Shown piece after piece: positions 1 to 46,563 of a stretch of DNA of 46,563 bases; positions within the stretch are counted from its first letter, which is position 1; each line of letters opens with the position of its first letter. The notes below the pieces were generated by a model that was not told the DNA's origin, searched no databases, and was given only the letters and a program-made list of their open reading frames with translations. Origin of the DNA: Acidobacteria subdivision 2 bacterium RH1 MAG20 (GTDB lineage Bacteria > Acidobacteriota > Terriglobia > Terriglobales > Acidobacteriaceae); the NCBI GenBank assembly GCA_002197545.1, contig NFUO01000084.1:1-46563 (forward strand), read 5' to 3'. The position numbers were made by a program, and so were the translations under genes.

Positions 1-1385
1 GCGGGCATCTTGGCTACGGTGAGAGCGCCGGGGCTGAGAACGTCTGCCGTTGGAGAGTACCAGTCGTAATACATCCCGGTGGCGTCTAGCGCCTGCGTTT
101 TCACTTGCGCCCAAAGCCAATAGTTGAACTGAGAGCCTTTCAGCCCTATTCCGGTGAGGCCGTAGGATGCCGGAACCATCGTACTCTGCACAACCGTCCA
201 CTGCGGCGATTGCGCGTGAGCCTGCTGCCATATCCCCTGCATGGTCGTTTCGAGAGAGCTCACCGAGCTTCCCGCCGCAAAATCGTTTTGCCCAACCTGC
301 AGGATCAGGAAGGTTGGAGTCCCGGCCGTGGCGGCGGCAACCGCGGCAAAGTCTGTGTTGAGCGTGGCGGCGCTTGTCTCAACACCCCACACCGTTCCAT
401 GGCCATAGATGTACGGCTCTCGCGCAAAATCCCAAATGCCCCAGTAGCTCGCATCGTAAGCAGTGCCGCACGAGGATGAGCATGTATAGGAGAGCGCGGT
501 TGGCGTGCTGAATGTGATGGAGGTTGAACTTGGGACGGTGGCGACCTGAAACGATCCGATCTGCGCGGCCTGAGCCCCCGTGTAGGATGGCGGCGCGGGC
601 CAGCTTGTCAGGGCGTGCATATCGATCGCGCCGCCCACGGAAAGCCCGTGCGCGGAAGCAAATGTGACCGTGCACACGGATGGTGAACTTCCGGCGCAGC
701 TTACGCTGCTGATTGCCGGGAGCGCCGTAGAGTTGGCATCGCTGTCGTCATAGAGGCCGGAGAAAGAGGCTATGACGTAAGACGTGGTTGGGGGGTTGTA
801 TTGCACGCCGGAGCCGCCCACTCCGGTTGCCGAGATCACGCCATTAGTGGCCGTGATGGTGGTGTTGTCCACTTTCGCCACGCCGAATGTGCTCGCTGAG
901 GCATAGGGAACCTGCACGCTCACGGAAGAGCCGCTGTGCTGCCAGAACAGATTCAGGTAGTTTGTCAGCGCCGCAGGAAGCGTGTCATTGAAGTTGGGAT
1001 TGGAGACAGAGGTTCCGTTTACACTGACGGATGTGCTGCCGCCTGTCAACGGCTCAGGGAAGCCGCTCACGCATAAGTACATCGTCGTCGTCGGCCAGCC
1101 AGAGAGAAAAACAGGCAGCGAACCGGAGCACGTGGTAGGAAGCGTCGGGTAATAGACCACTCCGCCGTAGCTTGGATTGACGACCCATTGCCACGAAAGA
1201 TTGTAGTAGCTGCACGTGTAAACGGTCGCGGGGCTTGTTCCGGTGTCTGTATAAATCTGCCCGGAGATTGACTGGCTGCAGACAGGCGGAGGCGGCGGAG
1301 TGTTGCCGCTGGTCTGCGCGTGAACAGCCAGCGGCGATAACACCATCCCGACAACCGCGAAGAGAATAACTTTCAGCATCTTCAT
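1..1385 (-). CDS. Tail fibre, N-terminal part with signal peptide and SGNH-like domain (continues at window right end)
   Basis: This is an open frame of 461 codons from ATG at 1385 that runs off base 1 without a stop. The N-terminus looks like a Sec signal peptide: basic MKMLK, a hydrophobic stretch, and VHA-Q as cleavage site. A Pro-rich linker and beta-rich Ser/Thr/Gly sequence follow. Near residue 370 the motif VGQND resembles SGNH/GDSL hydrolase block III (GxND). Between about residues 215 and 300 a GLSVGG-containing beta module interrupts. I see no canonical GDS block I and no DxxH block V in what is visible, so activity is doubtful. The leftover two bases at the edge plus base 46563 form an in-frame Ala codon leading into the fragment ending at 44295, so the full protein would be 1217 aa. 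SGNH domains on phage fibres usually trim host surface acyl groups; that role is inferred. Confidence 0.8.
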   Translation of the reverse strand, partial: MKMLKVILFAVVGMVLSPLAVHAQTSGNTPPPPPVCSQSISGQIYTDTGTSPATVYTCSYYNLSWQWVVNPSYGGVVYYPTLPTTCSGSLPVFLSGWPTTTMYLCVSGFPEPLTGGSTSVSVNGTSVSNPNFNDTLPAALTNYLNLFWQHSGSSVSVQVPYASASTFGVAKVDNTTITATNGVISATGVGGSGVQYNPPTTSYVIASFSGLYDDSDANSTALPAISSVSCAGSSPSVCTVTFASAHGLSVGGAIDMHALTSWPAPPSYTGAQAAQIGSFQVATVPSSTSITFSTPTALSYTCSSSCGTAYDASYWGIWDFAREPYIYGHGTVWGVETSAATLNTDFAAVAAATAGTPTFLILQVGQNDFAAGSSVSSLETTMQGIWQQAHAQSPQWTVVQSTMVPASYGLTGIGLKGSQFNYWLWAQVKTQALDATGMYYDWYSPTADVLSPGALTVAKMP

Positions 1386-1389
1386 TTCG

Positions 1390-2211
1390 TTACCCCAACC
1401 ATTCAAGTTGCGCAAAGACGTACGCCTGGTTGCTTCCTACCTGTCCTGCACTCACACTTACTGACGGAACAACAAGAAAAGCGGTAATCGTGTCTCCTGC
1501 CGCCAGAGAAACAACCGCTCCGAATGGAAGAGTCAGATTCCCGTCGCTGACTTGAGGGGCCTGGAAGCACTGCTTGGCAAAGGCCCCGTTGTGATAGACG
1601 GAAGTCGCAAACAGTTGTCCTGACGGAGCAGACAGCATTACAGAGCCGGTCAACCGATAGAGCCCAGCCCACAGCGCTGTAAAAACATGCCCTCCAGTAT
1701 TCCACATTCCAAGAGGATCGAACTCTACAGTATCGAATTGGATTGTTCCCCCCGGAGTGGCAATCGTCTGTTGTGCGCTTGCGTAGACGCTTGCAACAGC
1801 GCTTCCCGGAGTGTCGGGAACCCAGCCTGCTCCGCCCGTGTCAGGGTCTGTCACATTCGAGTCAACCGCGCTGCGCCAGTATCCTGAGCCGCTTGCCATC
1901 AGAACGCGAGAACCTTTCGGATATCCGCCCACAGCAGTAGAGAAAGCAGAAGAATAGGGAAATCCTGCTCCCGCGCACATCCAAACATCTACCGCCGACA
2001 TCTGGAATAGACCACCATTCATGTCCGCCTTGTTGGGGGGGATTCCTCCCGAAGCAACAGGTGTTGCGCAAAGCGGCGGAAATCCGTCAGTGTAGCTCGC
2101 AGCTCCGGGCGTGACACCTATCTGAGAAGGCACAGGAATAGGATTAGTTTTTGTGGAATCTCCGCTTGCCCACGGAAGGACAATTTGTGCCGGAGCGTTA
2201 GATAGCTGCAT
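1390..2211 (-). CDS. Tail fibre / receptor-binding protein with C1q-like C-terminus
   Basis: 273 aa. The N-terminal third (IPVPSQIGVTPGAASYTDGF, then GIPPNKADMNG and GYPKGSRV) matches the shaft or attachment region of fibre proteins found in many myoviruses, which is recognised from pattern memory. The C-terminal 120 residues (DTVEFDPLGMW, GLYRLTGSV, FAQLEWLG) have the jelly-roll strand pattern of C1q/TNF-like trimeric heads. No signal peptide is present, unlike the next fibre gene downstream. The start at 2211 overlaps the preceding small gene by 14 bp, as is common in this operon. It probably assembles as a trimer on the baseplate and binds the host surface. Confidence 0.75.
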   Translation of the reverse strand: MQLSNAPAQIVLPWASGDSTKTNPIPVPSQIGVTPGAASYTDGFPPLCATPVASGGIPPNKADMNGGLFQMSAVDVWMCAGAGFPYSSAFSTAVGGYPKGSRVLMASGSGYWRSAVDSNVTDPDTGGAGWVPDTPGSAVASVYASAQQTIATPGGTIQFDTVEFDPLGMWNTGGHVFTALWAGLYRLTGSVMLSAPSGQLFATSVYHNGAFAKQCFQAPQVSDGNLTLPFGAVVSLAAGDTITAFLVVPSVSVSAGQVGSNQAYVFAQLEWLG

Positions 2212-2404
2212 GTCTCTCCCTCATAAAGATTTCCATTGAGCGTTCAGTTCGGCGAATGGCCTCTGGATTTTTCTGCATTCTCTTTGCTCTATCGGAGCGA
2301 GCCACAGCCAGCGCCTTATCGCGGTTCTCAGCTCTCCATTTGGCTTTGCTTGCGCGCTCTATAGCTCGGGCTTTTTCGAGATTTCTATCACGCCATGTTT
2401 CCAT
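2198..2404 (-). CDS. Small basic helical protein
   Basis: 68 aa, very rich in Arg, Lys, Glu and Ala, predicted as one long helix. The pattern resembles the charged helices that precede or follow HNH or modular DNA-binding domains in phage mobile endonucleases, but there is no catalytic motif. It lies between the DUF2612 gene and the fibre gene, overlapping the latter by 14 bp. Function is unknown. It could be a fibre chaperone by position or a remnant of a mobile nuclease; neither is proven. Confidence 0.45.
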   Translation of the reverse strand: METWRDRNLEKARAIERASKAKWRAENRDKALAVARSDRAKRMQKNPEAIRRTERSMEIFMRERHAAI

Positions 2405-2416
2405 GATTTCCCTTCC

Positions 2417-2980
2417 TCACGATACTGCATAAATACCACTGACAAACGGTGCCTGATTGAAAGGAGCAGCCTCTGTCATTCCCTGAAAGCCGAAGACCGG
2501 AAAAACAGTATTGATGATTGATCCGCCTACTCCTGCTGGCCTTAAAAGAATGCCGCTTTTGGTGAGTATTGTAATCTCATAAGGCTCAAGAGCAAACTCG
2601 AACATATAGCGTATCTGCATGTTTCCGAGGTCGTTTACATACGCCCTGCCACGCGTTGCTGCCCAGTTGGTGAGAAGCGTGTTAATCGAGTAGGAGGTAG
2701 CACGAGAAATGTTGGCAAGCGCCTTCAGGAGAATCAACTCAAGGAACTGTGCGTCGGTGAGGACTGTTGCCGGAGTTGTAGGAATGGTGCGCGACACACC
2801 AACAATGCGTCCCCAGATGTCTAAGCCAAATCCCGTTGCTGTTGCTACATCCCAGATGTGAACGTAGAAGTTGTCGATGTCTGCGGAAGGGTCAACAGCG
2901 CCATTGAACGAACTGATGAGAGCGAGAATCGCCTCACTGTTCCCGTACTGACTGATAACGGTCTGTTCGTAGTTGTTCAT
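2417..2980 (-). CDS. DUF2612-type baseplate protein (gpI-like position)
   Basis: 187 aa. The N-terminal half (DNFYVHIWDVATATGFGLDI, WGRIVGV, FLELILLKALANIS) is characteristic of the DUF2612 family, which lies directly after the baseplate J-like protein in myoviruses. The order J-like protein, this gene, then fibre corresponds to the P2 J-I-H order, so it is likely the wedge or fibre-attachment protein of the baseplate. The start at 2980 lies 7 bp after the J-like stop. The C-terminal glycine-rich end may contact the fibre. Confidence 0.75.
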   Translation of the reverse strand: MNNYEQTVISQYGNSEAILALISSFNGAVDPSADIDNFYVHIWDVATATGFGLDIWGRIVGVSRTIPTTPATVLTDAQFLELILLKALANISRATSYSINTLLTNWAATRGRAYVNDLGNMQIRYMFEFALEPYEITILTKSGILLRPAGVGGSIINTVFPVFGFQGMTEAAPFNQAPFVSGIYAVS

Positions 2981-2987
2981 AGTCGAA

Positions 2988-4199
2988 TTAGACCGCCGTC
3001 ACCGTGATGTCGGATATGCTAAGGGTCGGTTGCTGGTCAATTCCCATTGTCACATCGTAGACACTTCCCGGAGCTGTCAGCCCAACTAAGATGCTCAACA
3101 ACGAGATACCAGGAACGGCAGCAATGACTGCCCCATAGTAGCTGCTGGCAAGAATCAGTGAGGCGATTCCTGCGGGCGTATTGTTGTTCTGCCCATTGAA
3201 CTGGGCAATAACGGCGTTCTGAATGAGGGTCGCATAGTCAGACGGAAGAGTCGCCGCATTCTGCACGGTAACCGCAAAATAAACAGGTGTGGCTGTGGGA
3301 ATGTTGAACGTCACCTGGTAGGCAGGCTGAGGAGCAGAATAGCGGGTATCGTACACCGTCTCGGTCGTGTTCCCGTTATAGTTGCAGCCCGAGTCTTTGG
3401 CGTTCCAAATGGCCTGCGCAATCGCGCTCGCCAGCCCCCCCGCTGCGGCCACGTACACCGAATGCGGCAGGAGAGGATAGTTGGTAGCCCCGTAGTTCAC
3501 TGTGTTGCCGGAAGGGTTGTCGATAACGTAGCAATCGAGCACCCCGGCCACCGCGTAGACATTCGCAAAAATTGCGTCTGTGGTTCCATGACTATTGAGC
3601 GCAACTGAGTTCTTGCGACGAAGCTCGAATGCTTGCGGACTTTCCACGTAAGAACCAAGAATCCCAGCCCCGGCGTTGGTCACAGTATCCCACCCGGGGA
3701 CAGACCTATAGATCTGCGAAAGCGCCCCAATCGAACACGGAATAGGCCCTGTTGCAACGTTGGCAAATTCTGCCGGGATAGTTCCTGCCGGTCCAATCGT
3801 TACCGCTCCAAGCAGTTGATAGATGTTTTCAGAGGTGTCAAGAGCAAGAACCCCAGCAGGTATGTAGGTTCCAGGAAGTCCGCCAATTGTCGCAATGACA
3901 ACCGTCGAGGTCGCCGCCTGACGGGTCATAAAGTAGATTCGTCCGATGGCATCCTGGAAGCGCCCTTCGGCGTAGAGCGGGTCAACCTGATTTGCGAAGT
4001 ACGCGATAGCGCTGTTCTTGTCTGAAATGATTGCTGATTCGCTCGATGCAATCTGCCCCTGTGGAGCTTCCAGCGCCGGATTTACCCCGCCGCCAAGGGC
4101 GTTGTCAATGTCTTCCTGACGACCGGCAAGAATCGCCGCATCAGTCGGAAGAACGACGCCCTCTGGCGTCCAGACAATCGGCGGTACAGAAGTGCTCAT
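2988..4199 (-). CDS. Baseplate J-like protein
   Basis: 403 aa. Typical features of the baseplate J (P2 gpJ / Mu gp47) family: an N-terminal helical segment with DKNSAIAYFANQVDPLYAEG and GRIYF, a central beta region with AGTIPAEFANVATGPIP, and the FELRRKNSVALNSHGT motif. These proteins form the wedge ring that triggers sheath contraction. The start overlaps the stop of the gp25-like gene by one base at 4199, consistent with a coupled baseplate operon. Confidence 0.88.
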   Translation of the reverse strand: MSTSVPPIVWTPEGVVLPTDAAILAGRQEDIDNALGGGVNPALEAPQGQIASSESAIISDKNSAIAYFANQVDPLYAEGRFQDAIGRIYFMTRQAATSTVVIATIGGLPGTYIPAGVLALDTSENIYQLLGAVTIGPAGTIPAEFANVATGPIPCSIGALSQIYRSVPGWDTVTNAGAGILGSYVESPQAFELRRKNSVALNSHGTTDAIFANVYAVAGVLDCYVIDNPSGNTVNYGATNYPLLPHSVYVAAAGGLASAIAQAIWNAKDSGCNYNGNTTETVYDTRYSAPQPAYQVTFNIPTATPVYFAVTVQNAATLPSDYATLIQNAVIAQFNGQNNNTPAGIASLILASSYYGAVIAAVPGISLLSILVGLTAPGSVYDVTMGIDQQPTLSISDITVTAV

Positions 4200-4549
4200 T
4201 AGAAATTCACCGTCGTACTACTTCCGTCGCTGGTTGTGAACTGCACCTGTCCGCTTACTTCGCGGGCTGCAATTGAGGTGATAACCGTGTTGGCCTTTAC
4301 GACTCCCGGGACCGTCAAAGCCGCTGCGTCAAGAGCCGATGCAATCTGAGAAATTGAGGGGTTATACCCAAGAAACTGTTGCCAGTATGGAACGCCTTTC
4401 GATGTGTCGTACCAGAGTTCACCCAGAAAAAGACGTATGGCGCTAGCAACGTCCTGAGCAACTGCGTAGGGAGGAGCGGCCAACGCGATGTTGCCGTTGG
4501 AATCGAGAACCAAATCCCACGCCACCGTGTCCAGAAGCAGAGTATTCAT
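4199..4549 (-). CDS. gp25-like baseplate wedge protein
   Basis: 116 aa from ATG at 4549; a TTG at 4561 overlapping the preceding stop is the alternative start. The sequence AQDVASAIRLFLGELWYDTS followed by GVPYWQQ is the core pattern of phage proteins in the gp25/W baseplate family, where the helix docks onto the sheath. Its place between the spike and baseplate J matches the usual myovirus order. Assignment rests on motif and synteny. Confidence 0.7.
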   Translation of the reverse strand: MNTLLLDTVAWDLVLDSNGNIALAAPPYAVAQDVASAIRLFLGELWYDTSKGVPYWQQFLGYNPSISQIASALDAAALTVPGVVKANTVITSIAAREVSGQVQFTTSDGSSTTVNF

Positions 4550-4557
4550 CGGCGAAC

Positions 4558-5229
4558 TCAAATCGGCCCTCCTGTGTCGGAACCACCGCTCGTCACGCCG
4601 CTGTGTACATGGCTGTCGAGGCTGATTCCGTTGCCCTTGACATCCTCGGTGACGGTAAGAGACTGACTCATTGTGGCATTACCTCCGGTCTGTTGCAATG
4701 CTCCATTGAGGACAATGTTCGGAGCCTGGAGGGTAATCGTTCCCGGAGAAACGATAGTGATTCCGCTTGAGTTGAACTGGACAAATTGAGAGGGAGAGCC
4801 GTTAAGCAGTCCTCCGAGGTACATCCCGTCACCAAAATCATGTGTCCTGAAACTTCCGGGATTGCTCTGCGCCTTGGTGCTTTTGACGTTTGTGATGTCT
4901 CGGCTGGCGAATACTGCGATTCCTATGTCGCCGGGAGCTGGGTCAAGAATGACGGCATTTGCACCACCTTGAACCCGAAGGTAGGGAAGGCCGTACATTG
5001 TGACGTGGGGAGTTGCCACCATTTGACCGCTAATCTGGTTCACCAGAATCTGTACATCTACCGTCCCGACCGGGGAAGCGTCTCCGTCGTTCGAGCATGC
5101 AATCACCTTGACGATGGTCGCCGTCTGCACCTTGGCGAGAGCCTGCTGGATAACGAAGAGAAGATTGTTGTGAACGCCCCAAAGACTGAAGGGCTGCAAC
5201 ATTCCAGCGGGATTGAGAGTTGAACCCAT
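4558..5229 (-). CDS. Central baseplate spike protein (Gp138-N/gpV-like)
   Basis: 223 aa. The N-terminal 100 residues resemble the OB-fold of Gp138-type spikes (VIACSNDGDASPVGTVDVQI, then LPYLRVQGG, then PGDIGIAVFASRDI). After residue 140 comes a beta-prism stretch (ITIVSPGTITLQAPNIVLNG). The end carries HVHSGVTSGG...GGPI, the HxH apex motif that binds an iron ion at the tip of membrane-piercing spikes in P2 and phi92. The protein should be the needle at the centre of the baseplate that punctures the outer membrane. Confidence 0.85.
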   Translation of the reverse strand: MGSTLNPAGMLQPFSLWGVHNNLLFVIQQALAKVQTATIVKVIACSNDGDASPVGTVDVQILVNQISGQMVATPHVTMYGLPYLRVQGGANAVILDPAPGDIGIAVFASRDITNVKSTKAQSNPGSFRTHDFGDGMYLGGLLNGSPSQFVQFNSSGITIVSPGTITLQAPNIVLNGALQQTGGNATMSQSLTVTEDVKGNGISLDSHVHSGVTSGGSDTGGPI

Positions 5230-6167
5230 CAGGACCCCACAAAGGCAGCCCCGGTTGTAGGCGAGACTGCGTTTACGCAGGTTTTCCAGGGGCCGTTCGG
5301 AGTTTGGCTGGAAAGCTGGTGCGACATTGAAACCACAATCCAGGTTCCCTTGGCCTTTGGAATGGAAGAATCCATCTGAATTGGACCGCCAAATGTCAGC
5401 GCTGGGTTAAAAAGAGTCTCGAAATTCACTCCCATGTTGTTGAACACTGGGTATTCCTGAAGCCCGGTCTGCGGAGAAATCAACGGAGCTGCAGTTTTTC
5501 TTGCAGTGCCGTAAGGAGCAATTGCAAGTGTATTCGGAGCGCCGCTGTCCAGGTACATCCAGAATTTATAAGCCTGCATGAGGGAACGGGCCTGCTCCAT
5601 CAGGGTATTTCCCCAGTAGGAACCCTTCGCAACCGCAGCCGTTACTCCGTTGTTTTCAAAGTTGTAGCCCATTGCTTTGGCAATCTGGCCCATCACTGTT
5701 GCGACATCAGTATTCACTGCAACGCTGAGCGGCCCGGTGGGCTGAACAAGAGCGAGGTAGCCTATTTGCGACTGAAGGTAAAGAAACGTCTCTGGCATTG
5801 AGGTGTAATCGCCCCAGCAATTGAGTAAATCGCCGTTATAGACAAGCGTTTCCTGCGTTCCGTCCACTGCGAAGACCTGAATTGTGTTGAAGGCAAAAGA
5901 CGACCCGGAAGGACTTACGACCAGGTTGTCCCAGAGAAGACTCGTAAGCGTGTTCATATCAGCAGATGTCACGCCGAATATCTGCGCATGCAACGTTCCC
6001 ATCATCGCGCCGCCGGCATTGTCGATGTAAACGGACGCGCGTAGTCCCTGAAGCGTAATTGTGTTGAATGTCTGGCCTCCAGAAGCAAAAGGAACGCGCT
6101 GATTCGCCAGTGTAATCACAAACTTGAGGTCTTTAGGATTCTGGAAGGAGCTAGGCGACGACGCCAT
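5229..6167 (-). CDS. Baseplate hub protein (gpD/gp44-like)
   Basis: 312 aa from ATG at 6167; longer upstream frames exist but lie over the preceding gene. The sequence has the hub pattern: an N-terminal beta domain (FNTITLQGLRASVYIDNAGG), a SADMNTLTSLLWDN segment, then a C-terminal domain ending near TWIVVSMSHQLSSQTPNGPW, which resembles the interlocking beta-barrel of tail hub proteins. It precedes the spike gene with a one-base overlap, as expected for the ring to which the spike is attached. It overlaps the plug gene by 17 bp. Confidence 0.65.
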   Translation of the reverse strand: MASSPSSFQNPKDLKFVITLANQRVPFASGGQTFNTITLQGLRASVYIDNAGGAMMGTLHAQIFGVTSADMNTLTSLLWDNLVVSPSGSSFAFNTIQVFAVDGTQETLVYNGDLLNCWGDYTSMPETFLYLQSQIGYLALVQPTGPLSVAVNTDVATVMGQIAKAMGYNFENNGVTAAVAKGSYWGNTLMEQARSLMQAYKFWMYLDSGAPNTLAIAPYGTARKTAAPLISPQTGLQEYPVFNNMGVNFETLFNPALTFGGPIQMDSSIPKAKGTWIVVSMSHQLSSQTPNGPWKTCVNAVSPTTGAAFVGS

Positions 6168-6471
6168 ACGCCTCCAAGTCTGCCGCATCCAGATAAAGCA
6201 TCTGCCAGCGGCTTCCCAGCCCCGTATAAATCGGGTCGTCCGTCCCCTGCGTATCGAAAAACACCAGCCATCCTGCAAATCCAAGGTAGGAAGTGGGAGC
6301 CAGCGAAACAAGATTCTTAGCCTGCACAGCGTAGGCAATCTGCGTTCCATTCACGGCGAGGTCGAAGAACATGCACTGGTTCTTGACGTACACAGAAATG
6401 ACGCAGGCTTGTCCGTCCAGCACAACCTGTGTTTGCTGCGACGCGACGGGCTGGAGAAAGACTTCCTGCAT
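6151..6471 (-). CDS. Baseplate plug protein (Pam3 gp18-like, DUF6983-type)
   Basis: 106 aa. The start at 6471 is set by an ATGA overlap with the stop of the Dit-like gene. The small beta protein reads VASQQTQVVLDGQACVISV, then LVSLAPTSYLGFAGWLVFFD, then IYTGLGSRWQMLYL, ending LEAYG. This is the pattern of the small plug family between Dit-like and hub proteins in simple myovirus baseplates. It probably seals the tail lumen next to the hub. Confidence 0.7.
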   Translation of the reverse strand: MQEVFLQPVASQQTQVVLDGQACVISVYVKNQCMFFDLAVNGTQIAYAVQAKNLVSLAPTSYLGFAGWLVFFDTQGTDDPIYTGLGSRWQMLYLDAADLEAYGVVA

Positions 6472-7172
6472 CACTGAAGCCCCAGTAGGTTTCCAGTGGC
6501 AATCTGCGCCAGCCACGAGGTAGGCGGCGCCGATGTCTGCGTGATGCCATTCTGCACCGGAGCGGCAGCACTTGGAGACTGTGGAGAGGGGAGCGACCCG
6601 TTGCTCAGTTGCGCTGTCACCTGAAGAATCTGCTTCAAAGATACTTCAACGATGAGCATGGTCGCGCCGCGCGTGGCCGAACGCTGGTAGCTGTACCGCT
6701 CAATCGTGCAAGCCCCGCTTTTACCGCTGTAGGATGCGTCCGGAGTGTAGACATTCCAAAGGTCGGTCGAACTGCACGCATCGTCGATGGCTTTCAGGAA
6801 CGCGATTTTCTCGCCTTCGGTACCGCTCATGGCCAGCGTGACAACTGGGTTATAAGGCTGAAAAACCTTGTTGAAACTGGCAAACGCTGCTCCCTGATTC
6901 GTTCTGTTCGCCTCAATCGGGAAGTTGCTTACGTCCATTGAACGATTCATTCCGAAGGTGAGAACGGAGAGCGTCCCTCCCTCAGTTGGCGTATAGATGG
7001 ACTTGTTGGCGGGAGAGTAGATTCCCCACGGGAGCTCGTTCGGAGACTGGTTAATCATCCAGTCCTGGGAAGACGCGAGACTGATGTTGATGCTTGGAGA
7101 ACCAGAAGACACGCGCGGGATAATCGGAACCCCTGGATAATTCGGGACATTCGGAAATGGAATCGTAGGCAT
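6471..7172 (-). CDS. Dit-like distal tail / baseplate protein
   Basis: 233 aa. The N-terminal 170 residues form a beta-rich domain (FGMNRSMDVSNFPIEANRT, QGAAFASFNKVFQPYNPVVT) typical of the Dit-like N-terminal domain of Mu-type and simple myovirus baseplates. The C-terminal 50 residues are a Pro/Ser/Ala-rich flexible tail. It follows the tape measure gene with no gap (start 7172, tape measure stop 7173) and is coupled to the plug gene. It should form the ring joining tail tube and hub. Confidence 0.7.
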   Translation of the reverse strand: MPTIPFPNVPNYPGVPIIPRVSSGSPSINISLASSQDWMINQSPNELPWGIYSPANKSIYTPTEGGTLSVLTFGMNRSMDVSNFPIEANRTNQGAAFASFNKVFQPYNPVVTLAMSGTEGEKIAFLKAIDDACSSTDLWNVYTPDASYSGKSGACTIERYSYQRSATRGATMLIVEVSLKQILQVTAQLSNGSLPSPQSPSAAAPVQNGITQTSAPPTSWLAQIATGNLLGLQ

Positions 7173-8987
7173 CTAGGGCATCAACCCCGCGTTCTGCTGG
7201 GTAAGAAGCGTAGTCCAGTCCATGCCGCGAGCCATTGAAGGCGTCATCGTTCCACTGCCTGCTGGATTCTGGAGATTGATGCTCCCGATATTTGTCACCC
7301 TGCTATTGTCATTGCTCGTGCTGCTGCTGCTCATAGCCGATGAGACGGATGCCGGAACACGTGAGGCGTTTGAGACTCCATTGAGAATTGAAGAGCCCGT
7401 CTGCCAGCGGGCAATGGCTTGTGCTTGAGACAGGCCAGCATATCCCCTCGTTCCCAAGAGAGCCTCGGCAGCCATGAAGCCGGTCCGGTCGTCTGGAAAC
7501 ACAGCGATTTTCTTTCCACCTGCCGCAAGAACGTATCCGGTGGCCCCATGCGCTTTGGCAAAGGCTCCGTATTCAATGTCTGTAGGATTGTGAGCTTTCT
7601 GCGGGATATTCTCCTTGGCGGTCGAGGAAAGATGTGAACCTCTCCCCGAAGCGTTTGGCACGTACCCAGAACGTGATGCGTAGAAGCCTTCTTTCTGCGC
7701 GATGATTTGAGCGAGCTTTCTTGTGCTGGCATTGGTGCCTGAAATCTGGTGGTCAGGATGGGCTTTGTTGTACGCTGCAATCGCCGCGTCTTCCGCCTTG
7801 GACTGCGCTCCGGGGCTCGTGTCGATACCCATAGCCTTAGCCGCGCGGTCGTACCACTTTCCAAGCCACTCCCATGCGCCCTTGATGGAGTCCGCCAAAT
7901 CGTTCCATGCGCCCTTGGCCGCCTGAATCATCCCCGTCCAGCCGCTCCAGTCGAAGTAGCTCTTGCCGCCTTCAGACCACACCTTGTAGTCGTTCCACAG
8001 CAGCAGAATGGCTCCGCCAAGAGCGGCGACAATCGCTACCACCGACAGAACCGGCAAAGCAGCCTCGATAGCGCCCACCAGCGCCGTCCATGCGAAGGTC
8101 AGGGCACTCAGAGCCGTTCCGAGGCTGGCGACACCGGCAAGAGCCGCTGCGAGCCCTGCAATGATGGCTACAAGGCGTTCGTGACGCTGCGCCCAGCCGC
8201 CGATTTCCTGAAGAACCGAGAGAAACTTTTCGAGGTAGGGGGTTACCTTGTAGAGCAGGTCATAGCCGATTTTTACAAGCTGGAGTTCGAGGTCCGTAAA
8301 TCCTCGCTTCAATTCCGCCGCAGATTTTGCCTCTCCCGCTGTCGGGCCAAACTTCCCGGTTCGGCCTAGCGCGGACTGAACAGCTCCCGGTCCTTGCAAA
8401 ATCAGGTTCATCACATCTTCGGGAATCCCGCTTGCCGTTCCGAAGCTGAAGGCTACTTTGCGGTCCATCCCAGCAAACCGCTTGGAAAGGTCTACCATGA
8501 TTTGACTGAAGGGTTCGCGGAAGTTGATGCCAAGACGGGCAAACAAAGGAAGCAATTGTGGCATCTTGCCGGTAAGAAGCTCTCCCGGCATCGATGCAAT
8601 CGTTCGCATGAAGTTCTGGATTGTTCCTTTGCTACCGCCAATCTCCTGCGCCGCTGCTCCCCACGCAAACAGCTTTTGCGTGTTCATCTCCAGATTGCGC
8701 GAAAGGAAATAGAGTTGGGTATTCGTCTCGATGGTGTCTTTGACAAACGAACGAATAGCGATGCTTCCGCCGACGAGCGCGAGAAATGACCCCATTTTCT
8801 GAGAAAGGACGGTTAGTTCGGAGGCAGTGCCCTTGGAGGCTTTGCCGATGTCTTTTACGCCACTCTCAGTCTTTGATGCGGCCTTTTCCAAGTCGGCGAG
8901 TTTGCTGCGAACTCCGGGAGCCTTGGAGTCCACGTCCTTCGAGTCGAGTCCGAGGGTCACAATCAAACTGTCGATGATTGTCGGCAT
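7173..8987 (-). CDS. Tail tape measure protein with C-terminal lysozyme-like segment
   Basis: 604 aa. The N-terminal 90 residues are Lys/Ser-rich and helical. Hydrophobic membrane-like stretches lie around residues 265-340 (LVAIIAGLAAALAGVASLG, SVVAIVAALGGAILLLW). Around residues 425-530 a compact region (KLAQIIAQKEGFY, NPTDIEYGAFAKAHGATGY, IAVFPDDRTGFMAAEALL) resembles the muralytic modules embedded in tape measures. It follows the frameshifted tail chaperones, as in nearly all tailed phages. At about 600 residues it predicts a short tail of roughly 90 nm by the usual 0.15 nm per residue rule. Confidence 0.85.
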   Translation of the reverse strand: MPTIIDSLIVTLGLDSKDVDSKAPGVRSKLADLEKAASKTESGVKDIGKASKGTASELTVLSQKMGSFLALVGGSIAIRSFVKDTIETNTQLYFLSRNLEMNTQKLFAWGAAAQEIGGSKGTIQNFMRTIASMPGELLTGKMPQLLPLFARLGINFREPFSQIMVDLSKRFAGMDRKVAFSFGTASGIPEDVMNLILQGPGAVQSALGRTGKFGPTAGEAKSAAELKRGFTDLELQLVKIGYDLLYKVTPYLEKFLSVLQEIGGWAQRHERLVAIIAGLAAALAGVASLGTALSALTFAWTALVGAIEAALPVLSVVAIVAALGGAILLLWNDYKVWSEGGKSYFDWSGWTGMIQAAKGAWNDLADSIKGAWEWLGKWYDRAAKAMGIDTSPGAQSKAEDAAIAAYNKAHPDHQISGTNASTRKLAQIIAQKEGFYASRSGYVPNASGRGSHLSSTAKENIPQKAHNPTDIEYGAFAKAHGATGYVLAAGGKKIAVFPDDRTGFMAAEALLGTRGYAGLSQAQAIARWQTGSSILNGVSNASRVPASVSSAMSSSSTSNDNSRVTNIGSINLQNPAGSGTMTPSMARGMDWTTLLTQQNAGLMP

Positions 8988-8989
8988 TT

Positions 8990-9588
8990 CTATTCCCCTC
9001 CGTTCGCTGACTCAACTGCGATAATTTCCAGAAGATTGTGGGCGTCCTCCTCCCCATAAATCGTCTGCAACTCGTGAAGCGTAGCTAGACGCCTCCCGAC
9101 GATTACGCCGATGACCTTGGGGACGTTCGCATATTCGGCCTGCGGTTTGTCGCCTCCGGCCCTTTGCCGAGAGATTCTGAGAGGCCGTCGGCTAGAGAAA
9201 AATCAAGATGTAATTTGAGCACTTCCCATTTGAGAGTGAGCAAAGTACGCACTTCCTCAATCTGGCTCTCGAACATCGGGAACCTGATTTTCACTTGAGG
9301 CTTCTGTGGATTGGGAACGAACTCGACGCACTCCATCAACTCGGAGAGCAGAGGCCGCATTTGCTCGGCATTGACCGCGAAGAGCTTCTTCAGGCCAATC
9401 TCGGCAAGCGCGGACATGCCAAGCTGCAAGGCGCCTTCGGGAACTTCTACGTTGGCCGATCCGAGCGCAAACATCACGCGGATTGCCCAGTCCTCCGCCT
9501 TCGTAGCGGCCATTTCCGTAAGGATAAAGGTTTTTCCGTTGTCGCGCCCTTCGGCGCCAACGATGTATGTCTCGACTTTTCGCGCCAT
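8990..9588 (-). CDS. Tail assembly chaperone, -1 frameshift fusion product
   Basis: The zero frame (9588 to 9103) overlaps a second frame that is -1 relative to it and is open from just after 9220 to a TAG at 8990-8992, immediately before the tape measure start at 8987. In the -1 frame the segment AEYANVPKVIGVIVGRR, then LHELQTIYGEEDAHNLLEII, then VESANGGE reads as real protein, yet it has no ATG or GTG start. This is the G/GT arrangement of lambda and many other tail phages. The slip must lie between about 9220 and 9103. The best join by amino-acid texture is near 9160 (GKG into AGGDKPQ), next to the bases GGCAAAGGGCC, but no perfect XXXYYYZ heptamer is present. Fusion length is about 199 aa. 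Confidence 0.75.
9103..9588 (-). CDS. Tail assembly chaperone, zero-frame product (gpG-like)
   Basis: 161 aa between tail tube and tape measure. The mainly helical sequence (WAIRVMFALGSANVEVPEG, EQMRPLLSELMECVEFVPNP, LTLKWEVLKLHLDF) fits the acidic helical chaperones that coat the tape measure before tube polymerisation. The last 20 or so residues (ATNRRPNMRTSPRSSA) are low-quality out-of-frame-like sequence, consistent with the real C-terminal domain being read by frameshifting. A good ribosome site (GGAGAGCC) precedes the start. Confidence 0.78.
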   Translation of the reverse strand: MARKVETYIVGAEGRDNGKTFILTEMAATKAEDWAIRVMFALGSANVEVPEGALQLGMSALAEIGLKKLFAVNAEQMRPLLSELMECVEFVPNPQKPQVKIRFPMFESQIEEVRTLLTLKWEVLKLHLDFSLADGLSESLGKGPEATNRRPNMRTSPRSSA

Positions 9589-9601
9589 CAGGCTCTCCTG
9601 T

Positions 9602-10066
9602 CTAGGCTAGAGAGGCCTGGACAGACCCCCAGTTAATCGAAAACTCGCGGGCGTTGAGAACCTTCCCTGCGGAGGCCACGGCGTTGTAATCCTCCAGCGT
9701 GCCCTTGTTGCAGATGTAGGACTCGCCGGTAGACGGCAACTCGATGGTAGCCGAGATGTAATACACATCCCTCGCCGCACGCTGCGCTGCGTAAATGGCC
9801 TCGAAAATCTGCACGCTCGGAGAGTCAGCCTGAAGGGAGAATGTCTGCTTGATGGCATTGAATACCAGTCCCGCCGTCTTGCGCCCATCGACGCCGATTT
9901 GCGTTTCTGTGACTACAACGGCTGCCGTGTCCCATGCCTTGTCGGTTGAGTATCCCTGAAGCTGCACGGGGGTCGTAAACAGCCCCTGTACGGCAAGCAT
10001 GACAACCGAATTTGCGGAGGTAATTGTGGTGGCTCCGCCCGTGATTGCGTTTACGAAACTTCCCAT
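9602..10066 (-). CDS. Tail tube protein
   Basis: 154 aa, lying between sheath and chaperones, exactly where myoviruses encode the tube. The sequence is beta-rich (VVMLAVQGLFTTPVQLQGYS, DTAAVVVTETQIGVDGRKT, ATIELPSTGESYICNKGTL) with a central helix (IFEAIYAAQRAARD), matching the single-domain tube fold. The DUF3383-type sheath is normally paired with such a tube protein. It should stack as hexameric rings. Confidence 0.78.
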   Translation of the reverse strand: MGSFVNAITGGATTITSANSVVMLAVQGLFTTPVQLQGYSTDKAWDTAAVVVTETQIGVDGRKTAGLVFNAIKQTFSLQADSPSVQIFEAIYAAQRAARDVYYISATIELPSTGESYICNKGTLEDYNAVASAGKVLNAREFSINWGSVQASLA

Positions 10067-10089
10067 GAATCACCTCTTTAGTACGAGAT

Positions 10090-11643
10090 TCACAAAATGT
10101 TGATGCTCGACATGCTGAAGGACTGGATTGCGCCGCCATCTGTGTACCAGAAATTGATGATAGGTGTCTGTCTGGCGTTTCTTGCTGCCGCTCCGGGATC
10201 GAGAATTTGCAGGTAATATCCGTTGTTCTGAATCGTTCCCGCGCAGTTCACTCCAGCCGCCTGATTTACCGCTGCCGCCTGCGTTGCGGACAAGGTAACC
10301 CCGGCCTGAATGACCCCGTTGTTGAGTGCGTTGTTTACCGGCCCGTCGATGATGGCGGTTCCATTCGCAGTGGGAAGCCCAATCAGGGCCGAACGAATCA
10401 TTCCGTACCCGGTTGGGTCGTAAGGAATGTCGTTGACCGTGGTATAGAGATTTAGCAGCGTTAACTGGAATTGAGCGTTCAGCCAAATCTGGTCGATGTA
10501 CTGGTCAGCCCACGGGAAGGTTCCTGGCATGTTGCCATTCGAGAAGAATGTGAATCCCTGGTTCCTCGAAGCGAACGCACCGTAGCAACTGTAGCCGTTG
10601 GCCAGAAGGTTCTCGTAGGTCTGAAGGTTCGCGCACGTCGGAAGAACGGCCACTGTCGCGTTTGCGGACTTTCCTGCGAACGTGATGCGTCCGTTGGTCT
10701 GCGCAAAGTTGATGGCGGCAGCCATTCCCTGAAAGAAGGCGGCTGCATTCATGCAAAGAGCGGAAAGCGTTCCGGAGGCAGGGTCGCCTCCGATGCACAT
10801 CACGCCGTTGTACTTGTTCGTCTTGGCAACGACACCGAAGGGCTCCGTAGCGTTCTGGACGCTGGCCTGCGTATCGCTGTCCCACATCACACCGAGGTAC
10901 CGGTCATTCTGCCCGCCAAACCATGCGGCAAAGGCTTCCTTGTCGGCCAGAACCGGCTCAACAATGTAGCTCATGGTTGCCCAGTTCTGATTGACCGCAA
11001 CCACGTTGTTCATTGCGGTACTCGGCGTGTCTGCGACGGCACCTTGCGAGAGCGTGGCTCCGGTCGCCTGGGTCAGGTTCAGACCCGCAGACAACGTTCC
11101 GGTCGCAAAGGTTACCGTCTCTGGCGCCCCGGTTGCCGTGGTTGTAAAGATGAACGCACTTTGTACCGCGTCCCACGCCACGCTGAACGTGGGGGAGGTA
11201 AATCCCGCAAGAATGATGGTGGCTGCATCGCTGAAGCTGGTGGCCGTGCTCAGGGTGATTGAACTTGAGGTAAAGAGCGTTCCCGCAACCGTCAGGATGA
11301 TGGTGCCGCTCAAAGCCTGCAACTCAGTCAGGGTCACCGAGGCAAGCGAACCCGACTGGAGCCATCCGGCGCGGTCGGCGGCATTGTACGGAGCAAAGAG
11401 AATCGTGGAAGGCCACTGCGTCTCATTCTGGTAGCCCGCAAAATAAATCGAGGCATACGCGAACTCGGCAGAGGACGGACCAAAGAAATCCGATACCGAC
11501 TGGGCGCTGGCAAAACTCAGCACTGACCCAGTGGGCACCAGAAGGCTCTGTGTAAGTACGAGGCCGTTCATCACGAGCCCCGCCCCTCCGGGACTTAGGA
11601 CTCCAGGGACCACTGAAACTACCGCACTGGCAGGAATACTCAT
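10090..11643 (-). CDS. Tail sheath protein (DUF3383 type)
   Basis: 517 aa. The N-terminus (VVSVVPGVLSPGGAGLVMNG), the FFGPSSAEFAYASIYFAGY motif and the central domain are typical of the DUF3383 family, the contractile sheath in a group of small myoviruses. The C-terminal stretch ending FSMSSINIL is the strand expected for subunit interlocking. The start at 11643 overlaps the neck gene stop (ATGA at 11640-11643). Presence of sheath, tube, J, gp25 and spike together establishes a contractile tail. Confidence 0.85.
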   Translation of the reverse strand: MSIPASAVVSVVPGVLSPGGAGLVMNGLVLTQSLLVPTGSVLSFASAQSVSDFFGPSSAEFAYASIYFAGYQNETQWPSTILFAPYNAADRAGWLQSGSLASVTLTELQALSGTIILTVAGTLFTSSSITLSTATSFSDAATIILAGFTSPTFSVAWDAVQSAFIFTTTATGAPETVTFATGTLSAGLNLTQATGATLSQGAVADTPSTAMNNVVAVNQNWATMSYIVEPVLADKEAFAAWFGGQNDRYLGVMWDSDTQASVQNATEPFGVVAKTNKYNGVMCIGGDPASGTLSALCMNAAAFFQGMAAAINFAQTNGRITFAGKSANATVAVLPTCANLQTYENLLANGYSCYGAFASRNQGFTFFSNGNMPGTFPWADQYIDQIWLNAQFQLTLLNLYTTVNDIPYDPTGYGMIRSALIGLPTANGTAIIDGPVNNALNNGVIQAGVTLSATQAAAVNQAAGVNCAGTIQNNGYYLQILDPGAAARNARQTPIINFWYTDGGAIQSFSMSSINIL

Positions 11644-12164
11644 GGCAATGTCTCCACGTTCTCAACGATGTTCGTCTTCAACACGTCCGCCGATTGCAGC
11701 GGAACAACCACGATGGGATTGTATTGCAGGTTCATCGTCAGCGCCCATCGTCTTTCGTACTGTTCTTCCCCGGTGATCAGCGGGATTTCATGTCCATCAT
11801 CGCAATAAAGCGGCGCAATGCCAACAGGAAACTGCGCTGCAGCGTACCCAGTGCGCCATACCGTCTTGACTGCCGCGCACCAATCTCCGGCAGACTCCCC
11901 GTAGAAGTCCGCCTGAATCGCCAAGCGTTTTGGCCCGATGATGTCCTGCTGGAAATAGGTTCCGTCATACCACTGGCGAGGCACCTCAATGTCTGTGCTC
12001 ATCACCTCAGTCAACTCTACAAAACTTCCAACCGGCATCGCCACGCGGTTGACTTGCGCACGGATAATCTCGGCCGGTGTCACGAACGGGGTTAGAAACG
12101 CCCCAAGCGCATCGAAGACGGAATCGATGAGGATGGAAGGAACGTACTGGACCGGGGCGCTCAT
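11640..12164 (-). CDS. Neck terminator / tail completion protein (LIC_12616-like)
   Basis: 174 aa from ATG at 12164, in an ATGA overlap with the preceding gene. The sequence IIRAQVNRVAMPVGSFVELT, then TYFQQDIIGPKRLAIQADF, then YERRWALTMNLQYNPIVVVP fits the phage neck terminator family that sits before the sheath in DUF3383-type phages. It caps the tube and sheath at the head-proximal end. Assignment comes from motif and order. Confidence 0.65.
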   Translation of the reverse strand: MSAPVQYVPSILIDSVFDALGAFLTPFVTPAEIIRAQVNRVAMPVGSFVELTEVMSTDIEVPRQWYDGTYFQQDIIGPKRLAIQADFYGESAGDWCAAVKTVWRTGYAAAQFPVGIAPLYCDDGHEIPLITGEEQYERRWALTMNLQYNPIVVVPLQSADVLKTNIVENVETLP

Positions 12165-12532
12165 GCGGCATCCTGTAGTTGGATGGCAGCCCTCGTCCAC
12201 AGCGGCCATTGCTCAAGAACAGCCACGGTAAGAAAGGTTTGGCCGCCAAAGGAAACAAGGTCGCCGCCCTTGGAGTTGGTGCGGACTACCGCATCGAGCG
12301 GCCCGCGAAGGATGATTGAGTAGGTTGCGCCCTGGATGTTGAGGCCGTCCAAATGCCGCAAGTCAGCCTGCGTAAGCGCCTGGACCTGCGCAAATCCCGT
12401 CACGGGAGCGGAGTAGGACGGCACCTGCTTTAGACCAGCGCCGATGGCGTATCCCGTGGAACCCTGTACAGACACAGCGATATTGGGGTTCACAGTGTCG
12501 GTCATGGCGTTAGCGATTCCGCGCAAATCCAT
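12161..12532 (-). CDS. Conserved head-tail joining protein, function unassigned
   Basis: 123 aa from ATG at 12532, whose A overlaps the TAA stop of the homing endonuclease gene (TAATGG). The beta-rich sequence (NPNIAVSVQGSTGYAIGAG, ATYSIILRGPLDAVVRTNSK, GGDLVSFGGQTFLTVAVLEQ) looks like a small connector or minor tail protein of the head-completion type. It lies between the gp10-like protein and the neck terminator. Longer upstream frames exist only because the endonuclease gene overlaps. Confidence 0.6.
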   Translation of the reverse strand: MDLRGIANAMTDTVNPNIAVSVQGSTGYAIGAGLKQVPSYSAPVTGFAQVQALTQADLRHLDGLNIQGATYSIILRGPLDAVVRTNSKGGDLVSFGGQTFLTVAVLEQWPLWTRAAIQLQDAA

Positions 12533-13527
12533 TAGTCGGCCACTCTGTAGGAAGTTGAACGTAGCATCCGTTTTTCCTTCTTGCGCGCTGCTCTGCAAGT
12601 CGGGCAATCCTGTCGGTCCTTTCCAGTTCTCAGGGGATGGCCCAAGTAACAGGAGCTTTTTCTGATTCCCTTGTTCCACGGAATAGTCCCGATCTTTGCG
12701 CAAGACATCTTATGCCGCGATTCTGCCGAATGCTTCCATCCAACTTGAGCCGCGAGTTTCGCCTTAGTTTCTTCTGAGACCGGATGGCCCATTCGCGCAT
12801 TAGACATTTTCGCAATGGTTTCTGGCGAATGATTTCTCTTTGGCGCCCTAGCCGCGGTCCACGGTTTCCCTTTGTGCGCGGCAATGAGCTTTTGACGTGT
12901 TTCCTCCGTTGGATGGCGGCCCTTCAACGAAGCAGAGATTGTAGCGCGTGTCTCAGAAGATATAGAGCGACCAAGATTGGCTGCGCTAATCTTGGCTTTT
13001 GTTTCCTCTGAACGTGGGCGTCCTCTCAACGCGGTTGCGATCTTTTCAGTCTGTCCTGGAACATGTTTTCTGCCTATTGCCGCAGAACTCAATCGTGCTC
13101 TGGTCTCAGGAGATCGAAAAATTCCAATGTTGCGTAGGCGAAGTGCCGCTTTATGCTCTTCCGTCATCGGGGTTCCTGGTTTGCCGAGCCTAGACTGTCT
13201 GAGCTTTTCTATCGTATCTGGGCTTCTTTTCTTCCCCTGCCAATAGTTGCTTCCTTCTTCGCCGTCAGATAGATTGCGCAAGCATCCCGCACCTTTGTCG
13301 ATGCGCCCATACTGCGCAATCAACGCGCGTTCAAGTTCATACGCCGCAGATTCAGAAAGGTCGTGCGCAACAAAGACAATCATCGACTTATCGACCGGAG
13401 GCCGAACCCGATGTTGTTTGCTAAACGCTCTCATCTTTTTCCCTTTGCCAACGTAGTAAGGCGACCCATTTTTCCCGTGCTTCGATTTTTTTGAACGTAG
13501 GTACATGTAAACATAGAAGTTGTCCAT
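12532..13527 (-). CDS. GIY-YIG homing endonuclease with NUMOD3 repeats
   Basis: 331 aa. The GIY-YIG domain occupies residues 1-95: FYVYMYLR and YYVGKG form the motif pair, YELERALIAQYG supplies the catalytic Glu, and LRNLSDGEEG the conserved Asn region. Residues 100-300 hold at least seven NUMOD3-type DNA-binding repeats of the form S-x-E-T-x-x-K/R-x-S/I-x-A-x-x-G. A C-terminal Cys pair (CPTC) resembles a zinc finger. It is a free-standing mobile gene wedged between two connector genes with 4-bp spacing upstream and 1-bp overlap downstream. Its last residues (RSTSYRVAD) echo the end of the upstream gp10-like protein (LASTSYRVLK), suggesting it displaced that gene's original 3' end. Confidence 0.92.
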   Translation of the reverse strand: MDNFYVYMYLRSKKSKHGKNGSPYYVGKGKKMRAFSKQHRVRPPVDKSMIVFVAHDLSESAAYELERALIAQYGRIDKGAGCLRNLSDGEEGSNYWQGKKRSPDTIEKLRQSRLGKPGTPMTEEHKAALRLRNIGIFRSPETRARLSSAAIGRKHVPGQTEKIATALRGRPRSEETKAKISAANLGRSISSETRATISASLKGRHPTEETRQKLIAAHKGKPWTAARAPKRNHSPETIAKMSNARMGHPVSEETKAKLAAQVGWKHSAESRHKMSCAKIGTIPWNKGIRKSSCYLGHPLRTGKDRQDCPTCRAARKKEKRMLRSTSYRVAD

Positions 13528-13531
13528 GTAC

Positions 13532-14053
13532 CTATTTTAGCACACGATAGCTCGTCGATGCCAAAAGAGAACCTGTCCAAATCAGCGGCTTGGCCTGTGT
13601 CCCGGAAGCCACCGGAGCGCCTTCGTCCACTTCGCGCTGCGCCTGCAGAACATCTCTGGCGCGGATGTTTTGAGGTTGATTGCCGAACTTGAGTCGCAAG
13701 CGGAGCGTGACAGGCGAAAGAGGCGGAGAAGTGAAGTCGATGATGCTCTGCTTCAAATCCCCATCAATCTGTTCGCCCATAAAGGCCAGCGTCTTGCGTC
13801 CATCCATCTTGCTGCGCTTGAGTTCTCCGGCCATCATTGCTGGCCAGTCGGGAGACTTTTCCGCAACCATCGTGCGGAAGAACGGACGAGGAGGCGCCGG
13901 AAATCTTCCTTTGTGCCCAAACTCGTTCCACGCGGCAATGGGAGCCTGGTCGTTATCAATGAAGCCGATTTTTACAGACCCGTGAGCCCGCTTCGCCAAG
14001 TCGAGGAGTTTGGCTGTCACTGCGTCGGACATCTTTACGCTTCGGGTAGCCAC
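13532..14053 (-). CDS. HK97 gp10-like head-tail connector / tail completion protein
   Basis: 173 aa. The pattern VKIGFIDNDQAPIAAWNEFG, HKGRFPAPPRPFFRTMV, then SIIDFTSPPLSPVTLRLR and PLIWTGSLLASTSYRV is that of the HK97-gp10-like family, which joins the connector to the tail terminator. The stop TAG at 13532 is followed after four bases by the endonuclease ATG. The final codons (STSYRVLK) are a near duplicate of the C-terminus of the downstream homing endonuclease. Confidence 0.8.
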   Translation of the reverse strand: MATRSVKMSDAVTAKLLDLAKRAHGSVKIGFIDNDQAPIAAWNEFGHKGRFPAPPRPFFRTMVAEKSPDWPAMMAGELKRSKMDGRKTLAFMGEQIDGDLKQSIIDFTSPPLSPVTLRLRLKFGNQPQNIRARDVLQAQREVDEGAPVASGTQAKPLIWTGSLLASTSYRVLK

Positions 14054-14205
14054 AGAACAATCTCCTCCGAGAAAAGCCCATCGCAGTGCACATTTACTGC
14101 CGATACTGCCGGAAGATTCATTTCCCCGCGTTCAATTCTCTCCAAATCACGCATCAGTTCGGATGCGTCGATGGAGAGCAAAATCGAGATTACATCGGAA
14201 GCCAT
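14035..14205 (-). CDS. Small acidic protein between connector genes
   Basis: 56 aa, overlapping the DUF4054 gene by 16 bp upstream and the gp10-like gene by 19 bp downstream. The sequence is mainly helical at the N-terminus (SILLSIDASELMRDLERIER) and ends LFSEEIVLWLPEA. Tight overlaps on both sides fill the gap precisely, which supports it as a real gene. I do not recognise a family. Confidence 0.6.
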   Translation of the reverse strand: MASDVISILLSIDASELMRDLERIERGEMNLPAVSAVNVHCDGLFSEEIVLWLPEA

Positions 14206-14663
14206 TGAATCCCCAGAGGCGTTCCCGTGAATCCCTCAACCCGCGTGGGCTGCGGAAAGTACCTGTTTCCCCGATAGCAGGTCGTTGCCTGCCAGAATGC
14301 CGCGCCGTATTGCGATTGCTGAAACCATGCGCCTGTTCCCGGCGTCGGCGGTACTCCCTCAAACTGAGCGCTTACTGCGCCCTCAGTCGCTGCGCTAACA
14401 CGGCCTACAGGCCGCGTCTGCTGGTCCGCGCTCAACTGGCCAGCAAGGAAAGCGATGTGCGCGGTAATCATGTTGAGAAACAGGGAAAGTTTGTTCAAAT
14501 CCTGGACCACGCTACACGAGGTGTTGTTCATGTAGAACCCAGCTTCGGCGAAGAACGAAAGATAAAGCGCTGGATTGGCGTTGTAGGCAGTCGTGAACTC
14601 CGGATAGCGTCCAAGGAACAGGCCAGGATTGAAGATGACTGCCGGGATGGGAGAAGTTGCCAT
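14190..14663 (-). CDS. DUF4054 head-tail connector
   Basis: 157 aa. The motif order FLGRYPEFTTAYNANPALYL, LSLFLNMITAHIAFLAGQLS, then QQSQYGAAFWQATTCYRGNR and RYFPQP is characteristic of DUF4054, a small helical adaptor encoded after the capsid gene in many phages. Its stop/start relation to the preceding gene is a one-base overlap at 14663. It is expected to be the first connector ring below the portal. Confidence 0.82.
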   Translation of the reverse strand: MATSPIPAVIFNPGLFLGRYPEFTTAYNANPALYLSFFAEAGFYMNNTSCSVVQDLNKLSLFLNMITAHIAFLAGQLSADQQTRPVGRVSAATEGAVSAQFEGVPPTPGTGAWFQQSQYGAAFWQATTCYRGNRYFPQPTRVEGFTGTPLGIQWLPM

Positions 14664-15022
14664 CAGATACTCGCCTGCTCCAGTTTCACGCCGTCAATGT
14701 TCAGGGTCTTACTCATCGGCTCGAATCCCGTCTTGACCCTTTCGGCATTCTTTGCCTTGGAATCAGCTTCCTGCTCAGAGCGTGCCTCAAAGACTGCTCG
14801 CGTCTTCAATGGAGGAAATCCGACATACGCCGCCTTCCATTCAGCCCAGAACTCCGCATCAACTGCAGTCGTTGAAAATGGACGCGCTGGCATGTAAAGG
14901 CCGTTGTCCAGCTTGGTTTCGTATGTGCCTTGCAATTTGACTGTCAGGTTCTTGTTCTTCGGGTGATGCAACACAAGGCCGTTCGGTAAACGGCAGCCGA
15001 TAAGAATGAATTCCTTTGCCAT
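14663..15022 (-). CDS. Conserved structural-region protein of unknown function
   Basis: 119 aa. The N-terminal half is beta-like (EFILIGCRLPNGLVLHHPKN, LTVKLQGTYETKL), and the C-terminal half holds a charged helix (KTRAVFEARSEQEADSKAKN). It lies between the capsid and DUF4054 genes, a position often taken by a small conserved protein in related phages. No catalytic motif is visible. A head-completion role is possible by position only. Confidence 0.6.
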   Translation of the reverse strand: MAKEFILIGCRLPNGLVLHHPKNKNLTVKLQGTYETKLDNGLYMPARPFSTTAVDAEFWAEWKAAYVGFPPLKTRAVFEARSEQEADSKAKNAERVKTGFEPMSKTLNIDGVKLEQASI

Positions 15023-15077
15023 GATTCCCTTTCAAGGAGCGGTTGCCCGCGCTGAGGCCGTCCGTAGACGGCTCCTG

Positions 15078-15140
15078 TTAAACTGCCTGAATTCTGTGTC
15101 GCGCTGACCGCAAGTACAGGTACACATAGAAATCATTCAT
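15078..15140 (-). pseudogene. 5' remnant of a GIY-YIG homing endonuclease
   Basis: Twenty codons (MNDFYVYLYLRS...) from ATG at 15140 to TAA at 15078-15080. The first 12 residues match the start of the intact endonuclease at 13527 (MDNFYVYMYLRS), and the DNA match extends upstream through the shared leader AATAGGTACATG. About 36 of 46 bases agree around the start. The frame then ends and nothing of the catalytic core is left. It lies directly behind the major capsid gene, so a related mobile gene probably once stood here. Confidence 0.7.
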
Positions 15141-15169
15141 GTACCTATTCTAATACAAAAGTGTCATGG

Positions 15170-16222
15170 TCACACACCAAGCAGACCGGACACCAAGAAC
15201 GGCCTGAAAATAATTGTGCCCCACGTGCCCTGACTGGTTTTCTGCCTGAAACTCGACATGCTGATAACGATAGGGTGCGCCCGGAGCTTCTCAGTAAACG
15301 CCGTGGTTGCCGTCTTCTGACCCTGCATCTCGACTGCAATCAACTGAACCAGTTCCCCCGATGCGGTTGAATACTCAGGAGCCGTTTCAATCTTCATCTT
15401 CGGGAAATTCTTTTTCAGAATGTCCTGCACGTTGACGTTGTACTGCGTGGTCAAGGTCAGGTAGACCTGAGAAGCCGGGGACATTGCGAGAGTCAGGTCT
15501 GAGGCCATGTCGAGTTCCACAAGGCCGTTGGCCTGAGAAACCAGTTGCCCGTAAAGAGCCTTGATGTCGTTGTAGACGTACAGCGCTCCGTTCGGGTCCG
15601 TCGCCTTCTGTGCCCACGTGATGAGTCCGCCTTCAGAAATCGGAGTGATGGGTGCCGAAAGAGACGGGTCGTTGAGCAGCCCGTAGTTCGCCAACCCTTC
15701 AACGCCAAAGAAGTAGCTCTTGTTCTGGAACTTGTTCAGCGTCAGAACTGAGGCAATTCTCTGCCGGTTGGCCCAATCAATGCGGGCAAGACCCATCTTG
15801 TCCAGTTCGCGCTCGCCCCACTGGGTGATGACCTGGTAGGTATACGACTGGCGCTGGACCCAGTTGGGGTTCGCTCCGGCAATGCCCGTTTCCGAGTAAT
15901 CGCCGTAGGACGAGACAAAGCCGGTAGACTCAACGACCGGGAACATTGAAGTTTCCAGCGTCCAATCGCCATTCTTGGTTTCCTCGCCAACAATATCCGT
16001 CGCCTTCATCGGCGCCACGAGAACTTCAATCACCTTCGGGTCGATGTAGGTAGACAAAAACGCGGGAATCCCGCTGTTTGAGATGGTGACGAGTTCCGGC
16101 TGGGCGTCCATAGCCAACAGGCCGCCGCGCTCCTTTTCGGTGCGCTGCAACTGGGCATCAACTCCCATGAAATTGATGCCCCACTTCTGCGAGACTGCTT
16201 GAAGATGACGGTCCATTGTCAA
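15170..16222 (-). CDS. Major capsid protein (DUF2184 family)
   Basis: 350 aa. Typical DUF2184 sequence: SGIPAFLSTYIDPKVIEVLV near residue 50, WTLETSMFPVVESTGFVSSY near 87, then YQVITQWGERELDKM and IDWANRQRIASVLTLNKFQN. The end (LRAHPIVISMSSFRQKTSQG) is also typical. It has an HK97-like fold and forms the icosahedral shell. The start overlaps the cement protein stop by ATGA at 16219-16222. No N-terminal delta domain is evident, which agrees with a separate scaffold encoded upstream. Confidence 0.88.
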   Translation of the reverse strand: MTMDRHLQAVSQKWGINFMGVDAQLQRTEKERGGLLAMDAQPELVTISNSGIPAFLSTYIDPKVIEVLVAPMKATDIVGEETKNGDWTLETSMFPVVESTGFVSSYGDYSETGIAGANPNWVQRQSYTYQVITQWGERELDKMGLARIDWANRQRIASVLTLNKFQNKSYFFGVEGLANYGLLNDPSLSAPITPISEGGLITWAQKATDPNGALYVYNDIKALYGQLVSQANGLVELDMASDLTLAMSPASQVYLTLTTQYNVNVQDILKKNFPKMKIETAPEYSTASGELVQLIAVEMQGQKTATTAFTEKLRAHPIVISMSSFRQKTSQGTWGTIIFRPFLVSGLLGV

Positions 16223-17145
16223 TTACCCCACGTCGAGATTTGTACCAATTCGCCAACGTTGGCCGAAGTTTTCGCAACCCACGAGGTCAGGATTCCGCCT
16301 GTCACCGTAAGCGCGGTTGAAGCGGCGTAAGCGGTGGCCGGAATGTCCAGTGTGTACACGCCGATGCCGCCAATCGCTCCGCTGACCTGAGAAGCAATAG
16401 TTGCTCCCGCCGGGATGCCGGTGCCTGTCACTGCGTCCCCAGGTGCCAGCGTTCCCGTCACAGCCGTTACGTCGAGCACAATGCCGAAACTGGTCACTGT
16501 GGCAGCGGATGCCGTGGTTGCAGCGCTTGTCGTGTAGGTTCCGGCACCGCCGGTTGTTCCGCTGACCTGAGCCAGAATCGTTGTCCCCACAGGAACTCCA
16601 GTTCCAGAGATGGTATCGCCAACCGAAATCAGCCCGGTCACAGCCGTCACCACGAGGCTCGTACCAGTTCCAGTCGCCGTGAATGTCGCGCCAATCGAGC
16701 CGGTTGCGGTTGCTCCCGAAGGCGCTGAACCGATGTACAGCGAACCATCTGCATAACTGGCGTAGCACGCCGAGCCGAAAACCGCTGCGCTTCCACCGGC
16801 AATCAGGTCAAGGAAGTCACCCTCAACCATCAGCGTGACTGGAAATCCCGGAGGAATCAGCGTTCCTGCAGCCTGAAGGTACTGCGTGAGCAGGCCTTGC
16901 TGGTCACGATGGACAAAGCCGGTAGGCTTCACTGCGCCGGTAGCGAAGTTGTTGACGGTGCGCCCGTCGGCTTCAACCCACGCAAACTGCCCAATCGTCA
17001 CACCATTGGGGCCAGCGATAAGAGCGCCCGTGTCAGGAGTGAGAGCCGTTGCGCGCGGATTGGCGCTTGCGAAATCACCCTCAACCCCAAAGGGATTGTA
17101 AAGGTTGACTCGTGTTTGGAAACTACCAATGAGATTGCTTGCCAT
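16219..17145 (-). CDS. Capsid cement / decoration protein with two surface repeats
   Basis: 308 aa. The first 140 residues (GQFAWVEADGRTVNNFATG, GFVHRDQQGLLTQYLQAAG, PGFPVTLMVEGDFLDLIAGG) resemble structural cement proteins that lie between protease and capsid genes. Residues 150-295 contain two related repeats of about 55 residues, each with the pattern V-T-A-V-T-G, G-D-x-[IV]-[ST]-G-T-G-[VI]-P-x-G-[TA]-T-I, QVSG, then G-[TV]-Y-T. They are Gly/Thr-rich beta domains likely displayed on the capsid surface. Confidence 0.75.
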   Translation of the reverse strand: MASNLIGSFQTRVNLYNPFGVEGDFASANPRATALTPDTGALIAGPNGVTIGQFAWVEADGRTVNNFATGAVKPTGFVHRDQQGLLTQYLQAAGTLIPPGFPVTLMVEGDFLDLIAGGSAAVFGSACYASYADGSLYIGSAPSGATATGSIGATFTATGTGTSLVVTAVTGLISVGDTISGTGVPVGTTILAQVSGTTGGAGTYTTSAATTASAATVTSFGIVLDVTAVTGTLAPGDAVTGTGIPAGATIASQVSGAIGGIGVYTLDIPATAYAASTALTVTGGILTSWVAKTSANVGELVQISTWGN

Positions 17146-17155
17146 GTCTTTTCCC

Positions 17156-18046
17156 TCACATTACCTGAATTTGACGACCGGCGTTGGCGAACTTCTCTTC
17201 CACGTTCACGCCATCCATTGCCACGCGCGGGGCGGGTTTCGATGCCTGCTGCGCAAGATTAAAGAGTGCCCGGAGAGATGCAACGCCCTTCACATCCTTG
17301 TGGTCAACCTTCATCTGGTCAAGCGCGAAAGTGTAGATGCCCTCTGCGGAATCCTGAGCCAGAACGTCGCCCACTACTGCCCGAACAGCCCGGCGAGCGT
17401 CTTCAGCCTCGCGCAACTCGGCTCGGAACTCATCCATTGCGTGCTTCATGCGGTCCTCCGCCTTCTTTTTTTCGTCTTCTTCGGAGTCTTTGGCCTTCTT
17501 GTCTTTGGCCTTGTCGCCCTTCTCGTTGGCAACCTTGCCGGCAACCTTGGTCGCGTACTCCTTCGAGTAGCCTTTACCCTCGAGCTTGCTTACCAGACCA
17601 TCGAAGTCGTCACATGCTGTCTTCATGGCGTCCTCGGCCTTCTTCTCGTACTCTTTGCGCTTTGCCTTGTCCTCGTCGTCCTCTTCGGCGTCGCGGGCCT
17701 TGCGCTTGTCTTCAGACATTTCTTCTTCGTCCTTGGCCCACTCGTCAAAGGACATATCCTTGGCCGTCTTGCGGTCCTTGGCTTTCTTGTCCTTGGCTTC
17801 GCGCTCTTTCTTTTCCTCTTCGGTCTCTTCCTCTTCAGCCGCGTCCTTGGCGGCGTCCATCGCGGCAAGAGTTTCCGGCTTGCGAAGCTCAGAATCCATT
17901 GCCAGCAGTTTCGGCTCAAGAGCCTTCAGGTCGCATTGCTTGCGCGTCATCCCAATCACCAGCGGCTTGAGCTTGGCGTCAGCAGCCAACTTTGGGCTTG
18001 CCGCACAGAGAATTGCGTAAAGAGCTTTGCCGAATTTCGTTTCCAT
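17156..18046 (-). CDS. Nested scaffold protein from internal start
   Basis: In frame within the protease gene, ATG at 18046 (METKFGKALY) is preceded by GGAGAGGAAA, the best Shine-Dalgarno sequence in the neighbourhood, with four-base spacing. Initiation here would give a 296-aa protein beginning just after the last conserved DUF2213 motif and containing the whole charged scaffold domain. The design matches lambda C/Nu3; expression here is inferred from sequence only. Confidence 0.65.
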   Translation of the reverse strand: METKFGKALYAILCAASPKLAADAKLKPLVIGMTRKQCDLKALEPKLLAMDSELRKPETLAAMDAAKDAAEEEETEEEKKEREAKDKKAKDRKTAKDMSFDEWAKDEEEMSEDKRKARDAEEDDEDKAKRKEYEKKAEDAMKTACDDFDGLVSKLEGKGYSKEYATKVAGKVANEKGDKAKDKKAKDSEEDEKKKAEDRMKHAMDEFRAELREAEDARRAVRAVVGDVLAQDSAEGIYTFALDQMKVDHKDVKGVASLRALFNLAQQASKPAPRVAMDGVNVEEKFANAGRQIQVM

Positions 18047-18598
18047 TTTCCTCTCCAGTTGGCTGTCTGCTGCCATTACATCAGAACCCGCGCGGCCCGC
18101 TTTCACCAGTGCTACATGATTGCCCTGAATGTCCCGCATCACTCCGTCGTACCGCTGTCCCTCGTACATCCCCGGAGTCATGTCGGCACGATACCGATAC
18201 GAGGCTGAAAGCTCCCGAACGGTGTCCGTCTCGACGCCCGCAATTGCTTCTGCGTCCCAGACGGCTATGTCCGCAATGAGATAAGGAGCCAGAAACTCCA
18301 CGTCCGAGCCGATAGCCCCCGCGATTGACTCCTGTTTCGGGTCTTCCGCACTCACTGCCGTGTGCGTGAACATGAGCTGATTGCGGGCAAAAGAAGGCGC
18401 GGCCTTCGCAAGTTCGCCTGGGTCGCGCAGAAGGTAATAGACGCGCTCCGGCTCCAGACCTAGTTTGTCTGCGTCGGGAATCTCGCGTCCGTAATAGGGA
18501 TTGACCGTAGCCTTGGAAATCGGCGTGCGAAGGATGTGCAACCTTCCGTCCGCGTCGTATCGGCGATTCTTCAGGGCTGCGTCGCACGCAATCTCCAT
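17156..18598 (-). CDS. DUF2213 prohead protease fused to scaffold
   Basis: 480 aa from ATG at 18598. Residues 1-180 fit DUF2213, the prohead protease: LRTPISKATVNPYYG, then NQLMFTHTAVSAEDPKQESI, then LSASYRYRADMTPG and GNHVALVKAGRAG. Residues 185-480 are a scaffold-like region with an extremely charged central stretch (Glu, Lys and Asp runs around 280-420), probably coiled coil. The gene lies directly upstream of cement and capsid genes. A nested start at 18046 with a strong ribosome site probably yields the scaffold alone, as Nu3 does within lambda C. Confidence 0.82.
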   Translation of the reverse strand: MEIACDAALKNRRYDADGRLHILRTPISKATVNPYYGREIPDADKLGLEPERVYYLLRDPGELAKAAPSFARNQLMFTHTAVSAEDPKQESIAGAIGSDVEFLAPYLIADIAVWDAEAIAGVETDTVRELSASYRYRADMTPGMYEGQRYDGVMRDIQGNHVALVKAGRAGSDVMAADSQLERKMETKFGKALYAILCAASPKLAADAKLKPLVIGMTRKQCDLKALEPKLLAMDSELRKPETLAAMDAAKDAAEEEETEEEKKEREAKDKKAKDRKTAKDMSFDEWAKDEEEMSEDKRKARDAEEDDEDKAKRKEYEKKAEDAMKTACDDFDGLVSKLEGKGYSKEYATKVAGKVANEKGDKAKDKKAKDSEEDEKKKAEDRMKHAMDEFRAELREAEDARRAVRAVVGDVLAQDSAEGIYTFALDQMKVDHKDVKGVASLRALFNLAQQASKPAPRVAMDGVNVEEKFANAGRQIQVM

Positions 18599-18652
18599 AG
18601 GTAATCTCGCTTTAGAGCCTTGCACTATGAAAACAGGGGCGCAAGATAGCAG

Positions 18653-18681
18653 TTGACAAAAGAAAGGCGTTTGCCTATACT
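18653..18681 (+). promoter_or_regulatory. Strong sigma-70 promoter of tRNA-like leader RNA
   Basis: TTGACA at 18653-18658 and TATACT at 18676-18681 with a 17-base spacer. The -35 is perfect and the -10 has five of six consensus bases. The start of transcription would fall around 18688, at the first bases of the structured element. Confidence 0.85.
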
Positions 18682-18686
18682 GAAAT

Positions 18687-18845
18687 TGCAATGGGCGAGT
18701 GGCGAAATTGGTAAACGCGACCTTGAGGGAGAATATCTCGATGAGGTAGGTTTCCGAATCAACGGAAGCTGCTGGCAGGAGTGGGCATAATTAGCCCACG
18801 TGTGGGTTCGAGTCCCACCTCGGAAAACCTGCACATACCATTGCA
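18687..18845 (+). ncRNA. tRNA-Leu-like structured RNA, expanded, upstream of a small operon
   Basis: The 5' part carries a class II (Leu-type) D-arm: T at 18700, stem GCG/CGC (18702-18704/18716-18718), and an AAATTGGTAAA loop. ACCTTGAGG at 18720-18728 resembles the anticodon region of tRNA-Leu(GAG). The 3' part has a variable-arm-like hairpin (GTGGGC/GCCCAC, 18781-18786/18794-18799) and a perfect T-arm (GTGGG-TTCGAGT-CCCAC, 18802-18818). CGAG (18696-18699) pairs with CTCG (18819-18822) where acceptor pairs 4-7 should be. Some 48 extra bases, including hairpin TTCCG/CGGAA (18752-18767), separate anticodon and variable regions. An outer helix TGCAATGG/CCATTGCA (18687-18694/18838-18845) closes the element just before the ribosome site of the next gene. 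It could be a degenerate tRNA or a regulatory tRNA mimic. Confidence 0.6.
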
Positions 18846-18857
18846 GAGGATAATTAA

Positions 18858-19013
18858 ATGGTTTCTATGGAAGAGTTCATTGGACAGCTAATGAAAGCCT
18901 CTGGAGAAAAACTAGACCAGATGGCAAGCGGAATGATGCGTACTCTTGTACGAGAATACGGTGAATCTGACGATGCTTTCCGCAAGCGTTTGATTGCGTG
19001 GATTGGCAAATGA
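18858..19013 (+). CDS. Small helical protein of the plus-strand island
   Basis: 51 aa from ATG at 18858 with AGAGGA eight bases upstream. The sequence (MEEFIGQLMKASGEKLDQM, REYGESDDAFRKRLIAWIGK) is helical and amphipathic. It is the first gene after the tRNA-like RNA and is coupled by ATGA to the zinc-ribbon gene at 19010. I do not recognise a family. Confidence 0.65.
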   Translation: MVSMEEFIGQLMKASGEKLDQMASGMMRTLVREYGESDDAFRKRLIAWIGK

Positions 19014-19225
19014 TCCGATCAACGTATTGCCGCCGTGGCCACAAGCTCAAGCTCGGAAAAGATGGCCGTCAGCGCTGCCCCATATGCCAGAGCACGTATC
19101 TGAAAAGGTGGCGGGAGACGCAGAAAACACAAACAAGCGCCCACTGGAAAGACGTAACGCCAGAGCAGGTCGAGGAAGACATGCGCTGCCTGATTAGCCT
19201 CACGGAGCAGAAAGGGAGCAAATGA
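19010..19225 (+). CDS. Small zinc-ribbon protein
   Basis: 71 aa from ATG at 19010, overlapping the previous stop (ATGA). YCRRGH and RCPICQ supply a C-x3-H...C-x2-C zinc site typical of tiny phage HNH-like or zinc-ribbon proteins; no catalytic His pair follows. The remainder is a charged helix. It probably binds nucleic acid or protein; function is unknown. Confidence 0.65.
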   Translation: MIRSTYCRRGHKLKLGKDGRQRCPICQSTYLKRWRETQKTQTSAHWKDVTPEQVEEDMRCLISLTEQKGSK

Positions 19226-19413
19226 ACTGGCACCGTGTCGAAGATGAACTACCGGCAGACGAACGCAGCGTTTTGTGCTACGCGCGCGCCCCTTTCAAGG
19301 GTGCTATCGAGTACCAGGTAGGATTCTATCTTTGCATTGGGGAATGGTGCGAGAGCAAAGATGGGGACGCAATCGAGGTCACGCACTGGGCTGAGCTTTC
19401 TCTACCGGAGTAA
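19222..19413 (+). CDS. DUF551-like small protein
   Basis: 63 aa, coupled by ATGA to the preceding gene. The pattern W-x-x-V-x-D-x-L-P (WHRVEDELPADE), then VLCYAR, then VTHWAELSLPE at the end is the DUF551 signature found on phages and prophages. Its 3' end overlaps convergently by 35 bp with the MuF-like gene on the other strand, so the two transcripts are antisense there. Function is unknown. Confidence 0.75.
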   Translation: MNWHRVEDELPADERSVLCYARAPFKGAIEYQVGFYLCIGEWCESKDGDAIEVTHWAELSLPE

Positions 19414-20194
19414 ACGGCAACACCGAACGTCCCACGCACCGGCAGTTAATCTCTTCACCTGGAAACACCCACTTTTGCACCGCTGAATCCCACATCCCTT
19501 TATCAACCAGATACCTCTTGCCGTTCATTGCAACGTGCGTGGGCCGTGGTTCCTTTCCTGCTCTGCTGTGCATCCAGATCGATTCCGTAATTCCTAATTC
19601 CTGCTGGCGAGCTTTCTGGACAACCGCATTCGCCTTGTTTGACTGGTCTCGGGCAATCAGCACCGCCCGGTCTGCGGCGACATGGAAACGCCCACGTATC
19701 TCCTCCGCCATCGACTTCAGGTTGCGCCCTGAAGCGTAGTTGCGCATCACAATACCTTCGACCTGCTGAAGATACTGCTCTGGAATTGACCGGATAAGCC
19801 CCACATTCTCCGCCAAGGACGCCTCGAACGCATCCCGCATGGCAGGCGTAAGTGTGAATTCAATCGACCATCCTGCGTCTCTGAGTGCTTGCCGGAAGGC
19901 CGAATCCGTGCTGCGAAACTGGTTTTTGAGGAACGATTCGGCAATCTTCGGAGCCATCTCGTCGAACTTGCCTTGCCAACGATTTGACAGCTTACGCAGT
20001 TCTCTCTGGATTTCCGCCGAAGGGAGAGCGTCCTGCGCCATTTCCGGAGGGTTGCGACTCCTTTGGGCGACAATCCAATACTCAACGCTCGCAGCCATCT
20101 CCCGTATGAGCGCGATCATGCGCTTCTGGTAGCGGCGCTTGACTGCGACGTTGGCAAAGACAGGCCGCGCGACTTTTTGCTTAATGATGGGCAT
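19379..20194 (-). CDS. Phage head morphogenesis protein, MuF-like
   Basis: 271 aa from ATG at 20194; a TTG at 20206 is the alternative. The C-terminal 110 residues form the Mu gpF domain: RAVLIARDQSNKANAVVQKA, then TESIWMHSRAGKEPRPTHVA, then PGEEINCRCVGRSVLPF with the CRC motif. The N-terminal part is helical. Encoded after the portal as usual; a few copies are expected inside the prohead. No extra toxin domain is fused. The 3' end overlaps the DUF551-like gene on the plus strand. Confidence 0.85.
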   Translation of the reverse strand: MPIIKQKVARPVFANVAVKRRYQKRMIALIREMAASVEYWIVAQRSRNPPEMAQDALPSAEIQRELRKLSNRWQGKFDEMAPKIAESFLKNQFRSTDSAFRQALRDAGWSIEFTLTPAMRDAFEASLAENVGLIRSIPEQYLQQVEGIVMRNYASGRNLKSMAEEIRGRFHVAADRAVLIARDQSNKANAVVQKARQQELGITESIWMHSRAGKEPRPTHVAMNGKRYLVDKGMWDSAVQKWVFPGEEINCRCVGRSVLPFTPVEKAQPSA

Positions 20195-20288
20195 GAATCG
20201 GTCCAAAGACTCCAGCGCAGAAAAGCACCAGCGCCACCATAAATGCCGCGTAGATTACGACGATAGCGCGGCTACGAATGGTGTCCAT
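20181..20288 (-). CDS. Single-pass mini membrane protein
   Basis: 35 aa from ATG at 20288, with one transmembrane segment (AIVVIYAAFMVALVLFCAG) and a His-rich end (PIHAHH). It overlaps the exported-protein gene by 17 bp and the MuF-like gene by 14 bp. There is no strong ribosome site, so translation would rely on coupling. Function is unknown. Confidence 0.45.
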   Translation of the reverse strand: MDTIRSRAIVVIYAAFMVALVLFCAGVFGPIHAHH

Positions 20289-20790
20289 GGCACACAATCG
20301 TAAGCTGGTAGTTGGAGGCCACGAGGTATCCTCCAGAACTCCCTTGCGCGACGCCTTCTGAGACGCTAATTGCGCTTGCACTCGAAATCGTGGCGTTTAG
20401 GTCAATCACGGGCTGCGTTGAGGACCCGGTAACGATTGCAGACGAATACATGGGCCAACACCCGACAGTGTAGGAGGTGTCTGCAAACGCTGAAGTCCAC
20501 GTAAGCGTCCCCGCTGAACATGTAAGGCCGCCTCCATCATTTGCGAAGGCGCATCCGCTCAGCGTCCCGAACTGGTCATTCAATGTGGACGAAACTCCGC
20601 ATGGCGTTGAAGAATCGAGGTAGGCAGTTCCGCTCCCGCACAGGTAATGGTTGAGCGGCGCAACGCCTGCTACCTGGAATCCTGAGTCCGCATCAACAAT
20701 GTTTCCATGCACGTTAACCGAGGATGCCAGCCCAACCACCACGGCAAGAGCAATCGCCGAAAAGACAATAGCCTTAAGCCTGTTTCCCAT
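20272..20790 (-). CDS. Exported beta-rich protein inside the head gene cluster
   Basis: 172 aa. The N-terminus (MGNRLKAIVFSA, then a 15-residue hydrophobic core ending GLASS) looks like a Sec signal peptide. The mature part contains six or more Cys and Thr/Ser-rich beta sequence (LTWTSAFADTSYTVGCWPM), resembling a surface or fibre-tip domain. It lies between portal and MuF genes, where a structural head gene is expected, so an exported protein is odd. Possible roles are superinfection exclusion or virion decoration; neither is shown. Confidence 0.65.
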   Translation of the reverse strand: MGNRLKAIVFSAIALAVVVGLASSVNVHGNIVDADSGFQVAGVAPLNHYLCGSGTAYLDSSTPCGVSSTLNDQFGTLSGCAFANDGGGLTCSAGTLTWTSAFADTSYTVGCWPMYSSAIVTGSSTQPVIDLNATISSASAISVSEGVAQGSSGGYLVASNYQLTIVCHGHHS

Positions 20791-20911
20791 CTTGGTTCTC
20801 CTTTTCCCTTAGAGGTACTTTGAGCACTGGCCGAGTAGATTTAACCAGAATGCGAATATCTACAATTTCAATCTTTGTCAGTCTTCGCATTGATGGTGCA
20901 GCGTAGCTCAT
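20774..20911 (-). CDS. Small basic protein coupled to portal gene
   Basis: 45 aa from ATG at 20911, which overlaps the portal stop (ATGA). The sequence (RRLTKIEIVDIRILVKSTRP) is beta-like and basic, and it runs 17 bp into the exported-protein gene, whose ribosome site (AAGGAGAA) lies inside it. Coupling on both sides supports a real gene, but no family is recognised. Confidence 0.45.
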   Translation of the reverse strand: MSYAAPSMRRLTKIEIVDIRILVKSTRPVLKVPLREKENQDGKQA

Positions 20912-22365
20912 GCGGTTCCTCTTCCAAGGTTTGCTCCAAGCTCAGCCTCGTCTGGAGGCGCAATTTGCTTCTCCACGTCAAGTCCCTGATAGCCGCTCTC
21001 CGGGTCACGCGCAATGCGTTCCCGCTCTTCCTGTGCGTCAATCACTCCTCGGTCGATGAGGTTTCCGGCCCGTATGCTGTCGTTGACGCGGATAGTGGAC
21101 AGTTGCTCTTCTGTCATTTCGTATAGCGGGTCAAAGTCAAACGTGATATTCGGGTCAATCTCCCCGAAGAGAGACAACTGCACAACCTTGAGAATCGTTC
21201 CAATCGGCGAACGATAATGAGCTTCCTGCTGCGCGTGAATCCAGTCGTACCACACCCGCATTTCGCCCTCAGCCACATTCCCGAATCCAGAGGGAGAAAT
21301 TCCTGTCATCACCACTGCTGGCTCACGGCTTACCGCACAGAGAAGCTCTAGCGCCTGCGCCTGCAGTTCATGCAACCCTCCAAGCGGCACCGCAATCTGC
21401 TCAAGCTCCTCGCGGTCCTTATCGAGCGCCATCACACCCTTGTTGCTGCGGCAGGCCGTAAACAACTTGATACGAGTGAAAAGGTCTGACCCGTCATCGC
21501 CGCCCGTCAATACCTGGTCCATTGCGGTCTTGAGGACCACAATTGAGAAGTTGTTGATGAGGTCAGAAACGCTCTGTCGGGTGCGCAACCAGTTGTTTAC
21601 ATAGGGCTCGGCGAGTTGAGAAAGGCTCACCCCGCTGAAATTGAACCCCGGTTTGAAGATGTCAGGAACCTCACGCGTGACCACAATAATCATCCGCGTA
21701 GCGTCCCAGTGCTCTCCCATAACCCACCAGCTCGATGGCTTGTAAAAGTCTTCACGTGATGGCGTAAGGGAGTTGTACATCAAAGGGGTAGTCCACACTG
21801 GGTCAACGTTCTTGAATCCCTCCAGGCTGCCTTTCTTGACTGTGCGGGGGTCCAGAACAAGCGGCGTCTTTACATCCGCACCCTTGATGTTCACCAGAAT
21901 CTGCCCTGTTCCGTAAAAAGCGTCCTGCTCCGCTGCTTTTCGGATGATCTGCTGAATGCCAAGTCGCGTGAATTCCTGTTCAATCTCAGTGATTTTTGCT
22001 TTCGTTTTCTCGTTGTCCGTGTCAGTGCTGTTGAACGTAATCCACTGCCGGGTCAGCTCGGTTGCCAGCGCGGTCGCCATGTTGCGGTACTCGGCCCGTA
22101 GGGCAAGCAGCATCAGGTAGGGGTAGCCAGGAAAGCCTTCAATGTTTGAGTACGCGTAAAGCTGCGTACCAAACTCTGCGTCCATCGCCATCTTTGCGCA
22201 CTCGTAAGCCGCCGAATCCTCAGCCACGGCGATTTTTTGGCCCTCTGGCACGACCCCCCTGGGAATCACAGGAATGCGAATCGGGAAATGAGGGCGCGGC
22301 GAGTCTTCCAAAACCCGGCGGAGCGCAGCACGTACACCGGACGAGTCAACTTTAGCTTTCGGCAT
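20908..22365 (-). CDS. Portal protein (DUF1073 family)
   Basis: 485 aa. Clear DUF1073 portal features: YPYLMLLALRAEYRNMATAL, then QDAFYGTGQILVNIKG, TPSREDFYKPSSWWVMGEHW, QSVSDLINNFSIVVLKTAMD, and TGISPSGFGNVAEGEMRVWY followed by DWIHAQQEAHY. It forms the dodecameric DNA entry ring. The start at 22365 overlaps the stop of the small upstream gene. The DUF1073 family is sometimes annotated with the Acb1 name because of fused domains; no such fusion is seen here. Confidence 0.9.
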   Translation of the reverse strand: MPKAKVDSSGVRAALRRVLEDSPRPHFPIRIPVIPRGVVPEGQKIAVAEDSAAYECAKMAMDAEFGTQLYAYSNIEGFPGYPYLMLLALRAEYRNMATALATELTRQWITFNSTDTDNEKTKAKITEIEQEFTRLGIQQIIRKAAEQDAFYGTGQILVNIKGADVKTPLVLDPRTVKKGSLEGFKNVDPVWTTPLMYNSLTPSREDFYKPSSWWVMGEHWDATRMIIVVTREVPDIFKPGFNFSGVSLSQLAEPYVNNWLRTRQSVSDLINNFSIVVLKTAMDQVLTGGDDGSDLFTRIKLFTACRSNKGVMALDKDREELEQIAVPLGGLHELQAQALELLCAVSREPAVVMTGISPSGFGNVAEGEMRVWYDWIHAQQEAHYRSPIGTILKVVQLSLFGEIDPNITFDFDPLYEMTEEQLSTIRVNDSIRAGNLIDRGVIDAQEERERIARDPESGYQGLDVEKQIAPPDEAELGANLGRGTA

Positions 22366-22601
22366 CAGATACTTACTCCAAAACGATTATGCACCAGTTT
22401 CCTCATCTCATCGCGGGAGAAATAGCCGTCCGCAAAGAAATCCCCCATGCGCGTCCACCCCGAACGGTAGTCAAATCGAGCTGAGCCGGTCCAGTTCGGA
22501 AAGCTGCTCCGTATGCCGTCAACCAATCCAAGTTGGCTGCGCTGGTAGACGACCGGAAGTTCCTCAGACACGATTTCCTCTTCGCTGCGTCGTTTTCTCA
22601 T
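22365..22601 (-). CDS. Small protein between terminase and portal
   Basis: 78 aa. The N-terminus is highly charged (RKRRSEEEIVSEELP), followed by aromatic sequence (FDYRSGWTRMGDFFADGYFS) and a helical end. Coupled by overlaps to both TerL and portal genes. No family recognised. By position it may help motor docking, which is speculation. Confidence 0.6.
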   Translation of the reverse strand: MRKRRSEEEIVSEELPVVYQRSQLGLVDGIRSSFPNWTGSARFDYRSGWTRMGDFFADGYFSRDEMRKLVHNRFGVSI

Positions 22602-24034
22602 TGGCTCATTGCCGCCAGTTTCAAGGCGTTTTCGGAGATCTGGAGGCGGGAGGTTGTCGGAGCCGCAAATGCCATCACAAAAGCGTCGGCGAGGTTTGGG
22701 GAAGCGACCGGGCCACCAGGACGTGTCGATTTCGCTAGGTCTTCTTTGCTCTCGACTTTCACGCGCCCGTTGCGGTCAAAGTCTCGCTTCGGCGTGGAAA
22801 GCTCGGTCTTGAGCTTCTCCAGATAGGGCATTTCACTTGCAATTGAGATCATGTCGTCATCCTTGAATTTCTCTCCTCGGTTGATGGCATTGTAGGTGTT
22901 GCGGAACCTGTCTGCGATGTTCCACCAGGTCTGCGCCTTCAAGTTGGCAAAGAAATCCTTGTTTTTGATCTTGGTCTGCCTGTCCGCTGCATAATACTCT
23001 TCTGGCCGCTCAACAGCAGCCCCAGCGTTGAATTTCTCGTAACGCAACCGCAAGTGCTTGTCGCGCACCTGGTTCAACTCATCGAACTTTGCGCCTGCGC
23101 TCGCTCCCACTCCAATGCTGTCGTAGCGGATTTCCGCCTGCCGTTCGGACGCTGCCAGGAAAGTCCGCGAACATGACTTCAGCAACTCGTCCTCCCGAGC
23201 TCGCCATTCCTGAGCCCAGAACGCCACAGAGCCGTGAGCGTAGACATTGGCGCAGGCGTCTTCTCCGTCATCTGCCACGTCAAAGCCAAGCACCTTGCGG
23301 CCAGAGGGCTCAAAGCCTAGTTTGACATGCGCATCTACCGCTGCCTCAATCCAGCTACGCTTAATGACGGCGCCCTCAGCATCCTGCTTCGGATTTCCCA
23401 TATAAATGTGCTGATAATCGTCCTCAGACTCGGCACGGCAACGAGCAATCATTTCCAGGCTGGTATGCGAGATGAACGGATTTTCGTCGTAATTGATTTT
23501 GCGTATGACGTAGTTGGACGGAGCGTTGACCACAAGGCGCTGATAGGCAAAGTCGGTGGCAAACATCGGATTGAAGATTGCCCAGATTTGCGAGCCTTCT
23601 TTGCGGATCGTCGGCTCAACAGTGTCCCACTGTTCTTTGGTCAGAAAATGCGCTTCTTCAATCCACCACACGTCCACATCCTCAAGCGAGCGGATTTCGG
23701 AGATATTGCGGGCGAGCCCGTAGAAGATGAAGTTGCTGCCGGTGCCGGGATGCACAATCGAACGGTCTGTGATCTCAAACTCTTTGGCTAGTCCGAAGCG
23801 CTCAATCTGGATTTTGAGCAGGGTATAGACCGATTCGGCAATCTTGTTCTGAAACTGGCGAGTGCAAAGAAATCGGACCTTGAACGTGGAAGCAAGGAAA
23901 ATGGCGAAACCAGCCGCGTCCCAGGATTTCGATGAGATGCGGCCACCGTACAGCACACGCCCCCTCGCCGCCTTCGTCCAGAAACCGCGCAACGCTGGAT
24001 TGAGGGTAGGACGCGCTACGCAGGAAGCCGCCAT
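22598..24034 (-). CDS. terL: Terminase large subunit (PBSX-like)
   Basis: 478 aa. ATPase domain: Walker A variant LYGGRISSKSW near residue 30, Walker B with catalytic Glu DVWWIEEAH near 122, and coupling motif IWAIFNP near 150. The nuclease domain starts at LGFDVADDGED near 248 with the first catalytic Asp, and a late acidic site follows near NLADAFVMAF. The length and short N-terminus fit PBSX-type terminases. It packages DNA into the prohead with the small subunit encoded upstream. Confidence 0.92.
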   Translation of the reverse strand: MAASCVARPTLNPALRGFWTKAARGRVLYGGRISSKSWDAAGFAIFLASTFKVRFLCTRQFQNKIAESVYTLLKIQIERFGLAKEFEITDRSIVHPGTGSNFIFYGLARNISEIRSLEDVDVWWIEEAHFLTKEQWDTVEPTIRKEGSQIWAIFNPMFATDFAYQRLVVNAPSNYVIRKINYDENPFISHTSLEMIARCRAESEDDYQHIYMGNPKQDAEGAVIKRSWIEAAVDAHVKLGFEPSGRKVLGFDVADDGEDACANVYAHGSVAFWAQEWRAREDELLKSCSRTFLAASERQAEIRYDSIGVGASAGAKFDELNQVRDKHLRLRYEKFNAGAAVERPEEYYAADRQTKIKNKDFFANLKAQTWWNIADRFRNTYNAINRGEKFKDDDMISIASEMPYLEKLKTELSTPKRDFDRNGRVKVESKEDLAKSTRPGGPVASPNLADAFVMAFAAPTTSRLQISENALKLAAMSQ

Positions 24035-24264
24035 TATTTAGGCCTACATAGCGAACATCCACACCGGGGATGGTGCCCGAGAGTCCTTGGTCGAGATTGC
24101 GAGTCTCCGCGGATGGGAGCACTGGGACCAGGCGTTTGAACGATTCCTCGAAGTCGCTGCGTTACGATCCATGCCAAGCTGCGATCTTGAGTCTTAGCTT
24201 GGGCTGCGATCTCAGCCATCAAATCAGCCGGTAATCGCAGCGTTACATGGACCGTGTCAGCCAT
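24034..24264 (-). CDS. Ribbon-helix-helix regulator between terminase genes
   Basis: 76 aa from ATG at 24264. DTVHVTLRLPADLMAEIAAQ followed by RSLAWIVTQRLRGI is the strand-helix-helix pattern of Arc/CopG-type repressors. The C-terminal tail is basic with CGCSLC, perhaps a metal site. Three GTAGCAC repeats at exact 10-bp spacing cover the bases just upstream of its start, which suggests autoregulation. A longer start at 24291 would place those repeats inside the gene. Lying between terS and terL is unusual for a regulator. Confidence 0.7.
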   Translation of the reverse strand: MADTVHVTLRLPADLMAEIAAQAKTQDRSLAWIVTQRLRGIVQTPGPSAPIRGDSQSRPRTLGHHPRCGCSLCRPK

Positions 24265-24291
24265 GTAGCACATCGTAGCACACTGTAGCAC
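24265..24291. promoter_or_regulatory. Three helically phased GTAGCAC repeats, putative RHH operator
   Basis: GTAGCAC (plus strand) occurs at 24265-24271, 24275-24281 and 24285-24291, period exactly 10 bp, adjoining the start of the RHH gene. RHH repressors typically bind such tandem half-sites cooperatively. The same motif, in the longer context TAGTGCTAC(A/G)GT on the other strand, recurs over the -10 box of the early promoter near 35000. Confidence 0.65.
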
Positions 24292-24740
24292 TATTCCTTC
24301 TTCGAAATTTCAGCGTAAAAATCATTCAGCGTGCGCGTGAAGATTGGATTGTCCGGCGACGATCCTGGTGTTTTCTCTCGCCATTCTGCCGGTCTGCGAT
24401 TCAAAAGCCACAGCTTTGCCGCACCAGCATCAGGAGGATAATACTCCATATATTGTGCGAATAAAGGGGTTCCGTCCTTGTCGAAGCTAATCTTCACCGC
24501 CGGGAAGGTGAATCCCACCGCCCGATGGTAAAGAGAGCGCTCCACCCTGTCGTTAGCGTTTTCTTTGCCATACTTTAGCGCAGCCAGAAATTCTGGGTGC
24601 TTTGCACGCCACGCATAAAGAGTGGTTACGCTAACGTCAAATTCTTCTGCAATTTCCGCGTCAGTTGCTCCACTAAGGGCCATCGTCGCAGCGATTTCAG
24701 GATATTCTGCACGGTAGTCGGTTGGTCTTCCCGCTGGCAT
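24291..24740 (-). CDS. terS: Terminase small subunit
   Basis: 149 aa from ATG at 24740. PAGRPTDYRAEYPEIAATMA and GATDAEIAEEFDVSVTTLYA, followed by WRAKHPEFLAALKYGKENAN, form the helix-turn-helix DNA-binding domain of phage small terminases. VERSLYHRAVGFTFPAVKI and FPAVK...YYPPDAGAAKLWLLNR are the classic central and oligomerisation motifs. Longer in-frame extension to 25331 overlaps opposite-strand genes and is rejected. It recognises phage DNA and feeds it to TerL. Confidence 0.9.
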   Translation of the reverse strand: MPAGRPTDYRAEYPEIAATMALSGATDAEIAEEFDVSVTTLYAWRAKHPEFLAALKYGKENANDRVERSLYHRAVGFTFPAVKISFDKDGTPLFAQYMEYYPPDAGAAKLWLLNRRPAEWREKTPGSSPDNPIFTRTLNDFYAEISKKE

Positions 24741-24746
24741 GACGGG

Positions 24747-24752
24747 AGTATA
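24747..24752 (-). promoter_or_regulatory. -10 box directly before terS, possibly leaderless transcript
   Basis: On the minus strand TATACT lies six bases before the terS ATG, so a start seven bases downstream would be the A of the ATG itself. There is no Shine-Dalgarno sequence in between. The best -35 at 17 bases is TGACTT, weak, so an activator may be needed, or the box may be coincidental. Confidence 0.4.
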
Positions 24753-24794
24753 GCGCAGTCTCAGTACAAAAGTCACAAGCCCTGCATTTTCCTG

Positions 24795-24823
24795 TTGACA
24801 AGATACTGCTACGTTGCTAGAGT
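24795..24823 (+). promoter_or_regulatory. Early promoter of the repeat-gene operon
   Basis: TTGACA at 24795-24800, 17-base spacer, then TAGAGT at 24818-24823. It drives the plus-strand genes from 24866 and lies back to back with the terS start region. TGCTACG within the spacer resembles part of the GTGCTAC operator motif. Confidence 0.7.
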
Positions 24824-24865
24824 AGGAAACAGATAGGACGTAGTGGATGTATTGAGGTGAGAGAA

Positions 24866-25036
24866 ATGACATTCGTAACCGGAAACTTGGCGGCTGAAGA
24901 GCACGAGGCGCGCCGTGAGCAAGAAGAGGGTGAATGGTCTGGTTCTCCAGACCCGAACGATCCTGATAACTTTTGGATTGATGACAAGAGCGGCGAACGT
25001 GTAGATGCTCGCACAGGAGAAAGGCATCCCCAATGA
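24866..25036 (+). CDS. Small acidic early protein
   Basis: 56 aa from ATG at 24866, with GAGGTGAGAG upstream as ribosome site. The sequence is acidic and mostly disordered (EEHEARREQEEGEWSGSP), ending DDKSGERVDARTGERHPQ. It is first in the early operon and is coupled by ATGA to the next gene. An acidic protein this size might be a host-factor inhibitor or DNA mimic, but nothing specific shows this. Confidence 0.65.
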   Translation: MTFVTGNLAAEEHEARREQEEGEWSGSPDPNDPDNFWIDDKSGERVDARTGERHPQ

Positions 25037-25275
25037 AAATTCGTGGCGATGTCGAATCCATTAACCTTTCAAGCGGGGAGCGGCAATTTCGCATAGTTGG
25101 GAATGGCGAATCTCGCTTGTACACTGTGCGAACTTCATTTGTCGAGCCTCCAATTCCTACTAATGCATTTGACTGGCAGGCGTGGCTTGACGGTTGTGAA
25201 GAGGAAGGCCCTGTCGGGACTGGCGCAACAGAAGCCGATGCGGTTGCCGATCTAAAAGGGGTCATAGAGATATGA
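25033..25275 (+). CDS. Hypothetical early protein
   Basis: 80 aa, ATGA-coupled to the preceding gene. A beta-like N-terminus (KIRGDVESINLSSGERQFRI) is followed by FDWQAWLDGCEEEGPVGTGA and an Ala-rich end helix (EADAVADLKGVIEI). The end pattern G-x-G-x-T-x-x-D-A-x-x-x-L resembles the HicB-like or early phage segment GxGxTxxEAIxxL, but without a partner. Function unknown. Confidence 0.6.
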   Translation: MKIRGDVESINLSSGERQFRIVGNGESRLYTVRTSFVEPPIPTNAFDWQAWLDGCEEEGPVGTGATEADAVADLKGVIEI

Positions 25276-25396
25276 GCCGTTCGACAATCAGCACCTTTGC
25301 GCAACCAAGCAACGGTCTGTAGCTCCTTCACCGCTAGCCTAGAGCGTATCTGGGCACCAAACAGATAAGACGGCTGCTGGCCGCGAAGAGGAACAC

Positions 25397-25603
25397 ATGA
25401 CCCGCTTCACCGATGACGACATCCGCGCGTTTCTCATCGTAAAGGTAGAAGAATCAAGCTACCGCAGACTCGCCGATGCCTGGAAAATCAGCTCTGCCGC
25501 CTACCTGCATCGCATGGCACACGGCAAAGCGCCAATCAAACCTGAAGTAGCAGCACGCCTCGGCTTTGAACTCGATAACCAGTGCTGGGTGCGCAAACAG
25601 TGA
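25397..25603 (+). CDS. Small HTH-like DNA-binding protein
   Basis: 68 aa. The sequence YRRLADAWKISSAAYLHRMA followed by IKPEVAARLGFE has the layout of a short XRE/Cro-type helix-turn-helix, similar to the protein at 35013 (RRVADSLNVAPQYINDVL, then LRMGF). Start at 25397 after GAAGAGGAAC. Its last bases overlap a tiny GTG-initiated frame. Likely an early regulator paralogous to the other HTH gene. Confidence 0.6.
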   Translation: MTRFTDDDIRAFLIVKVEESSYRRLADAWKISSAAYLHRMAHGKAPIKPEVAARLGFELDNQCWVRKQ

Positions 25604-25622
25604 ACTTTTTACACGAAACTAT
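25597..25622 (+). repeat. 26-bp direct repeat, copy 1 (module A)
   Basis: The 26 bases from ACAGTGAACT to AAACTAT recur exactly at 26730-26755. Both copies begin at the stop of the preceding gene and encode the start of a tiny coupled frame (V/M-NFLHETI). Confidence 0.85.
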
Positions 25623-25677
25623 AACCGTCGCCCTGTGCCTCGCACGCATCGCCATGAGCAACCATAACCGCATTTGA
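25600..25677 (+). CDS. Tiny coupled ORF with shared end modules
   Basis: 25 codons, GTG start overlapping the TGA of the previous gene (GTGA). Begins NFLHETI and ends SNHNRI. Its start module is shared with the frame at 26733, and its end module with the frame at 26171. It may be a leader peptide that couples translation to the next repeat gene, or a recombination scar. No ribosome site stronger than coupling is visible. Confidence 0.35.
   Translation: MNFLHETITVALCLARIAMSNHNRI
25657..25677 (+). repeat. 21-bp direct repeat, copy 1 (module B)
   Basis: The 21 bases from AGCAACC to CATTTGA recur exactly at 26237-26257, each time just before a gene with internal tandem repeats. They encode the peptide end SNHNRI plus stop. 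Confidence 0.85.
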
Positions 25678-25712
25678 CCGCCAGCCGGAGCGCATCCGGC
25701 AGAGGAGACTCA

Positions 25713-26165
25713 ATGAAGCAACCACCTGCTGGCCCTGAAGCCTTTGCCCAGTGGCTCATCGAGCACCACGCCTGCGAAGATGCCCGCGCACGGGCTGCCG
25801 AGAAATCACTGCCGGAAATCTGGGAAACGTGTCAGCGCGGCGATTGGCTGCAGTGGCTGCTCGATAAATGCGGCTATAAATGGTCCGAGGAGGTGCGGGC
25901 CAAGTACCGGCGCGTGGAGGCCCTGGCGTGGGCCGAGTACGAGCGCGTGGAGGCCCCGGCGTGGGCCGAGTACGAGCGCGTGACAGGTCAGGCGTGGGCC
26001 GAGTACCGGCGCGTGACAGGTCCGGCGTGGGCCGAGTACGAGCGCGTGACGGCTCAGGCGTGGGCCGAGTACCAGCGCGTGACAGGTCCGGCGTGGGCCG
26101 AGTACCAGCGCGTGAGGGCTCAGGCCATTCGTACAATCATCCCTTATCCCTCCGGAGACGAGTAA
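25713..26165 (+). CDS. Protein with 11-residue AWAEY tandem repeats
   Basis: 150 aa from ATG at 25713 after AGAGGAGACTCA; a TTG at 25674 is possible but lacks a site. Residues 1-60 form a unique helical domain (EAFAQWLIEHHACEDARARA, WLQWLLDKCGYKWSEE). Residues 62-140 are about seven copies of the 11-mer A-W-A-E-Y-x-R-V-x-x-x, encoded by a 33-bp DNA repeat. An 11-residue period suits a long right-handed coiled coil or a solenoid helix. DNA copies are nearly identical, so recent expansion is likely. Function unknown. Confidence 0.75.
   Translation: MKQPPAGPEAFAQWLIEHHACEDARARAAEKSLPEIWETCQRGDWLQWLLDKCGYKWSEEVRAKYRRVEALAWAEYERVEAPAWAEYERVTGQAWAEYRRVTGPAWAEYERVTAQAWAEYQRVTGPAWAEYQRVRAQAIRTIIPYPSGDE
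25901..26133 (+). repeat. 33-bp in-frame tandem repeat
   Basis: About seven units built on GCGTGGGCCGAGTAC followed by (G/C)(A/G)GCGCGTG and a variable triplet set. Units differ mostly in the codons between the Val and the next Ala-Trp, so repeat number can change without a frame loss. Confidence 0.85.
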
Positions 26166-26170
26166 AAATC

Positions 26171-26257
26171 ATGCCATCCGACGCGGCAAAGTCGCCGGAA
26201 ACACTCAACCGATTCCTTCGGGGCTACATCGCTTGCAGCAACCATAACCGCATTTGA
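26171..26257 (+). CDS. Tiny ORF ending in module B
   Basis: 28 aa (MPSDAAKSPETL...CSNHNRI), ATG at 26171, five bases after the previous stop. It ends with the same SNHNRI and stop as the frame at 25600, and is followed by the ribosome site of the next repeat gene. Likely the same kind of coupling or leader frame; expression is uncertain. Confidence 0.4.
   Translation: MPSDAAKSPETLNRFLRGYIACSNHNRI
26237..26257 (+). repeat. 21-bp direct repeat, copy 2 (module B)
   Basis: Exact copy of 25657-25677, located 11 bp before the start of the second repeat gene. Confidence 0.85.
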
Positions 26258-26268
26258 AAGGAAACCGC

Positions 26269-26727
26269 ATGGCACTTATCTTGAAGTCCATCGAAGAAGA
26301 GGCTGCCGATTGCCGCGCACGCTGCGCCGGTATGAAAGTGGGAGATCTGATACTCCACTGCCACCATGAAGTCCTCTGTGAAGTCCTCACTGAGCCCGTC
26401 GAGAATCGCATTGACTACATCCTGCAATCAAAGCGCGATAACGTGGCCCTGCGATTGCGGCTCATGGGACCACCCATCATAGACGAGCACGTTCGAGCTG
26501 ACGCCGAGTGCTCGAAGGCTTACGCCGAGTTGTCGAAGGCTGACGCCGAGCGGTCGAAGGCTGACGCCGAGTGGTCGAAGGCTGACGCCGAGTGCTCGAA
26601 GGCTGACGCCGAGCGGTCGAAGGCTGACGCCGAGTGGTCGAAGGCTTACGAACCTCACTACGCTCGACTTTACCCTGACTCGCCCTGGAACGGCGAAACC
26701 ATTTTCGCTGGTGAGTTCGCGCTTTAA
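26269..26727 (+). CDS. Protein with 7-residue SKADAEx tandem repeats
   Basis: 152 aa from ATG at 26269 after AAAGGAAACC. Residues 1-76 form a unique domain (IEEEAADCRARCAGMKVGDL, IDYILQSKRDNVALRLRLMG). Residues 78-130 hold about seven copies of S-K-A-D-A-E-[RWC], encoded by a 21-bp DNA repeat with higher-order order C, (L), R, W, C, R, W. The heptad period predicts a coiled coil. The last 22 residues are unique (YARLYPDSPWNGETIFAGEF). No family known to me. Confidence 0.75.
   Translation: MALILKSIEEEAADCRARCAGMKVGDLILHCHHEVLCEVLTEPVENRIDYILQSKRDNVALRLRLMGPPIIDEHVRADAECSKAYAELSKADAERSKADAEWSKADAECSKADAERSKADAEWSKAYEPHYARLYPDSPWNGETIFAGEFAL
26511..26648 (+). repeat. 21-bp in-frame tandem repeat
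   Basis: Units of the form TCGAAGGCTGACGCCGAG plus a variable codon (TGC, TTG, CGG or TGG), repeated about seven times. The triplet order CGG-TGG-TGC appears twice, indicating duplication of a 63-bp block. Confidence 0.85.
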
Positions 26728-26729
26728 TC

Positions 26730-26755
26730 ACAGTGAACTTTTTACACGAAACTAT
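26730..26755 (+). repeat. 26-bp direct repeat, copy 2 (module A)
   Basis: Exact copy of 25597-25622, beginning three bases after the stop of the second repeat gene. Confidence 0.85.
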
Positions 26756-26882
26756 TTTCACGCCCCAAACCCCGTGCTGGACGAATCGCTGCCGACAGAC
26801 AGTCCGTAGCGCCATCCAACCCGCAGCACACGCCCCAAGAGGCTCAGAATCGCGCCGGTGGGCATCACAGGAGGATTTATGA
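26733..26882 (+). CDS. Small ORF beginning with module A
   Basis: 49 codons from GTG at 26733 (NFLHETIFTP...), ending in a TGA that overlaps the ATG of the hexapeptide-repeat gene at 26879 (ATGA). The body is Arg/Pro-rich and not protein-like, so it may only serve to couple translation or be non-coding. The ribosome site AGGAGGA of the next gene lies inside its end. Confidence 0.3.
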   Translation: MNFLHETIFTPQTPCWTNRCRQTVRSAIQPAAHAPRGSESRRWASQEDL

Positions 26883-27394
26883 CCAAAGTAGTTGAAGTCC
26901 CTCAGATAGTCCTTGATGTCGTTGACAAATCGACCGCCGAAGACTGGCATCAGCACCCAAACGGAAAAGGATGGGTCTACAAAACCGCCTGCGTGCAAGA
27001 ATCAGCCTATCTGCACCCAACCTCTATCGTCTACGGCGATGCGCGGGTCTTCGGCAATGCGCGGGTCTTCGGCAATGCGCGGGTCTACGGAGATGCGCGG
27101 GTCTCCGGCAATGCGCGGGTCTACGGCGATGCGCGGGTCTCCGGCGATGCGTGGGTAACTTCGCCACTTTACATCCAAGGGAGTCGCCACGCGCTCACGC
27201 TTTGCTCTTTGACTCAAATCACCATCGGCTGCCGTGTCCATGATGTTACCGAGTGGACGGCGCGGTACAAGGCCATCGGGAGATCTGAAGGCTATACCAA
27301 AGAGCAAATTGAAGAATACGGCGAGCACATCGCCCATCTCGCCAAAATCGCCGAACGGCTCCGCGCAAAACCTGAAAGGAAACCAGCCAAATGA
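26879..27394 (+). CDS. Hexapeptide-repeat beta-helix protein
   Basis: 171 aa from ATG at 26879 with AGGAGGA upstream. Residues 47-93 hold eight hexapeptides of the form [VA]-[YFS]-G-[DN]-A-[RW], the left-handed parallel beta-helix pattern also seen in polymer-forming and phage/plasmid hypothetical proteins. They are encoded by 18-bp DNA repeats (GGCAATGCGCGGGTCTTC type). The C-terminal part (RYKAIGRSEGYTKEQIEEYG) is helical. No acyltransferase catalytic residues are visible. Confidence 0.78.
   Translation: MTKVVEVPQIVLDVVDKSTAEDWHQHPNGKGWVYKTACVQESAYLHPTSIVYGDARVFGNARVFGNARVYGDARVSGNARVYGDARVSGDAWVTSPLYIQGSRHALTLCSLTQITIGCRVHDVTEWTARYKAIGRSEGYTKEQIEEYGEHIAHLAKIAERLRAKPERKPAK
27034..27158 (+). 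repeat. 18-bp in-frame tandem repeat
   Basis: About seven units of GG(C/A)(A/G)ATGCGCGGGTCT followed by TC, AC or CC and a wobble base, giving G-[DN]-A-R-V-[FYS]. Third gene in a row with its own repeat unit length. Confidence 0.85.
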
Positions 27395-27615
27395 CCGTCA
27401 CCATGCCACCAGCTGAACTCCTCACCACCCCCGTAAACACGCCCGCGTCGCGCCTGGTTGTGCTCCGTGACCGCGCCTGTGATCAGGCCATGCGCATTGT
27501 GCTGGAAAGTCGCACACCGGGCGGAGAACTGAATAGCTGGCAAGCAGCCGTTGACAAGTGGCTGCACATCGCCCAAACGTACCAGGACGCTATCGATTTG
27601 GAGGGAAAGCAATGA
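27391..27615 (+). CDS. Hypothetical early protein
   Basis: 74 aa, ATGA-coupled at both ends. Mostly helical (RLVVLRDRACDQAMRIVLES, SWQAAVDKWLHIAQTYQDAI). No family recognised. Confidence 0.65.
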   Translation: MTVTMPPAELLTTPVNTPASRLVVLRDRACDQAMRIVLESRTPGGELNSWQAAVDKWLHIAQTYQDAIDLEGKQ

Positions 27616-27986
27616 ATGACATGACGAAACAGCTTGTGGAGCGGATGAACGTAGCCTATTGGGGTAGCTGCGGTACGTCTGCTGAACTCATGACCGCCGC
27701 TCTGTGCGTGGCAGCCGATACGCTGCTGCGGCCACTTGATTACTCCGACATAGACCGCATCATCGCAATAGCGGAACATCGCGTCATTAAGCTGCCCCAA
27801 GACTGGGCATACGCAGTAGAAATAGCCTACGAATGTCGTCGGCCCATTCTCAATGAGCCCGATGCGCCGCCGCTGCGGGAGCGCATTGAAGCTGTGATGA
27901 ATCGGCATGAGATTAGATGTACGTCGCGTAAGGAAGTTTTGACTGACATCATGGCAGAAATCGAGAAGGAGGCACAGCATGAATAA
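27612..27986 (+). CDS. Hypothetical early protein
   Basis: 124 aa from ATG at 27612, chosen because it overlaps the preceding stop (ATGA). Helical (MTKQLVERMNVAYWGSCGTS, DIDRIIAIAEHRVIKLP, ERIEAVMNRHEIRCTSRKEV). No catalytic motif. It ends eight bases inside the next gene. Confidence 0.65.
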   Translation: MNDMTKQLVERMNVAYWGSCGTSAELMTAALCVAADTLLRPLDYSDIDRIIAIAEHRVIKLPQDWAYAVEIAYECRRPILNEPDAPPLRERIEAVMNRHEIRCTSRKEVLTDIMAEIEKEAQHE

Positions 27987-28203
27987 GCCTGCATGGATGC
28001 TTGAAATGGAGCAGCGCGACCCGCTCTATGCGCAGAATGACGACGAGCTTCCCGACAAAGCCTACTGGGGCGAAGGCACGCTCGGCGCTGGCAAGAATGA
28101 GAGCAAGCACGCGCCTCCGAATATGGTCAGCACGCTGGTTGTGCTTTGTGTTATTGGCGCGGCTCTGCTCGTCTGCGCGTGCGTCCTGTGGGTGATGCGA
28201 TGA
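27979..28203 (+). CDS. Small membrane protein with acidic N-terminus
   Basis: 74 aa. An acidic N-terminal domain (LEMEQRDPLYAQNDDELPDK) precedes one transmembrane helix (VSTLVVLCVIGAALLVCACV) and a short LWVMR end. An N-out/C-in or N-in topology cannot be decided. Early membrane proteins of this size sometimes block superinfection, but nothing specific is visible. Confidence 0.65.
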   Translation: MNKPAWMLEMEQRDPLYAQNDDELPDKAYWGEGTLGAGKNESKHAPPNMVSTLVVLCVIGAALLVCACVLWVMR

Positions 28204-28223
28204 ATCATTTGATGAAGCGATGA
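28200..28223 (+). CDS. Seven-codon coupling frame
   Basis: A minimal frame (MNHLMKR) joins the membrane protein stop and the next ATG through ATGA overlaps at both ends. It may carry ribosomes across the gap rather than encode a functional peptide. Confidence 0.25.
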   Translation: MNHLMKR

Positions 28224-28384
28224 CCCGCTCCGAAGCCCACGCCATGCTGCTCAGCGCCTTCGAATACCTGGGGCTGCATTATGCCGATTGCGCATCGTTT
28301 CGCAGTAGGGGCATGTACCTGCCGTACCAGCAATACGCCCTGGCGATACTCAAGCAAGCTGCGCAGAAAATCCCTGCGAAGTAG
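28220..28384 (+). CDS. Last small gene of the early operon
   Basis: 54 aa from ATG at 28220, ATGA-coupled upstream. Helical (RSEAHAMLLSAFEYLGLHYA, LPYQQYALAILKQAAQKIP). It is followed after 15 bp by a hairpin terminator. No family recognised. Confidence 0.6.
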   Translation: MTRSEAHAMLLSAFEYLGLHYADCASFRSRGMYLPYQQYALAILKQAAQKIPAK

Positions 28385-28399
28385 CGCAGAGCAAAAGAA

Positions 28400-28425
28400 A
28401 ACGGCCCCGGTGATTTGGGGCCGTT
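28400..28425. terminator. Bidirectional intrinsic terminator
   Basis: Stem AACGGCCCC (28400-28408) with GGGGCCGTT (28417-28425), eight-base loop. On the minus strand it is followed by TTTCTTTTGC, a good T-tract, so it should end the leftward recombination operon. On the plus strand the tail is only CCTTGCC, so it ends the early operon less strongly. Confidence 0.8.
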
Positions 28426-28535
28426 CCTTGCCAGCACTCGGAGTCTGGCTTCTTTGGGTTTTCTTTCGGGGAGAGCCGGTTGCGGAACCCTGCCACAGGA
28501 CGCAAGCGGAAAGGAGAAAGGCGGCTTCTCCCCTA

Positions 28536-28564
28536 TTGACATTAGATTCCATTTCCGCTTAAAT
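28536..28564 (+). promoter_or_regulatory. Promoter in the gene-free region
   Basis: TTGACA at 28536-28541, 17-base spacer, TTAAAT at 28559-28564 (weaker -10). The bases around the start, AAATTGCAAT, are shared with the start region of the tRNA-like RNA promoter at 18684. No gene follows on this strand for hundreds of bases, so the product would be a non-coding RNA. Confidence 0.5.
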
Positions 28565-28722
28565 TGCAATTGCCACAGAGACAAAAGTGAAAAATTCCTC
28601 GACAATCCGCTTCAAGTCAGGGCTTTCGACCTCTTGCGCCTGGGCACGTCTCTTGCATGGTGACTTCATCCCAAGAGAAGGGCAACGGTACAGGATGAGA
28701 GATTCCCGCCCAATATGCACCT

Positions 28723-28785
28723 CGATTCAATCTGCGGACTTCCGGCGAGGGTGACGCTCGTCAGGGTTTGAGTCCTGTTGAATCG
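28723..28785 (+). ncRNA. Compact cloverleaf RNA element
   Basis: Closing stem CGATTCAA/TTGAATCG (28723-28730 with 28778-28785, 8 bp) encloses three abutting hairpins: CGGA-CT-TCCG (28735-28744), GCGAG-GGTGACG-CTCGT (28745-28761, seven-base loop), and CAGG-GTTTGAGT-CCTG (28762-28777), the last resembling a T-arm. Only four bases (28731-28734) are unpaired between arms. At 63 nt it is shorter than a tRNA and lacks a D-loop and U33, so a functional tRNA is unlikely; a tRNA-like or other four-way-junction RNA is possible. Confidence 0.45.
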
Positions 28786-28875
28786 CAGGGCTCCAGAACA
28801 CGGCAAACATGTGGGGCCAGGTTCGCAGACGATGACAGGGAACACCGCTCAGACCGTTGGCTAAAGGCTAACCCA

Positions 28876-29142
28876 CTAGGGGGGAGTGTGTTTCGGCAGC
28901 GGGTTGCCGTGCTCAGCCCGGTGGCAATCGCCGCACAAAAGCCTTGTATTCGCTTCTGTATCGCTGCCTCCAGCCCCTCGGCTCTGGATGTGCGCAAGGT
29001 GCCCGCTGGTCCATGAGCACGGCGCCGCACAGGTACAGCAATGCCAGCCATCGCGCACAAAGACTCTGCGCCGCAACTCTTCCAGCGCTTTGCCTTTGAG
29101 CCGGATGCGCCCCAGGTTGCCGGGTACGCCGGAGCGAATCAT
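28876..29142 (-). CDS. HNH endonuclease
   Basis: 88 aa. A short helical lead (EELRRRVFVRDGWHCCTCAA) is followed by the HNH core: HLAHIQSRGAGGSDTEANTR with the first His and Asn, then LLCGDCHRAEHG with the last His. Paired Cys residues (CCTC, CGDCH) bind structural zinc. It is the last gene of the leftward operon, coupled by ATGA to the preceding small gene. Small HNH proteins can assist packaging, but this one is far from terL, so a recombination or host-DNA role is also possible. Confidence 0.85.
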   Translation of the reverse strand: MIRSGVPGNLGRIRLKGKALEELRRRVFVRDGWHCCTCAAPCSWTSGHLAHIQSRGAGGSDTEANTRLLCGDCHRAEHGNPLPKHTPP

Positions 29143-29303
29143 TTCGATTTCCCCAGCAGTATCCGACGCGCGGCCTCAGACTTGCACGCGGCGAGCTGGT
29201 CGATGAAACGGGAAGGCATCCGCGAAGCCCTCAGCTTGGACGCAGGAAGTCTGTACTTTTTCGCCAGCTTCGCTCGACGTGGGTCATCCACTGGGCGGCT
29301 CAT
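29139..29303 (-). CDS. Small basic protein
   Basis: 54 aa, ATGA overlaps on both sides (29300-29303 and 29139-29142). Basic (RRAKLAKKYRLPASKLRASR) with an HTH-like helix pair. Position between methylase and HNH nuclease suggests DNA binding. No family recognised. Confidence 0.65.
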   Translation of the reverse strand: MSRPVDDPRRAKLAKKYRLPASKLRASRMPSRFIDQLAACKSEAARRILLGKSK

Positions 29304-29989
29304 GCGCTCTCCTCGTCAAAGCTGAAGACTTCCTGCGCCAGCCGCTTCGCCGCGATTTCGCAGTAGCGTTCCTCAATCTCGATGCCGATTGCGGGTACTT
29401 TCTGGTAGGCGCAAGCAACCAGCGTTGTCCCGCTTCCCATGAAGGGGTCGAGCGTGATCCCCTCGGTCCACTTCGCTACAAGCCAGCGGAGATGTTGAAG
29501 CCGTCGCGGGCATGGGTGTTCATCGCCTACGGGGCGTCCATATTCTCTATGCTTTGTCACTCTCACGCGGCGAACGTCTGGCTTTACGCTGCAATACTCT
29601 CCGCTGATTACCCGCCGTCCAGGCGCACTCTTGGGGTAGGTTCCGTACACATACGCCACATCGGCTCCGTACAGGCATCTCCCTTTTCTCGTGGGGCAGG
29701 CATAGCGCAGCCACGCAACCCGAAGAAAAGGTAGTGTAGACGGCACCCCGAATAAGAAACGCGGGTCGGAATCGCAGCCCAGGTGAACGATTAGCCGCTT
29801 GGTTGACGGCAAGACGGAACACATCTCCGCGAATAACTCAGCTGGCCTTTCAGCCCCTACAAGCTCTTTTGAGGAATTGGGCCACACGGGATCAGTTATC
29901 ACGCTGTCTACGGGCGCTAGTTGCGACAGAATCTCCCGGCAATCCCCGTGGTAAATCGTGATGCCCGCGTGCTCGTAATACGGCGTCAT
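29300..29989 (-). CDS. DNA methyltransferase, beta-class N6-adenine/N4-cytosine type
   Basis: 229 aa from ATG at 29989 in an ATGA overlap. The catalytic motif IV reads ITDPVWPN, a variant of DPPY/DPPW. The cofactor motif LDPFMGSGTT comes later, near residue 190, giving the beta-class order. EIEERYCEIAAKRL near the end is also typical. There is no cognate restriction gene, so it is an orphan methylase likely protecting phage DNA. Whether DPVW prefers adenine or cytosine cannot be told. Confidence 0.85.
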   Translation of the reverse strand: MTPYYEHAGITIYHGDCREILSQLAPVDSVITDPVWPNSSKELVGAERPAELFAEMCSVLPSTKRLIVHLGCDSDPRFLFGVPSTLPFLRVAWLRYACPTRKGRCLYGADVAYVYGTYPKSAPGRRVISGEYCSVKPDVRRVRVTKHREYGRPVGDEHPCPRRLQHLRWLVAKWTEGITLDPFMGSGTTLVACAYQKVPAIGIEIEERYCEIAAKRLAQEVFSFDEESA

Positions 29990-30642
29990 GCGCTCTGCCT
30001 CATCTTGCACCACTCCTCGTACTGAGTCCTGAAATCGTCGATGTAACTCTCCGCAAGGTCCAGCACAGCCTCAGCACGGTTGCTTGCTCCTCGCCAGATG
30101 GAGAACCTCAGCGCCTCTTCAAACCGCTGCGAATCTGCCTTGGAAATCACCGTTACCGGCTCAAGGTGCTGATGGTGGTCGCGGTTGAGTACTTCAAGGA
30201 ATCCGTCTTTGGTAAGCGTCTTGGCGGCGCGGATCACCTCGGGCATCGTTCGCAGGTTGCTCGACACCTGGGCCAGAACCTTCACATTCGCGGCACTCAT
30301 GGCCGTCAGGTCTGCCATCGGAACGGCGTCGTTGGCCTCTTCCGCCTCCCACGCATCCTTGGCATAGCGCCACGCCCGAGGGAAGAGCACCATAATCCAG
30401 CGCCGCATCGAAGCAAACGGCTGGCCCACTTCAGGGTCAATCTCGCCCTTCCATAGCTCCAGCCGCCTGACTACCCTGAAAATCCGCATCCTGAGATGAA
30501 AGACTGTCTCCTCTATGCCCTCCAGATCGCGCAGGGCGGCTTTACACGCCAGCGCCGCTTCCCAGGTAGGCCTAGAGGATAGGCCCTCGTAGTCGAAGCC
30601 TACAGCAGCCTCAAATTCCCTGAAAATACTTTCAGAACCCAT
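29986..30642 (-). CDS. Hypothetical protein of the recombination operon
   Basis: 218 aa, predicted largely helical (EAALACKAALRDLEGIEETV, MRIFRVVRRLELWKGEIDP, EALRFSIWRGASNRAEAVLD). It lies between a Zn-binding small protein and the methylase, coupled by ATGA to the latter. No enzyme motif is seen. It could be a replication accessory protein by position. Confidence 0.6.
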   Translation of the reverse strand: MGSESIFREFEAAVGFDYEGLSSRPTWEAALACKAALRDLEGIEETVFHLRMRIFRVVRRLELWKGEIDPEVGQPFASMRRWIMVLFPRAWRYAKDAWEAEEANDAVPMADLTAMSAANVKVLAQVSSNLRTMPEVIRAAKTLTKDGFLEVLNRDHHQHLEPVTVISKADSQRFEEALRFSIWRGASNRAEAVLDLAESYIDDFRTQYEEWCKMRQSA

Positions 30643-30645
30643 CGC

Positions 30646-30984
30646 TCACCTCTTCCTGATCCCCTTCAGCCCTTCTCCCATGACTTTCACAATCTCCGCC
30701 GCGGAAATATACGGATCAAGCAAGCTCTTCTGGGCTTCCTGCAAAACTCTGGCGACTCTCAGCCGTCTTTCGTCATCCGCAGCGCCTTCTGAAAGTGGTC
30801 CGATTGCCTTCGGGCGCTCATCGTAGCACACTTCCATCTGCGCTCCGCAGTAAGTTTCTCCCTCGCCGTCAAAGCCGGTCACATGACGGCAAAAGCGGAC
30901 GGTGGACGCAAGCGGCGCAAGAAACCCAGTCATGCAAGGATGGTGTTCTGGGCATATCCATACCACCAGCGTTCCGGCTTTCAT
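30646..30984 (-). CDS. Putative zinc-binding hypothetical protein
   Basis: 112 aa. The N-terminal 60 residues hold several Cys and His (WICPEHHPCM, VRFCRHVTGF, YCGAQMEVCY) that could form one or two zinc sites. The C-terminal half is helical (RRLRVARVLQEAQKSLLDPY). The start overlaps the helicase stop by one base at 30984. Function unknown. Confidence 0.6.
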   Translation of the reverse strand: MKAGTLVVWICPEHHPCMTGFLAPLASTVRFCRHVTGFDGEGETYCGAQMEVCYDERPKAIGPLSEGAADDERRLRVARVLQEAQKSLLDPYISAAEIVKVMGEGLKGIRKR

Positions 30985-32534
30985 CAGAACTCCCCATGAT
31001 ATTCAGCAGGCGCTTGCGCTGCCTTAGACTTTGCAAACCGTATCCGGCAGTGTTGGTCGAACCTCAGCACGTCTCGGCTTGGCTGCAAAGCCGTCTTCTC
31101 TAGTCCTCGCGGCCACACCCCAAATTTCTCCTTATAGCGCCACGCCGCCCAGCCTTCTTGTCTGCCGCGCTCGGCTGCGAGAAAGAGGAATCCGCTGTAC
31201 CAGGCTTGCTTGTCCTCATGGCGCGGTTTGGGCTCTTTGCGCTTCGGCGATTCCCCGTCAAGCGAGAACTCCACCAGTTCACCGTCTGCGTGGCGCGTCT
31301 TTGATTGCACTTTGAGTACCGCATGGCACAGCGGGCATTTGGTACGCCCATAGGGAATCACTCCGTTGCAGGAAGGGCATTTGTGCGGCTTCTTCGGCTT
31401 CCTGTCGCCGGCAAAGGCTTGCGTCCTGTCTCCTGGCTTTCTAGCATCCAGAGTCTCATGGTGAATGTCGGTCACCATTCCCAGGCGGAGCGTGTTCCCC
31501 GCATGGTCGAGAATCAGCAGTTCCTTGCCGTCGCCGTGCGGGTTTCTCAGCCCACGCCCAATCTTCTGCACAAAGGCAATCTCGGAATTGGTGGGCTGGG
31601 CGTCAATGATGCAATGCACGTCCTCGTCCACTCCCCGGCTCAGACAGCCCACAGAGGCGATACCCTTGATCAGCCCTGAACGGAATGACTGGAAGACAGG
31701 CTGGCGCTCTCCAATGCTCATCGTGCCGTCGATGTAGCCGAATGGAATCCCGGCCTGCTCGAACTTGGATTGCTGCTCTCTGGCGTGCGCTCTGTCTACG
31801 CAGAACATGAACGTGCGGTCCTTATTCCACCGCTCCTTCCATGTCTTGACCACATCGGCCACAACCTTCGCATCACGCATGGCTAAGCTCGATTCCCCCT
31901 CGTCAAACTCGCCGCGAACAATGTGGACGTGCGAGAGGTCCGCTTCCTCGGCAGGCGCGTAGATGCGGAATCCGCAGAGTATCTTTTCATCGATAAGCTC
32001 TTTGATGGTTGCGCCGATGATGAGCTTCGTCCAATGCAATCCAAGAGCGCGGGACCACGGCGTAGCAGAGAGGCCAATCACAATCTTGTTTGCCCAGACT
32101 GGGCCGTCCATGATTTTGTAGAGCGCATCCCAGCACACATGACATTCGTCAATGACGATTAGGTCCACTTCAGGCAACTCGCGCCGGATGAGTGTTTGAA
32201 CACTGGCGATCTGGACCTGTGCCGCGAAGTCTGTACGCTCATGCTGCGCCTGAATCACGCCCACGTCAGTGATGCCAACGCGCTCGAAGGACTTCAGAGT
32301 TTGCTCGACCAGGGTAATGTCCGGCACGGTGAACATGGGACGCTTGCCCTTGCTGATTGACCCGGCGAACAGATGCGCGGCCAGCAGCGTCTTCCCGGCC
32401 CCCGTAGGGCTTTGCACAACGATGCGCCTATGACCGTCCTTGATAGCCTCTCGAATCAGCGGCACAGTGCGCTCCTGCCACGCTCTGAGAGGCGGCAAGG
32501 ACAGTTCGATATCTGGTTGAAACAGGCTTCTCAT
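30984..32534 (-). CDS. SF2 DEAD/DEAH-box helicase
   Basis: 516 aa. Walker A SPTGAGKT near residue 46, motif II IDECH near 126, motif III LSATPW near 154, and motif VI QKIGRGLRN near 329 define a complete superfamily 2 helicase of the phage UvsW/RecG-like or type III Res type. Residues 385-405 carry a CPSC...CPLC zinc ribbon, and a unique C-terminal domain follows. It likely remodels replication forks or recombination intermediates along with the ERF and exonuclease proteins. Confidence 0.9.
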   Translation of the reverse strand: MRSLFQPDIELSLPPLRAWQERTVPLIREAIKDGHRRIVVQSPTGAGKTLLAAHLFAGSISKGKRPMFTVPDITLVEQTLKSFERVGITDVGVIQAQHERTDFAAQVQIASVQTLIRRELPEVDLIVIDECHVCWDALYKIMDGPVWANKIVIGLSATPWSRALGLHWTKLIIGATIKELIDEKILCGFRIYAPAEEADLSHVHIVRGEFDEGESSLAMRDAKVVADVVKTWKERWNKDRTFMFCVDRAHAREQQSKFEQAGIPFGYIDGTMSIGERQPVFQSFRSGLIKGIASVGCLSRGVDEDVHCIIDAQPTNSEIAFVQKIGRGLRNPHGDGKELLILDHAGNTLRLGMVTDIHHETLDARKPGDRTQAFAGDRKPKKPHKCPSCNGVIPYGRTKCPLCHAVLKVQSKTRHADGELVEFSLDGESPKRKEPKPRHEDKQAWYSGFLFLAAERGRQEGWAAWRYKEKFGVWPRGLEKTALQPSRDVLRFDQHCRIRFAKSKAAQAPAEYHGEF

Positions 32535-32713
32535 CAGGCAGCTTTGTTCTGTTTGCAGAACGGCGCGATGTTGCGGAAAAAGTATTTCGTAGGATTCCCT
32601 GCGACTATCATTCTATCGAAGGACGACGGCCACACAGGAGAAAATTCCAACACGTCCCCGCAGAGTTCTACGGTCAGCACCTTGCGGAGACGGTTGTAAG
32701 CGAGGATGGTCAT
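32534..32713 (-). CDS. Small protein coupled to helicase
   Basis: 59 aa, filling the gap exactly: ATG at 32713 overlaps the preceding stop (ATGA), and its TGA overlaps the helicase start (TGATG). Sequence LTVELCGDVLEFSPVWPSSF, then YFFRNIAPFC. No family recognised. Confidence 0.65.
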   Translation of the reverse strand: MTILAYNRLRKVLTVELCGDVLEFSPVWPSSFDRMIVAGNPTKYFFRNIAPFCKQNKAA

Positions 32714-32931
32714 TGCTGCGAGCGGTGATTATCCACCAGTGAAATGATGCCCGTCGATGCAATCAGGCGGCTCAGCCAGTCATTCGGCTGGCGACCGTCG
32801 GCAGACTCCAGCAGCAACTGGTTATCAGATTCCGAGATGTACACCTTGTACGCCACCATTCCCGGCTTCTTGCCGCGCTTGGAGGGTTGGTCACTTACAG
32901 GTTCGTTCGATTCGTTCACAATCTTTGCCAT
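32710..32931 (-). CDS. Small protein with RHH-like core
   Basis: 73 aa. A disordered basic N-terminus (ESNEPVSDQPSKRGKKPGM) precedes VAYKVYISESDNQLLLESAD and PNDWLSRLIAS, which could fold as a strand plus two helices in the ribbon-helix-helix manner. Encoded between exonuclease and helicase. Function is uncertain. Confidence 0.55.
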   Translation of the reverse strand: MAKIVNESNEPVSDQPSKRGKKPGMVAYKVYISESDNQLLLESADGRQPNDWLSRLIASTGIISLVDNHRSQQ

Positions 32932-32942
32932 TGGGTTTCCTT

Positions 32943-33626
32943 TCAGAGTGTCTGTACTGCCTGTGGCGACAATAGCTCAATCATCGCCTCAAGCTCAGCG
33001 TTCATTTTGATGGCCTCAGCCTCCAGTTCCGCGATGCGAACGGGGTTGCGGGCCACGGGAATGATGAGCAGTTCAAGGTGCGGATTCCGTTCGGCCAGCC
33101 TGGAATCGCAGGAAACGAAGTCTCCGCAGTCATAGTCCATGCAGAACATCGTCCACTGCATCTGGTCGTAAAACTCAGAGGGAACTTGCCGCGACCGCCA
33201 GAGCGCGATATGGTTCACAGTCGTCAGGTTCTTGATTTCGATGATTTTCCACTGCTCAGGCAGAATCCCGTCCGGGGAAGCTCCGCAGAACTCCAGATCC
33301 GAATGAATCGCAAAGCCGATTTGCTCGACCATAACGTTCTCGCGCATCTCATAGGAAGCTCTGGCATAGCCCTCTTCCGCGATGCCGCGCTTCATCTCGG
33401 CGGTAACAAAGTGCTGCGACATGCTCCCGCTCAGCCGCTCGGCCAGCAACTCGTCGCGGTAATCGGCTCTCGCTTTGAGTTCCTGCCCCTCCTTGCCCTT
33501 CGCCTTGGAGTAAGCTGTCAGGTCGCACATCCGCGATGCCGTGATGCGTCCGCATCGCGCAGAGAGCCATTCAGCCGTAGGGACACCGTTCTCGTCAAGT
33601 TGTTCGCACTCGATAATCTCAGGCAT
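32943..33626 (-). CDS. YqaJ-type viral recombinase exonuclease
   Basis: 227 aa from ATG at 33626, overlapping the ERF stop by eight bases. WLSARCGRITASRMCDLTAY is the conserved start of the YqaJ domain. GASPDGILPE and IIEIKNL supply the catalytic Asp and Glu-x-Lys of the lambda-exonuclease fold, and YDQMQWTMFCMD the following helix. It degrades one strand from DNA ends and loads the ERF annealing protein, giving a lambda Red-like pair. Confidence 0.88.
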   Translation of the reverse strand: MPEIIECEQLDENGVPTAEWLSARCGRITASRMCDLTAYSKAKGKEGQELKARADYRDELLAERLSGSMSQHFVTAEMKRGIAEEGYARASYEMRENVMVEQIGFAIHSDLEFCGASPDGILPEQWKIIEIKNLTTVNHIALWRSRQVPSEFYDQMQWTMFCMDYDCGDFVSCDSRLAERNPHLELLIIPVARNPVRIAELEAEAIKMNAELEAMIELLSPQAVQTL

Positions 33627-34404
33627 GGGCAAGCTTCTTATAGCGCTGGTTCTTGGCCTCTGCGAACAACTTCACAGCGTCGCTGTCCTTTGCCGTGGTC
33701 GCAACCTTGGAGGCAGCAAGATAGACAGCCTTCAGGGCATCTGCGTCAGGAGCTGTCTTAATGGCTTGCAGACGCGCATTCCTCTCGTCAGTTGATACGC
33801 CAGTACCGTTGCCGTCGTTGTCCGGCATCGCAGCCGTGAATCCCGTAGCTCCGCAGAGAGTGTAGCGTTCCAAGTAGGCTACCGTTGAGCCTTTTGCCTG
33901 AAGAGGATTCTTGATGCCGCTGTCTTCTGGCGGACCGCTCAGGGTTGTGGGCTTGGACTCGTACAGACCGTAACGGAGCACGCAACTCACGGTAATGATG
34001 TTGCCACTCTCGGAGAAGGGGAAAGACCAACTGATTCCACGTTCAGCGAGACCGCCCATGATTGCAGTGGCGTAGGCGTCGAGGTCCGCGTAGAGAATTT
34101 CCATGCTGTACTCGCGCCCCGAGCCCTTGGCCGTGCCGCTCATCTTGGCGGTGCGATTCTTCACGATTTCTGGCGGGTTCTTCTTGAAGTCCGCCATCTG
34201 ATGCGAGAACTCGCGCTCGTCGGCCATCTCTTGCATCTTGCGCTGGCCGTCGATGAAGATGTTGAACAGACGCTCAATCTTGTCAGCGTCCAGGTTAGGA
34301 TTGAGAGCAAATCGCTCCATGACAGAAAGCAGCGAAAGGTCTGGCTGCTTCACTTCCGGCAACACAATGCCCCGTTGCTGCTCGACTTCAATCTCTGTGC
34401 TCAT
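33619..34404 (-). CDS. erf: ERF-family single-strand annealing protein
   Basis: 261 aa from ATG at 34404 after GGGAGAGACG. The ERF core reads FSHQMADFKKNPPEIVKNRT, then YADLDAYATAIMGGLAERGI, then GSTVAYLERYTLCGATGFTA, the last being the family signature. The C-terminal tail is helical and probably contacts SSB or exonuclease. It anneals complementary single strands and pairs with the YqaJ exonuclease gene downstream. Confidence 0.9.
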   Translation of the reverse strand: MSTEIEVEQQRGIVLPEVKQPDLSLLSVMERFALNPNLDADKIERLFNIFIDGQRKMQEMADEREFSHQMADFKKNPPEIVKNRTAKMSGTAKGSGREYSMEILYADLDAYATAIMGGLAERGISWSFPFSESGNIITVSCVLRYGLYESKPTTLSGPPEDSGIKNPLQAKGSTVAYLERYTLCGATGFTAAMPDNDGNGTGVSTDERNARLQAIKTAPDADALKAVYLAASKVATTAKDSDAVKLFAEAKNQRYKKLAHA

Positions 34405-34415
34405 CGTCTCTCCCT

Positions 34416-34742
34416 TCACTCCGTTGCGCCCAACAGCACAGCAAAGCACTGCGGGCAGTAAGGCTCGTTGTCGTACCAAATCGTCTCATCGCGGACAATC
34501 AGGTTGCAGTTGAACGCGCTCTGCGGTGCGAGAAGCGGCCAGTCGAGGCACTCGGCGCAATAGACCTCGCAACGGTCGCAGACCACCGCATCCTCCTCCC
34601 CGGGCCAGCCCTCCACCCGCAAACGGCCCGTATCGTCCTCCAGGTCGTGCTCTTCTCCGCAGACAAGGCATTGGGCTGGCGAGGTGTAGTCGTACTCGGC
34701 TGGCGAGGATTCAGTTTCGCGGTAGGCGAGGCGGATGCTCAT
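34416..34742 (-). CDS. Multi-CxxC zinc protein
   Basis: 108 aa from ATG at 34742 (ATGA with the preceding stop). Four CxxC pairs (CLVC, CDRC, CAEC, CPQC) predict two zinc sites, and the rest is acidic. This looks like a rubredoxin- or zinc-ribbon-type protein of the early recombination operon. Function is unknown. Confidence 0.7.
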   Translation of the reverse strand: MSIRLAYRETESSPAEYDYTSPAQCLVCGEEHDLEDDTGRLRVEGWPGEEDAVVCDRCEVYCAECLDWPLLAPQSAFNCNLIVRDETIWYDNEPYCPQCFAVLLGATE

Positions 34743-34915
34743 GCTGTCTCGCTCGTATCGGCATTTGCCGCTATTGATTGTTCCAGCGCAATTTGGCCAG
34801 CCCGCAGCTGAGCCTGCGCCTCGGTTAGCTTTTGCGTGTGGTAGTCGATGGCCCACTGCGCATCCTTAATGAACTTTTCCCAGACTTCAATCGGAAGGTA
34901 CGGTAGTTCCGGCAT
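34739..34915 (-). CDS. First gene of the leftward operon, small coiled-coil protein
   Basis: 58 aa from ATG at 34915, with AAGGAGAGAG upstream and the operon promoter 20 bp before that. Sequence LPIEVWEKFIKDAQWAIDYH then QKLTEAQAQLRAGQIALEQS is one amphipathic helix. ATGA-coupled to the zinc protein. No family recognised. Confidence 0.65.
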   Translation of the reverse strand: MPELPYLPIEVWEKFIKDAQWAIDYHTQKLTEAQAQLRAGQIALEQSIAANADTSETA

Positions 34916-34935
34916 ATCTCTCTCCTTCGCTCACA

Positions 34936-34964
34936 ACCATACTCCGCAAAAAAGTGTACGTCAA
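34936..34964 (-). promoter_or_regulatory. Leftward early promoter
   Basis: On the minus strand TTGACG (34964-34959), 17-base spacer, TATGGT (34941-34936). It drives the recombination/helicase/methylase operon. Its -35 box touches the dyad at 34963-34979. Confidence 0.78.
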
Positions 34965-34979
34965 GGTTAAAATACCCTT
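34963..34979. promoter_or_regulatory. Dyad between divergent -35 boxes, putative operator
   Basis: AAGGTTAAAATACCCTT is an imperfect palindrome with six of eight half-site pairs matching. It overlaps the -35 boxes of both divergent promoters, so a protein bound here would control both. The HTH protein encoded at 35013 is the natural candidate. Confidence 0.5.
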
Positions 34980-35006
34980 TACAGCGGAAATAATTAGTGC
35001 TACGGT
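34978..35006 (+). promoter_or_regulatory. Rightward early promoter
   Basis: TTTACA (34978-34983), 17-base spacer, TACGGT (35001-35006). GTGCTAC at 34997-35003, the motif of the RHH operator near 24265, overlaps the -10 box. It drives the small genes from 35013; the start would lie only a few bases before the ATG, so the leader is very short. Confidence 0.65.
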
Positions 35007-35012
35007 AACGGC

Positions 35013-35225
35013 ATGAAGATTTACACGCAATCGGAGTTGTTGGACCGCCTGCGGCTGGAGACCGACAAAACCAGTCAACGCAGGGTGGCGGACAGCCTGA
35101 ACGTAGCCCCGCAGTATATCAACGATGTCTTGGGCGGTAGGCGTCTCTTCAGCGCCAAACTCGCTCTGCGGATGGGGTTCTCTAAGCTGGATGATAGATA
35201 TGTGCAGCGCAACGGGGGGAAGTGA
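35013..35225 (+). CDS. Small Cro/XRE-like HTH protein
   Basis: 70 aa. QSELLDRLRLETDKTSQRRV, then ADSLNVAPQYINDVLGGRRL forms a helix-turn-helix of the phage Cro type, followed by ALRMGFSKLDDRYV. It is the first gene right of the divergent promoter region and probably binds the dyad at 34963-34979. The transcript leader would have little room for a ribosome site, so translation could be near leaderless. Related in layout to the protein at 25397. Confidence 0.75.
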   Translation: MKIYTQSELLDRLRLETDKTSQRRVADSLNVAPQYINDVLGGRRLFSAKLALRMGFSKLDDRYVQRNGGK

Positions 35226-35422
35226 TGGAGACATACACCCCAAGCAACGGGTGCATGATTGTGTGCTCGGACGAAAGTGGCGAGTACGTCAAGCGCACGG
35301 ACCACGTAGCGGCAATGCGCAAAGCGGCGGAGACTATTCGTGCGCTTCACCGGCACATTTTCCCTGATGAGTGCGAGAGAACATTGAAGGGCGCCTATGT
35401 GTGGCTGAAGGAGCACGAATGA
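35225..35422 (+). CDS. Hypothetical small early protein
   Basis: 65 aa from ATG at 35225, overlapping the TGA of the HTH gene by one base; a GTG at 35222 is possible. Sequence CMIVCSDESGEYVKRTDHVA then KAAETIRALHRHIFPDECER is beta then helix. Two similar layouts exist in phage small proteins that begin with D/E-x-G-x-[YW]-V-x-x-x-D-x, but no function is known. Confidence 0.6.
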   Translation: METYTPSNGCMIVCSDESGEYVKRTDHVAAMRKAAETIRALHRHIFPDECERTLKGAYVWLKEHE

Positions 35423-35616
35423 GAATCGTTCACGATGTAGAGGGCGAGATGCAGGCGTGCGCGTCAGTATACGGCAGCCACGTGACTGTGAGCATGTTCT
35501 GCGATGATGAAGAGATTCACATCGAGGGCTCGCCACAGTGTATTGCCAAGATGCTGCGAGACGCGCTGGAAGCGTTGGAATCAGTTTTAGCTGCGAAAGC
35601 GGAGGAGCACAAATGA
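35419..35616 (+). CDS. Hypothetical small early protein
   Basis: 65 aa, ATGA-coupled. A beta-rich N-terminus (RIVHDVEGEMQACASVYGSH) followed by acidic sequence (CDDEEIHIEG) and an amphipathic helix (CIAKMLRDALEALESVLAAK). No family recognised. Confidence 0.6.
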   Translation: MRIVHDVEGEMQACASVYGSHVTVSMFCDDEEIHIEGSPQCIAKMLRDALEALESVLAAKAEEHK

Positions 35617-36146
35617 GTGAGCGGCCTGTGATGCCGGAAGTGCCGGAGGAAATCGAAGACTTGCTGTGGGTCTCTGGAGAGCACGAAACCATGTGGCCGA
35701 GCGACCACAATAAATCTATAATCGAAGCCTTGCGCCGTGGAATCGAAATCGGAAGGAAGCGCATCGCCAGTCTCACCGCCGAAGTGGAAGCGCTAAAGAA
35801 GCGCACTCCGATTAGTGAGGTAGTCAAGCGTCTTGAGGGAGCGTTTATAGTATCCGGCCTTGGTGGAAGCGGCGTCGATTGGGACGAGATGATACAGATT
35901 TTCCGCAAGGAAGCGCAGGCGCAGATATCGATGGCTGTATTAGCGTCCGAACGCTACGACCGCATTCTTCAACTTGAACGAGAAGCCATTGAGTCCAGTG
36001 GAGAGATAGAAGCGCTTAAGACAGGGCTGCGCGTGACGCGGGATGAGCGCGATGCGGTGATGACGAAGCTGGAAGCATTGAAGATTAGACGATGCCCGGA
36101 CTGTGGATGGATTGCTGGCGAGCGCGGAAATGAGGCCCACAAATGA
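35613..36146 (+). CDS. Coiled-coil protein with C-terminal Cys pair
   Basis: 177 aa from ATG at 35613 (ATGA with the previous stop). Residues 45-70 and 110-165 are coiled coil (RKRIASLTAEVEALKKR, RILQLEREAIESSGEIEALK). The end CPDCGWIAGERG is a half zinc ribbon. No enzyme motif. Probably an oligomeric early protein of unknown role. Confidence 0.6.
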   Translation: MSERPVMPEVPEEIEDLLWVSGEHETMWPSDHNKSIIEALRRGIEIGRKRIASLTAEVEALKKRTPISEVVKRLEGAFIVSGLGGSGVDWDEMIQIFRKEAQAQISMAVLASERYDRILQLEREAIESSGEIEALKTGLRVTRDERDAVMTKLEALKIRRCPDCGWIAGERGNEAHK

Positions 36147-36325
36147 GTGAAGTACCCGAAAGATACGTTTTAGACTACCCGCAGTGCGGTGAAAAAACTG
36201 CTTCATTTGCGTTCTAATGCGCGATACTTGCCGCAATCAACACGGAAATGCTGCGCACGCGCTCCAAGGCGTATCTGCGGGCGCTGATTACGCTCAGGGA
36301 GCTGCTGAAACGGAGGATGGTGTGA
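36143..36325 (+). pseudogene. Small gene apparently cut by an in-frame stop
   Basis: ATG at 36143 (ATGA-coupled) reads 24 codons ending TASFAF, then TAA at 36215-36217. Reading on in the same frame gives CAILAAINTEMLRTRSKAYL then RALITLRELLKRRMV to TGA at 36325, which is convincingly helical. So this may be one 60-aa gene with a nonsense codon, or a 24-aa gene followed by a second with ATG at 36248. An overlapping alternative frame (36217-36354, TAATG start) looks less protein-like. Confidence 0.45.
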
Positions 36326-36350
36326 AGTTGAAAGTAGGGGTGAGGAATCA

Positions 36351-36557
36351 ATGACAAACAAACAAGCAGTACGCACTATGGAGCCGCACGCTATGTGCGA
36401 AAAAAACGAGAGTGGCGTGTGGTCAGTTCGCAAGCACCCCGAAGGAAGAGTTCTCGGTAGCGGAAGGACCGCAGAATGGGCGTGGTATGTCGCTCGGCTC
36501 ACGTTGAGGAACGATGAGCTTGAGAAGCTCATCGCGGACAACTTGGAGGGGAAATGA
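36351..36557 (+). CDS. Hypothetical small early protein
   Basis: 68 aa from ATG at 36351. Sequence MCEKNESGVWSVRKHPEGRV, then RTAEWAWYVARLTLRNDELE. A short beta segment followed by a helix; no family recognised. ATGA-coupled to the next gene. Confidence 0.6.
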   Translation: MTNKQAVRTMEPHAMCEKNESGVWSVRKHPEGRVLGSGRTAEWAWYVARLTLRNDELEKLIADNLEGK

Positions 36558-36778
36558 CAAACAACATCGGCGCTGCGGTAAATAGGGAACCTTTGATTTG
36601 GGCTTCTACCGGAAGTGTCTTTGAGTTTCGAGTAGAAGTAAAGTTGCGCGGAAGGCCAAATAAAAAGGATTGCGTCTTTTTCGATAAAACCATGAAACTG
36701 GCAAGCCACGTCCTACACGAAGCAACTGAGGGAAGCAGATTCACAGGCTTTGACGGTATATCGGAGCCGCCCCAATGA
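36554..36778 (+). CDS. Hypothetical small early protein
   Basis: 74 aa, ATGA-coupled at both ends. Beta-rich (LIWASTGSVFEFRVEVKLRG) with a basic patch (RGRPNKKDC). No family recognised. Confidence 0.6.
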   Translation: MTNNIGAAVNREPLIWASTGSVFEFRVEVKLRGRPNKKDCVFFDKTMKLASHVLHEATEGSRFTGFDGISEPPQ

Positions 36779-36897
36779 CCACGGCAGAACTGCGCGTCTA
36801 TGATGCGCTCTGGGTCAAGCGCGCAGGCGGATACGCGATTCTCTGGCTGCTGGTCGGGTTCCTTGGCTGGGCGACGTTCGGGCCGGTGATTAAATAG
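36775..36897 (+). CDS. Single-pass mini membrane protein, last rightward gene
   Basis: 40 aa, ATGA-coupled. One transmembrane segment (GYAILWLLVGFLGWATFG). It ends 7 bp from the stop of the endolysin gene on the other strand, with no terminator between, so the converging transcripts likely overlap. Confidence 0.55.
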   Translation: MTTAELRVYDALWVKRAGGYAILWLLVGFLGWATFGPVIK

Positions 36898-36904
36898 GCC
36901 CGCG

Positions 36905-37375
36905 TTAGCCCAGGAACTCCGCGTACTTCTCCAGCAGTTCCGCCATGTTCTTTCCGCCTTGTTGGTAGTCGTTCCCCGGAAAGCTGGCCCAGATGTTTGA
37001 ACACGCCTCAATGGCCACTTGAGGGTTATCGGCTTCGATGTAGTCGATGGCCCCGCGCTCCTTCATCTGCTGGATGGCCACGGCATCCTGAGACGCGGGA
37101 GAATAGTCCGTAAGCCCAAGCTGGACCTTGTAGACACGCCAGTACCGGGCAAGAAGCTGGTAGCGTCCGGCGGCGGTCGATTGCAGCAGGGGCACCGCGC
37201 GGACTGTCACCATGCCGCCATCCTCGAACGGGTGCTTCGAGTAGTCGGTAAAGATGGAGGGTCCGTTGATGCCGGTCACAATAACGTCGTAGCCATCATT
37301 CTGAGTCAGCGGGCTGGTGCTCGTCCCCTCGCTGTAGGCAATGGTGTCCAAAAATGCTTTCAGTCTGGGGTCCAT
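36905..37375 (-). CDS. Endolysin, lambda R-type transglycosylase (GH104)
   Basis: 156 aa. LDTIAYSEGTSTSP carries the catalytic Glu, followed by YDVIVTG, IFTDYSKHPF, STAAGRYQLLARYWRVYKVQ and SNIWASFPGNDYQQGG, all conserved in the lambda R / P22-like lytic transglycosylase family. There is no signal peptide, so release needs a holin, probably among the small membrane proteins upstream at 39503-40955. It cleaves peptidoglycan for lysis. It is the last gene of the late transcript. Confidence 0.9.
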   Translation of the reverse strand: MDPRLKAFLDTIAYSEGTSTSPLTQNDGYDVIVTGINGPSIFTDYSKHPFEDGGMVTVRAVPLLQSTAAGRYQLLARYWRVYKVQLGLTDYSPASQDAVAIQQMKERGAIDYIEADNPQVAIEACSNIWASFPGNDYQQGGKNMAELLEKYAEFLG

Positions 37376-37707
37376 TACGGCAGGCTCTCCTTGGGCAAAT
37401 CCGGGGACGCTTCCATCGTCTTCACCACGTCCTCAGCCTGTACCATGTCCGCGACTTCGGCCTTGATTGGATGATTTGGGCTAAAAGTAACGTCCAGAAT
37501 CCGCGCCAGAATGATGGCTTCCTTGTTGCCCGCAGCCGCATCCAAGCCGATACGCGCCGAAATCGATTCGCCCATCATGCCGCCCGTCGCCACGTTGCCC
37601 AGGATGTCGAACTCCTTGGCCAGGTGGTGCAGGTAGCCCTCGTGCTCGGCGGATTGCTCGGCCTGCTGGAATTGCGCTGGTGTCAGGGGTTGTACGGGGT
37701 CGCTCAT
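37375..37707 (-). CDS. Hypothetical protein of the lysis region
   Basis: 110 aa, overlapping the endolysin start by one base at 37375 and the methyltransferase stop by ATGA. Helical acidic protein (AQFQQAEQSAEHEGYLHHLA, KAEVADMVQAEDVVKTMEAS). No family recognised. It might regulate lysis by position only. Confidence 0.6.
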   Translation of the reverse strand: MSDPVQPLTPAQFQQAEQSAEHEGYLHHLAKEFDILGNVATGGMMGESISARIGLDAAAGNKEAIILARILDVTFSPNHPIKAEVADMVQAEDVVKTMEASPDLPKESLP

Positions 37708-38354
37708 GCGGTTCTCCGTTGCTCAAGAATCCGTTCTGCGTAGTCAGCGACACAGACGCTTAGTTCGGGCGGGATGGTTGCGGCCTTAGCAGTAATAGCT
37801 TTGCGCTTCTTTCCGCCTGTGGTTGTCCACTGGAACGGAATCTTCGCTGCATTCCGCAGTTTCTTCCGCTCTTCGCCAAAGACTTTATCGATGCCGGGAA
37901 TATGTAGGATTATTCCTTTGCTGATTCCTTGGCCCAGCAACGGAGGTACAGCATTCCCCCATAGGTAGAACGGCCCGCAATGATGCACCGCTGTTCCGAC
38001 GAACTGCTGTGCAGCCCTGACGTTTTCCATTACGTAGGGGACGCCGCTAGCCTCGCATAATGCTCGCGTATGGTTGAAGAGTTCAATGCCCAATTCCGGG
38101 TAGGGAGGGTTCGGGTGAAAGTGCTTCATCCCGTGAACGCTGAATTGCTCGCAAGGAGACGATGCGCAGATGAAGTCGGGAGCAAGCTCTCGCACCATCT
38201 CAGGCGTCATCTTCAGAATGTCCCACTGGCGAAATTCACATCCCGCAGGAACCTCTGACGGCTCAACCAGGTCAATTCCGATGCACTCCCAGCCTCGCGC
38301 AGCAAAGGCGCGACTCCACCCGAGTCGACCGCAGAATAAATCAAGCATCCTCAT
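37704..38354 (-). CDS. DNA cytosine-5 methyltransferase, compact
   Basis: 216 aa. Motif I LDLFCGRLGWSRAF, motif IV ASSPCEQFS with the catalytic Cys, and motif VI YVMENV are present. Length is about two-thirds of a typical Dcm enzyme and the target-recognition domain is reduced, as in compact phage MTases. It lies among lysis genes on the late transcript, not with the early methylase at 29300, so it would act late, before packaging. No restriction partner is present. Confidence 0.85.
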   Translation of the reverse strand: MRMLDLFCGRLGWSRAFAARGWECIGIDLVEPSEVPAGCEFRQWDILKMTPEMVRELAPDFICASSPCEQFSVHGMKHFHPNPPYPELGIELFNHTRALCEASGVPYVMENVRAAQQFVGTAVHHCGPFYLWGNAVPPLLGQGISKGIILHIPGIDKVFGEERKKLRNAAKIPFQWTTTGGKKRKAITAKAATIPPELSVCVADYAERILEQRRTA

Positions 38355-39037
38355 GGCGTATGCCTCGCTACCGCACCCAGAATATCCCAGGTCGTCCCGA
38401 AATACTTGAATGGGCGCTTCCAGAGCGGCACCGGCTTCAGGTAGTCCGTCGTCATCCTGTCGGCCACCTTCTTCAGGTCGCGGCTGGTGTCGTCCATGTT
38501 GCCAGTCACCCCGGCCACGTTGTCCAGTGTCCGCGTTATTGCACTATTACGCAGCAGCGCATTGAAATTATTTTCAGACACCGAAAGCCCCTGTATCGGC
38601 CCCTGCATGCTCTGGATGGTGGTTTGGGCCGTCCCCAGTGTCGCCGTCCCCGCCACGGCCATTGTATGCACATCCTGGGCCGCCCCAGCAATCGCCCCGG
38701 TACTCGCATCCACCAGTTTTGCGCTCTGCTTCACCTGCTCGTCGGCGTCCTCAGCCATAAACTTCACTGCTGGAATCAGCCCCATCGTCTCCGGCTTTCC
38801 CGGCCTGCCCTTGTCCACCATCGCAATCGTCACTGCGCGGCTCTCCGCAAACACATCCTTCGCGCCCGCGTTCACCGTGTCCAGCGTGGCGTTGGCCTTC
38901 GTCACCGTCGGCGTCAGATTTGGCGCGGAATTGCCCCACGCATCAAGGGCCAGAATCAGGTGGTGATTCAAACCGAAACAGCCCCATACGCTCAAGGCGC
39001 ACAGGGCCGTGACGAGGGATGCATAGTACCACTTCAT
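38351..39037 (-). CDS. Membrane-anchored protein of the lysis region
   Basis: 228 aa from ATG at 39037. An N-terminal hydrophobic segment (YYASLVTALCALSVWGCFG) is either a membrane anchor or a lipoprotein signal with WGC. The rest is a long low-complexity helical region with many Thr/Ala/Asp (TVTKANATLDTVNAGAKDVF, DVHTMAVAGTATLGTAQTTI) like apolipoprotein or spanin periplasmic domains. It ends ILGAVARHTP. A spanin-like role is possible but unproven. Confidence 0.55.
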   Translation of the reverse strand: MKWYYASLVTALCALSVWGCFGLNHHLILALDAWGNSAPNLTPTVTKANATLDTVNAGAKDVFAESRAVTIAMVDKGRPGKPETMGLIPAVKFMAEDADEQVKQSAKLVDASTGAIAGAAQDVHTMAVAGTATLGTAQTTIQSMQGPIQGLSVSENNFNALLRNSAITRTLDNVAGVTGNMDDTSRDLKKVADRMTTDYLKPVPLWKRPFKYFGTTWDILGAVARHTP

Positions 39038-39038
39038 G

Positions 39039-39491
39039 CTAGGCTGCGGGCACGACGGACTGCGGAACACTGGCCACCGGAGCCGGGAAGGCGTTGTAGA
39101 TATTTGCCAGACTCGTTGCCACGATCTCCGCGATGTTCTGCACCTCGGCTGCGGTGGGATTCGCCACGCCCAGGCTTACCAGCGTGCTTGAAATCTGCGG
39201 CGCCACTGCCGATGCCACTGCGGATGCCTTCTGCACGCCCGTTCCGCTTTGCTGGGCCGCTGCCACAGACACCGCTTCGATGCTCACAACCTGCTTGAGC
39301 GCCGCGTTGATGAGCGCTTCAATTCCCACAAGCACCGCCCCCGCCGCCGGGTTGACGGCTGTCGTGATGGCTGCTGCCGCTGTCTCAGTCGCGGTCACGG
39401 TAGCCTGGCCCTGAGAACTGCCAAGCCACTTGAAAACGGACACGAAATCATGTCCGACTGCACTCAGAAAACTCTTGAAAGTAACGCTCAT
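39039..39491 (-). CDS. Ala/Val-rich hypothetical protein
   Basis: 150 aa. Sequence begins FKSFLSAVGHDFVSVFKWLG and continues with Ala/Val-rich amphipathic stretches (VNPAAGAVLVGIEALINAAL, VASAVAPQISSTLVSLGVAN). Similar proteins lie near holins in many phages of soil bacteria. It may interact with membranes. Function unknown. Confidence 0.55.
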   Translation of the reverse strand: MSVTFKSFLSAVGHDFVSVFKWLGSSQGQATVTATETAAAAITTAVNPAAGAVLVGIEALINAALKQVVSIEAVSVAAAQQSGTGVQKASAVASAVAPQISSTLVSLGVANPTAAEVQNIAEIVATSLANIYNAFPAPVASVPQSVVPAA

Positions 39492-39502
39492 ATCCGATTC
39501 TC

Positions 39503-39727
39503 CTACTGCTTGGGTTGGGCCGCGGTCTCCGGCTGTTGAGGATTTTGCTTCGCTCCTGCACTATGGCCGCCCGCGTATCCGAGCGCGCCTGTCACTAGCG
39601 AACCTGCGATTGCGACAACTGCGAGCCGTATGTTCTCTGGCCCACCACTGAAAATCGTGGCCAGGGCGACTACTGACCCAAGCACAGCAAACATGAGCGC
39701 CCAAAAGGGCTGTGGCCATTCATTCAC
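39503..39727 (-). CDS. Candidate holin, two transmembrane segments
   Basis: 74 aa. Two hydrophobic segments (PFWALMFAVLGSVVALATIF; LAVVAIAGSLVTGALGYAGG) separated by a short GGPENIR turn, with a hydrophilic C-tail (AKQNPQQPETAAQPKQ), fit a class II holin. It is encoded upstream of the endolysin on the same transcript. It is coupled by ATGA to the next membrane protein. Confidence 0.6.
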   Translation of the reverse strand: MNEWPQPFWALMFAVLGSVVALATIFSGGPENIRLAVVAIAGSLVTGALGYAGGHSAGAKQNPQQPETAAQPKQ

Positions 39728-39957
39728 CTGCGCCTCCCCTGTTCCAATCGGTCTAATCTATGCTCCGTCTGGTCATCGTCCTTCTGGTGGTCATCCATGC
39801 GCTGGGTGAGCGTGCTCACTTCGCTTTCCAGCCTGCTTATCCGGGCATCCGTGCTGGTGTGCCAAGCCATGTCCGACTGCACCCAGAGCATGATAATGCC
39901 GCCCAGAACTGTGACCATCAGCCCGGCGATAATGTTTCGCATTGCGGCGGCGCTCAT
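39724..39957 (-). CDS. Membrane protein with coiled-coil tail
   Basis: 77 aa from ATG at 39957. One N-terminal transmembrane segment (IIAGLMVTVLGGIIMLWV) followed by a heptad coiled coil (ARISRLESEVSTLTQRMDDH) and an acidic/basic end. This layout resembles i-spanins or holin partners. ATGA-coupled on both sides. Confidence 0.6.
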   Translation of the reverse strand: MSAAAMRNIIAGLMVTVLGGIIMLWVQSDMAWHTSTDARISRLESEVSTLTQRMDDHQKDDDQTEHRLDRLEQGRRR

Positions 39958-40052
39958 CCGCGCTTCCCCATCAGCGTCTTCCACATGTGGCGGCTCCCTG
40001 CAAGGTAGCCAATGATAACACCGAGAAGGACGCCGCAGAAGAAGAAAAGCAT
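39954..40052 (-). CDS. 32-residue membrane protein
   Basis: ATG at 40052, stop overlapping the next ATG (ATGA). One hydrophobic segment (LFFFCGVLLGVIIGYLAG) and a basic end (RHMWKTLMGKRG). It may be an accessory lysis peptide. Confidence 0.5.
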   Translation of the reverse strand: MLFFFCGVLLGVIIGYLAGSRHMWKTLMGKRG

Positions 40053-40055
40053 GGT

Positions 40056-40763
40056 CTACTCCCACTGATACTGCAACCGGCTCACCTTCAGTTGCCACAG
40101 GTGGCCGTTCGGCATTGAGCCCAGTTGCACCTGAGCATACACCCCCGGCGTCCAGTTGCAAGCCGATGCGGGCACGTTCTGGAGCGCCGCAGGGACCACG
40201 GAAGGAACGCCGTTGCAGACAATTCCCAGAACGCTCAGGTTTTCTTTTGCATCCATCGGCAGGCGATTTTCCGACGGTTCGTGTCTGAGTTGCTGCACCA
40301 CCATCGGGTGTGTTTGCAGGTAGTCGTGCCACAGTACGCCCACAACAGGGGCGACGGCGTGATAGGCCCATATTGCCAGACCAAGCAGAAGACTGGCAAT
40401 CCCTCCCAACACCCACTTTGCAATGGGCATCCAGAACCGGATGCGTTCTTCTCTCTCCCGCTGGCGCTCTTCAGCTTCCCTTTGGCGCGTCTGCGAAGTC
40501 TTGATGAAATCGGCCATCACGTTAAGCGCCTTTGACTGCGTGGCGGCTTCCTTTGCCAGCCGCTCATAGCGCTCGTCATCCGCCTTGACGCGCATCTGGA
40601 AATAGCCCGGCGGACGACCGCTCCCGTTCGACCAGAAGCCCAGCATCCAGTCGTGAATCGGCTTTAGCTGCTTAGAAACCTCAGCCATAACGAGTTCCTT
40701 GACCCTTTCCTCACTCACGCTCGCTTTCACTAAATCCCCCAGAACCATGGAATCAACCAACAC
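40056..40763 (-). CDS. Membrane protein with N-terminal coiled-coil
   Basis: 235 aa from ATG at 40763; ATG at 40748 is equally plausible. Residues 15-110 are helical and charged (ERYERLAKEAATQSKALNVM, REAEERQREREERI), residues 110-140 a transmembrane segment (WVLGGIASLLLGLAIWAYHA), and the remaining 95 residues would be on the other side, with two Cys. A type II or type I topology cannot be decided. It may be a tail-associated or lysis-region membrane protein. Confidence 0.55.
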   Translation of the reverse strand: MLVDSMVLGDLVKASVSEERVKELVMAEVSKQLKPIHDWMLGFWSNGSGRPPGYFQMRVKADDERYERLAKEAATQSKALNVMADFIKTSQTRQREAEERQREREERIRFWMPIAKWVLGGIASLLLGLAIWAYHAVAPVVGVLWHDYLQTHPMVVQQLRHEPSENRLPMDAKENLSVLGIVCNGVPSVVPAALQNVPASACNWTPGVYAQVQLGSMPNGHLWQLKVSRLQYQWE

Positions 40764-40790
40764 CTGCCCCCGATTACTGGATACGGCAGG

Positions 40791-40955
40791 TCAACGCCCA
40801 ACAGCCACAGCACACATAATCGTCGCCATAAATCCAACCGTCGCCACCACGCACGCAAACACGGTCATCACGCGCCTCTGAGCCGCTCCCATGCCAATCG
40901 CTATCAACAGCGCCGCCAGCGTCGCCTCAGCCGCCGTTTTTCCGCAAAGCATCAT
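40791..40955 (-). CDS. Small two-helix membrane protein
   Basis: 54 aa from ATG at 40955 in an ATGA overlap with the fibre gene stop. Two hydrophobic segments (ATLAALLIAIGMGAA; VFACVVATVGFMATIMCAVA) with a short basic loop (QRRV). A second holin or antiholin candidate. Confidence 0.55.
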   Translation of the reverse strand: MMLCGKTAAEATLAALLIAIGMGAAQRRVMTVFACVVATVGFMATIMCAVAVGR

Positions 40956-43321
40956 TGCACCACCAGAAAGAATCCCGCAGCGGTCCGTGCGGCTGGGGTC
41001 ATGCTGTATTCAAGCGCTCCCTCGCTCGGTGGATTAGGCCTGGTCGCGCCGCTGTAATCTGTCGTCAGTCCGCTCACGGCTACGCCTGCACCAATCGCTG
41101 GCGAGCCAAGGGCAAGGTTGAAGTTGAAATTGTCCAGCACATTCTCTGCATAGAAAATTGGCCCTGCTGGCTGAGCCACCAACAGTGGACTCGTGGTGCA
41201 AGTCTCGTTTGAGTAGGAGCAGGCTCCCTCATCTGTGTTGTTGAAGTCGTAATAGAGGTTGTGATCCCGCGCCGTCCAGTCGGCGTCCACAAACGTTCCG
41301 GGCTGGCTTGAGCAATCGGTATAGCAGAACAGCCGTATCACCGTGCCGCCGCCGGCGCCTCCGCCAAAGTAGTTCTGCGCCGTGTAGTCCGCGTAGCCGA
41401 GAAAGAGATTGTCCTGCAATTGTCGGGTGCCTCCCGTGCAGGTAAGCGGAGTCATCGTCTCATAGGTAAGTTGTGCGCCTGTGGCAGATGGAGTTGTCAC
41501 ATCCCAAATGTAGGTCTCAAGATACGGCGGTGCCAGATACCATTGGCCTCCGCTGGTGAGCGTCACCCCAGTGACTGCGCCACCACTGACGGAACTGACT
41601 GTTGCAGTGCCTCCCGTCCCGCCAAGACTCAGAACATCCCCAACAACATATCCTGTGCCGCCCGCCGTCACGCTGATGGTCGCAATCGTCTGCGTACATC
41701 CAAGGTCCAACCCTACCTTTGGGCTGGCCATCACAAAGGTGTTTCCCACTACATCGAAGTTGCCTGTCGTCGGCATCGTGATGGTCATTGCCGCGCCATC
41801 CGCTCCGGGACGACAGAGCACATCTTCCTCGATGTAGTTTGCGTATTCAGACTGCTGCGCGGTGGTCATCATGGAGAACGGCTGCCACAATCGGAAGCAG
41901 TTGTTCTTCGTGAAGTTGTTCATAAAAGTCATGCTTCCGTCGAGCCCCAGATTTGCCTTCCAGGTCTGGCCTCCGTTGCCCATCGCGGTCGAGTTCTCGA
42001 TGGTGACGCTGTGCAGATAGCTGTGCGGGCCAAAGAAGCCGTCCTTCACGTTGTAATCCATCTGGCAGTGGTCGCAGAGCATTGTCGCTATCTCCGCGTT
42101 CTGCCCGCTCCACGCATCTCCGAAGCCGCCATAGGTGCCGATGGTGTAGCAATACGTGCCGGGCCACGGGTCGGTGACCGGGTACTCTTCATTGCAGCCG
42201 TTCCAGTCAATCGTGACGTAGTTCGCTGTGATCGTGGAAGCTGGATTATTGGGCGTACTGTCGTCGAAGTTCCATCCGGCGAAGCCGTTGAACTCGGACA
42301 GAACTCGCGTCATCGTAATCGGCCCTCCGATAGCTCCCTGAAGGCCGCTCGATGGCATTCCATGCACGCTCACATCCTGAAGTGTGAGGTTGGCCGTCTG
42401 GTTGTTCGTCAGTATCCCGCTGGCGGCATAGTCCGTATACGGTTCACTGCTGTGATTGCAGAAGCCGGAGGTCGGCGCTGGCGCGGCGGAGCCATGAGCG
42501 ATGCAACTGCTGTGGTCGGTAATCTCCAGGCATTGCACGTCTACATACTGAGTCGATTCAAGATTTAACGCCGCATTGACTACCCAGCCGCCGTAAATCT
42601 GCGTTGTCTTGGTCGTATCAGGTCCGAGCGTTGCGGTCGCGCCCGGAGGCGTGATGGTGGTTGAGCAGCTTGCATAATTCGCACCGAGGATGCGCGTGTG
42701 AGCGCCGGAAGTACCGGCTGGAATCGGAAGATTGTAGCTCGTGAACGGCCAGCCATCTCCCACTCCGCCATAGCCATCGAAAGGGTGCCCGTACCCATCC
42801 ACAGAGCCAATGCGCCAGCCCGTTTCGCCGGGCGGGTAAACAGGGTCAAGGATGACAGTATCGCCACCGGCAATCAGCCAGCTTCCCGCAGAAAGCCCAT
42901 TCTGCCACAGCCAGCGAATATCGCCCAGTGCGCACGCCTGATTGTAGGGAGCCGGGCCTTCATAGGTCCACACCACTGTGTTGTCTGTTGTGGTCGTTAC
43001 GCCGATGGTGCCGCTTCCGTGCGCTGGCCACGTGGGGCCAAGGTTGGTGGTCTCCGTCGTTCCAGCGGTGGTAACTGTCTCGTAGTTTCCTTGGCGATCA
43101 ACAATCTTGGCGTTGGCGTCCGAGGTGGCGTAAGTGTGCGCTTCGAGCCACGTGTAGTTCGTGGTTCCTGGATAGGCCGTGTCAGCAAGTCCGGTGCAAT
43201 TCCCATAAGGATTGTTCGTTGCATCGTACCGTGAGCCTCCAGTGCCGTTCACATACCACGTGGCCGCGAACGCAGGAAGAGCGCAGAACAGGAGAAGACA
43301 GAGATAGAGGAATCGCTTCAT
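40952..43321 (-). CDS. Exported right-handed beta-helix protein (tailspike-like)
   Basis: 789 aa. Start at 43321 is chosen because GGAGG lies nine bases upstream; the ATG at 43330 would abut it. The N-terminus is a textbook Sec signal peptide (MKRFLYLCLLLFCALPAFA-A). The body has the irregular beta-helix pattern of pectate-lyase-like tailspikes (LTLQDVSVHGMPSSGLQGAI, HSVTIENSTAMGNGGQTW) and closes with LGSPAIGAG and GATRPNPPSEGALEY, the standard end of exported beta-helix proteins. A Gly/Thr-rich insert (SVTAGGTGYVVGDVLSLGG) lies near residue 570. It may be a depolymerase, but it is unclear how a Sec-exported protein reaches the virion. Confidence 0.72.
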   Translation of the reverse strand: MKRFLYLCLLLFCALPAFAATWYVNGTGGSRYDATNNPYGNCTGLADTAYPGTTNYTWLEAHTYATSDANAKIVDRQGNYETVTTAGTTETTNLGPTWPAHGSGTIGVTTTTDNTVVWTYEGPAPYNQACALGDIRWLWQNGLSAGSWLIAGGDTVILDPVYPPGETGWRIGSVDGYGHPFDGYGGVGDGWPFTSYNLPIPAGTSGAHTRILGANYASCSTTITPPGATATLGPDTTKTTQIYGGWVVNAALNLESTQYVDVQCLEITDHSSCIAHGSAAPAPTSGFCNHSSEPYTDYAASGILTNNQTANLTLQDVSVHGMPSSGLQGAIGGPITMTRVLSEFNGFAGWNFDDSTPNNPASTITANYVTIDWNGCNEEYPVTDPWPGTYCYTIGTYGGFGDAWSGQNAEIATMLCDHCQMDYNVKDGFFGPHSYLHSVTIENSTAMGNGGQTWKANLGLDGSMTFMNNFTKNNCFRLWQPFSMMTTAQQSEYANYIEEDVLCRPGADGAAMTITMPTTGNFDVVGNTFVMASPKVGLDLGCTQTIATISVTAGGTGYVVGDVLSLGGTGGTATVSSVSGGAVTGVTLTSGGQWYLAPPYLETYIWDVTTPSATGAQLTYETMTPLTCTGGTRQLQDNLFLGYADYTAQNYFGGGAGGGTVIRLFCYTDCSSQPGTFVDADWTARDHNLYYDFNNTDEGACSYSNETCTTSPLLVAQPAGPIFYAENVLDNFNFNLALGSPAIGAGVAVSGLTTDYSGATRPNPPSEGALEYSMTPAARTAAGFFLVVQ

Positions 43322-43323
43322 TT

Positions 43324-44286
43324 CTACCATCCTCCAATAGCGCAGGCTGCTGCCCCGCCGCTGACCAATGTGCCCGTAAACGAGCCATACGCCACGCCGC
43401 TCTTCACGTTTGACACTCCGGGGTCAGTGGGCGTTTCTGTCGCATGGGCGTCAATGGTTCCCAGCACGTAACTGGAATCTTTAGGAGAGAGAATGTAGTT
43501 TGTAGCGCTTGGAGTGAAATAAACAGCGCCACCCGCTCCGATGTCTCTTTTCCCGTTGATGATGCTGCCAGTGAGGGTAAGGACTCCTGTCCCTCCAAAA
43601 TAGCACCCCATTGCAACCGCCGTGTCCGAGCCTACGCAGTTTCCCGCCATGGTGGCCGATCCGCTAGCTCCGCTGTATAGACCATGAGCACCTCCGGCGG
43701 ACGCGTTCCCTTTGATATTCAGAGGAGTGTTCCCTGCGAGGTCATATCCATAGGCCCCGCTCCCGCTTCCTCCAGTGATATTTCCTATTAGATATACGGT
43801 AACCAGTGTGTGACCGTCGCTCACTCCTAGCTGCGAACCTGTCGATCCTCCTGTGACGTTTCCGCAAATTGTGCCACCGTTTGTGCTCCCGGAAATGCCC
43901 AAAGCCGTGGTCTTCGTAGCCGTTATATTGGCATGAATCACAAGGTTGGTTGCGGTGGCATAGGTAAACGCTCCGCCGTTGGTGGCATCGGTTTCCAGCG
44001 TCACTTCTACAGTCACCGCGCCGCACACGCCCGCGCTTGCTCCCGTCGCCACGCCGGGGTCCACATCAACCGCCAGAGCCGTACAACCATTCGCGTCAAA
44101 CACATCGCCATTGGCTTGCGAGCCCCATACCAGCGCCGTGCCGCTGCCTGTGCAGGAGCCCGTGGAAGTCGGCACCCACAAGCTCGCAGTGTCGATGTTG
44201 ACAGAGGATGAAGTTGCGTACCACGTCGTTGCGGACGCAGGAGAAGCAGCGAGAAGCAGCAGAAGGAATGGCAGAAATCGTTTCAT
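43324..44286 (-). CDS. Exported Ser/Thr/Gly-rich repeat protein
   Basis: 320 aa from ATG at 44286. Signal peptide MKRFLPFLLLLLAASPASA-T. The rest is beta-rich with many Thr/Gly/Asn (VTVEVTLETDATNGGAFTYA, LVTVYLIGNITGGSGSGAYG), reading like a small parallel beta-helix. The end reads GSFTGTLVSGGAAACAIGGW. It lies between two fibre genes and shares its signal peptide start (MKRFL) with the next one downstream. Virion or surface role unknown. Confidence 0.65.
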   Translation of the reverse strand: MKRFLPFLLLLLAASPASATTWYATSSSVNIDTASLWVPTSTGSCTGSGTALVWGSQANGDVFDANGCTALAVDVDPGVATGASAGVCGAVTVEVTLETDATNGGAFTYATATNLVIHANITATKTTALGISGSTNGGTICGNVTGGSTGSQLGVSDGHTLVTVYLIGNITGGSGSGAYGYDLAGNTPLNIKGNASAGGAHGLYSGASGSATMAGNCVGSDTAVAMGCYFGGTGVLTLTGSIINGKRDIGAGGAVYFTPSATNYILSPKDSSYVLGTIDAHATETPTDPGVSNVKSGVAYGSFTGTLVSGGAAACAIGGW

Positions 44287-44294
44287 GGCTCTCC

Positions 44295-46563
44295 TTAGCG
44301 AGTCGTGGTCATCACGCATTGAATTACCTTGCTGGTTCCGTCAGCCACAATTGTCCAAACTGTCCACACACCGGAAGCGATGGTAGTTGTCGCGCTTTGC
44401 GTGCCAGACTGGAATGTGTTGGCCGTTCCTGACAGCGTGATCGCGCCGGTAAGAAGCGCGTTGCCTCCGCTGTCCGCAACGTTTGCCGTCGATGTGCCCG
44501 CATTGTCCGCGTAGCACTGCACTCCTGTGATGGTGTAGGTCACGCCAAAGACGTTCAAGCATCGCGCTTTCAGCGTGTAGGTACCGGCCGTGATTGCCGT
44601 GCCCAGTCCGTCGATTCCAACCCCGCATGGCTGAATCCTGTTAGCTGCTGGCAACTGTGCCGCTGGCAGCGTCCCACTCAGTTGTGTGGCCGGTAAGGAC
44701 AGCGCAGAAAGCGTGGTCAGCGTCGAGTTGGAGGTTGCTACCAGGCTTAGCGCCAGCGAGCCAGCCGGATTGGTCACGTCTCCGGTGTGCGCAGGCTCAG
44801 CCGCCGTCGGCAGTGTGGTCACATAAGCCTGCACATGCGCTGTCGCCGTCGCCACGGCAAGCTGGTTGGCCGTGGTGCTGCCGGAGCCGTCCGTCACTGT
44901 GCCGGTGCCTTCCGCGGGCGGCGCAACAACCACATCCCATGCCCCGCTCTTGCCCACCAGCGAGGCGCTGTAGCCCGCTGGCACGGTCGCTGTGCTCACC
45001 GTGTCGGGGCTTGTAGGAGAGAGCGTGATAGCGAAGGACGAAGTGTTATGGATGCCTACAGCGAAACTGGTAGACAGCGAGGAAATCAGTGGAAGCGTCC
45101 ATGTACTCGCCGCCGAACCTGAATACACGATGCGGCTCAGTAAATCCGTTTGCGCCACGGTGTAGGTGGAAGCCGTCTGCGAAGAGGTGGCGATTCCTGG
45201 CACAGCGAGTATCGGAGCCGAGCCGGGTACCTCCATCAAATTCTGTGCAACACCCGCTGGAGTGGTTGCAGCGGGAAGCCGAGTCGGCGTTCCGGAAGCG
45301 CCGCCGTAAATCATGTCGCCCAGCGTGGTCATGGGGTTGATAAAGCCGCCGATAGGAGCGCAACCCGTCGCATTGCCGCTAGGAAGGATGCCTGTCGGAG
45401 CTTGCCCGGTCGAGCAGAGCGTTGGAGTACTCGCAAGCGCCGTCGCCGTGGCCGCATTGCCGGTCGTGCTCTGATTCCAGATCGGCACCGTCCCGCTCAG
45501 TTGCGCGTAGGGCAGGGACAGCGCGGAAAGCGTAGTCAGCGTCGCATTCGTCGTCGCCGTCACATTCGCCGCCGTCCCCGTATAGCTGCTTCCTGTAACC
45601 TCCCACTTCTCAATGCCGCCGCTCGGGTTCGATGGCGTCACCGTCAGGCCAACCGCGTTCGCTGTACTGGTCTCCATGTTGAGAAGCGTGCTGCTGGCGT
45701 TGCCTACGCTGTTGGTCTCAAGGGAAAGCGATGTGCCAGAGCAGCTTCCGGCAGTCCACGCGCCGCCCGATCCGATAACACAGTCTCCGTTCACAGGCGC
45801 GATGCCTGTTGGGCTGCTTGTCGAATTGCTTACAACGATGCTGTTGGTTGCGGGCCACGTTACACCGCCCGTAGAAGTTATTGTCAGCCCATAGCTGGCA
45901 GGAGTAAGAGTAATGCCCGTCCCCGCCACCGGAGGCACGCTGCCCTGGTAATCCGTCGCCGTTGCCGTATTCGCGTAGATGAACACAGGGTCATACTGAA
46001 TCGGCACTGGAGGCGTCGCCACGCCGTTGTACGTGTCAGCGCCGCCCAGAACAACCGTGGCGTTTGCCGTGCCTACTGTCTTCAGAATCACATCCCAGCT
46101 TGACGAGGGTTGCGTAGCGGGAAGCGTGTATGTGCAGGCTGCCGTGCAGTTCATTACGACCTGCGTCCCATTGTCAGACAGGCTTCCCACCGTCGAGGTT
46201 GTGTAGGTAACAGTGCCGCCAGACGCCGCAGATGGCATACAGTTTGCCCCGCTGGAAGTGAGGCACGTCAACAGGTGCGTGGTCGAATTTGAGTACACTC
46301 GCTCATACCCGGTTGCGGGGTTGCTTGGAGCCGCCGTTTCCTGTCGGTCCTGATAATAGTCAAGCTCCGTCGAACCGTCGGGATTGTAATGTATGTTGGA
46401 ATGGCCCGAGCCGAGCCCGAGCATCTGCACCCACGCAAAGTTGGATGGACTATTTGCGCCAGTGTAGTTAAATCCGAACTGGGCCCCGTCTCCGGAGTTC
46501 ACATCGTGTCCCCACAGGAGTGAGTAGAAGCCCGTGTTTGTGCTGTTCAACAAGCGGATTTGA
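44295..46563 (-). CDS. Tail fibre, C-terminal part (continues from base 1)
   Basis: The frame is open to the right edge and continues, through an Ala codon made of bases 2, 1 and 46563, into the frame starting at 1385. This part contributes 755 residues. It is Thr/Ser/Ala-rich beta sequence with recurrent modules: LTTLSALSLPxxQLSGTxP appears twice (near 45520 and 44690), and YTLPATQPSS and WTLPLISSLS stretches resemble trimeric fibre shaft units. Near the start lies FNYTGANSPSNFAWVQMLGL. The end (IASGVWTVWTIVADGTSKVI) could be a globular tip. It should be the main host-range fibre. Confidence 0.78.
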   Translation of the reverse strand, partial: QIRLLNSTNTGFYSLLWGHDVNSGDGAQFGFNYTGANSPSNFAWVQMLGLGSGHSNIHYNPDGSTELDYYQDRQETAAPSNPATGYERVYSNSTTHLLTCLTSSGANCMPSAASGGTVTYTTSTVGSLSDNGTQVVMNCTAACTYTLPATQPSSSWDVILKTVGTANATVVLGGADTYNGVATPPVPIQYDPVFIYANTATATDYQGSVPPVAGTGITLTPASYGLTITSTGGVTWPATNSIVVSNSTSSPTGIAPVNGDCVIGSGGAWTAGSCSGTSLSLETNSVGNASSTLLNMETSTANAVGLTVTPSNPSGGIEKWEVTGSSYTGTAANVTATTNATLTTLSALSLPYAQLSGTVPIWNQSTTGNAATATALASTPTLCSTGQAPTGILPSGNATGCAPIGGFINPMTTLGDMIYGGASGTPTRLPAATTPAGVAQNLMEVPGSAPILAVPGIATSSQTASTYTVAQTDLLSRIVYSGSAASTWTLPLISSLSTSFAVGIHNTSSFAITLSPTSPDTVSTATVPAGYSASLVGKSGAWDVVVAPPAEGTGTVTDGSGSTTANQLAVATATAHVQAYVTTLPTAAEPAHTGDVTNPAGSLALSLVATSNSTLTTLSALSLPATQLSGTLPAAQLPAANRIQPCGVGIDGLGTAITAGTYTLKARCLNVFGVTYTITGVQCYADNAGTSTANVADSGGNALLTGAITLSGTANTFQSGTQSATTTIASGVWTVWTIVADGTSKVIQCVMTTTR

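Follow-up and report, generated by a model that had tools for sequence, protein, structure and literature searches.

Introduction

tRNA-like viral RNAs are known. In plant viruses, tRNA-like structures are located at the 3' end of the RNA. Plant and animal viruses are well known to mimic tRNAs, but to our knowledge such mimicry has been little described in bacteriophages. In tmRNA, a tRNA domain that has no usable anticodon is combined with other RNA in between. Phage T4 encodes the species 1 and species 2 stable RNAs (rnaC, rnaD), which are small, stable and located beside tRNA genes. Plant-virus tRNA-like structures and the E. coli thrS operator are presented, in the review PMC9976931, as viral and leader RNAs that imitate tRNA. 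According to the same review, E. coli tRNA-Leu is recognised via A73 and D-loop/T-loop contacts, not via the anticodon; tRNA-Leu without the anticodon and variable arms is still charged, A73 being essential and C73 abolishing charging. On this account, a Leu body would suit a tRNA mimic that has no anticodon. A stand-alone Leu-type phage form of this kind was not found in searches of open PMC papers, in which no description of the RNAs reported below was recognised; descriptions in print beyond that scope are possible.

Here, we describe a tRNA-Leu-like element and its relatives, starting from a window of 46,563 nucleotides (GenBank contig NFUO01000084.1, positions 1 to 46,563). The element occupies a 259-base gap between a divergent DUF2213 gene and a plus-strand run of three small ORFs.

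Architecture of the element

A first-pass annotation had read the element as a tRNA-like structured leader under a near-consensus promoter, and this description is borne out by the retained arms and acceptor register and by the stability of the leader fold (see below). The features are listed in Table 1. The proposed promoter matches the consensus at 11 of 12 positions and is the sole promoter-like site in 18500-19500 at a threshold of 9/12. The match is not significant by itself, because shuffled sequence averages 0.7 sites at this threshold; a similar promoter is present at the equivalent position in relatives of the locus. From the usual distance to the promoter, transcription is predicted to start at 18687-18688, and the outer helix starts at the sixth base after the -10 hexamer.

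The Leu-type D arm was confirmed (19 bases, zero mismatches to the tRNA-Leu pattern), as was the perfect T arm. The four acceptor pairs (CGAG/CTCG) do lie in exact tRNA register, and the outer pairs are mismatched as described, which leaves 4 of 7 pairs; there is no CCA end. The core (18693-18825) measures 133 nt, in agreement with the estimate of about 48 extra bases relative to the tRNA-Leu genes called by ARAGORN, which served as the yardstick and span 76-87 nt (one of 76, the others 81-87). An outer helix of 8 bp (TGCAATGG/CCATTGCA) is indeed added: a Watson-Crick helix of equal or greater length arose in 0.21% of 20,000 letter shuffles of the flanks (p = 0.0021). It ends, as had been noted, immediately before the ribosome site of the three-gene run. 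Two attributions held in part. The anticodon region said to be Leu(GAG)-like shows a short resemblance, in that ACCTTGAGG is presumably comparable to the anticodon region of tRNA-Leu(GAG), but its stem has the wrong geometry. The class II variable arm has a candidate in hairpin 2, but this is one of three hairpins and is not clearly the tRNA arm.

Table 1. Positions of the leader element, its promoter and the adjacent genes within the window
Feature	Position	Strand	Evidence
Sigma-70-type promoter TTGACA-17-TATACT (TTGACA 18653-18658, TATACT 18676-18681)	18653-18681	+	Scan; similar promoter in relatives
Outer helix, 5' strand TGCAATGG	18687-18694	+	Sequence, flank shuffles; helix begins where transcription is predicted to start
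Acceptor-like stem, 5' strand CGAG (tRNA positions 4-7)	18696-18699	+	Rfam tRNA model alignment, register check
tRNA-Leu-type D arm region with U8, A14, A15, G18 G19	18700-18718	+	Sequence, tRNA model alignment
Hairpin 1 at the place of the anticodon arm; holds ACCTTGAGG, without canonical anticodon loop	18720-18747	+	Folding, excision tests
Hairpin 2, of 8 bp; possible variable arm of class II type	18749-18770	+	Folding
Hairpin 3, GTGGGC-7-GCCCAC, additional to the tRNA plan	18781-18799	+	Folding
U48, Levitt-pair partner of A15 (18707) in a tRNA-Leu	18801	+	U in 29/29 Leu-body elements
T arm GTGGG-TTCGAGT-CCCAC	18802-18818	+	5/5 pairs, loop TTCGAGT
Acceptor-like stem, 3' strand CTCG; following GAA unpaired with GGG	18819-18822	+	tRNA model alignment, register check
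Linker GAAAACCTGCACATA, 15 bases; 18827-18834 able to pair with 18800-18807, opening the T arm	18823-18837	+	Folding
Outer helix, 3' strand CCATTGCA	18838-18845	+	Sequence, flank shuffles
Ribosome-binding-like sequence GAGGA, unpaired in predicted fold	18846-18850	+	Sequence, folding
DUF2213 head maturation protease, 480 aa	17156-18598	-	PF09979 precomputed domains; PHROG head maturation protease
ORF1, 51 aa (ATG at 18858), no Pfam match above curated cut-off	18858-19013	+	Pfam
ORF2, 71 aa, zinc-ribbon-like (weak matches, below cut-off)	19010-19225	+	Similar ORFs directly after promoter in many relatives
ORF3, 63 aa, DUF551 (PF04448, just above cut-off)	19222-19413	+	Pfam

The view that this is not a normal tRNA was upheld by a covariance-model search, as the annotation had proposed, and by ARAGORN. 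ARAGORN called no tRNA in the window, neither at the element nor elsewhere, and Rfam gave no match in the window at its cut-off. The RF00005 tRNA model scored the element at 22.5 bits against a cut-off of 29 (E 0.017 in a 301-base search), and its alignment takes in the D arm, the T arm and the four acceptor pairs. Among the features of a functional tRNA, the element has the D arm, the T arm and the core bases A14, A15, U48 and G18 G19; it has neither the 7-bp acceptor stem nor an anticodon arm with a 7-base loop and a cognate anticodon, nor is it recognised by ARAGORN or RF00005.

DNA searches of phages gave no homologue of the element: one search matched only the head gene at about 19548-19897, a second returned weak matches, of which the strongest (E 0.006) fell outside the element and another (E 0.9) spanned the T arm of a tRNA-Leu annotated in a phage, and a further search gave no match, nor did a search of plasmids. 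The pairs of this exact element are therefore without covariation support. The covariation check that had been called for thus gave a divided answer, since compensatory changes were found in other tRNA-like elements, both at the same promoter slot and elsewhere (see below), but none for the element itself. The longest exact antisense match of the insert within the window is 12 bases, equalled by 27 of 100 shuffles; for the related element of phage BF1-TP2 (see below), it is 11 bases, equalled by 87 of 100. As these matches are at the level of shuffles, nothing suggests that the RNA acts as a guide or antisense RNA on the phage's own DNA.

Folding of the leader

The leader (18685-18858) folds with a z of -4.74, and none of 200 shuffles was equally stable. 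In the full-leader energy model, the acceptor (pair probability 0.00) and the T arm (0.01) lie outside the preferred fold; with the linker and the outer helix included, the minimum-energy fold beats the tRNA-like fold by 11.4 kcal/mol, a gap equalled by 11 of 500 shuffled linkers. In the bare core, the tRNA-like fold comes within 0.9 kcal/mol of the minimum, and the acceptor probability is 0.59, compared with a median of 0.93 in 28 relatives; the relatives' cores, folded without flanks, show gaps of 0 to 5.2 (median 1.45). The energy model fails to find the T arm in many of the relatives' cores as well, and since such models leave out tertiary contacts, the balance between the tRNA-like and alternative folds may differ from that computed. 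Should the full-length prediction reflect the true structure, the tRNA shape may represent a relic. When a growing transcript is folded, the acceptor probability is 0.47 at 18826, and an alternative hairpin reaches 0.87 at 18834; the segment 18819-18834 takes part in mutually exclusive pairings. No terminator-like site was found on the plus strand of 18500-19500. Among 51 inserts, the mean z was -1.35 (window insert -3.28) and some values were positive (e.g., L173, +1.81), so that inserts are not uniformly strongly structured.

The promoter slot in related phages

The neighbouring frames of ORF1-3 overlap by ATGA, and a protein search of viral contigs with ORF1 gave no match. The DUF2213 protein, used as a query against viral contigs, located 62 loci. 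Upstream sequence was examined in 42 of them; the others had too little upstream sequence or a partial gene, or were set aside by choice. A loose expression for the promoter matched in 36 of the 42 loci (in L107 and L108 at a different site), and four of the six loci without a match (L145, L150-L152) are only distantly related and differ in their surroundings. In many of the 42 loci, a zinc-ribbon ORF follows the promoter directly. The divergent promoter within the head-gene block, in the window (18653-19413) and in the DUF2213 relatives, precedes varying small ORFs that are often zinc-ribbon-like, and the 18653-19413 slot looks like a cargo slot. This DUF2213-related phage family was met solely in metagenome-derived contigs.

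A T arm is present at the promoter slot in three of the 42 loci, namely L119, L120 (the same element as L119) and L124, which represent two distinct sequences. It is absent from the remaining 39, and the element is therefore dispensable in this phage family. The L119/L124 element differs in type from that of the window: its acceptor has 8 bp and its T arm 5 bp, it includes one unpaired base and its hairpins are different, and the predicted minimum-energy folds of both sequences include the acceptor and the T arm. L119 and L124 differ by eight substitutions and one indel. Six of the substitutions form three compensatory pairs (acceptor end, middle hairpin, T stem), the seventh changes G-U to G-C, and the eighth and the indel fall in a loop. 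Counted from the end of the -10 hexamer, the 8-bp acceptor starts at base 9 in L124 and at base 10 in L119, or at base 7 in L119 if three further pairs, seen by eye, are included. Because the ORF that follows is not the same in L119 and L124, the tRNA-like element travels with the promoter, not with one gene. In this phage family, the promoter slot thus accommodates two or more kinds of tRNA-like RNA.

Leu-body relatives in other contigs

Viral contigs were searched with a pattern composed of a Leu D arm, a gap of 60-90 bases and a T arm (27 contigs), and with versions having longer (63 contigs) or shorter gaps (16 contigs); the overall gap range was 44-120 bases, and the window element fits this pattern. 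The same approach, applied to one genome per species in 84,980 species, matched 16 contigs. Because the patterns prescribe specific letters in the D and T arms, the counts refer to pattern matches, not to all such RNAs, and the Leu and class I patterns differ in strictness, so their yields are not directly comparable. Of the 27 matches with 60-90 base gaps, four were exact repeats of others. Six tandem-looking matches, consisting of a D arm plus another tRNA's T arm, were set aside (L002, L009, L013, L016 and L021 overlap an ARAGORN tRNA; L001 was excluded by eye). Among the remaining 17 distinct matches, 15 have a 7/7 acceptor, L010 has six pairs and L022 has, by eye, a 6-bp stem one base out of register. 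Many of the longer-gap matches score poorly for the acceptor and seem to be tandem or unrelated. Four of the 16 genome matches look real, i.e., L172 (Pararobbsia alpina; the same element as the viral L020), L173, L176 and L184; the others were set aside because a second tRNA arm was present or the acceptor failed. A class I control pattern gave 52 matches, from which 21 distinct elements with 7/7 acceptors were kept, and a Ser-body control pattern gave one distinct element (L185, the same as L186), which has a normal anticodon arm without excision. This tRNA-Ser body (L185, 9080-9189) carries the anticodon TTA, of ochre-suppressor type, and an unusually long variable arm.

Distinct elements with 7/7 acceptors, together with the window element, made up a test set of 56, five of which were dropped for containing a second tRNA. 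The set then comprised 29 Leu-body elements (the window element and 28 distinct relatives, 25 from viral contigs and three from genome contigs), 21 class I elements and one Ser element; L010 and L022 remained outside. The 4/7 acceptor pairs of the window element are to be compared with relatives in which 7/7 pairs are a result of selection.

L011 and L076 align in flank and body (88% across the 117 bases leading to the D arm, 96% across 375 bases starting at the T arm), but their inserts between the D and T arms do not align; the insert is therefore replaceable wholesale while the body stays. In the fetched DNA, L005 and L010 have the element alone in common (78% over 116 bases); their outer helices differ in sequence, and both pair. 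Compensatory changes were read by eye among L005, L026 and L010. These three carry a conserved tRNA-Leu-like RNA (L005, 5170-5301) with a core CTAGGG...GCGAGGCGCCAGAACTC and an outer helix; the pattern scan returned L005, L026 and L010 only, and the L010 contig is otherwise unalignable to L005 and L026, which align in part. In a flank test of 52 elements, only L005 and L010 were extreme (0/2000 shuffles each), so an outer helix is not general in the set; in the same test, the window element was equalled in 85/2000, since two Gs assigned to the acceptor strand are excluded. L020, L026, L201 and L222 show apparent outer extensions if G-U pairs or breaks are allowed. Six of 27 relatives (L006, L018, L025, L048, L078 and L104) start less than 30 nt after a same-strand ORF; thus, not all relatives lie at a transcription start. 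The L004 element has a 98.6% identical counterpart in Bacteroides phage BF1-TP2 (PQ571263, 3813-3956), located in an early region with recombination genes, and the sequence after the element differs between L004 and BF1-TP2.

Inserts and the anticodon arm

The elements were tested for whether one removal leaves a canonical anticodon arm, in comparison with shuffled inserts. The first-pass annotation had set a normal tRNA with a simple insertion against its own reading; the window element yields no canonical Leu anticodon arm by any single excision, and leaving the length of the variable arm free does not change this. A relaxed test (4/5 stem pairs, any anticodon) yields one solution, with the anticodon GCT, and at this level shuffled inserts pass in 5.9 of 29 on average. 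Three of the 29 Leu elements (L007, L025 and L036) have a Leu anticodon after excision (shuffles 0.15), and the same three pass with free variable-arm length (shuffles 0.82); like the window element, 25 of the 28 relatives give no Leu anticodon arm. With any anticodon allowed, 10/29 pass (shuffles 1.85, at most 5), and some of these other Leu elements might decode something else. Even before excision, L106 and L102 have near-normal arms, with the anticodons TGG and TAA respectively, that of L102 lacking U33; L012 has a 5-bp arm and no U33. On the excision and no-excision tests, 26 of the 29 Leu elements are called not Leu-decoding, L102 and L106 being doubtful. In L007 (571-699) and L025 (943-1071; reverse-strand coordinates), the anticodon loop of a tRNA-Leu body contains an insertion of 44-45 bases that folds into a long hairpin; removal of the insertion gives a Leu anticodon and a variable arm of normal length.

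Among the class I elements, 10 of 21 are canonical after one excision (mean 0.14 for shuffled inserts; mean 2.5, at most 5, for prefix/suffix swaps between elements), and two of these ten, L224 and L231, may be due to chance. Since class I elements also bear excisable inserts, phage tRNA inserts are not confined to Leu. Seven phage tRNAs (L187, L195, L205, L210, L223, L228 and L232) have inserts of 42-56 bases, consistent with positions 28/29 in the anticodon stem, and canonical arms for Asn, Gly, Ile, Lys or Arg after removal; most of them are in tRNA-rich loci, and they possibly form a small phage tRNA-intron family. The inserts of L195, L205, L210 and L232 have ACAGCAA in common and, by eye, could form an H-type pseudoknot. 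The L195 contig, a tRNA-rich phage contig, also contains a permuted tmRNA match (4623-4908; RF04321, 56.8 bits, cut-off 47).

tRNA surroundings and conserved bases

tRNA densities were counted in the fetched stretches around the elements, not in whole phages. The three excisable Leu elements are accompanied by 11.7 other tRNAs per 10 kb and the ten excisable class I elements by 10.3 (one of them by none); the 26 non-decoding Leu loci, window included, have 0.41 per 10 kb, with none in 20 of the 26. An intermediate density, 4.57 per 10 kb, was counted for the remaining 11 class I elements. There are, accordingly, two populations: excisable elements in tRNA-rich loci and non-decoding Leu elements that are mostly alone.

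Base 48 was left free in all search patterns, which fix base 15. It is U in 29/29 Leu elements, window included (pattern A15), and C in 21/21 class I elements (pattern G15). A15-U48 and G15-C48 are two forms of the Levitt pair, which ties the D arm to the variable region. As U48 is kept throughout, the core has been kept while the anticodon arm was lost. Of the 25 non-decoding Leu relatives, 15 have A at position 73, and the other 10 have C, U or G there; the A73 members with full acceptors include L004 (with its BF1-TP2 counterpart), L019, L023 and L184.

A proposed leader built from a tRNA body and the competing readings

The element still has the D and T arms of a tRNA-Leu, together with its acceptor register and U48, and there is strong support that it cannot present a Leu anticodon; it is equally well supported that the leader can form a stable structure with the ribosome site just outside. 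The reading that we tentatively prefer, at somewhat less than an even chance, is that this phage captured a tRNA-Leu gene, perhaps of the GAG type, which was remodelled into a structured 5' leader that does not decode, ahead of the small operon ORF1-3; the anticodon arm would have been lost and helices added. The predicted promoter would put the first transcribed base at the start of the outer helix, so that the 5' end would be buried in a helix and might shield the mRNA from 5'-end-dependent decay, i.e., of the RppH/RNase E type; the ribosome site would stay free. The tRNA-like core may form during transcription and yield to another hairpin once the linker emerges; it might also be used by a host factor that binds tRNA. 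The role of leader was chosen for the window copy because its predicted 5' end lies in a helix and its ribosome site is free; the compensatory changes between L119 and L124, the start of their acceptor shortly after the -10 hexamer and the link of the element with the promoter also count in its favour. Against it stand the preference of the full-length model for a non-tRNA fold, the lack of a homologue of this exact element in the searches, the 39 related loci without a T arm and the relatives elsewhere that closely follow a same-strand ORF. The first-pass annotation had also considered a decayed tRNA turned leader. The damaged acceptor of the window copy fits this proposal, but the retention of U48 and the addition of new helices are not predicted by simple decay. 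A remnant without selected function, lying in the leader by chance, is unlikely: the acceptor mismatches, the absence of the element from 39 of the 42 related loci and the preferred fold that is not tRNA-like are what it would explain, but the intact D and T arms and U48, the three hairpins, the outer helix and the fold z argue against it, as do the compensatory changes in the second tRNA-like RNA of the slot.

The main rival to the leader role is charging or decoy action in trans, which we consider possible but distinctly less probable. A Leu-type L-shaped RNA without an anticodon would occupy, or be charged by, LeuRS, RNase P or EF-Tu, or would serve as a decoy for a tRNA-attacking defence. 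The first-pass annotation had likewise suggested a tRNA mimic that might sense or hijack tRNA-processing factors. This is favoured by the constancy of U48, the covariation of the Levitt pair between types (base 15 being fixed by the patterns), the A73 of 15 of the 25 non-decoding relatives with full acceptors, the whole-insert exchange between L011 and L076 and the anticodon-independent charging described in PMC9976931. The window copy is a poor candidate: its broken acceptor, without a CCA end, argues against charging, A73 is missing in the other 10 relatives, and the full-length fold disfavours the tRNA form. A cis-acting switch, in which a tRNA factor binds the tRNA-like form and, in its absence, the linker draws the T arm into a long hairpin, altering transcription or translation of the operon, is improbable. 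The mutually exclusive pairings of 18819-18834 and the rarity of the 11.4 kcal/mol gap among shuffled linkers would suit it, but the leader offers no terminator-like site and its ribosome site is unpaired in the predicted fold; moreover, the gene after the element changes between L119 and L124 and between L004 and BF1-TP2, against gene-specific control. A working tRNA with a removable intron is very improbable: such phage tRNAs do seem to exist, as judged from the class I and Leu elements that become canonical after one excision, but the window element gives no Leu anticodon arm in this way and has no other tRNA around it, the excisable ones being found in loci with 10-12 tRNAs per 10 kb (1 of 13 loci with none). 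Integrases often use tRNA genes, and the element could in principle be an attP carrying part of a host tRNA-Leu gene. This is scarcely credible, given that both arms are present, the middle is changed and the location is a head-gene block, and that the BF1-TP2 relative is at 3.8 kb and the tyrosine recombinase of that phage at 62.7-64.0 kb.

A broader reading, rather unlikely as a whole, is that phages of several bacterial groups carry stand-alone Leu-type tRNA-like RNAs that do not decode but accept leucine or bind to and occupy tRNA enzymes. These would be tRNA mimics of bacterial viruses, and the window copy would be a leader-adapted offshoot. The features read by LeuRS (A73 where present, the D-loop/T-loop contact, A15-U48) would have been kept, and the anticodon arm exchanged for other structures. 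A recurring phage RNA with a tRNA core but no anticodon points to a non-decoding use of the tRNA shape. Such elements are easily missed: ARAGORN called none of the 17 real-looking elements with gaps of 60-90 bases; RF00005, whose cut-off is reached by L004 and L010, misses L005, L119, L124 and the window element; and in the PQ571263 record, a hypothetical protein overlaps the BF1-TP2 element and no tRNA is listed.

Comparison with known systems

The element has the D arm, T arm, U48 and inner acceptor register in common with tRNA-Leu (RF00005), from which it differs in its four acceptor pairs, the lack of a Leu-reading anticodon arm, the extra bases and the outer helix. T4 species 1 RNA has a tRNA-type T arm at its 3' end but by eye lacks the Leu D arm and a full acceptor. 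Both species 1 and species 2 lie within a tRNA cluster, and neither RNA is matched by any Rfam family at its cut-off. Plant-virus tRNA-like structures have a pseudoknot acceptor, unlike the element. The thrS operator binds its own synthetase by an anticodon mimic, whereas the anticodon is the part that the element has lost. Compared with tmRNA, of which neither ARAGORN nor Rfam found a match in the window, the element is much shorter and keeps the D arm. A 5'-terminal stem-loop that protects mRNA would enclose the 5' end in a stable helix with few or no unpaired bases ahead of it; in the element, the helix begins at 18687 and transcription is predicted to start at 18687-18688.
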